37,496 nucleotides of DNA from Deltaproteobacteria bacterium (lineage in GTDB: Bacteria > Desulfobacterota > Desulfobulbia > Desulfobulbales > SURF-16), in NCBI GenBank assembly GCA_029939635.1, contig JAOZSN010000004.1, positions 1 to 37,496 of the forward strand. The letters run 5' to 3'. The position numbers and the translations under genes were made by a program. Positions 1 to 37,496 of this stretch are shown here, piece after piece. Within the stretch, counting starts at the first letter, position 1, and every line of letters begins with the position of its first letter. The notes beneath the pieces were generated by a model, which had not been told where the DNA came from, did not search any database, and was given only the letters and a program-made list of their open reading frames with translations.

Positions 1-3000
1 TCTTCAATTTAGAGCCGTCTTGTCCCCGTGCGTTAATTCCCGGGCTGTAGACACCAGCAAGATCAAAGGCAAGAGTAGGGTCATTGTGCCGAGGAACCAA
101 CAGCTCATATTGCCGCACTGCATGAAAATATTCACGACGTTGTACAGCCCTCCTGGCCGTATGCTCACGCCTGATGGCCTGTTGCCAACGAAAAGAACTG
201 CTAAAACCACTACTGATACTATTCACATCGTCACTCTCCTCTCCAAGCACAAAGGCCGGTTCAAGAACACGCTGCAAAACGTTGTCTTCAGCACTGCCTG
301 TCAACGGCACAATACGCACCCAAACACTTTTTTGCGGTGCAACAGGGAGAGGAATATTCCGTTCAGCACAGTTGGCAACAAAAGGTTTGACCACAGCAGG
401 GACGAGAATATCATCATATGCCTGCAGAGCAGCAGACCACTTATTCATGCCCCATAATAACCGAGCCTGCAGTACATTGTGCTCCATATCACCAACTGAC
501 ACCTGCCCCAGCAGATCAAGGCCATCACCATATCTTCCCTGGGCCAGGGCCAAGCGTACCCCCAGACGAGCAACTATACTTTCCCCACCATGATCATGGG
601 CCAGCTCCCTGTGCCTGGAAGCGGCCTCATCATACTCTCCGTTTTTTTCCAAGGCCTGGATGAGCAAAAGTCGAAAACCAAAAGAGTCAGGCACCTTTTT
701 CACCAAGGCACGGGCAGCCTGGCTTGCCAGGCCATACAAACCAGCCTGGCCACTGGCTGAAAAAAGATCAAGAAGCAGGCCGGCATCCGAGGAAGCAAAC
801 GCAACGGCCTCCTCACCTGTCTGCAGGGCAAGAGGCCTTTCTCCCACCTTCTCGTAAAGATAGACAAGCTCAATATAGGCAGAAGCATGATAGCGATCCG
901 CAGCAATAAGCTGGAGGAGAATTTCGCGACTCACCTCCATATCACCATGACTCAAATGAGCCCGGGCTATCTGCACAAGAATTTCACGACGTGTCCCTTC
1001 CGTGACATCACTGGCCAGCAACTCAGCCCCCAGCTCAAGCACATCTTCTCCCTGATCATAACCATTAAGGATACGTAATTCATATAGAGACAAGGCGTGA
1101 CCACCTGTGTCCATACCAGACAACCAGCCCTCAGCCGCCTGAATATTATGCTGATTAAGCATGAGATCTGCCAGGGCAAACCGTACGGAATCTTCTCGCC
1201 GTTCGCTCCAGGCCAGACGAAGCTGTTCTTCTGCTTCATAGGGGAGCTCAAAACGACTATACAAGGCTGCGGCATCAAGTCTGGCCTGAAAGGCCACCTC
1301 GCTGCTATCCTGCCACAAAGCCTCATAGAGGCCCATGGCTCCAGTCATATCCCCAACAGCGGCCAGGGCACCAGCAATACGCAAAGAAACATGGGCATCA
1401 TGATGCTGCCCTAACATCGTAATTTGTTGCCGCACCACAGCAAGCTGTCCCATCTTACCGGCAGCCTCAAGCAGATGCAGACGCACCTCGTCAGAACTAC
1501 CCTGCCCCACGGCCTCCAGTAAATCTGTGTAGGCGTGACTATACCGCCCAAAACGCAGGAAAATATGACCGCGTCTGGCCAATAATGGGGCAGAAAAAAG
1601 TTCCCGTCCAACAAAGGGATGAAACACCTGCCACGCCTCATCATCATGCCCCCCTGCCATCAAGGCCTGCACCAGCAATAGAGATGTCTCCACCTTATCC
1701 GGACTGAGAAGGTGGAGCTGCTGCAACATCTCAAGACGTTCTTGCTGACGGCCAAACTCTGCAAGCAGGACAATAGCAGCCATACGGCTTTCCACATCAT
1801 AAGGATCTCGTCCGGCAATACGCAACCAATAGTCCAAGGCCTTTTCATCCTGGCCCTGGCGAGCATGTAATCTGGCCAGGGGAAGCAAAAAGCTACTAGG
1901 CTTTGCCTCCTCAAGAATCTGATAATGGTGAATGGCAAGATCATATAACCCGGCATCTTGAAAGGTTTCAGCTGCCAGGAGACGAATCTCAGGTGACGGC
2001 TGCTCCACCAAGCTCAAATAATGCTGGTATGTCGCACTGGCCTTGTGCAGTTCATTTTCATGACGATAGCAGGTAGCTAGCATAAGAAGTATCTGAGGAT
2101 CGTCAGGAAACAGTGCTGCGTACTGCTTGAAAAAAACTTTTGCTTGCCTATATTTTTTCGCCCGAAAAGAAACCAGACCAATTTGCCTGGCCACCTGGAC
2201 ATCAGCAGAATCTTTCTGCAACAACTGGTACAAATGAGGCAAGGCCTCATTTTCTCGACCCAGGGCCATATAATTGCTGGCCAAAAACCTATGCGCCTCA
2301 CCATGGCTCGAATCAAGCTCTAAGAGCTGCTGCCAATATTCAGCAGCCAGCAAATCCATCTCCAGACGCATGTGCAATCGGGCAATGGCTTGCAACAGGG
2401 ACGGGTTCGACTCTGTTGCAAGACTGGTGGCTAAGGGCTGGGCCTGTTGATCCTTGCCCTGCTCAATATAGAGAAAAAAGAGTTGTTCACGAATGGCACA
2501 GTCATCGGGCCGGAGATGGTGCAGAGTCTCAAGAACAGACAATGCCTCCTGCCGTCTGCCCACGGCAATCAAGGAATGATAAACATCTTGACCATGTAAA
2601 AAAGAACGACTGCCAGCCTGCCAACCAGGGGCAAGAAGTTCAATGGCCCGCTCTGGTCGCGCAGTACGAGCCATGAGGGATCCAAGAGCCCGACGATACC
2701 GTTCATTGTCAGCATTCAGCTCCAGGAGAATCTCTATGCTCTGTTCAGCCTCCCCCCATCTTTCCAACTGCAAGAGAACTTGCGCATATTCCCAGCGAGC
2801 CTGCACTAAAGTTGGATAACGACGAAGCAAAGCCAGATAATGAATACGCCCCTGTTCATAATTTGTAGCCAACACCTCTTCCCTGGCCAATACCCACTGA
2901 CGAGCCCAGCCATCTTCTCCCTGGCCAGCCACAATAACGACGTGCATCTCCGCACTCTCGTCGGCAAGACAGGGAAGCCACAAAAAACAGAGAATAAAAA

Positions 3001-3061
3001 AAATTTGCAGCCCAGCACCCAGCACCCTTGCTGGCTGGTATTTTCGTCCACATAGCAGCAT
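1..3061 (-). CDS. Large secreted/periplasmic TPR-repeat protein (partial, C-terminus beyond left edge)
   Basis: Manual reverse-strand reading from ATG at 3061..3059 stays open for 1020 codons to base 1: MLLCGRKYQPARVLGAGLQIFFILCFLWLPCLADESAEMHVVIVAGQGEDGWARQWVLAREEVLATNYEQGRIHYLALLRRYPTLVQARWEYAQVLLQLERWGEAEQSIEILLELNADNERYRRAL... Signal-peptide-like N-terminus and many TPR-like helical pairs. Missing from the ORF track, apparently because it has no stop inside the window. Exact start uncertain. Confidence 0.85.
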   Translation of the reverse strand, partial: MLLCGRKYQPARVLGAGLQIFFILCFLWLPCLADESAEMHVVIVAGQGEDGWARQWVLAREEVLATNYEQGRIHYLALLRRYPTLVQARWEYAQVLLQLERWGEAEQSIEILLELNADNERYRRALGSLMARTARPERAIELLAPGWQAGSRSFLHGQDVYHSLIAVGRRQEALSVLETLHHLRPDDCAIREQLFFLYIEQGKDQQAQPLATSLATESNPSLLQAIARLHMRLEMDLLAAEYWQQLLELDSSHGEAHRFLASNYMALGRENEALPHLYQLLQKDSADVQVARQIGLVSFRAKKYRQAKVFFKQYAALFPDDPQILLMLATCYRHENELHKASATYQHYLSLVEQPSPEIRLLAAETFQDAGLYDLAIHHYQILEEAKPSSFLLPLARLHARQGQDEKALDYWLRIAGRDPYDVESRMAAIVLLAEFGRQQERLEMLQQLHLLSPDKVETSLLLVQALMAGGHDDEAWQVFHPFVGRELFSAPLLARRGHIFLRFGRYSHAYTDLLEAVGQGSSDEVRLHLLEAAGKMGQLAVVRQQITMLGQHHDAHVSLRIAGALAAVGDMTGAMGLYEALWQDSSEVAFQARLDAAALYSRFELPYEAEEQLRLAWSERREDSVRFALADLMLNQHNIQAAEGWLSGMDTGGHALSLYELRILNGYDQGEDVLELGAELLASDVTEGTRREILVQIARAHLSHGDMEVSREILLQLIAADRYHASAYIELVYLYEKVGERPLALQTGEEAVAFASSDAGLLLDLFSASGQAGLYGLASQAARALVKKVPDSFGFRLLLIQALEKNGEYDEAASRHRELAHDHGGESIVARLGVRLALAQGRYGDGLDLLGQVSVGDMEHNVLQARLLWGMNKWSAALQAYDDILVPAVVKPFVANCAERNIPLPVAPQKSVWVRIVPLTGSAEDNVLQRVLEPAFVLGEESDDVNSISSGFSSSFRWQQAIRREHTARRAVQRREYFHAVRQYELLVPRHNDPTLAFDLAGVYSPGINARGQDGSKLK

Positions 3062-3067
3062 ATAAAT

Positions 3068-3094
3068 AAAAAAGGAGGGAAAATCCCCCCTTTG
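3068..3094 (-). terminator. Rho-independent-like terminator downstream of the sigma factor gene
   Basis: Minus strand reads AAAGGGGGGATTTTCCCTCCTTTTTTATTT: GC-rich stem followed by a T-run, between the sigma factor stop (3149) and the TPR gene start (3061). Confidence 0.55.
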
Positions 3095-3148
3095 CACTCA
3101 CTCACCTTATTTTAAACACACATAGTCGGCCAACGACACTCCACGAGC

Positions 3149-4120
3149 TTACCCCTTCCCGCCCCACTGCCCAAAAACCTGATCAAGAAAATTATGAATA
3201 TCCGGCACTTCCTGCTCCAGATATTTTTTCATTTTTTTCAGCAGATTTGCCTCAATCTGCCGCACCCGTTCTCGTGATATGCCAAATTGGTCAGCAATAT
3301 CCTGTAGGGTCAGTGGTTCATCACTGAGAAGACGAGCAGCGAGAATGGTTTGTTCCTTTTCATTAAGGGTATCGTGGAGTTTGGCCAAAAGTTCAGCCAT
3401 CCTCTCACGCACCTCCATATCAGCCACCTTCTGCTCAACAGAGGGCCCTTCATCTGGCAGAAAATTCTTCTGCTCATCATCGGAGTCTTCCCGCACCGGA
3501 CTCTCTAAAGAGACATCCCAATTATCCATACGCTGGCTCATCTCAATAACTTCCGTCTCCTTGACATTGAGACGCTCAGCCAACAGCTTTACATCCGGCT
3601 TAAAACCTTGAGACTCCAACAATTTCCTTTCTTTATTAAGACTAAAAAAGAGTTTTCGTTGGGCCTGGGTGGTGCCAATTTTAACGAGACGCCAATTATC
3701 CATGATAAACTTTAGGATATAGGCCCTGATCCAATAGGCAGCATAATAGGAAAATTTAACCCCACGATATGGGTCAAACTTTTTTACTGCCTGCACCAGA
3801 CCAACATTACCCTCTTGAATAAGATCCAAGAAATTCTGCATCCAGTATTTCTGAAAATCCATAGCAACCTTAACCACCAAGCGCAAATTTGCCGTAACAA
3901 GACGATAGGCAGCGTCAGGATCACCATCCTCTTTAAACTGCTTGGCAAGGGCATCAGTTTCTTCCCTGGTCATGAGGGAATGCTGACTAATCTCCTGCAA
4001 ATAGCGCTGCAGACCTGTCTGGCCCACCGTGGGCAAATGGGGGTCATCAGGCAGGGTCACTAGGGCATGGAGATTTTCAGGGGAAGCTGATTTCCCTTTT
4101 TTTTGCTTCTTTTTCGTCAT
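3149..4120 (-). CDS. rpoH: RNA polymerase sigma-32 type factor
   Basis: 323 aa; sigma-70 region 2 (NLRLVVKVAMDFQKYWMQNFLDLIQEGNVGLVQAVKKFDPYRGVKFSYYAAYWIRAYILKFIMDNWRLVKIGTTQAQRKLFF) and region 4 HTH (LTLQDIADQFGISRERVRQIEANLLKKMK); the RpoH-type segment after region 2 is recognisable. Confidence 0.92.
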   Translation of the reverse strand: MTKKKQKKGKSASPENLHALVTLPDDPHLPTVGQTGLQRYLQEISQHSLMTREETDALAKQFKEDGDPDAAYRLVTANLRLVVKVAMDFQKYWMQNFLDLIQEGNVGLVQAVKKFDPYRGVKFSYYAAYWIRAYILKFIMDNWRLVKIGTTQAQRKLFFSLNKERKLLESQGFKPDVKLLAERLNVKETEVIEMSQRMDNWDVSLESPVREDSDDEQKNFLPDEGPSVEQKVADMEVRERMAELLAKLHDTLNEKEQTILAARLLSDEPLTLQDIADQFGISRERVRQIEANLLKKMKKYLEQEVPDIHNFLDQVFGQWGGKG

Positions 4121-4260
4121 ATTGCTTTTTTCTATTGAGGATAAACGGGACCAACAACAAGACCGGACATAGCCATATTATCAGCGGAACTCCATATAAT
4201 ACCACCAAGAGAGCCAAATTGCGCTGTTTTTGTTCCTTATTTCTGCACTACAAAGACTAA

Positions 4261-6210
4261 TCACCCCTCGGTGTCCCCATTCCGCCCGGCCAGATAACGA
4301 TTCAAAATCCCTATCAACATCTCCATCTCCACAGGCTTGGCAAGATGGTCATCCATGCCTGCGGCAAAACAACGCTGCCTATCTTCCTCACGGGTATTGG
4401 CAGTCATGGCCACGATGGGAATCTTCGTGCAGCAAGAAAGTTGACGTAATTGCCGGGCTGTCTCATAGCCATCCATCACCGGCATCTGCAAGTCCATAAG
4501 AATAAGATCATAGGCCTGCCCCTGAACCTTGGCCAAGGCTTCAACGCCGTTGGCAGCAATACCCACCTCTGCCCCCAGCACCTCCAACATGGCCTTAGCC
4601 ACCTGCTGATTAATACGATTATCCTCCACCACTAAAATCTTCGCCCCCTCAACACAGTCAGACAAGTTCCTATCAATTGAAACAGTCTGCGTATCCACGT
4701 GCGCATCTCGCCCCTCTTCCAACCAGATAGTAAAAGAGAAGAGACTTCCTTGCCCAGGCTCGCTCTTCACCCGAATATCACCACCCATCATATTTACCAA
4801 CCACCGACAGATGGACAAACCCAGCCCTGTTCCCCCATAAATGCGGGTTATAGAGCCATCGGCCTGGGCAAAGGGGGCAAAAATATGATCGAGACGGTCA
4901 GGGTCAATCCCCACCCCGGTATCACCAACCTCAAAGAGAAGCTGCCAACGGCTACCCTGATGGCGAACTGAAGAAATCGCAACATGCACCTCACCACGCT
5001 CTGTAAACTTAACACCATTGCCGACCAAATTCATTAACACCTGCTTAAGGCGTAAACCATCACCCCAGAGCCCATTAGGAATAGTATCAGCTGTGCTAAA
5101 AACCAACTCAACGCCTTTCTTTTCGGCCTGTAAAGCAAACATGGCGGAGATGTTGCCAGTAATCTCACTTAAAAAAAATACGTCTTCATCAAGCTCCAAC
5201 CTGCCAGCCTCAATTTTGGCAAAATCAAGAATATCATTGATAATATCCAGCAAAGTACGGGATGCATCCTTGATGGTCAGCAAATGAGACTGCAAAGGTG
5301 TAGGTAAATCCTGATGTAAAGAGAGATCGGCCAGGCCAATAATGGCATTCAAAGGAGTACGAATCTCATGGCTCATATTAGCCAAGAATTCCCCCTTACT
5401 GCGATTAGCATCTTCCGCCTCTTCTTTGGCCTCTTCCAGACTCCTGGTGCGTTCAAGAACCTGCTCTTCCAACACTGCCTGTTGATGGGCTAATTTTTTC
5501 TCCCGGTCACGGATGACCGTGAGCATTTCATTAAAACCATCAACCAGCTCACCAACCTCATCATTGCCCTGCTTTTCAACCGAAAAATCATAATGTTCAA
5601 AATTTACCTGACGTATGACCCGAGCCATTTCAAGAATAGGGCCAGTGACCAGATCCCGCACCCGCACCGACAAACCCCAAACCAGCAACAGAGCAGCGGC
5701 ACCCACAGCAAAAGAAACTACACAAAAGCGCAACAGCCGGATATAGAGCCAATCCAAATTGGTTTGCACAAAAACATAGCCAATAACCTGCTGCTCAAAA
5801 CTAATAGTCCTGAACACTTCAAGCTGACGCAGGCCCATACGACTCAACTGATTACGAGGAGTGGGGAGAGAAAGGAGGTTATCAGTAGCAGAACGGCCAT
5901 AGGTGGCAAAGACACGACCACCCACATCATAAATGGCCGCTCTAACAACCGTCTCATCAACAGCTAGCACGGACAACACCTCAACAGCGGCATCACGATC
6001 AAAGAACTGCAGAGCTGCGGTGCTATTATTAGCCACCATCTCAGCCTGGATTTCATGGGTGCGCAGGGCAAGTTCACGGCTATTGCGCCAATCATAGCCC
6101 ACCAGCACCAAGCCAAAAAGGACAATACCGCTGAGACTGGCCACCATGGCCACCAAAGTCACCTTGTTCTTGATGGAGGTGTCTCGCAGGACATGACGGA
6201 TACTATTCAT
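4261..6210 (-). CDS. Hybrid sensor histidine kinase/response regulator (TM, CHASE8-like sensor, HAMP, HisKA, HATPase_c, REC)
   Basis: ORF 4261..6237; start probably ATG at 6210 ([16 protein letters not shown]). H-box [21 protein letters not shown]; ATPase motifs [97 protein letters not shown]. Confidence 0.93.
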
Positions 6211-6763
6211 GGGCTGACCCTGCTCCAGCAGTGACAATGCGCGAGGCGAGACGGAGCAGTTTGGAACTTATCTTAAATCCCTTCTTTTCCGCCTGGGCAA
6301 GGTTAACCAGAAGCTCGAGCTTATTACCGTGACGAACAATGGCCATATGCCCCCCTGCCTCGACAAAGGCAGCTTTTTCGCCCACCAATAGGACAGGTAA
6401 TTGAGCAGCCTGGTCAATAAGGTGCAGGATGGTTTTGGCATCTGTGGCCGCCACAAACACAAGATCGGCCTGAGCCACATCCGCAAACTGTGTTCCTGAA
6501 ATGACATAGAGCTGGTGACTCCCCTTGACCTCTTTCCCAGCCACGACAGCCTCAATAACCTCAGCCTCGGCTGGTGTTGAGACAATCCCCAGCACCACAT
6601 CATCCTGGATAGGGGTGGGCCATTGCACAAAACTAAAAAAATTATAGAGAAATCCTGCTTTGAGGCGAGCATCCACCGGCACAGCCTCATTACCATAGGC
6701 AACAGGCAGTCCTATCCACAAGCAAACGAGCAAGAGCAGAAAGGTGGTGAGGCGCGGGAACAT
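6203..6763 (-). CDS. YfiR family (DUF4154) periplasmic protein
   Basis: 186 aa with signal peptide; [117 protein letters not shown], the typical YfiR pattern; its 3' end overlaps the kinase start. Confidence 0.85.
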
Positions 6764-7075
6764 GGGTGAAAAACCTTAAGAAGAAGAATAAAACATAATG
6801 GAAAATATGGTGAAGGAAAATGAGCTAAACAAAACTTTATAAATTACCTAAACTTTTTTGTCGCTACAAGGAAAATTATCTCTTTGTATCAACAAAACAA
6901 GGTGTTTTGGCCAGCAGCACCATACGATAAAAATACATCGGAGTAACAGGATTATATCATTTTCAGGCAATTCCTCCGCAAATTTTACGTTTCATATTGA
7001 CGTAGGAAGAAATACCCGGTTAAATAGGCTGGTTTTGCCTTGCAAATTTCACACTATAGATATTCTACATAATCA

Positions 7076-8353
7076 TTGCTTTTAATATTGTATAAAATCC
7101 TGACGGGAGCGGCTTACCTTCTTGTTTTCCCGCTTTTTTCTGCCTTCAGCCGTCTCACAGGATACCAAAGAAAAACCATTGCCGGGCGGCAAGGACTCTA
7201 TAATTTTAGTCTACCCACCAACAGCATCCGGATCTGGCTGCACGGTGCCTCGGTTGGCGAAATTCAGGTCATCCGCGCCATCCTGCCCCATTTGCGGGAA
7301 CTACTGCCCAATGCTCTCTTTCTGGTCTCCACCATGACGGAACAGGGCCACAAGGTAGCCACAAAACAACTAGCTGGCGAGGCGATCTGCTTTTATGCCC
7401 CCCTGGATGCACCAGGCCCGGTACGAAAAGCACTTGCTGCTATTAAACCAGACATTTATGTTGCCGTTGAAACGGAGTTATGGCCCACCCTCCTCTTTGC
7501 GGCCCATGCAAAAAAAATACGACTACTGCTGGTCAATGGCCGACTTTCAGCCCGCTCCAGCCACCGTTACAAAAAAATACCTGGCTTAATCCAGCCCCTA
7601 CTGGCGCTGTTCACGTCCATCACCTGCATCAGCGAAAAGGATAGATGCCGCTACCAAGAGCTTTCCAGTCGGGCAGACATTCAACGTAGCGGTAATGCCA
7701 AGTATGACCTGCAGCCAGCGGGAGAACCAGCAGATCTGGAGCGCCTGTATCGCCACAAGATTGGATTGGACGATAAACAACCCCTGCTAGTGTTAGGTTC
7801 CACCCATGGTAATGAGGAGGAACAATTTCTACAGCAGTTGTCTCTACTTCAGCAGAATATCAAGGGACTGGTGACAATAATCGCTCCCCGCCACCTGCAG
7901 AGGGTGACTGAGGTAAGTGATCTCTGCAAGAAAATGGAAATCCCCTTTAGCCTCTATTCCCGGGTAGAGGGGAGAACGAAAGCAGTTATCATCCTCGACA
8001 CTATGGGTGAACTAGCCGCCATATACGCTGCAGCTACCTATATATTCTGCGGCGGTAGCCTGGTAAATAAGGGTGGCCATAATATTTTTGAAGGGGCTAT
8101 TATGGCTAAACCCATTTTTTATGGCCCCTATATGGATGATTTTCGGGACGCCTGCACACTCCTGGAGCCGGGGGGCGGCACCATTCAGGTGAATAATTGC
8201 CAGCAATGTGTTACAGAGATCATCCGCCTCCATGGCAACCAGCAACACTATGCAAAAATGGCTGAGGCTAATCGTGTTATTGCCTTGACCCAGCAGGGTG
8301 CAGCCCGGCGCCAAGCAGAAATAATTTTTAACAGCATGAAAATAAAGGAGTAA
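7076..8353 (+). CDS. waaA: 3-deoxy-D-manno-octulosonic acid (Kdo) transferase
   Basis: 425 aa; RIWLHGASVGEIQVIRAILPHLRE..TMTEQGHKVA..PDIYVAVETELWPTLLFAA..LLVNGRLSARSSHRYKKIPGL..LVLGSTHGNEEEQFL..IIAPRHLQRV..FCGGSLVNKGGHNIFEGAIMAKPIFYGPYMDDFRDA. Confidence 0.95.
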   Translation: MLLILYKILTGAAYLLVFPLFSAFSRLTGYQRKTIAGRQGLYNFSLPTNSIRIWLHGASVGEIQVIRAILPHLRELLPNALFLVSTMTEQGHKVATKQLAGEAICFYAPLDAPGPVRKALAAIKPDIYVAVETELWPTLLFAAHAKKIRLLLVNGRLSARSSHRYKKIPGLIQPLLALFTSITCISEKDRCRYQELSSRADIQRSGNAKYDLQPAGEPADLERLYRHKIGLDDKQPLLVLGSTHGNEEEQFLQQLSLLQQNIKGLVTIIAPRHLQRVTEVSDLCKKMEIPFSLYSRVEGRTKAVIILDTMGELAAIYAAATYIFCGGSLVNKGGHNIFEGAIMAKPIFYGPYMDDFRDACTLLEPGGGTIQVNNCQQCVTEIIRLHGNQQHYAKMAEANRVIALTQQGAARRQAEIIFNSMKIKE

Positions 8354-8409
8354 TAGAAGGTACAAAACATAGAAATGCGGAATGTATATTAATAATAAAA
8401 TTCGTCCAC

Positions 8410-8454
8410 CTTTCTTTACTTTCTTTAACTTCTCTACATTCTCTAACTTCTACT
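8410..8454. repeat. Degenerate 9-bp tandem array upstream of carA
   Basis: CTTTCTTTA CTTTCTTTA ACTTCTCTA CATTCTCTA ACTTCTACT, contiguous. Confidence 0.85.
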
Positions 8455-8468
8455 TTAGAATATATTAT

Positions 8469-9581
8469 ATGAAAGCACTCATTGCCCTGGAAGATGGGGC
8501 CATTTTTGAAGGAGAATCCTTCACCGGAGCTGGTGAGACCAGCGGCGAAATCGTCTTTAATACCGGCATGAGCGGGTATCAAGAGGTCTTAACAGACCCC
8601 TCCTACACAGGCCAGATCGTCACCATGACCTACCCTCTTATTGGCAACTATGGGGTTAATGAAGAAGACAACGAATCAGACCGCATCCAGGTTGAGGCCT
8701 TTATCGTTAAAGAGTATAATGCCATCCCCTGCAACTACCGGGCAACAGGTTCCTTAGCGGATTTCTTAAAGAAAGAAAATATCCTGGGCATTGAAGGTGT
8801 CGACACAAGAGCCTTAACCCGCCATATTCGTGTAGCCGGTGCCCTGCGTGGCATTATCTCCACCAAAGATCTTGACCCCGACTCCCTGGTGGCCAAGGCC
8901 AAGGCCTCGCCAGGATTAGTAGGACGTGACCTGGTCAAGGAAGTAACCTGTAAAGAACCATACGGTTGGACAATAAAAGGCCCTGTGGCTGGCAATAATT
9001 TTTCCAGCTGTGATCCAGGCAAACACAAGATTGTCTGCTTTGATCTAGGCCTCAAGTATAATCAACTACGCCTGCTAGCTGAGCGTGACTGTGCCGTGCA
9101 GGTTGTTCCGGCTACTACTTCAGCCGAGGAAGTCATGGCCATGAATCCTGATGGCATCTTCCTCTCCAACGGCCCAGGTGATCCAGCCGGGGTAGAGGGG
9201 GTTATTGAGACAATCCGCGCCCTGCTGCCAGAGAAACCAGTATTTGGCATCTGCCTCGGTCATCAAATCCTTGGCCTGGCCTATGGTGGCACAACCTACA
9301 AACTTAAATTTGGTCATCGTGGTGCCAACCAACCGGTAAAAGATTTACTCACTGGCAAGGTGGAAGTTACCTCCCAAAACCACGGTTTCTGTGTGGACCT
9401 GGACAGCCTGCCCGCCGACGAGGTAGAACTTACCCATGTTAATCTTAACGATAATAGCCTGGAGGGCATGCGCCATAAAAAGTTTAATGCCTTTTCAGTC
9501 CAGCATCATCCGGAAAACGCCCCAGGCCCTCACGACTCAATTTATTTATTTGATCGTTTTATTGAAACAATGGACGAATAA
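8469..9581 (+). CDS. carA: Carbamoyl-phosphate synthase small subunit
   Basis: MKALIALEDGAIFEGESFTGAGETSGEIVFNTGMSGYQEVLTDPSYTGQIVTMTYPLIGNYG; glutaminase signature FGICLGHQILGLAYGG. ORF track starts at 8382; in-frame ATG at 8469 fits the family N-terminus. Confidence 0.96.
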   Translation: MKALIALEDGAIFEGESFTGAGETSGEIVFNTGMSGYQEVLTDPSYTGQIVTMTYPLIGNYGVNEEDNESDRIQVEAFIVKEYNAIPCNYRATGSLADFLKKENILGIEGVDTRALTRHIRVAGALRGIISTKDLDPDSLVAKAKASPGLVGRDLVKEVTCKEPYGWTIKGPVAGNNFSSCDPGKHKIVCFDLGLKYNQLRLLAERDCAVQVVPATTSAEEVMAMNPDGIFLSNGPGDPAGVEGVIETIRALLPEKPVFGICLGHQILGLAYGGTTYKLKFGHRGANQPVKDLLTGKVEVTSQNHGFCVDLDSLPADEVELTHVNLNDNSLEGMRHKKFNAFSVQHHPENAPGPHDSIYLFDRFIETMDE

Positions 9582-9631
9582 AACCGAACCGCAGGTAAGC
9601 GCAAACTCCGATGATGAAGTTTTTTTACTTC

Positions 9632-9673
9632 TACGGTTCGTAATTCCTTATTCGATATTCGATATTCTCTTTT
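9632..9673. repeat. Degenerate heptad array between carA and carB
   Basis: TACGGTT CGTAATT CCTTATT CGATATT CGATATT CTCTTTT in exact 7-nt register. Confidence 0.85.
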
Positions 9674-9703
9674 CAACAGCTTTTCATCTGACTCCTAAAA
9701 AAC

Positions 9704-12700
9704 ATGCCTAAACGTACAGACATACATAAGATCCTCATCATCGGCTCCGGACCCATCATTATCTCCCAGGCCTGTGAATTTGACTACTCCGGTACCCAAG
9801 CGGTAACAGCCCTTAAAGAAGAGGGCTATGAGGTTGTCCTCATCAACTCCAACCCGGCCACCATCATGACCGACCCGGAGATTGCTGACCGCACCTATAT
9901 TGAACCCATCACCCCGGAGATGGTAGCCAAAATTATCGAAAAGGAACGTCCCGATGCCCTTCTTCCCACCTTAGGAGGCCAAACAGGCCTCAACACTGCC
10001 ATCAAGGTGGCAGAGATGGGTGTGCTGGAAAAGTATAATGTCGAGATGCTGGCTGCGGATGTTGATGTCATCAAGAAGGCGGAAGGCCGTGACTCCTTTC
10101 GTGAGGCAATGTATAAAATCGGCCTCAAGGTACCAGAAAGCGCCATTGTCCACACTATTGCCGAATCACGTGAGGCCGCTGATAAAATTGGTTTCCCCAT
10201 TATTGTCCGCCCTAGTTTCACCCTGGGGGGCACCGGTGGTGGCGTGGCCTATAATAGCCAGGAGCTGGATGACATGTGTACCGCCGGCCTTGATCTCTCG
10301 CTCAACACCGAAGTCATGCTGGAGCGTTCCCTACTGGGCTGGAAGGAGTATGAGCTGGAGGTAATGCGCGACCGTAATGATAACGTAGTCATTATCTGCT
10401 CGATCGAAAACATGGACGCCATGGGAGTGCATACCGGTGATTCCATCACCGTGGCCCCGGCCCAGACCCTGTCCGACCGCGAATATCAGGAGATGCGCGA
10501 TGCCTCCATTGCCATTATCCGGGAAATCGGTGTGGAAACTGGTGGTTCCAACGTCCAGTTTGCCATCAATCCTGAGAATGGCGAACAAATGATCATTGAG
10601 ATGAACCCCCGGGTATCACGAAGCTCGGCCCTGGCCTCCAAGGCCACCGGCTTCCCCATTGCCAAGATCGCTGCCAAGCTGGCAGTGGGCTATACCCTGG
10701 ATGAGATCACCAATGATATCACCCAGGAAACATACGCCGCCTTTGAGCCCACCATTGATTATTGCGTCATCAAGATCCCGCGCTTTACCTTTGAAAAATT
10801 CCCTGAGACCGAGGATGTCCTCACCACTGCCATGAAATCAGTGGGTGAGACCATGGCCATAGGTCGTACCTTTAAAGAAGCGCTGCAAAAAGGTTTCCGC
10901 TCCCTGGAAATTGGCATCAGTGGTTTTGGTGGCCATGCCAAATTTGAACTGGATGACCGTGACCAACGAGACCTGGAGCTCAAGCTCAAAACCCCCAACT
11001 CCCAGCGCATTTTCTGTCTCCATGAGGCTCTAGTTCGTGATATGGGTGTGGAACGTATCTATGAACTCACCGCCATTGACCCCTGGTACCTCCATAACCT
11101 GCAGCAGATCTACAACATGGAGCTGGAGATTAAAGAAAAAGGCTTTAAAGGGTTGCAAGGAGACTTCCTGCGCAAGGTGAAGCAGTTTGGTTTTTCTGAC
11201 GACCAACTAGCTTATATCACCGGCACCTCAGAAAATGACATCTGGCAACTTCGTGAAGAACAACAGGTAAAGCCGGTCTATAAGCTGGTGGATACCTGTG
11301 CTGCTGAATTTGAGGCTCACACCCCCTATTACTATTCTACCTTTGAACAGGAAAATGAGGCACGCTCCACCAATGGCCGCAAGGTGATGATCCTTGGTGG
11401 TGGGCCCAACCGCATCGGCCAAGGTATTGAGTTTGATTACTGTTGTGTCCATGCCTCCTTTGCCCTGCGCGAGATGGGTATTGAGTCAATCATGGTCAAC
11501 TCAAACCCAGAGACCGTATCCACCGATTATGACACCTCTGATAAGCTCTATTTTGAGCCGCTGACCCGCGAAGATGTCATGCATATTATTGACACCGAAA
11601 AACCAGAAGGTGTGATTGTTCAGTTCGGTGGCCAAACGCCCCTCAACCTGGCCGTGGCTCTGGACAAAATGAATGTTCCCATTTTAGGAACCTCCCCGAT
11701 GCCATTGACCGGGCCGAAGACAGGGAACGCTTCCAGAAATTCCTGCAAAAGCTGGGCCTGTTGCAACCCAATAACGACACGGCCCGAAACAGTACTCAGG
11801 CCATGGAAATCGCTGAACGCATCGGCTATCCAGTGGTGGTTCGTCCCTCATACGTTCTGGGCGGACGGGCCATGCGCATTGTCTATAATGAGCAGGAGTT
11901 AAAAACATATATGATCGAGGCAGTACAGGCATCAGCTGACCACCCCATTCTTATTGATAAATTTCTCAAGGATGCCATTGAAATTGACGTGGACGCCATC
12001 TGTGACGGCACCACGGTAGTCCTGGGCGGCATCATGCAGCATATTGAAGAGGCTGGTATTCACTCCGGCGACTCAGCCTGCGTCCTGCCTGCCCATGGTC
12101 TGACCCCAGCCATGCTCACCGAGATCAAAGAAGCCACCAGGGCCATGGCCCTGGAATTAGGTGTCATTGGGCTGATGAATGTCCAGTATGCTGTCAAGGA
12201 TCACACCCTCTACATCATCGAGGTCAACCCCCGGGCCTCCCGTACCGTACCCTTTGTCTCCAAGGCCACTGGCGTACCATTGGCCAAACTGGCCACCAAG
12301 GTAATGGCTGGCATGACCTTACAAGAACTGGAATTCACTGAAGAGGTTACCATTGATCATTATGCGGTAAAGGAAGCTGTCTTCCCCTTTGACCGTTTTG
12401 ATAATGTTGACACCCTGCTCGGGCCAGAGATGAAATCCACCGGCGAGGTCATGGGCATTGACCATGACCTTGGTCTGGCCTTTGCCAAATCGCAATATGG
12501 CGCAGGTCAACCCATTCCTTCCGGAGGCACCATTCTTATATCAGTACGTGACAACGACAAAGAGGCAATCCTGCCAGTGGCCCGTGATTTGGAGAGCTAC
12601 GGCTTTGCAATAGTCGGCACAAAGGGAACTGCCGCCTTTTTACAGGACAATGGAGTAAAGTGCACCAGAGTCTATAAAATCTCAGAAGGACGCCCCCATC

Positions 12701-12915
12701 TGCTGGATAAAATTCATGATGAAGATATTCAATGGATTATCAACACCTCCATGGGTACCCGCACCAAGGATGACTCATTTATCATTCGCCGTGCTGCCTT
12801 AAAATACCATTTGCCCTACACCACCACCATCACCGGGGCTGTTGCAATGGCCCAGGCCATTGCCAGTCTGCGTAAGCAGGAACTTGAGGTAAAATCAGTG
12901 CAGGAATATTTTTAG
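9704..12915 (+). CDS. carB: Carbamoyl-phosphate synthase large subunit, interrupted by a 1-nt frameshift near 11694-11697
   Basis: N-terminal part in ORF 9704..11902 ([33 protein letters not shown]); C-terminal part in the overlapping ORF 11761..12915, whose frame extends upstream to 11698 as [56 protein letters not shown]. Combined length about 1070 aa, as expected for CarB. Confidence 0.95.
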
Positions 12916-13030
12916 TAAAAAAAATCACTTCTGCCCTTTTAATTTTTTAAAAAATAATTATTGTTCTGTCCCTTAAACCAAAAAGTTAAATAGAAAACGT
13001 GCCTTACATCCATGCACATAGGAGTTTTTT

Positions 13031-14995
13031 TTGAATAATTTTTATAAGAATCTGTCCATGTGGTTGATCATTGGTATGGCCATGATCCTCCTCTTTCAGA
13101 TGTTTAACACCCCCCAGCAAGGGGCTGAACAACTCAGCTATTCTGACTTTCTCACCAGAGTAGAATCTGGTGCCATCCAATCTGTTATAGTCCAGGGCGA
13201 TGTTATCAGCGGTTCCTTCAATGGTAAGGATTTCACCTCTGTTTCCCCCATGACAGATCTGGAACTATGGTCCATCCTGCGTAAATCAGGGGTGGAACTT
13301 ACCGTCAAGCCCATAGAGAAGCCGCCGTGGTATATTACCATTCTGGCCAACTGGTTCCCGATGCTACTGCTCATTGGTGTATGGATCTTCTTCATGCGTC
13401 AGATGCAGATGGGTGGTGGTAAGGCCATGAGCTTTGGCAAGAGCAAGGCCCGCATGCTTAACGAAGATACCATCAAAGTCACCTTCAAGGATGTAGCTGG
13501 CATTGAAGAGGCAAAAGAGGAGCTTTCAGAAATTATCGATTTTCTGCGTGACCCTAAAAAATTCACCCGCCTAGGTGCCCGTATCCCCAAGGGCGTTATG
13601 CTTACCGGCTCGCCAGGCACAGGCAAAACCCTGCTGGCCAAGGCCATTGCCGGTGAGGCCGAGGTACCATTTTTCTCCATCAGCGGCTCTGACTTTGTCG
13701 AGATGTTTGTTGGCGTTGGTGCCTCCCGCGTACGAGATCTGTTCACCCAAGGCAAGAAAAATGCACCCTGTATTATCTTTATAGATGAGATTGATGCAGT
13801 GGGTCGCCATCGTGGTGCAGGACTAGGTGGTGGTCATGATGAGCGCGAGCAAACCTTAAATCAACTTCTAGTTGAGATGGACGGCTTTGAGGACAATGAC
13901 GGAGTTATCATCATAGCTGCCACTAACCGTCCTGATGTCCTTGATCCTGCCTTATTACGCCCAGGCCGTTTTGATCGTCAAGTTGTTGTACCGGTTCCAG
14001 ATATAGGTGGCCGTGAAAAAATACTTGAAGTACATGGGAACAAATTGCCACTGGCCCCAGATGTAGATTGGGCCGTTCTTTCGCGAGGCACCCCAGGTTT
14101 TTCCGGTGCTGATCTGGAAAATATGGTCAATGAGGCAGCCCTTATTGCCGCCCGTGAGGATACTGACAAGGTAGATATGGCGGCTATGGAAAAGGCCAAA
14201 GACAAGGTGATGATGGGTGCTGAACGCAAATCCATGATCATCACTGATAAAGAAAAAGAGATTACGGCCTACCATGAGGCTGGCCATGCCCTTATAGCTA
14301 AATTACTGCCAGAGACTGATCCCGTTCACAAGGTAACCATTATCCCCCGTGGCCGCGCCTTGGGTCTGACCATGCAGCTACCCACTGAGGATAAGTACTC
14401 TCACACCAAGAGTTATTTGCTCAACAATATCCGCATCCTGCTCGGTGGTCGCATTGCGGAGGAACTCATCTTCCACGAGACCACCACTGGCTCTGGCAAC
14501 GATATTGAACGGGCCAGCGGACTGGTTCGCAAGATGATCTGTGAGTGGGGTATGAGCGAGGAGATGGGGCCCATCACCTTTGGCAAGAAAGAAGAGCAAA
14601 TTTTTCTTGGACGCGAAATTTCCCAGCACCGTGATTACAGCGAGGCCACCGCCATCAAAATTGATGAGGTGGTAAAAAAGATGATCATCAAATGTCATGA
14701 CGAGGTCACCCAAAAGCTGTCTGACAATATTGATATCCTCAAAGAGATGGCTGAACTCTTGCTGGAGAAAGAGACCATCACTGGTGCAGACATCACTACT
14801 ATCCTGGCCAACCACGGCCTGGAAGATATGAGCCCTCCTCCCAGTGGCCCAGTGGTAAAGAAAACTGAGGCAAAAAAACCTGCTGAGCCTGTTGTTGAAA
14901 AATCAGCAGCAGAGTCAACCCCAAACCCTGAGGCCAGCGCCGCGAAGGTGTCCACCGCACCACCTGCTGAACCAAGTGCCGAACAGCAAGAGTAA
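13031..14995 (+). CDS. ftsH: ATP-dependent zinc metalloprotease FtsH
   Basis: 654 aa; TTG start with TAGGAG upstream; Walker [22 protein letters not shown] region, HEAGH zinc motif, two N-terminal TM segments. Confidence 0.97.
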
Positions 14996-15011
14996 CAAGC
15001 TCAAAAAGATG

Positions 15012-15150
15012 AACGTCCAACATCGAATTACAGGAACCTAATTGTGAGAAGCCAACAGGCTCTAGTGGCCTTTATTCCTGCCCACATAGTATCGGCTTCC
15101 TCTGTTTTATCCATTCAAAATTCGATGTTGAACGTTCGATGTTCGATGTC
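15012..15150. repeat. Inverted pair of heptad arrays in the ftsH-folP gap
   Basis: Left AACGTCC AACATCG AATTACA GGAACCT AATTGTG (15012-15046); right CAAAATT CGATGTT GAACGTT CGATGTT CGATGTC (15116-15150); 15011-15029 and 15119-15137 are inverted repeats with 1 mismatch in 19. Confidence 0.88.
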
Positions 15151-15178
15151 CATCTTTTAACACCCTGACCTCTCCCCG

Positions 15179-16015
15179 ATGCTCATCACCACCTCCCACC
15201 ATACCCTTGATCTAAGCAAACGTCCCCATATCATGGGGATTATAAACGTCACCCCTGACTCCTTTTCCGATGGTGGCCAGCTCAGCTCGGAAAAAGCATT
15301 GCTCAATCAGGTGAAAACCATGATTGAAGATGGGGCTGATATCCTTGATATTGGCGGTGAATCCACCCGCCCTGGTGCCCCTGCTGTTTCGTTAGAAGAG
15401 GAACTGCGCCGGGTAGTGCCAGCCATTGAGCTGATCCGCCGCCACTATACCACAGCAATATCAATAGACACTACCAAGGCCGAGGTAGCACGGCAGGCCT
15501 TGGCTAGCGGTGCTGATATCGTTAACGACATCAGCGCCCTGCGCTTTGATCCAGCCATGCTGCCCCTGGTCGTTGAAAAAAATGTCCCGTTGATCATCAT
15601 GCATATGCAAGGTAAGCCTGGCACCATGCAGCAGGCACCTCATTATGACAATGTGGTGACAGAGATCATGGCAGAGCTGCAAGGCTGGCTGGACCATGCC
15701 ACAGACAAGGGCCTGCGCAGAGATAAAATCATCCTTGACCCAGGTATCGGCTTTGGCAAAAATCTGGATCATAATCTTGCCATCCTCAAACACCTCGCTG
15801 ATTTCACCAGCCTCGGCTGCCCCCTTCTTCTTGGCCACTCCCGCAAAAAATTCATAGGACAGCTCCTTAATAAAGGAGAAGCCGCACAACGTGACCACGG
15901 TACTGCAGTTATCTCTGCCCTCGCCGCCCTTCAGGGCGTAGCTATCATCCGTGTCCATAACGTTGCCCTCACCAAACAGGCCATTACGTTAGCCATGGCT
16001 ATCCGGCAGGCTTAA
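15179..16015 (+). CDS. folP: Dihydropteroate synthase
   Basis: 278 aa; IMGIINVTPDSFSDGG..DGADILDIGGESTRPGA..ISIDTTKAEVARQALASGADIVNDISALRFD..DPGIGFGKNLDHNLAIL..GHSRKKFIG. Confidence 0.97.
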   Translation: MLITTSHHTLDLSKRPHIMGIINVTPDSFSDGGQLSSEKALLNQVKTMIEDGADILDIGGESTRPGAPAVSLEEELRRVVPAIELIRRHYTTAISIDTTKAEVARQALASGADIVNDISALRFDPAMLPLVVEKNVPLIIMHMQGKPGTMQQAPHYDNVVTEIMAELQGWLDHATDKGLRRDKIILDPGIGFGKNLDHNLAILKHLADFTSLGCPLLLGHSRKKFIGQLLNKGEAAQRDHGTAVISALAALQGVAIIRVHNVALTKQAITLAMAIRQA

Positions 16016-16024
16016 AAAATACCC

Positions 16025-16096
16025 TTAAGTTTCTGCTTTTAAGTTTCAAGTTGTAGGAAGTTTCTTCTTAGATAGCTCATCAAACTGGAAACTGTC
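16025..16096. repeat. Inverted pair of heptad words in the folP-cyaA gap
   Basis: TTAAGTT TCTGCTT TTAAGTT TCAAGTT (16025-16052) and AACTGGA AACTGTC (16083-16096). Confidence 0.65.
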
Positions 16097-16166
16097 TTTT
16101 TGCCACTCTTTCCTGTATTCTATTTCCAGAAACCCATCCCTTGTCCCTTAAGCCCTGGCCCTTTAG

Positions 16167-18110
16167 TTGAAAAAAAAGATCAAACGATATCAGGCCTATA
16201 ATCGTAGCCGTAAAATCAAGGCCATTAATTTCAATACCCAGACGGCCACCATTCTCTTTAAGGTGGTGCCCTATCTGCTCCATTGTAATTACCAAGACCT
16301 TCCCGGCTATATTGATCACCCCGATGTTCCATATGGTATCTACCGTTTTCTGCCTGACAAATTTGTCAACATGGAAACCTTTCGTCGCTATTTTCCCAAC
16401 TCAACAGCACGCAGCATTAAAACATCATCTCCCTATGCCCTTAACCCTCATATACATTCATTAAAAACCATTGGCTCCATTGGCACCATTGCCCAAGCAA
16501 CCAAATCTGACTGCGACTACTGGGTATCCATACGATTGGAAGAGTTAGGCCCCCATGGTCTGAGGCTCTTGGAAGAGAAATGCCGAGCCATTGAACAATG
16601 GGCCATGGATCTGGGGGTAGAAATTTACTTCTTTCTCATGGACATAGAACAAACCAGAAACAACCATTTTGGCTCCAGTGCTGAGGAAGAATCTGCCGGA
16701 TCAGCCCTAAAGCTGTTACTAAAGGACGAGCTTTTTCGTTCTCACATCTTGGTCGCTGGAAAAATGCTGCTCTGGTGGCTTATTCCGCCCGGCCTTACAG
16801 AGAAACAATACAGAGAATATGTTGCCCAAATGGCCGCCAAGGGCCTTGATATGGATGGATTTATTGACCTGGGATATCTCTCCGTCATCCCAAAGGCAGA
16901 AATATTTGGCGCCTGCCTCTGGCAGCTTAACAAGGCTTTAGACAGCCCCTTCAAATCCGTCATTAAGTTTGCCTATCTTGAGCTGTTGCTGCGCAATGAC
17001 ACAGATACCCTGCCCCTTTTTTCCACTAAGATATTGCGACTGGTTACCTTTCCGCAATATCTCTCAGAACAGGAACCACCTCTTTCCATGGCAGAGATAG
17101 ATCCCTATCTCCTCCTGGCTCGTGATATCGTCGCCTTTTACCAGAAAAATGATAGTGGCAACCATGATGACGATCTCATCCGCGACTGTCTCTTTCTCAA
17201 GGCCTTGGAGGGCATGCGGTCACAAAAGAGGATGAAACACCATAAAAAGGTAATGAAACTCATGCAGACCTGGGACTTGCTCCCCCGTGATATGGGCCGG
17301 ATCCTGCAGATCAATAAATGGAGTTATAATGAGCTACTGGCCTCTGGCACCAAGGTTCATAATTACCTGCTGGCCACCTATAAACGCTTACGCTGGTTTT
17401 TCTCCACCTATGCCAAGGAGACAGGCTTAACTATCACCCAACGAGACATCTCCATCCTAGGCCGTAAGCTCTTCTCCTTCTACGAGAAAAAACCGCACAA
17501 AATCGAATACATCCGCAGCCTGTCCCGTGACATCATGTGCCAAACGGCAATCACCTTCCATATTACCCGCTATGAAAGGGAAGTTTATTTTTACGCCTTC
17601 CAAGGCAAACAGAACCATGACTCCATAAAACAACAGCTCAACATGCAGATCCGGCGAGAGTCAAATATAATCACCTTGCTTGCCTGGTTGGTGGTCAACG
17701 GTATTTTACAGAAAAACACATCATTATATCTGACCAAAAATTTTCTAGAAGTCAATCTCTCTGAAATCCAGGAGGTCGCTGAAAAAATTATTGTCGCCTT
17801 TCCCCTGGTTAAATTTTCTAACATCGCGGCCCATGAACTTCTTGAAAAAGAAACTATCACCTACGCCCTGGCCATTGTCAATTTTCATAAATTGCCAGTG
17901 CACCACGAAAAAGAGCTGCACTCGTCCATCATCAGCCAAAATAATTACGGTGAATTTTTCTGCCACCACTACACCACTGTCACCCAGCTAAAAAACCAAT
18001 TTCGTCTTTTGCTCACTAAACATTTTGTCAGCCGCTGGAATAATAACCTTGAGGTCTTTACCCCACCCCAACCAGAGCAGTACTATATTGAAGAGATGTT
18101 AAAAAAATAG
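16167..18110 (+). CDS. cyaA: Class I adenylate cyclase (CyaA-like)
   Basis: 647 aa, TTG start. Collinear with the enterobacterial CyaA catalytic region: VPYLLHCNYQDLPGYIDHPDVPYGIYRFLPD..ALNPHIHSLKTIGSIGTIAQATKSDCDYWVSIRLEELGPHGLRLLEEKCRAIEQWAMDLGVEIYFFLMDIEQTRNNHFG..GKMLLWWLIPPGLTEKQYREYV..IDLGYLSVIPKAEIFGACLWQLNKALDSPFKSVIK. Confidence 0.85.
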   Translation: MKKKIKRYQAYNRSRKIKAINFNTQTATILFKVVPYLLHCNYQDLPGYIDHPDVPYGIYRFLPDKFVNMETFRRYFPNSTARSIKTSSPYALNPHIHSLKTIGSIGTIAQATKSDCDYWVSIRLEELGPHGLRLLEEKCRAIEQWAMDLGVEIYFFLMDIEQTRNNHFGSSAEEESAGSALKLLLKDELFRSHILVAGKMLLWWLIPPGLTEKQYREYVAQMAAKGLDMDGFIDLGYLSVIPKAEIFGACLWQLNKALDSPFKSVIKFAYLELLLRNDTDTLPLFSTKILRLVTFPQYLSEQEPPLSMAEIDPYLLLARDIVAFYQKNDSGNHDDDLIRDCLFLKALEGMRSQKRMKHHKKVMKLMQTWDLLPRDMGRILQINKWSYNELLASGTKVHNYLLATYKRLRWFFSTYAKETGLTITQRDISILGRKLFSFYEKKPHKIEYIRSLSRDIMCQTAITFHITRYEREVYFYAFQGKQNHDSIKQQLNMQIRRESNIITLLAWLVVNGILQKNTSLYLTKNFLEVNLSEIQEVAEKIIVAFPLVKFSNIAAHELLEKETITYALAIVNFHKLPVHHEKELHSSIISQNNYGEFFCHHYTTVTQLKNQFRLLLTKHFVSRWNNNLEVFTPPQPEQYYIEEMLKK

Positions 18111-18159
18111 CTCCGGATTCTGTCCACAACAGTCGAAACGTCACGCACCAGGAAAAACA

Positions 18160-18396
18160 ATGCCCCTCATCACCCTATACCATTCCATCCTTTGACCACG
18201 ATGTCACATGGCAGGCAGGATGCTTGCCAAACTAAGTAAAGAGTATGATCTTACCATTGAAAAGATTGACGTCACCCGTCATCCCCTCCGCACCATACAG
18301 GCCGGAATTACCATGATCCCAACCATTAAGACTGGCGAAGACAGGCTAAGTGGCCTCGTGCTCAGTGAGACACGAATCAGGGCATTCCTTGCCTAG
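18160..18396 (+). CDS. Thioredoxin/glutaredoxin-fold selenoprotein, UGA at 18193-18195 read as selenocysteine
   Basis: ATG 18160 preceded by AGGA (18150-18153, 6-nt spacing). MPLITLYHSIL-U-PRCHMAGRMLAKLSKEYDLTIEKIDVTRHPLRTIQAGITMIPTIKTGEDRLSGLVLSETRIRAFLA. UxxC redox motif at the expected position after beta-1, IPT cis-Pro motif; frame continues into track ORF 18208..18396. Confidence 0.8.
18209..18229 (+). promoter_or_regulatory. Candidate bacterial SECIS stem-loop
   Basis: TGGCAGGC-AGGAT-GCTTGCCA: 8-bp stem (one G-T wobble), 5-nt loop with GG; loop starts 21 nt after the UGA. Compare the E. coli fdhF SECIS loop AGGUCU, about 17 nt after its UGA. Confidence 0.7.
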
Positions 18397-18420
18397 CACC
18401 ATCCCCCCCAAAACCTACCT

Positions 18421-18450
18421 TTGACATTCTTCACAGAGATGTGATATTTT
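18421..18450 (+). promoter_or_regulatory. Putative sigma70-type promoter with a palindrome in the spacer
   Basis: TTGACA (18421-18426), 18-nt spacer, TATTTT (18445-18450); spacer contains the palindrome TCACAGAGATGTGA (18431-18444). About 40 nt upstream of the substrate-binding protein start. Confidence 0.4.
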
Positions 18451-18489
18451 CTTGATAGGCACCATCCTATCACTCTAATCATCGCATTT

Positions 18490-19644
18490 ATGAAAATATT
18501 CACCCTTAATCTATGCCTTCTTTTTCTCACCTGTTCGCTCGGCTATGGTGCTGACCCCATCAAAATAGGGGGCACCCTGGGACTTACAGGTCAATATGCC
18601 CCCATGTCAGAAATGGTTGCCTCTGGTCTCAAGTTATGGGCAACTGATTTTAATAACAGTGGTGGACTACATGGTCGCGAGATCAAACTCATCATCCTTG
18701 ATGACCATAGCGATGCAGCAACAGCCAAGGTCTTAATGGAAAAATTGATCACTGAGGAGAAGGTTGACTTGGTCTTTGGCCCCTACTCCAGTGTGATTAC
18801 CACCGAGATCATCAAGATAACCGAGAAGCATGGCTTCTCCGTCCTTGCTTCAGGAGCAACATCAGACCGCCTCTGGCAACAGGGGTACACCCACCTCTTT
18901 GGTGTCTATATCCCAGCTAGTCGCTACCCCCTTGGTTTTCTAAAATTGCTAACACGCTACGGTATTGAACAGGTGGCCATCGTCAATGCCGATGATATGT
19001 TCTCGCAAACCGTAGCAGAAGGTGCTTACAAATGGGCAACCAGACTCGGGCTCACCATCACCCTGCAGGAACAATTTAAAAAAGGCAGAAAAGACCTCAC
19101 TAAATTAGCACAACGCATCAAAAAATCAGGGGCTGAGGCCATTATTGTTGGTGGCCATTTTAATGAAGCCTTGGACATGCGCCTGGCCCTGAAAAGCATT
19201 GGATGGTACCCACGGGCCTATTACGCTACCTTGGGACCTGCTTTAAAAAAATATTATGATTTATTGGGAGAAGACGCAAATGGCACCTTTACCCTGTCCA
19301 ACTGGGAGGCAAATGGTGTTCGCTTTCCAGGAAGCCAAGAATTTGCTGAAAAATTTCAAAACACCTTTCACGTAAAGCCTTCTTATCAAGCTGCTGCAGG
19401 CTATGCCTCCGGGCAAATCCTGGCTGCGGCCATCAAATCCACCGGCAGCATTGACAAGAAAAAAGTACGGGCTGCCCTGGCCAATTTAGACACCATGACC
19501 ATCCTCGGCAGATATGGTGTGGACTCCACTGGCCAGCAAATCCGCCACTTTTCCCTTGTCACCCAATGGCAAAACGGCAAGCTCAAAGTTGTCGGCCCCC
19601 GAGAAATTAAGGCCGTCAAATCAACCACTCCAATTTTCAATTAA
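18490..19644 (+). CDS. Periplasmic substrate-binding protein, branched-chain amino acid ABC type (Peripla_BP_6-like)
   Basis: 384 aa; signal peptide MKIFTLNLCLLFLTCSLGYGA; PIKIGGTLGLTGQYAPMSEMVASGLKLWATDFNNSGGLHGREIKLIILDDHSDAATAKVLMEKLITEEKVDLVFGPYSS. No permease/ATPase genes nearby. Confidence 0.88.
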   Translation: MKIFTLNLCLLFLTCSLGYGADPIKIGGTLGLTGQYAPMSEMVASGLKLWATDFNNSGGLHGREIKLIILDDHSDAATAKVLMEKLITEEKVDLVFGPYSSVITTEIIKITEKHGFSVLASGATSDRLWQQGYTHLFGVYIPASRYPLGFLKLLTRYGIEQVAIVNADDMFSQTVAEGAYKWATRLGLTITLQEQFKKGRKDLTKLAQRIKKSGAEAIIVGGHFNEALDMRLALKSIGWYPRAYYATLGPALKKYYDLLGEDANGTFTLSNWEANGVRFPGSQEFAEKFQNTFHVKPSYQAAAGYASGQILAAAIKSTGSIDKKKVRAALANLDTMTILGRYGVDSTGQQIRHFSLVTQWQNGKLKVVGPREIKAVKSTTPIFN

Positions 19645-19649
19645 CTCCC

Positions 19650-21596
19650 ATGCCCCAGAGCCCTTCTGCCCCCTCCCCACAGCGCCCTGGCATAAACAGC
19701 CTGTCTGTCAAGCTTACGGTATCAATCCTGTTGCTCATGACCTTGTTGGGACTCTCCCTCTACTTTATTGTTCTCCGCTCCATCAATGATTTTGCCGCAG
19801 AACAAATCCAACGTGATCTGTATGCGGTTTCCCGAGATGTCTATGATATAGTCGATCGCAATTATACTGAACTCCTTAAATCAGGTAACACCGACGAAAA
19901 GATAGAACGCCGCCTCCGCCAGATTGACACCCAGGACACCATCGAACAATTTGCCTCTGACCGACACCTGAAGATCATCCTTATCCATGCTCAAAACAAA
20001 AAAATAATTATGAGCACCCATCCTCTCCAGCAGACGAAAAAGATCATCCCCCAGGTGCAGCGTCACCAAACAGAGCTCCATGTCGACCTTGACAAAAAGG
20101 AATATTATGGCAGGCAAATATTTTTTTCACCGTGGAACTGGCAGATCATTATCCTCAAAAATCAGGTTGACTATGCTACCCTGACGAACAAGGTAAACCG
20201 CACCTATCTAGGCGGTTTTTTCGTCTGGCTGCTAATAACCACACTGATTATCGGCTATTTGCACAGGGAATTCACCACACCCATTGCCAGCATCATCACC
20301 AGCCTCAAACAACAAAACCATCCTGACTACCGAGGGATACAAGAATTTGAGTTTCTCAGTCATTCCATCGCTACCATGATGCGGACCCTTGAGAAACAGG
20401 TACTTGAGCAACAGGAACAAGAAAAAAAACAACGACAACTAGAACAAAAATTGCATCAGGCCCAAAAGATGGAGGCCATTGGACTCATGGCTGGAGGGGT
20501 GGCCCACGACCTGAACAATATCCTGGCTGGCATTGTTGGCTACCCACAGATCCTCCTCATGCGCCTGCCCGCAGACAACCCCATGCGCACCCACATTAAA
20601 GCCATTCAAAAATCTGGGCACAGAGCTGCAGCCATTGTTGCAGACCTTCTCACGGTGATGCGTGGAGCTGCCAATGTTCGCGAAGTAGTCACCCTAAATA
20701 CCCTCATCAGAGATTTTTTTGATTCGCCAGAATGGCATGAAATTCAAGCCCAGTACACCACTCTGACATGTACCTTTGCACTGGCAGAGAAAATACCTAA
20801 TATCCCTTGTTCACCAGTACATGTCACCAAGAGCCTGATGAACCTGACCACCAATGCAGCAGAGGCTATGTCCAAGCCTGGTACCTGCACAATAAGCACA
20901 TCAGCTAAGACCATATCAGGCCTGGAGTCTGAAAAACTCCATATTGCAGAAGGAGATTATGTCCTGCTCAGCGTGCAAGACACTGGGACAGGTATTGCCG
21001 AGCACCATATTCACCATATCTTTGACCCATTTTATACCCGCAAAAAAATGGGTCGCAGTGGCACGGGCCTGGGGCTAACAATTATCTGGAACACCATGCA
21101 GGATCATCACGGCACAGTGACGGTACAAAGTTCCCAACAAGGCACCACCTTCACCCTCTATTTCCCCAGCACAGATGCCGACATCACATTGAGCCCTAAA
21201 CAGGTGGATATTAACAGCATCCGCGGCAATGAGGAAACAATCCTCATCATTGATGACGAAGAACATGTACGTCATATTGGCAAAGAAATGCTCGTAGAGT
21301 TAGGCTATCAGCCCCACTCTGTGGAGTCAGGAGAAGAGGCCATTGCCTATCTGCAGAACAACCAGGTTGACCTGCTCCTTCTGGATATGCTCATGGAACC
21401 TGGCATGAATGGTTATCAAACCTACAAAAAAATAATCAAAGAGCACCCAGGCCAACGCGCTGTTATCGCCAGTGGTTTTTCAGAGAGCAGCGATCTCAAA
21501 AAAACGCAGCAATTAGGAGCTGGAGCCTTCATCAAAAAACCATACACCATAGAACAACTCGGGCTCGCTATCTACAACGAGTTCAATCCCAAATAG
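19650..21596 (+). CDS. Membrane sensor histidine kinase with C-terminal receiver domain
   Basis: 648 aa; two TM helices flanking a periplasmic region; MEAIGLMAGGVAHDLNNILAGIVGYPQILL (H-box); DTGTGIAEHHIHHIFDPFYTRKKMGRSGTGLGLTIIWNTMQDH; REC TILIIDDEEHVRHIGKEML..LLLLDMLMEPGMNGYQ..AFIKKPY. Confidence 0.92.
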   Translation: MPQSPSAPSPQRPGINSLSVKLTVSILLLMTLLGLSLYFIVLRSINDFAAEQIQRDLYAVSRDVYDIVDRNYTELLKSGNTDEKIERRLRQIDTQDTIEQFASDRHLKIILIHAQNKKIIMSTHPLQQTKKIIPQVQRHQTELHVDLDKKEYYGRQIFFSPWNWQIIILKNQVDYATLTNKVNRTYLGGFFVWLLITTLIIGYLHREFTTPIASIITSLKQQNHPDYRGIQEFEFLSHSIATMMRTLEKQVLEQQEQEKKQRQLEQKLHQAQKMEAIGLMAGGVAHDLNNILAGIVGYPQILLMRLPADNPMRTHIKAIQKSGHRAAAIVADLLTVMRGAANVREVVTLNTLIRDFFDSPEWHEIQAQYTTLTCTFALAEKIPNIPCSPVHVTKSLMNLTTNAAEAMSKPGTCTISTSAKTISGLESEKLHIAEGDYVLLSVQDTGTGIAEHHIHHIFDPFYTRKKMGRSGTGLGLTIIWNTMQDHHGTVTVQSSQQGTTFTLYFPSTDADITLSPKQVDINSIRGNEETILIIDDEEHVRHIGKEMLVELGYQPHSVESGEEAIAYLQNNQVDLLLLDMLMEPGMNGYQTYKKIIKEHPGQRAVIASGFSESSDLKKTQQLGAGAFIKKPYTIEQLGLAIYNEFNPK

Positions 21597-21657
21597 CCAT
21601 AAATCCATACCAGTTCATCCTAGGTTATAAAATATTCATTCCCACCACAGCGTAACT

Positions 21658-21732
21658 AGTGTCTGTCCAGAAATAGGTCATTTTTACTGTGACGCAGAGA
21701 TCGGGCAAAAGGGCCATTTCTGGACAGGCACT
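21658..21732. repeat. Inverted repeat, 19-nt arms, MITE/palindromic-repeat-like
   Basis: AGTGTCTGTCCAGAAATAG (21658-21676) versus CCATTTCTGGACAGGCACT (21714-21732; reverse complement AGTGCCTGTCCAGAAATGG): 17/19 matches, 37-nt centre. Confidence 0.7.
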
Positions 21733-21864
21733 AACTATTCAGTGGCATAAATCCTTGCATTTTTTTTGCATGCCATGGTAAAGAGAATGACATACGGTAA
21801 AAATTCAGTATGAGGGTTGGCCAAGCTCAACCCAACCACATGAATTGTTTACCTTTTTTTATTT

Positions 21865-21927
21865 GGTGATAGTAGACAGGTTTTCACCTGTCACCCATAA
21901 GGATATGCGGGTTTCTCCCGCCTGGTG
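21865..21927 (+). promoter_or_regulatory. Structured 5' leader: two tandem hairpins ahead of the DHH phosphoesterase GTG start
   Basis: GACAGGT-TTTC-ACCTGTC (21875-21892) and GCGGG-TTTCT-CCCGC (21907-21921); AAGGA at 21899-21903; GTG start 21925-21927. CACC (21892-21895) could pair with GGTG at 21865-21868 or GGTG at 21924-21927. Confidence 0.55.
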
Positions 21928-22950
21928 AGTTATTTGAGTATTGTTCGATCCGGTGATCTAAAAAAGCAGAAGAAACAACCCAAAAAAGCGGCCAGAGACC
22001 GCCTTCATGAATTTTTAGATATTTTCGCCAAAGAGGATGAGTTGCTCATTATCATACTGGCAGACCCAGATTCCATTGCATGCGCCTTAGCGGTTAAACA
22101 ATTATTGCGCTACCGCGTCAAGCGTATGGTCATCTCCCATCCAAATAAAATCAGGCGGTTAAGCAATATCGCCATGGTTGATCATCTCAAGATCAAGACC
22201 ACCCGTCTTAAAGATATCAAGAAGGATGATTTTTCAAAATTCATCCTCCTTGACTCCCAGCCATCCCACCATCCTGAGTTCAGTGAAATCGCCTATGATG
22301 CAGTCATTGACCATCATCCGATCTCCGGCAAATGGCAAGCCAGTTACGTTGACATTCGCCCAGACTATGGTTCCAACGCTTCCATGCTGGTGGAGTATTT
22401 GCGTGCAGCAGAGATGAAACCATCTGTGGCCCTCGCCACAGCCCTGTTTTATGCGATCAAGGTGGACACCCGTAATTTCGAGAAGAAAGCCAATCTCGCA
22501 GATGCTATCTCCTTTCGCTATCTGTTCAATATTGCCAACCGGAATCTGGTTCGTAAGATAGAACTTTCAGAGCTGCGCCTCTCAGAGCTCAACTATTTCA
22601 AGACCGCCTTTGAAGAAATGAAGGTGAATAACAATCGGCTCTACGCCCATGTAGGCCGCGTCTTCAGCCCTGATGTCCTCGTCATTATTGCTGATTTCTT
22701 CAACCGCGTCCATCCCGTATCCTGGGTCTTTATCTCAGGCATCCACGGTGAAAGGTTAGTGGTAATTTTCCGCTGTGATGGCTATCGTAAAAATGCTGGT
22801 GTTCTAGCCAATAAGGCCTTTGGTAAACTTGGTTCAGCCGGGGGCCACCGAGAGGCCGCCCGCGCCGAGGTTTCCCTCAAAAACCTTGACAAGCAGGATC
22901 AAGAATTCACCACCCTCACCTTACGAAGATTGACCAGAAAACATTTATGA
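21925..22950 (+). CDS. DHH-family phosphoesterase (NrnA-like oligoribonuclease/pAp phosphatase family)
   Basis: 341 aa; ADPDSIACALAVKQLL, LDSQPSHHPEF, DAVIDHHPISGKW (DHH), and a DHHA1-like C-terminus with GSAGGHREAARAEV. Confidence 0.85.
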   Translation: MSYLSIVRSGDLKKQKKQPKKAARDRLHEFLDIFAKEDELLIIILADPDSIACALAVKQLLRYRVKRMVISHPNKIRRLSNIAMVDHLKIKTTRLKDIKKDDFSKFILLDSQPSHHPEFSEIAYDAVIDHHPISGKWQASYVDIRPDYGSNASMLVEYLRAAEMKPSVALATALFYAIKVDTRNFEKKANLADAISFRYLFNIANRNLVRKIELSELRLSELNYFKTAFEEMKVNNNRLYAHVGRVFSPDVLVIIADFFNRVHPVSWVFISGIHGERLVVIFRCDGYRKNAGVLANKAFGKLGSAGGHREAARAEVSLKNLDKQDQEFTTLTLRRLTRKHL

Positions 22951-23103
22951 TTCAAAAGAAAGACATCTTTCCTGATCTCAACTGACTAGTTATTTCTTCT
23001 ACAAAAAACTAGAATACCAATAAAAAAAGCACCTTCCAGCTGCATATCCTTTACTTTTCTACTCTTACTCCTGTATTCTTTAGTCTGTGTTTGCTACTTT
23101 TGT

Positions 23104-23131
23104 CTCCTGACTCCTGAATTCTGACTCCTAG
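23104..23131. repeat. Degenerate heptad array upstream of the first glgC-like gene
   Basis: CTCCTGA CTCCTGA ATTCTGA CTCCTAG, contiguous, ending 6 nt before the ATG. Confidence 0.85.
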
Positions 23132-23137
23132 AAAACT

Positions 23138-24382
23138 ATGCAATTAAAGCCCAAAACCCTGGCCATGATTCTGGCTGGTGGCCGTGTCGATGAGTTAAAT
23201 GTCCTGACCTGTTATCGTCCCAAGTCTGCCGTACCCTTTGGCGGATTTGCCAGGGTCATTGATTTCCCCTTGAGCAATCTCATGCACTCAGGATTGGAGC
23301 AGGTGGCCATCCTAAGCCAGTACCGCAGCTTTTCCCTTATCAACCATATTGGTATTGGTGCGGCTTGGGACATGCTGGGTAAAAATCGTGGCGTCTCCAT
23401 TCTGCCACCCTCCACAGGCTATGGCAATACCTCCTGGTATAAAGGTTCTGCCGATGCTGTTTTCCAAAACTCTGACTTTATTGAATATCACGCCCCCCAA
23501 GAGGTATTAATCATCTCAGGTGACCATATCTATAATATGGATTACCAAAAGATCATCGACTATCACCGCTCTAAAAATGCCGATCTTACCATAGGCTGTG
23601 TCCAGGTACCCATGAACAAAACCCATCGCTTTGGCGTGGCTGATATTAATGACGAAGATGGGGATATTGGCGGACGCATCCTGCAGTACAAAGAAAAACC
23701 CAGCCGCCCCAAATTTAATTGGGCCTCCATGACCGTTTTCTGTTTTAATCCCCGCGTTCTCCTTGAGGTTCTTACTACCAATGCCAGAGAGGATGAATCT
23801 TTTGAATTTGGTCGTGACATCATCCCGCGCATGATGTTCGAACAGCGTAAATTTCATGACTACTGGGGATACAGCCGCACCATTGATGAGTATTGGCAAA
23901 CCAATATGGATCTGCTCGGCCAAACCCCAAAAATAGACCTGGAGCGCTGGGGCCTGCGTACCAATCTAGAACATCGTGACATCCGCGACAGCCAACCCCT
24001 CAAGGTCGGCAATGAAGCAACCATCCAGGATAGCCTGGTCTATAATGGCTGTCTCATCGAAGGCAAGGTAGAACGATCCATCATCTTCCCTGGTGTCCAT
24101 GTCAAAAGGGGGGCACATATCAAAGACTCAGTGCTTTTCTTTAACAACGTTGTGGGCCAAGGCACTGTTCTTAATAAGGTAATCAGTGATGTAAACGTCA
24201 CCTTTGGCAATAATGTCAATGTGGGCAATCCAGGCCCTGTGAACGAAAAAGAGGTCACAGTGCTGGGCTGGAATAATTTTTTCCCCAACGAGACTGTCAT
24301 TGGCTCTGATTGCACCATCTATCCGCAACTAAGTCTGGATAAATTAGCCCGTGAAATTAAATCAGGGGAGATAGTACGATGA
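23138..24382 (+). CDS. Glucose-1-phosphate adenylyltransferase family protein with divergent N-terminal signature
   Basis: 414 aa; LAMILAGGRVDELNVLTCYRPKSAVPFGGFARVIDFPLSNLMHSG..SWYKGSADAVFQN..ISGDHIYNMDYQKI..left-handed beta-helix C-terminus. Confidence 0.88.
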   Translation: MQLKPKTLAMILAGGRVDELNVLTCYRPKSAVPFGGFARVIDFPLSNLMHSGLEQVAILSQYRSFSLINHIGIGAAWDMLGKNRGVSILPPSTGYGNTSWYKGSADAVFQNSDFIEYHAPQEVLIISGDHIYNMDYQKIIDYHRSKNADLTIGCVQVPMNKTHRFGVADINDEDGDIGGRILQYKEKPSRPKFNWASMTVFCFNPRVLLEVLTTNAREDESFEFGRDIIPRMMFEQRKFHDYWGYSRTIDEYWQTNMDLLGQTPKIDLERWGLRTNLEHRDIRDSQPLKVGNEATIQDSLVYNGCLIEGKVERSIIFPGVHVKRGAHIKDSVLFFNNVVGQGTVLNKVISDVNVTFGNNVNVGNPGPVNEKEVTVLGWNNFFPNETVIGSDCTIYPQLSLDKLAREIKSGEIVR

Positions 24383-25647
24383 ATAGCCAAAATCAGCCCC
24401 TTGTTCTCATCCTGGCCGGTGGTGTGGGCAGCAGACTCAACAATCTTGTCCAGACCAGGGCTAAACCCGCTGTTCCCTTTGGCGGTATCTATCGCATCAT
24501 TGACTTTTCCCTTTCCAATGTCATGAACTCAGGCTTTAGCCAGATAGGAGTGCTGACTCAATACAAACCCCTGTCGCTGATGAACCACCTTGGCACTGGC
24601 GAGGCGTGGGATTTTAGTGGCCGCAGCCGTGGTATCAAGATTTTACCCCCCCGTACTGGTTCCTCAGACTCTGACTGGTATAAGGGTACAGCTGATGCCG
24701 TGCGCCAGAATATTGATTTTATCCAGGATCATCCCTCTAAAGAGGTGATTATTCTCTCTGGTGACCATATCTACCGCATGGATTTTGATGATATGCTGCA
24801 GTTCCATCGCCGCAAAAAGGCAGATGTCACTATTGGCATGATGGTGGTACCAAAGGAGGATATCCACCAGTTCGGTGCTGGCATCACCAATGAGGAAGGG
24901 CGTATTATTGAGTGGGAAGAAAAACCTGAGGTGCCACGCACCAACCTGGCATCCATGGGCATCTATGTCTTTGACACCAGCTATCTGCTCAAGATTCTAG
25001 CCGAGGACAAAAATGAGGTCGATTTTGGTATGCATCTGGTACCAAAATCCATTGAACGTGATGACGTCTTTGCCTACCCCTTCCATAATTACTGGCGAGA
25101 TGTGGGTACTATCCAGGCCTATTGGCAGGCCAATATGGATCTGTTGGATGAAGACTCCGGTATGTCACCTGAAAATTGGGGAATACGAGCCAATACAGAA
25201 TCAAACGTCACCTCCACGGCAGACCGACCACCCACTCGTTTTACAACTACTGCCAAGGTGCAACGCTCCATGATTGCCGCCGGTTGCACCATTGAGGGCG
25301 AGGTAATCAACTCGGTTCTTGCCCCCGGTGTCACAGTGGCCAAGGGCGCCGTAATACGTGATTCCATCCTCTTCCATGACGTGAAGGTAGGCGAAAACAG
25401 CGTTATAGATTTAGCAATTTTGGATAAACAGGTAGAGGTGGCAAAAGAAGTCATCATCGGCTTCGGTGATGACAAAAAGACAATCAACAAAGAACACCCA
25501 ACCCACCTCTACACCGGCATCACCCTGGTTGGAAAAAATGCCAAGGTGCCTGCAGAGAGCAAAATTGGCCGCAACTGCATTATCCAACCAGCCACCACCG
25601 TCGACCAATTCACCAGCAGTAACCTTACCTCAGGGGAGAGCCTGTAA
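24379..25647 (+). CDS. glgC: Glucose-1-phosphate adenylyltransferase
   Basis: 422 aa; LVLILAGGVGSRLNNLVQTRAKPAVPFGGIYRIIDFSLSNVMNSGFSQIGVLTQYKPLSL..DSDWYKGTADAVRQN..LSGDHIYRMDFDDML. Overlaps the upstream paralogue by 4 nt (ATGA). Confidence 0.93.
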   Translation: MNSQNQPLVLILAGGVGSRLNNLVQTRAKPAVPFGGIYRIIDFSLSNVMNSGFSQIGVLTQYKPLSLMNHLGTGEAWDFSGRSRGIKILPPRTGSSDSDWYKGTADAVRQNIDFIQDHPSKEVIILSGDHIYRMDFDDMLQFHRRKKADVTIGMMVVPKEDIHQFGAGITNEEGRIIEWEEKPEVPRTNLASMGIYVFDTSYLLKILAEDKNEVDFGMHLVPKSIERDDVFAYPFHNYWRDVGTIQAYWQANMDLLDEDSGMSPENWGIRANTESNVTSTADRPPTRFTTTAKVQRSMIAAGCTIEGEVINSVLAPGVTVAKGAVIRDSILFHDVKVGENSVIDLAILDKQVEVAKEVIIGFGDDKKTINKEHPTHLYTGITLVGKNAKVPAESKIGRNCIIQPATTVDQFTSSNLTSGESL

Positions 25648-25696
25648 CTGCAATTTCAAGTACACTGTGCAGCTTTACCCTACGCGTAGATTTATA

Positions 25697-25761
25697 GGAG
25701 CGAGCTTGCTCGCGAAGAGATGCTGCTGGCAACGGATGCATTTCGCGAGCAAGCTCACTCC
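25697..25761. repeat. REP-like inverted doublet (BIME/REPIN-like)
   Basis: GGAGCGAGCTTGCTCGCGAA (25697-25716) and TTCGCGAGCAAGCTCACTCC (25742-25761): 20-nt arms, 1 mismatch; each arm is itself palindromic (GCGAGCTTGCTCGC). Confidence 0.8.
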
Positions 25762-25835
25762 GACAGAAGACAGACTGCTCATTCGAAAATTTACAGTTTG
25801 CAGAGCACTAGTTTACTGACGGGTAAGTATCTCTT

Positions 25836-26300
25836 TTAGATCACGCCAAGTCCCACCAGACCGATGGAAATGGCAAAGAGAAAAAGAACAGGGAGCAGCC
25901 GCCTGGCAAAGGGATAGTTAAAATCAAAGAGATAGAGAATGATCATGGCCGTGCCCAAACCAAGCCAGGGAACCATAGCCACAGAAAGGGCATCGCTCCA
26001 TAGATTTTTCTGTAACGCCACGGCGAAAAAAAGGGTCCCCAGGGAGGTAGCGGTGATAACGAGCAGACTCAATTCCATGAGCTGACGAGACAAGAGCAGC
26101 ATAAGGGAATAGGCTCCCAGATGCTCCATGATCAAGCCCAAAAAGACAAAAAACACCGCCCCCACAAAAAATTGCCCACAAATGGTTATGTGTTCTGCAG
26201 CAATATAACTGGCAGCAGACTGATACAAGGCAGCCACATCCACATCATAGGCAATGGAAAAACCACAGCTGATGCTAATTATAACGAGATGAATCAACAT
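25836..26300 (-). CDS. Small integral membrane protein, about 4 TM helices, unknown function
   Basis: 154 aa strongly hydrophobic; starts 4 nt after the upstream PII-like gene stop, so probably co-transcribed. Confidence 0.7.
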   Translation of the reverse strand: MLIHLVIISISCGFSIAYDVDVAALYQSAASYIAAEHITICGQFFVGAVFFVFLGLIMEHLGAYSLMLLLSRQLMELSLLVITATSLGTLFFAVALQKNLWSDALSVAMVPWLGLGTAMIILYLFDFNYPFARRLLPVLFLFAISIGLVGLGVI

Positions 26301-26304
26301 GGGC

Positions 26305-26619
26305 TTAAGAAAGGAACCCTACGGCCCGATCAAGTTTATGTAAGAAGGCGAAACCTTTGCCCTCCTCTTCCAGGTTGGCTCCCGCCACCACTGCATCAAA
26401 AACCGCATCTGTCTCCTCTGGCTTAGTGATAATAAGAATTACCTCCTTTTCCGGCTTGATCAAGCGGCCAAGAATCCCCAATTTCTCACGAACCCCACGC
26501 CCCCGACCATAATAGATGGTCGCCCCTTCAGCCCCAGCAGCAATAGCACGGTCAACCACCTTATCGGCGTGACCCCGCTGAACAATGCAGGTTATCAGGT
26601 TCGGTTTGTCTGTACTCAT
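26305..26619 (-). CDS. P-II family (GlnB/GlnK-like) signalling protein
   Basis: 104 aa; LITCIVQRGHADKVVDRAIAAGAEGATIYYGRGRGVREKLG..PEKEVILIITKPEETDAVFDAVVAGANLEEEGKGFAFLHKLDRAVGF; AGAGGAGAG SD just upstream. Confidence 0.78.
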   Translation of the reverse strand: MSTDKPNLITCIVQRGHADKVVDRAIAAGAEGATIYYGRGRGVREKLGILGRLIKPEKEVILIITKPEETDAVFDAVVAGANLEEEGKGFAFLHKLDRAVGFLS

Positions 26620-26631
26620 AATCTCTCCTCT

Positions 26632-26671
26632 AGGGTGTCTTAAAAAACTGCTATTATTTTCAAGACACCCT
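26632..26671. repeat. Perfect 10-bp inverted repeat upstream of the PII-like gene
   Basis: AGGGTGTCTT (26632-26641) and AAGACACCCT (26662-26671), 20-nt loop. Confidence 0.7.
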
Positions 26672-26712
26672 CTAATAAAACTAGCAGCTGTATAGCTGTA
26701 ACCAGCTCCTTA

Positions 26713-27747
26713 TCAACCATTTCCCTCTTCACGAAAATCTAGCTGGATCTGATTCATTTCCATCTCATTGCGCAGATAACTCTCCACCAGTAACGGATCA
26801 AAATGCTTGCCCTTTTCCTCAAGAAGGATGGACTTGGCCCGCTCAAAAGAAAAAACATCTTTGTAACACCGTTTTGAGGTCAAGGCGTCAAAGACATCCG
26901 CCAAGGCCATAATCCGTGCGGCCAGGGGGATATGCTCTCCTACCAAGCCCTGAGGATAGCCACTACCGTCCCATTTTTCATGGTGAAACAGGGCAATCTC
27001 ATGGGCCATCTTCAGATAATTTGACCCATTTTTATCATACAGATCCTTAAGAATCTGCCCTCCCATGGAGGTGTGGGTCTTCATCAACTCATATTCCCCA
27101 TCATTGAGGCGGCCAGGTTTGTGGAGCACCGAATCAGGAATGCCAACCTTACCAATATCATGGAGGGGACTGACACTGACAATATCCTGCACCTGAGTCT
27201 TGGTCAGCCCAAGCTCTGGACAATGACGATATAAATCGTCGCCAATAAGCTGACAATACTTGCGCACCCGATTAAGATGGCTCCCAGTCTCACCACTGCG
27301 ATAGGCCGCTAATTCAGCCATGGCAAAAATTAGTTCATCCTGCCCCTCCAACCGCAACAATCTTGAGGCACCCTGCAGGCGCAGAACCAGCTCCTGGGTA
27401 AAAATTGGCTTTGTGACATAATCGTCTGCACCCAAAGTAAGGGCACGCACCAAGGCCTCACGATCATCAAGACCAGTCAAAACAATAATATAGGTATAAT
27501 GGGATTCATGGCTACGAATATGCTCTAAGACAGCAAAGCCATCAACGTCTGGCATGAGCAGGTCGGTAATGACCACCCGTACCCCAGGATTCTCCTGCCA
27601 CAACGCTATCCCCTGGCGGCCATCTTCAGCCGCCAACACCTGGTACCCCTGCTTTTCCAACTGACTGGAAATAATACGACGTTGGGTAGCCTCATCCTCC
27701 ATCAAGAGAATGGTTGGTTTATTCTGCAAAGTCTCGCTCTTCTCCAT
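26713..27747 (-). CDS. Response regulator with HD-GYP output domain (RpfG-like)
   Basis: 344 aa; REC ILLMEDEATQRRIISSQLEKQGYQVL..VVITDLLMPDVDGFAVL..TKPI; HD..HDIGKVGIPDSVLHKPGRLNDGEYELMKTHTSMGGQIL..HHEKWDGSGYPQGLVGEHIPLAARIMALADVFDALTSKRCYK. Confidence 0.95.
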   Translation of the reverse strand: MEKSETLQNKPTILLMEDEATQRRIISSQLEKQGYQVLAAEDGRQGIALWQENPGVRVVITDLLMPDVDGFAVLEHIRSHESHYTYIIVLTGLDDREALVRALTLGADDYVTKPIFTQELVLRLQGASRLLRLEGQDELIFAMAELAAYRSGETGSHLNRVRKYCQLIGDDLYRHCPELGLTKTQVQDIVSVSPLHDIGKVGIPDSVLHKPGRLNDGEYELMKTHTSMGGQILKDLYDKNGSNYLKMAHEIALFHHEKWDGSGYPQGLVGEHIPLAARIMALADVFDALTSKRCYKDVFSFERAKSILLEEKGKHFDPLLVESYLRNEMEMNQIQLDFREEGNG

Positions 27748-27890
27748 ACCACTGCCTCATAAAACCACATGACCACTCGTGCAAAAAAGTACCGATTCTA
27801 TTATGACAAAAATAACTATAAAAATTCTACAGGGACAGGGAGTTAAAAGGCAAGATAAAAAATGGGGAGAGTGGACGCTGAACAGTTAGC

Positions 27891-28367
27891 TTATTTCTTG
27901 GGCAGAGAATAAAAGTCATGCCAGCAGCGTTTCATGGCCTGGCGCAACTCCTTATCTTCCACACTCTCCAAAAGACGATCCATGGCTGATGATTCTTCTG
28001 GCGCTGGCTCGGTCTTAGGAGGAGTATAGAGGGGCGTCTCGTCCTGAAAAAAGTCTGCTCCAGTTTTAGCAAGCTGGAAACGAATATCCTCAATGCATTC
28101 CTTAGGTAAAGAACGATTCAATTTAGTTAACAGATCATGCTTTAAAAACTGCAACTGCTGATGCCACACAGCATCGGAGACATCAACCCACAACACCTTG
28201 CCTCGATAGCGACTGGGCACAGCATGACGACTAATCTCCGTGCCAACCAAGGCCTGCCAGCGCTCAAAGACCTGATGCAGCTCAAAACGGCTCTGCCATT
28301 TCTTTTTGGTGACGATCTCAGCCAGCAGTGAATGCATGGGCAGAGGGAATGTTTTGGATCGGGCCAT
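27891..28367 (-). CDS. DciA-like (DUF721) protein
   Basis: 158 aa; FELHQVFERWQALVGTEISRHAVPSRYRGKVLWVDVSDAVWHQQLQFLKHDLLTKLNRSLPKECIEDIRFQL matches the DUF721 pattern. Confidence 0.78.
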   Translation of the reverse strand: MARSKTFPLPMHSLLAEIVTKKKWQSRFELHQVFERWQALVGTEISRHAVPSRYRGKVLWVDVSDAVWHQQLQFLKHDLLTKLNRSLPKECIEDIRFQLAKTGADFFQDETPLYTPPKTEPAPEESSAMDRLLESVEDKELRQAMKRCWHDFYSLPKK

Positions 28368-28377
28368 AGAAAAAAGA

Positions 28378-28419
28378 GGTTGACGGTTGACGGTTGACGG
28401 TTGACGGTTGACGGTTGAC
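28378..28419. repeat. 7-bp tandem repeat (GGTTGAC)
   Basis: Five exact GGTTGAC units then GGTTGAA, in the dciA-ychF divergent intergenic region. Confidence 0.97.
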
Positions 28420-28532
28420 GGTTGAAATTCTATTCCGTACTTGCCCCTTTGCCAAGAAGTAATTATATAATGTTGACTAATTTAAATAACACTTTATCAA
28501 AATCTTTAAATCCGTTTCCTTAGGAGTAAACC

Positions 28533-29627
28533 ATGGGTTTTCGTTGCGGCATTGTCGGCCTGCCAAATGTGGGCAAATCCACCATTTTTAACGCCATGAC
28601 GGCGGCTGAGATTGAATCAGCCAACTATCCGTTCTGCACCATTGAACCCAATGTTGGCATGGTACCTGTTCCCGACCCTCGCCTTAAAAAGCTTGGCGAC
28701 TTGGCCCAGACCAAAAAATTAGTTCCAGCCCAGATGGAGTTTGTTGACATTGCCGGGCTGGTCAGTGGTGCCAGCAAGGGTGAAGGCCTGGGTAACCAGT
28801 TCCTCGGTCATATTCGTCAGGTAGATGCCATTGCCCATGTTATTCGCTGTTTTGAAAACAGTAATATTGTCCATGTGGATGGCAGTATTGACCCGCTGCG
28901 TGACAGAGAGGTCATTAACATGGAACTCATCCTGGCAGATCTGGACACGGTGGAAAAACGTCTTGCCAAGACACGCAGCCAGGCCAAGTCTGGAGATAAA
29001 ACATTTATTGCCCAGGCAGCGATTCTTGAAGAGTTATATAACCTGCTGGATGAAGGCAAACCTGCCCGGCAAATGAAAACAGACGAGTTAAGCGAAAAAC
29101 TGCTCAAGGAACTCTGCCTGCTCACCAATAAGCCCGTGCTCTACGTTGCCAATGTCAATGAAGATGATATTGCCACCGGCAATGACTGGGTTGACAAATT
29201 GCGCGACGAGGTGAAAGAGGAAGGGGCACCAGTAGTGGTTATTTCCGGTGGTATCGAGGAGGAACTTGCGGGCCTTGACGCTGAAGAGCAGGCCGAATAC
29301 CTGGCTGATCTTGGCATGGAAGAATCTGGCCTGGGGCGCCTCATCCACGCAGGTTATAGTCTGCTGGGGCTGACCAATTATTTTACCGTGGGCGAGAAAG
29401 AAACCAGGGCCTGGACCATTAAAAAAGGAGCCACTGCCCCAGAGGCAGCCGGGGTTATCCATACTGATTTCCAGAAAGGGTTTATCCGGGCAGAGATCAT
29501 TGCCTATGACGATTTTATCGCCTGTGATGGCGAGGCTGGGGCCAAGGAAAAAGGTCTCTGGCGCCTGGAAGGCAAAGAGTATATTGTCCAAGATGGAGAC
29601 TGTATCAATTTCAGATTTAACGTGTAA
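28533..29627 (+). CDS. ychF: Redox-regulated ATPase/GTPase YchF
   Basis: 364 aa; MGFRCGIVGLPNVGKSTIFNAMTAAEIESANYPFCTIEPNVGMVPVPDPRL; C-terminal TGS-like YFTVGEKETRAWTIKKGATAPEAAGVIHTDFQKGFIRAEII. Confidence 0.97.
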   Translation: MGFRCGIVGLPNVGKSTIFNAMTAAEIESANYPFCTIEPNVGMVPVPDPRLKKLGDLAQTKKLVPAQMEFVDIAGLVSGASKGEGLGNQFLGHIRQVDAIAHVIRCFENSNIVHVDGSIDPLRDREVINMELILADLDTVEKRLAKTRSQAKSGDKTFIAQAAILEELYNLLDEGKPARQMKTDELSEKLLKELCLLTNKPVLYVANVNEDDIATGNDWVDKLRDEVKEEGAPVVVISGGIEEELAGLDAEEQAEYLADLGMEESGLGRLIHAGYSLLGLTNYFTVGEKETRAWTIKKGATAPEAAGVIHTDFQKGFIRAEIIAYDDFIACDGEAGAKEKGLWRLEGKEYIVQDGDCINFRFNV

Positions 29628-29639
29628 TAAAAATCCACC

Positions 29640-30044
29640 ATGGATATCACCCTCACCACACCAGCTCTGATCTTTCCCACGGTTTCCCTGCTCATGGTGG
29701 CCTATACCAACCGTTTTAATGCCCTGGGGGCACGTATCCGTAGCCTGGGAAAAGAATACAGGGAAAAACCAGACGAACATCTGGTGGCTCAGATTAAAAT
29801 TTTACGGAAACGGGTGGCACTCATTCGCAATATGCAGGCCTGCGGCCTCATCAGCCTCTTCACCTGCGTACTCTGCATCTTTACCCTTATTAGCGGCTTA
29901 ATGGTGGTGAGCAAACTCACCTTCGCCTTCAGCCTGGTCATGATGCTGATATCCCTGACCATATCCCTCAAAGAAGTACTAATCTCTGTTACTGCTCTGG
30001 ATTTAGAGCTTAATACCATGCTGAACCAGAAGAAGAAGGAATAA
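29640..30044 (+). CDS. DUF2721-type membrane protein
   Basis: 134 aa; TPALIFPTVSLLMVAYTNRFNALGARIRSL, two C-terminal TM segments. Confidence 0.75.
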   Translation: MDITLTTPALIFPTVSLLMVAYTNRFNALGARIRSLGKEYREKPDEHLVAQIKILRKRVALIRNMQACGLISLFTCVLCIFTLISGLMVVSKLTFAFSLVMMLISLTISLKEVLISVTALDLELNTMLNQKKKE

Positions 30045-30046
30045 CC

Positions 30047-30928
30047 ATGCTTACCACCAACAAAGCACAACTGGTCTGCCAATCGGTCATTGGTGAGATC
30101 ACCTCCCCTTTAGGCGGCGTTAACCCCTATCGTATCGACCCTGACGGCCATTCAGACATCTACCCTGGAGTGGGCGGCATTACCTATAATGTTAGAGTTG
30201 GAGATGGAGCCTGCGGTCTTTTTGCCGATCATGTTGAACCAGGGGTTTCTATCTCAAACTTTACCAAATTTGCAGGCCAAAGCGGCCCCAATCAAGCGCT
30301 CAACATCTTTTCCTGTGCTGGTAATGTTGCAACGGTGGTTTCCGGTGAGGCCAAGGGCGAGACAGGCAGAATCACAGGCAAGCATGGTGGCATTGACCAT
30401 GTCCTCATTGACTTCGAGCCAGAGGTGCTCGACAACCTGGTTATAGGCGACAAGATCCAGGTCAAAGGCTTTGGCACAGGTCTGCAACTTATTGATCATC
30501 CTGACATCAAGGTACTTAATTTGGATCCTGCCCTCTTTGCCTGCCTGGATGTTAAGGTAAACAATGAGGGCTCCCTGCAGGTACCAGTGACCCATAAGGT
30601 ACCTGCAAAAATCATGGGATCTGGTATTGGTCATACGCAATCAAACACTGGCGATTACGACATCCAACTCTTTGACAAACCAACAGTGGCAGAGTATGGT
30701 TTGCAAAGTTTACGACTCGGTGATTTTGTGGCCATCATGGATGCAGATGCCACCTATGGTCGCATCTACCGCACCGGAGGTGTGGTCATTGCGGTTATCG
30801 TTCACTCCGACTGTGTCCTGGCCGGCCATGGCCCTGGTGCCATGGTGGTCATGGCCTCCAAAGAGGGCAAAATAACCCCGATCATAGACCCTGACGCCAA
30901 TCTGAAAAATTATTTTAACAGAATGTAG
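30047..30928 (+). CDS. DUF4438-type protein
   Basis: 293 aa; GGVNPYRIDPDGHSDIYPGVGGITYNVRVGDGACGLFADHVEPGVSI..GEAKGETGRITGKHGGIDHVLIDF..GDFVAIMDADATYGRIYRTGGVVIAVIVHSDC. Confidence 0.75.
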   Translation: MLTTNKAQLVCQSVIGEITSPLGGVNPYRIDPDGHSDIYPGVGGITYNVRVGDGACGLFADHVEPGVSISNFTKFAGQSGPNQALNIFSCAGNVATVVSGEAKGETGRITGKHGGIDHVLIDFEPEVLDNLVIGDKIQVKGFGTGLQLIDHPDIKVLNLDPALFACLDVKVNNEGSLQVPVTHKVPAKIMGSGIGHTQSNTGDYDIQLFDKPTVAEYGLQSLRLGDFVAIMDADATYGRIYRTGGVVIAVIVHSDCVLAGHGPGAMVVMASKEGKITPIIDPDANLKNYFNRM

Positions 30929-30962
30929 AAACTATTATGGCCCAGGAACCAATAGAATGGCT

Positions 30963-31004
30963 CCTGACACCTGACACCTGACACCTGATACCTGACACCT
31001 GAAA
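30963..31004. repeat. 7-bp tandem repeat (CCTGACA), six units ending 2 nt before the pyrE ATG
   Basis: CCTGACA x3, CCTGATA, CCTGACA, CCTGAAA. Confidence 0.97.
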
Positions 31005-31006
31005 AA

Positions 31007-31564
31007 ATGACTGATCGCGAAAAATTAAAGAAATTACTGCTGGAAAAATCGTATCGCAAGGGTACCTTCACCCTCTCCTCTGGTCGCGAATCCGATTTTT
31101 ATATCGATGGCAAACAGACCATCCTCTCGGCAGAGGGTGCATACCTCGTTGGCCGTCTCATCTTTGAGCTTATCCAAAACCACCAGGATGATATTGGTGC
31201 CGTTGGCGGCATGACCCTGGGAGCCGACCCGCTGGTTACAGCCACCTCTATTGCCTCTTTTATGGCAGATGAGCCTATTCCCGCCTTTATCGTTCGGAAG
31301 GAGGCCAAAGGCCATGGCACAGAAAATTTTCTGGAAGGTCAGAAGAATATGCCAGAGGGCTGCAATGTAACCCTACTGGAAGATGTGGTCACTACAGGTG
31401 GCACCCTGCTCCAGGTCATTGACCGCGTTGAGGCCCAGGGTTTCAAGGTGGTACAGATTATTACCGTGGTAGATCGCCAGGAAGGCGGGGAAAAGACCTT
31501 GGCAGACAAAGGCTTCAAATTGGAAACCATCTTCACCCGTGCCCAGTTATTAGACGAAGAGTAG
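31007..31564 (+). CDS. pyrE: Orotate phosphoribosyltransferase
   Basis: 185 aa; KGTFTLSSGRESDFYIDGKQTILSAEGAYLVGRLIFEL..GAVGGMTLGADPLV..FIVRKEAKGHG; PRPP motif VTLLEDVVTTGGTLLQVID. Confidence 0.95.
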   Translation: MTDREKLKKLLLEKSYRKGTFTLSSGRESDFYIDGKQTILSAEGAYLVGRLIFELIQNHQDDIGAVGGMTLGADPLVTATSIASFMADEPIPAFIVRKEAKGHGTENFLEGQKNMPEGCNVTLLEDVVTTGGTLLQVIDRVEAQGFKVVQIITVVDRQEGGEKTLADKGFKLETIFTRAQLLDEE

Positions 31565-31574
31565 AAAAATAGGT

Positions 31575-31649
31575 AGCAGTTACCAGTTGTCGGTTATCAG
31601 TTCAAACCGCATCACACTGTAAACTGACAACCGGTAACAGGTAACTGCA
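31575..31649. repeat. Inverted pair of heptad arrays (28-nt arms)
   Basis: AGCAGTT ACCAGTT GTCGGTT ATCAGTT (31575-31602) and AACTGAC AACCGGT AACAGGT AACTGCA (31622-31649): 23/28 complementary, with all GTT/AAC positions conserved. Confidence 0.9.
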
Positions 31650-31652
31650 GTC

Positions 31653-31826
31653 ATGAAATGCCGTAAATGTAATGAAGGAGAGTTAGAGGTGGCCCGCTCC
31701 TGTAGACGAGTGCGAATGAAATGCCGTAAATGCCACCAGGAGTTTCAAATCCACGAGGTCGCCTCTGACCTGGACGACAAGACCTGCGCCATTCTCGAGC
31801 GCTACACCGCCATCATTTATGATTAA
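31653..31826 (+). CDS. Small dual-CxxC (zinc-ribbon-like) protein, 57 aa
   Basis: MKCRKCNEGELEVARSCRRVRMKCRKCHQEFQIHEVASDLDDKTCAILERYTAIIYD*. Below the ORF-track length cutoff. Two CRKC motifs; I recall a dual-CxxC small protein family in deltaproteobacteria but cannot verify it here. Confidence 0.75.
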   Translation: MKCRKCNEGELEVARSCRRVRMKCRKCHQEFQIHEVASDLDDKTCAILERYTAIIYD

Positions 31827-32009
31827 CTCCCCATTCTCTCTTTAAATCTTCAGTAAAAACGTAAATTTATACCCCTTTCGCACCCAAATTTCCATTTCCA
31901 TCTAAGCCCCTCAGTGTGCTATACTATTTAGCCACAACATTAATCATTCCTTTAGGGCGTTGATCAACTTAGCTTGACCTTTGCTCCCCCATCCCCCTTA
32001 GGTGGCACA

Positions 32010-33248
32010 ATGAATTACCGTACGCTTCGTAACACCATGGCCATAGGCCTCACTTTTATTGCAACCTCCAATGCAAACGCGTTTGTTGCCGGACCTGATT
32101 TTTTCGGTCTTGATTTCCGTTTCAGCAATCCCGGCGCACGAGCAAATGCCATGGGGGGCGCTTTTATCGGTCTAGCAGATGATGCCTCCGCCGCCTATAC
32201 TAACCCGGCAGGACTAACCATTCTCACCAGTCCAGAATTCTCACTAGAATTCAAGGGTGGCGAATATACCACCAGAACCAATGACAGACGCGGAGAAACA
32301 GACTATCCAGACAATAGTACATCTCTCTCCTTCCTGAGCTACGCCTATCCCACGGAAAAAGTCACCTTTACCCTGTTTCGCCATACCCTCGTTGACAGTA
32401 CTGCCGAGTTTGACTTTACAGATAATGGTACCGTTGTCGACCATGCCAAAATATCAACAAATATCACTGCCCTTGGCATGGGAATGGGCATGAAGGTCAA
32501 TGATACATTTTCTCTTGGCCTCACCGTTGGCTTTGCTCAGCTGGACTACGACTCTTTTAACAAATCACTTGAAGCTGCCCCTGACAGCCCTGCTGGATAT
32601 GACAACTATGCGATATCATCAGCCAACGAAAATGACACATTTTACACCTTTTCCTTCCTGTGGAATATGGTGGGCGAGCTAAACCTTGGTATGGTGTATC
32701 GCATGGGGTCGGAATTTGAGCCACGCAAAACTGAATATAGATATAACACCACGGTGAGTGGCTATGTCGTTGATTTTGACGCAGAACATACTATCAAAGT
32801 GCCTGATGTCTATGGAGCAGGCCTCTCCTATCGCTTTCCAAAAGACATAACGGCAGCACTCGATGTTTCCTATATTACCTACTCAGACCTCACAAACAAT
32901 CTACTCTCCCGAAATATGTCAGGGGCAATTGGCCCCACATCTGATATGAAGATTGATGATGAAACCGAAGTCCGTTTTGGATTGGAATATATCATTGATC
33001 TGAAAGAGCACCCGCTAGCTTTACGCTGCGGCTATTATTACCGCCCCGACCACAAGGTATATTTTACCGGAATTCCGGGCAGCATGGGAAGTGTGGAGCC
33101 ATATCTGGTAAAGGGTGATGATGACCACATTTTCTCTGGCGGAGTGGGATTTCTGCTGTCAGATAATGTTCAGATTGATCTTGCTCTCTCTTCCGGCACA
33201 TTCATCACAGAAGGATATTTTTCTCTGGTCTACCGTTTTGAAAAATAA
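32010..33248 (+). CDS. FadL/OmpP1/TodX-like outer membrane protein
   Basis: N-terminus after signal peptide: FGLDFRFSNPGARANAMGGAFIGLADDASAAYTNPAGLTILTSPEFSLEF; C-terminal beta-barrel strand ending YFSLVYRFEK. ATG 32010 preferred over the upstream alternative start in the track. Confidence 0.87.
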   Translation: MNYRTLRNTMAIGLTFIATSNANAFVAGPDFFGLDFRFSNPGARANAMGGAFIGLADDASAAYTNPAGLTILTSPEFSLEFKGGEYTTRTNDRRGETDYPDNSTSLSFLSYAYPTEKVTFTLFRHTLVDSTAEFDFTDNGTVVDHAKISTNITALGMGMGMKVNDTFSLGLTVGFAQLDYDSFNKSLEAAPDSPAGYDNYAISSANENDTFYTFSFLWNMVGELNLGMVYRMGSEFEPRKTEYRYNTTVSGYVVDFDAEHTIKVPDVYGAGLSYRFPKDITAALDVSYITYSDLTNNLLSRNMSGAIGPTSDMKIDDETEVRFGLEYIIDLKEHPLALRCGYYYRPDHKVYFTGIPGSMGSVEPYLVKGDDDHIFSGGVGFLLSDNVQIDLALSSGTFITEGYFSLVYRFEK

Positions 33249-33261
33249 ATGAGGTGTACCC

Positions 33262-34464
33262 ATGACTCTACAACGAATCATCTTCTTTCTTAGCTTTTCC
33301 CTCGCCCTGCCTCAAACAATCTTTGCCCTGGAAAGTTATAAAAAGTTGTATCTTGAGGGTGTTGAATTCAGTCAATCAGGTCTGTATGAACAGGCAATCG
33401 ACTCCTTCAGTAAGGCCATTGCAATAAAGGATATGGAAAAAAAGAAGATCCGTTTTTATGGCATGCGGTACAGCGAATATTTTCCCCACCGAGAAAAGGG
33501 CATCTGCCACTTCAACATACAGCAGTATAAACAGGCTTACAGTGAACTGGAAAAATCACTGGAGATGGCACCTTCGGGGAAAGCAGAAAAATATCTGGCA
33601 CTGGCCACAATGGAGCTAAAAAAACTTGGTGAAACTGAAATACTTCGAGCCTACGAAATCCCTCAAGAGCTGAAGCAGCATGGTACAGCACGTAAGGTAA
33701 ATAAATATGCGGTTGCGGTTATTATTGGCAACCGAGACTATAACAACAAAGATATTCCACCTGTCAAATTCGCCATAAACGATGCTCGGCTGGTAAAGGA
33801 ATATCTTGTTTCTGTTCTGGGGTTCAGGGAAGGGAATATCATCCTCAAAGCCAATGCATCAAAAGGTATCTTTGAAGAAATATTTGGCACCAATGATACC
33901 TACAAGGGCAAACTATATGACTACTTGACCCCAGACAAATCAGATATTGTTGTCTACTATTCAGGTCATGGAGCGCCAAGTCTAGAGACTAAAAAAGGCT
34001 ATATACTTCCTGTGGACGGCAACCCAAACAATGTCAGTATTGGTGGCTATCCACTGGATCTGCTCTATCAAAACTTGGCAAAACTACCGGCAAAATCCAT
34101 TACCGTGGTAACAGATGCCTGCTTCTCCGGTGCACCACTTTTCAAAAAGGCCAGCCCCGTGGGTATTATCGTTAAAAATGCCTTAGCTGCCCGAGCCAAT
34201 ACCACCATTATCAACTCATCAGCAGGCACTGAACTTTCCAGTTGGTACCAGGAAAAAGGTCACGGACTTTTTACCTATTATTTTCTCCATGGACTTGCCG
34301 GAGCAGCAGATGAAAACAAGGACAAACAGATCTCACTGACCGAGATCAAAGAATACATCAGCGACAATGTTCCCTATATGGCACGTACCCTGCACAATGG
34401 CAGAAAACAGACACCTTCAGTGCAAAGTATGGATATGCAGAGAACCCTGGTGGAATTGCAATGA
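33262..34464 (+). CDS. Exported caspase-family (peptidase C14) protein with N-terminal TPR and C-terminal EF-hand-like loop
   Basis: 400 aa; signal peptide MTLQRIIFFLSFSLALPQTIFA; TPR GLYEQAIDSFSKAIAI / KQAYSELEKSLEMAPS; catalytic His YYSGHGAP and Cys TDACFSGA; EF-hand loop DENKDKQISLTE. Confidence 0.9.
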   Translation: MTLQRIIFFLSFSLALPQTIFALESYKKLYLEGVEFSQSGLYEQAIDSFSKAIAIKDMEKKKIRFYGMRYSEYFPHREKGICHFNIQQYKQAYSELEKSLEMAPSGKAEKYLALATMELKKLGETEILRAYEIPQELKQHGTARKVNKYAVAVIIGNRDYNNKDIPPVKFAINDARLVKEYLVSVLGFREGNIILKANASKGIFEEIFGTNDTYKGKLYDYLTPDKSDIVVYYSGHGAPSLETKKGYILPVDGNPNNVSIGGYPLDLLYQNLAKLPAKSITVVTDACFSGAPLFKKASPVGIIVKNALAARANTTIINSSAGTELSSWYQEKGHGLFTYYFLHGLAGAADENKDKQISLTEIKEYISDNVPYMARTLHNGRKQTPSVQSMDMQRTLVELQ

Positions 34465-35312
34465 AAGATAAAACAGCCCTTATCTTTTTCTGCCTTTTCT
34501 TTCTCTTTACCTCAGCTGAACAGAGTCATGGAGCCACATGGGTTACCACCAATGGGGAGGCAGAAATTGCCAATATTAGTCCTGAAGAGGCCGAGCAGCT
34601 GGCTCTAAAACGTGCTCGGCACGAGGCCATTGCCAAAGTATGCGGCGTCCAAATTCAGGCAGAAACACTTATGGAAAATTTTACCCTCCAAGGTGATTTT
34701 ATCCACGGTGTCAGCTATGGAAGGATAATAGCTGAAAAAATTACTACCTGGCAGGTCGAGGTCAAACAACCCCGCAAAACCATCCCGCCAGAACTGACCC
34801 TTCAGGTTACCCTGCAAGCACAGGTGGAGCAGGAAAAACGAGAGCCAGACCCGTATTACAAGGCGAAAGTCTGGTTGAACAAATCTGTTTTTGAAAATGG
34901 CGAAGAGATGATTGTTAACGTCAGAGCCAGCAAAGACAGTTATATTACCGTGCTCAATTTTTCAGCCGATGGCTCTGTTACCCTGCTCTACCCCAACAAA
35001 CTACGCCCTGATAACGGCATAAAGGCCAACACCGTTATCCAAATCCCCGCCGAGCAGGACCGTAAAGGCTTGCTTTCCTTTCAGGTGGGCACCCTTCCTG
35101 ATCATAAACGGGACACAGAGGCCATAAAGGTTATCTTTACAAAAGGCCCAATAAACCTACTGGCAGAGGTAGAATCACGAGGCAATTATGGAGTCATGGC
35201 CTCCACAAAATTTGCCCTCACTGAAATTGCCCGTATTTTATCAACAATTCCACCTGACAGTCGTACCGAAGACAGTGCAATATATCAGGTGGTAAACCCA
35301 CGCCTCCAATAA
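34461..35312 (+). CDS. Exported DUF4384-type protein
   Basis: 283 aa; signal peptide; C-terminal KAKVWLNKSVFENGEEMIVNVRASKDSYITVLNFSADGSVTLLYPNKLRPDNGIKANTVIQIPAEQDRKGLLSFQVGTLPDHKRDTEAIKVIFTK; overlaps the caspase stop by 4 nt. Confidence 0.78.
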   Translation: MKDKTALIFFCLFFLFTSAEQSHGATWVTTNGEAEIANISPEEAEQLALKRARHEAIAKVCGVQIQAETLMENFTLQGDFIHGVSYGRIIAEKITTWQVEVKQPRKTIPPELTLQVTLQAQVEQEKREPDPYYKAKVWLNKSVFENGEEMIVNVRASKDSYITVLNFSADGSVTLLYPNKLRPDNGIKANTVIQIPAEQDRKGLLSFQVGTLPDHKRDTEAIKVIFTKGPINLLAEVESRGNYGVMASTKFALTEIARILSTIPPDSRTEDSAIYQVVNPRLQ

Positions 35313-35331
35313 TTACTTCTTCAGGTACCCC

Positions 35332-36108
35332 TTAGAACCGCACTGTCACGCCGCCAAAGAACCCCTTAAATTCAACATCTACATCCGCTGAGATGTCGAT
35401 ATCACTGTGGTCAAAGTCAACACTCTGTACCCGATAGCCAAGCTCCAGGCCCGGTTTAACAAAGGGTATCATGTCAAGGGTGTAATCAACCTTGAGTTGG
35501 GCATCGTAGATACTGCTATCCTTATAGGCAATACCACGACCAATGGCCTCAACACCGATACCTGTGGACATTACATTTACCCTGGCCCGCAGATAGCCGA
35601 GGGGGAAAGTGCCGGAAAATTTTTCATTGACCGGAGCCAGCACATTATTCGTGTCGCGAATCAGATATTCACCATCAATATATTTGACCTGCAGACCAAG
35701 ATCCAGGGTCATCCAGAAGGTATTATCAAGTAAGTTATAATAGAGGGTTGCATCCAACTGACTCATCTGCAGTTCATTATATGAATTCGCAGTATAGGGA
35801 TTGCCATTCCAGACCAGCGTTTGCTTGGCGTTGCCGCTATATTCTGTATCGGCATATTCCAGGCGAATATTGGGCACAATGGGGATCGGATGTTTTAAAT
35901 AAGCCCAGACATAGGGAGAATCCTCCTTGTCAAAGCCGGCCTTATCAACAATATCATAGGACGGATCAGAGCCATACTTTATGGTGCCGCTGGGCTCAGT
36001 CTGCCAGAGACCGGCACCCATTTCAAAACGCAGAATATCGGCCTGGGCAGTGAAGCTAAGGCCAGACATGGCCAAAGTCAGTGTGCAAATTGCTATACTC
36101 TTTTTCAT
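35332..36108 (-). CDS. Outer membrane beta-barrel protein (TIGR04219-like)
   Basis: 258 aa; signal peptide MKKSIAICTLTLAMSGLSFTAQA; DILRFEMGAGLWQTEPSGTIKYG..PIPIVPNIRLEYADTEYSG..terminal VEFKGFFGGVTVRF. Confidence 0.75.
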   Translation of the reverse strand: MKKSIAICTLTLAMSGLSFTAQADILRFEMGAGLWQTEPSGTIKYGSDPSYDIVDKAGFDKEDSPYVWAYLKHPIPIVPNIRLEYADTEYSGNAKQTLVWNGNPYTANSYNELQMSQLDATLYYNLLDNTFWMTLDLGLQVKYIDGEYLIRDTNNVLAPVNEKFSGTFPLGYLRARVNVMSTGIGVEAIGRGIAYKDSSIYDAQLKVDYTLDMIPFVKPGLELGYRVQSVDFDHSDIDISADVDVEFKGFFGGVTVRF

Positions 36109-36143
36109 TTTTCATCCTTTATCATGATATACGGATTATAATT

Positions 36144-36221
36144 AACAGTTTACGGTTCAAGGAAAGGCTAATCAGATAAAGATAACATCCTCAAACTGTA
36201 AACCGGCAACTGGAAACGCCC
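36144..36221. repeat. Inverted pair of heptad words upstream of the TIGR04219-like gene
   Basis: ACAGTTT ACGGTTC register (GTT at 36148 and 36155) and AACTGTA AACCGGC AACTGGA AACGCCC (36194-36221; the AAC words start at 36194, 36201, 36208, 36215). Confidence 0.75.
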
Positions 36222-36314
36222 TGTAATCGCGAACAAAACAACTCGTGCTTTCAACTGCCATACAAACAGGCTGAAGTTCGATGGTAATCAGTTTTTTTTG
36301 CGCCCCCCGTACCA

Positions 36315-37496
36315 TCATGACCATTCCAGCCTAAAGCTGTTATCCAACACATTCACCTTGGCCAATGTGGCCTGCACCGTCTCCCCAGGCTCCACTCGTG
36401 GCCCTTGACCAACGGGCAGGTCACCTTCCAACAAAATATCAAGGAGTACCACCTGAATCCGCCGTGGCTGAATCTCTAAAATGAGCACATCCACCGTACC
36501 ACCTACCCCCACCTGCTGTTGCAGATATTTGAGCAACCAGTAACGATGACGCTGAAAACGCACCCGATTAGCCCGACCCAAGTTACGGAGAATATCACTT
36601 ATAAAACCATTACATTCCTTCACGGTAAAGCGATCCTGCCGACTCAACATACGGCCTAACTGATGCTGCATAACAAGGTCAAGAAAACGACGAATAGGCG
36701 AGGTAAGGGTGGTATATTCTGCCACCCCCACTCCACTATGCGGCTTGGCCTCGGAAAGCAACTGCCCCCGGGAGAGAAAACGGCGCTGACGAAAATTAAG
36801 AAAAATATCGCGTTCATAGCCCTGAAACATTCGCTTACGCGGTGGTTCCTGACTGCGAAACAGCCCTGGCTCCATACGAGAAGAGACATAGTAAGCCCCC
36901 AGTCTATTGGCCAAAACCATAAATTCTGCCACCAAGGTACGGGACAGGGTATCAGAGGGCAGCACATCCACCGTCACCTGCCCCTCATTAACAGCAATAT
37001 TCACATCGGGCAGGGGCAATAATACGGCCCCATCTGCCACCCGTTTCATCAACAACTTTTGACTGAGCATGGCGAGAAGAGCAATTTCCTCATCATCCTC
37101 CATGGCAAGGGTCTCTTCGTAGGTGAGCCTTCTCTTCACCTGCACCACACTGCGCACCACAGAGAAATCCACCACCTCACCCTCGGCAGTTAACTCCACC
37201 AAGGTGGAAAAAGCAGGCCGTTCCTCACCCTCAATAAGACTACAGCAACCCTCTGAAAGCACATGGGGCAGCATGGAAATCTGCTGATCAGCCATATAGA
37301 TAGAAGTGGCACGCTGCCGGGCCGTATCAAAGAGCACATCGCCGGGTTGAACATAATGACTGACATCGGCAATATGGATGCCAACCAGATAATTATCCCC
37401 CTTCTTCTCCACGTGCAGGGCATCATCAAAATCTCTGGTCGCAGCACCATCAATGGTCAAAAGAGGTAAATGACGCAGATCCTTGCGGCCTTCCAG
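36315..37496 (-). CDS. RNB-domain exoribonuclease (RNase R/RNase II family), partial, N-terminus beyond right edge
   Basis: LTIDGAATRDFDDALHVEKKGDNYLVGIHIADVSHYVQPGDVLFDTARQRATSIYMADQQISMLPHVLSEGCCSL; frame stays open upstream of the track's internal TTG (EGRKDLRHLPLLTIDGA). Confidence 0.9.
   Translation of the reverse strand: MEGRKDLRHLPLLTIDGAATRDFDDALHVEKKGDNYLVGIHIADVSHYVQPGDVLFDTARQRATSIYMADQQISMLPHVLSEGCCSLIEGEERPAFSTLVELTAEGEVVDFSVVRSVVQVKRRLTYEETLAMEDDEEIALLAMLSQKLLMKRVADGAVLLPLPDVNIAVNEGQVTVDVLPSDTLSRTLVAEFMVLANRLGAYYVSSRMEPGLFRSQEPPRKRMFQGYERDIFLNFRQRRFLSRGQLLSEAKPHSGVGVAEYTTLTSPIRRFLDLVMQHQLGRMLSRQDRFTVKECNGFISDILRNLGRANRVRFQRHRYWLLKYLQQQVGVGGTVDVLILEIQPRRIQVVLLDILLEGDLPVGQGPRVEPGETVQATLAKVNVLDNSFRLEWS

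Follow-up and report, generated by a model that had tools for sequence, protein, structure and literature searches.

The window, the whole 37,496-nt stretch of DNA that was analysed, carries on its forward strand a gene for a DHH/DHHA1-type phosphoesterase of 338 amino acids with a TTG start (21934-22950), preceded by a leader that holds a promoter-like element, a terminator-like stem-loop and two shorter hairpins, HP1 and HP2. The gene was assigned from Pfam, where DHH scores above the cut-off (E 1.8e-7) and DHHA1 below threshold, from the conservation of its start, and from a profile of 12 orthologues whose best match is TM1595 (E 2e-7), a DHH/DHHA1 phosphodiesterase of known structure; further matches of the same profile are to phosphodiesterases acting on cyclic dinucleotides. 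The label of NrnA/pAp-phosphatase is a plausible, putative one. The protein has a basic N-terminal tail. At E 0.001, 56 of the 58 relatives have an orthologue; weak second matches are to longer proteins, consistent with A-adding tRNA nucleotidyltransferases. On the same strand, 3' of the DHH gene, lie two genes resembling glgC (ADP-glucose pyrophosphorylase), the three together spanning 21934-25647, and this order is retained with variable gaps at nearly all orthologous loci across the order; the upstream histidine kinase gene is not conserved. Oriented leaders from 19 orthologues of the same family and from L020, of another family, were compared, and counts concerning HP2 and the start codon refer to the 18 leaders with a recognisable hairpin (alignment A1), which come from about nine mutually related genera. 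The genus of the window is denoted g1 and its clade, g1+g4+g5, has seven members and a clade support of 100/99.

Upstream of the gene, the promoter-like element consists of TTGCAT and, 18 nt further on, the extended -10 TGG-TAAAGA (21755-21784, forward strand), and it belongs to a conserved block of the orthologous leaders, TTGCA...YATGGTA at constant spacing being present in 16 of 20. Read as a -35 and an extended -10, this block would place the start of transcription near 21791. A sigma-54 promoter was also considered from the TTGCA element and was rejected, the GG/GC spacing being unsuitable. The distance from promoter to start codon is about 90 nt in most genera and 168-179 nt in g1 and g4. 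Just 5' of the promoter lies an imperfect inverted repeat, AGTGTCTGTCCAGAAAT ... ATTTCTGGACAGGCACT (21658-21732), which is single copy in its own genome with up to three mismatches allowed; a similar repeat end is found upstream of the gene in L028, and the repeat is possibly the remnant of a mobile element.

In g1 and its sister genus g4, a stem-loop followed by 6-8 T residues lies between promoter and gene, occupying 21796-21860 in the window. The stem-loop itself (21796-21853, forward strand) pairs GGTAAA-AATTCA with TGAATT-G-TTTACC around an inner stem GGGTTG/CAACCC, and seven T residues follow directly (21854-21860, forward strand), a T-tract that is kept in four relatives. Only 1 of 300 shuffled sequences is as stable as the stem in the window (z -3.6) and none of 300 is as stable as its equivalents in the four relatives (z -4.2 to -6.2), while across these five genomes several pairs have changed on both sides and a single mismatch is present. 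The stem is confined to the five genomes, being absent from the sister genus g5 and from more distant genera. Stem and U-tract have the anatomy of an intrinsic terminator inside the leader, conserved between promoter and start codon in five genomes, and as judged from this anatomy the element could throttle transcription of the DHH gene. No antiterminator, conserved leader peptide or aptamer is recognisable in the leader; a leader peptide within the terminator region was rejected, the open reading frames there starting variously and ending unevenly (MTYGKNSV in the window). In the g4 leaders L003, L005, L006 and L009, 8-9 bp could form between the 3' arm of the terminator-like stem, AUUUACCAU, and the SD/start region, AUGGUGAAU. 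This pairing is linked to the stem's own pairing, and shuffles equal it in fractions of 0.02-0.06 for the relatives and of about 0.1 for the window; the complementarity is weakly significant and may be incidental.

Nearer the gene, every string quoted in the original prediction proved correct in letters and coordinates: GGTG at 21865-21868, CACC at 21892-21895, AAGGA at 21899-21903, the hairpin GCGGG-TTTCT-CCCGC, here named HP2, at 21907-21921, GGTG at 21924-21927 and GTG at 21925-21927. A stronger local hairpin had been overlooked, the 7-bp HP1 (GACAGGT-TTTC-ACCTGTC, 21875-21892, forward strand), which takes up part of the CACC. Six of the seven members of the clade g1+g4+g5 have retained HP1, with compensatory changes, and L009 is the one without it. 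All seven members have an A-rich single-stranded linker with an AGG between HP1 and HP2, which is not seen outside the clade. In the window this linker contains AAGGA, on the forward strand, with an anti-SD duplex of -4.9 kcal/mol; it may serve as a ribosome landing (standby) site or a minor SD.

Within the window, an all-G/C stem of 5 bp with a 5-nt loop occurs only twice, roughly one hairpin per 660 nt passes a looser standard (5 or more bp, 4 or more G/C, loop 3-8), and the 106-nt leader has an ordinary overall folding stability (z -1.1). Since hairpins as good as HP2 are common in the window, a comparison with relatives was required; on its own HP2 is weak evidence and it is conservation that lifts it above chance. 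Across the 18 leaders 92.2% of cells in the stem are paired, both sides change in 13 cells as against 4.8 in shuffled alignments, and the covariation score is 0.391 as against 0.207 shuffled, with slid controls at 0.166 or below, so that the covariation in orthologues proposed as a check on the leader is borne out for HP2. Given that the 18 leaders are related, independent events are fewer than changed cells. Double changes fall at two of the five pairs, the outermost (GC/AU/UA) and the middle one (GC/AU), another pair is invariant and the number of doubly changed pairs does not exceed that of shuffles; the covariation support is therefore moderate, with few independent events behind it. Searched with a covariance model of HP2, 17 of the 22 family genomes each gave a single clear match, located at the DHH gene, and a weak match in L091 (G021) also lies there. 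With 150 candidates scored per genome, a depth at which weak sites may escape, no HP2 sites forming a regulon were found elsewhere in the genomes; the sole match below E 0.01 at another gene, L087, proved on inspection to be a different hairpin. A DNA similarity search with the whole leader in 22 genomes likewise gave no meaningful second copy. On these sequence comparisons, HP2 is a real RNA hairpin under selection, retained beside the SD throughout the family and specific to the DHH gene. L010 and L019 have either lost HP2 or changed it past recognition, and a further relative, L069, has no HP2-like hairpin yet keeps the promoter and a GAGG...TTG start. In most leaders the loop fits C-N-N-A-U, its second and third positions being free, and this consensus suggests recognition; the loop of the window (UUUCU) departs from it. 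Beyond the family, the hairpin AACAGG-TTGT-CCTGTT lies 12 nt upstream of an ATG in L020, and CCCCT-GCATT-AGGGG lies about 20 nt upstream of a TTG in L029, the neighbour of L020 in the tree; these two hairpins are possible homologues of HP2.

The codon at 21934 is TTG in 17 of the 18 leaders and ATG in the other, although other leucine codons would suit the protein equally, and it lies 12 nt from the hairpin in 16 leaders and 13 and 14 nt from it in the remaining two. In all 18, an SD (GGTG, GGAG, GAGG or AGGA) is found between HP2 and this codon. The SD of the window, GGTGA (21924-21928, forward strand), begins 2 nt past HP2 and ends 5 nt ahead of the TTG, and is thus a usable SD between hairpin and start. 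Five of the 18 leaders have lost the in-frame GTG at 21925, with GAG, AGG, GGA or ATA in its place, yet retain the SD. The gene therefore most likely starts, to judge from these leaders, at TTG 21934, which puts HP2 upstream of the SD. In the family f5, L021 and L023 have a likely start further upstream, TTGATG or ATG after AGGA, and hence an N-terminus unlike that of the window's family.

In the original prediction, AAGGA was the working SD and HP2 a bridge that brought it to GTG 21925, reducing the distance from 21 to 6 nt. The hairpin at the start site stood up to comparison, being conserved, covarying and gene-specific, but its part as a bridge from AAGGA to a GTG start did not: the retention of the TTG, the fixed 12-nt distance and the loss of the GTG where the SD remains all disfavour a start of the T4 gene 38 kind. 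The geometry itself fits, both for the GTG and for an ATG that lies directly 3' of HP2 in six of the seven clade members, at an effective 3 nt in these relatives, and a comparable shortening of the spacing has been reported in T4 genes 38 and 25 (PMC3014915). Yet the window has CTG (21922) where its relatives carry that ATG, HP2 is kept in g3 and g6-g9 without the AAGG linker, and every one of the 18 leaders has a better placed SD past the hairpin (such as GGTGA, GGAGA or GAGGA), serving the TTG or ATG that lies 12-14 nt from the hairpin and nine nt beyond the GTG. Orthologues with a downstream start and a normal SD were the very observation that the prediction had named as speaking against it. 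The anti-SD duplex is also stronger for GGTGA (-7.4 kcal/mol) than for AAGGA, with the standard anti-SD assumed for the genome because the usual 16S 3' end gave no match in this assembly. Bridged initiation is kept as a rival because g4 and g5 have an ATG directly after the hairpin and an AGG before it; this residual support is limited to the window's clade, where it would be a minority option, and as an account of the leader bridging is unlikely.

Mutually exclusive folds, in which CACC 21892-21895 would pair with either GGTG and so switch the start on or off in the manner of a riboswitch, had also been put forward. Such pairings exist on paper, and in the partition function of the window GGUGAG (21924-21929) has a probability of about 0.4 of pairing with 21883-21888, in competition with HP1, but this pairing was not seen to be conserved. 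The partners of the upstream-to-start duplex vary between relatives and are not conserved in g4/g5, and the fraction of shuffles that form as good a duplex is 0.55 for the window and 0.11-1.0 for the relatives, so that the alternative folds are no better than those of shuffled sequence. What is conserved in the leader is a set of short hairpins, with neither a conserved aptamer nor conserved mutually exclusive folds, and a search of Rfam with the window and four relatives returned no family, riboswitches included, at the gathering score and only weak sub-threshold chance matches under permissive settings. Switching of this kind is very improbable. Rather unlikely, too, is the reading in which a separate small RNA of ~70 nt ends at the 5' stem, or this stem protects the 5' end of the mRNA from decay, and HP2 is a mere spacer leaving the SD free. 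Hardly any leader precedes the stem to hold an antiterminator, and a U-tract suits the end of a small RNA equally, but in the genera without the stem the same promoter runs straight into the gene, which implies that the gene depends on read-through. Against the spacer, HP2 covaries beside the SD, which suggests that it is more than that.

The region is thus probably, as far as sequence comparison can tell, a gene-specific structured mRNA leader in which HP2 gates or keeps access to the SD, with a terminator-like element upstream. Transcription would start near 21791 and, in g1 and g4, the nascent RNA would first fold the terminator-like hairpin with its U-tract (21796-21860), which would be expected to end part of the transcripts early. 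Transcripts that read through would carry HP1, the A-rich AGG linker and HP2, the last stacked against the SD (GGUGA) of the UUG start at 21934, where it would keep or gate access of the 30S subunit without shortening the distance between SD and start. HP2 shares with autoregulatory translational operators a conserved RNA structure next to a single gene's ribosome-binding site. Most likely it would either be bound by a trans-acting factor, for which the DHH protein, with its basic tail as a hint, is a candidate, or act as a standby-type hairpin. This raises the more speculative and doubtful possibility that a DHH/DHHA1 phosphoesterase degrading small RNA or nucleotides binds the C-N-N-A-U pentaloop hairpin at its own SD, that the lineage's terminator adds attenuation, and that expression follows the level of the enzyme or the load of its substrate. 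Were HP2 a protein operator, regulation of a DHH enzyme that degrades nucleotides or RNA could connect to glycogen metabolism. The leader is in any case a small and testable cis-regulatory candidate in uncultured relatives of sulfate reducers, tied to one gene beside two glgC genes; its analysis corrects the start codon and illustrates that a start-adjacent hairpin need not mean a bridged SD.

Known kinds of regulatory element include structured leaders, attenuators and SD-adjacent operators, and the leader of the DHH gene is not in Rfam; no description of it was found there or in the literature searched, which covered few subscription papers. Leader transcription attenuators place an intrinsic terminator between promoter and gene, as does the present leader, in which a conserved stem and U-tract separate a conserved promoter from the coding region, but here an antiterminator, leader peptide or aptamer is not recognisable and the stem would begin almost at the start of transcription. 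In T4 genes 38 and 25, structured spacers between SD and start reduce the distance from 22 to 5 and from 27 to 11 nt respectively (PMC3014915). As in those genes, a hairpin lies here between an SD-like AAGGA and possible starts, and bridging would give a normal distance; unlike them, the leader has a better SD 3' of the hairpin and a TTG start downstream, and the hairpin is kept without the upstream SD. The standby-site modules of bacterial 5' UTRs comprise a hairpin that excludes the SD, a single-stranded distal site and a short proximal site (PMC3936740), and HP2 resembles them in that it excludes the SD and is flanked by a single-stranded distal linker of 13-18 nt and a short proximal site. 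The modules have a biophysical definition for which sequence conservation is not required, whereas HP2, known here from sequence, is conserved in stem position and in part of its loop. Finally, the operator hairpin of T4 gene 43 is bound by the gene product about 40 bases upstream (PMC3014915). HP2 is comparable in its position near the ribosome-binding site of a single gene and in its partly conserved loop letters, but the product here is a DHH phosphoesterase and not a polymerase, and the binding of a protein to HP2 is putative.
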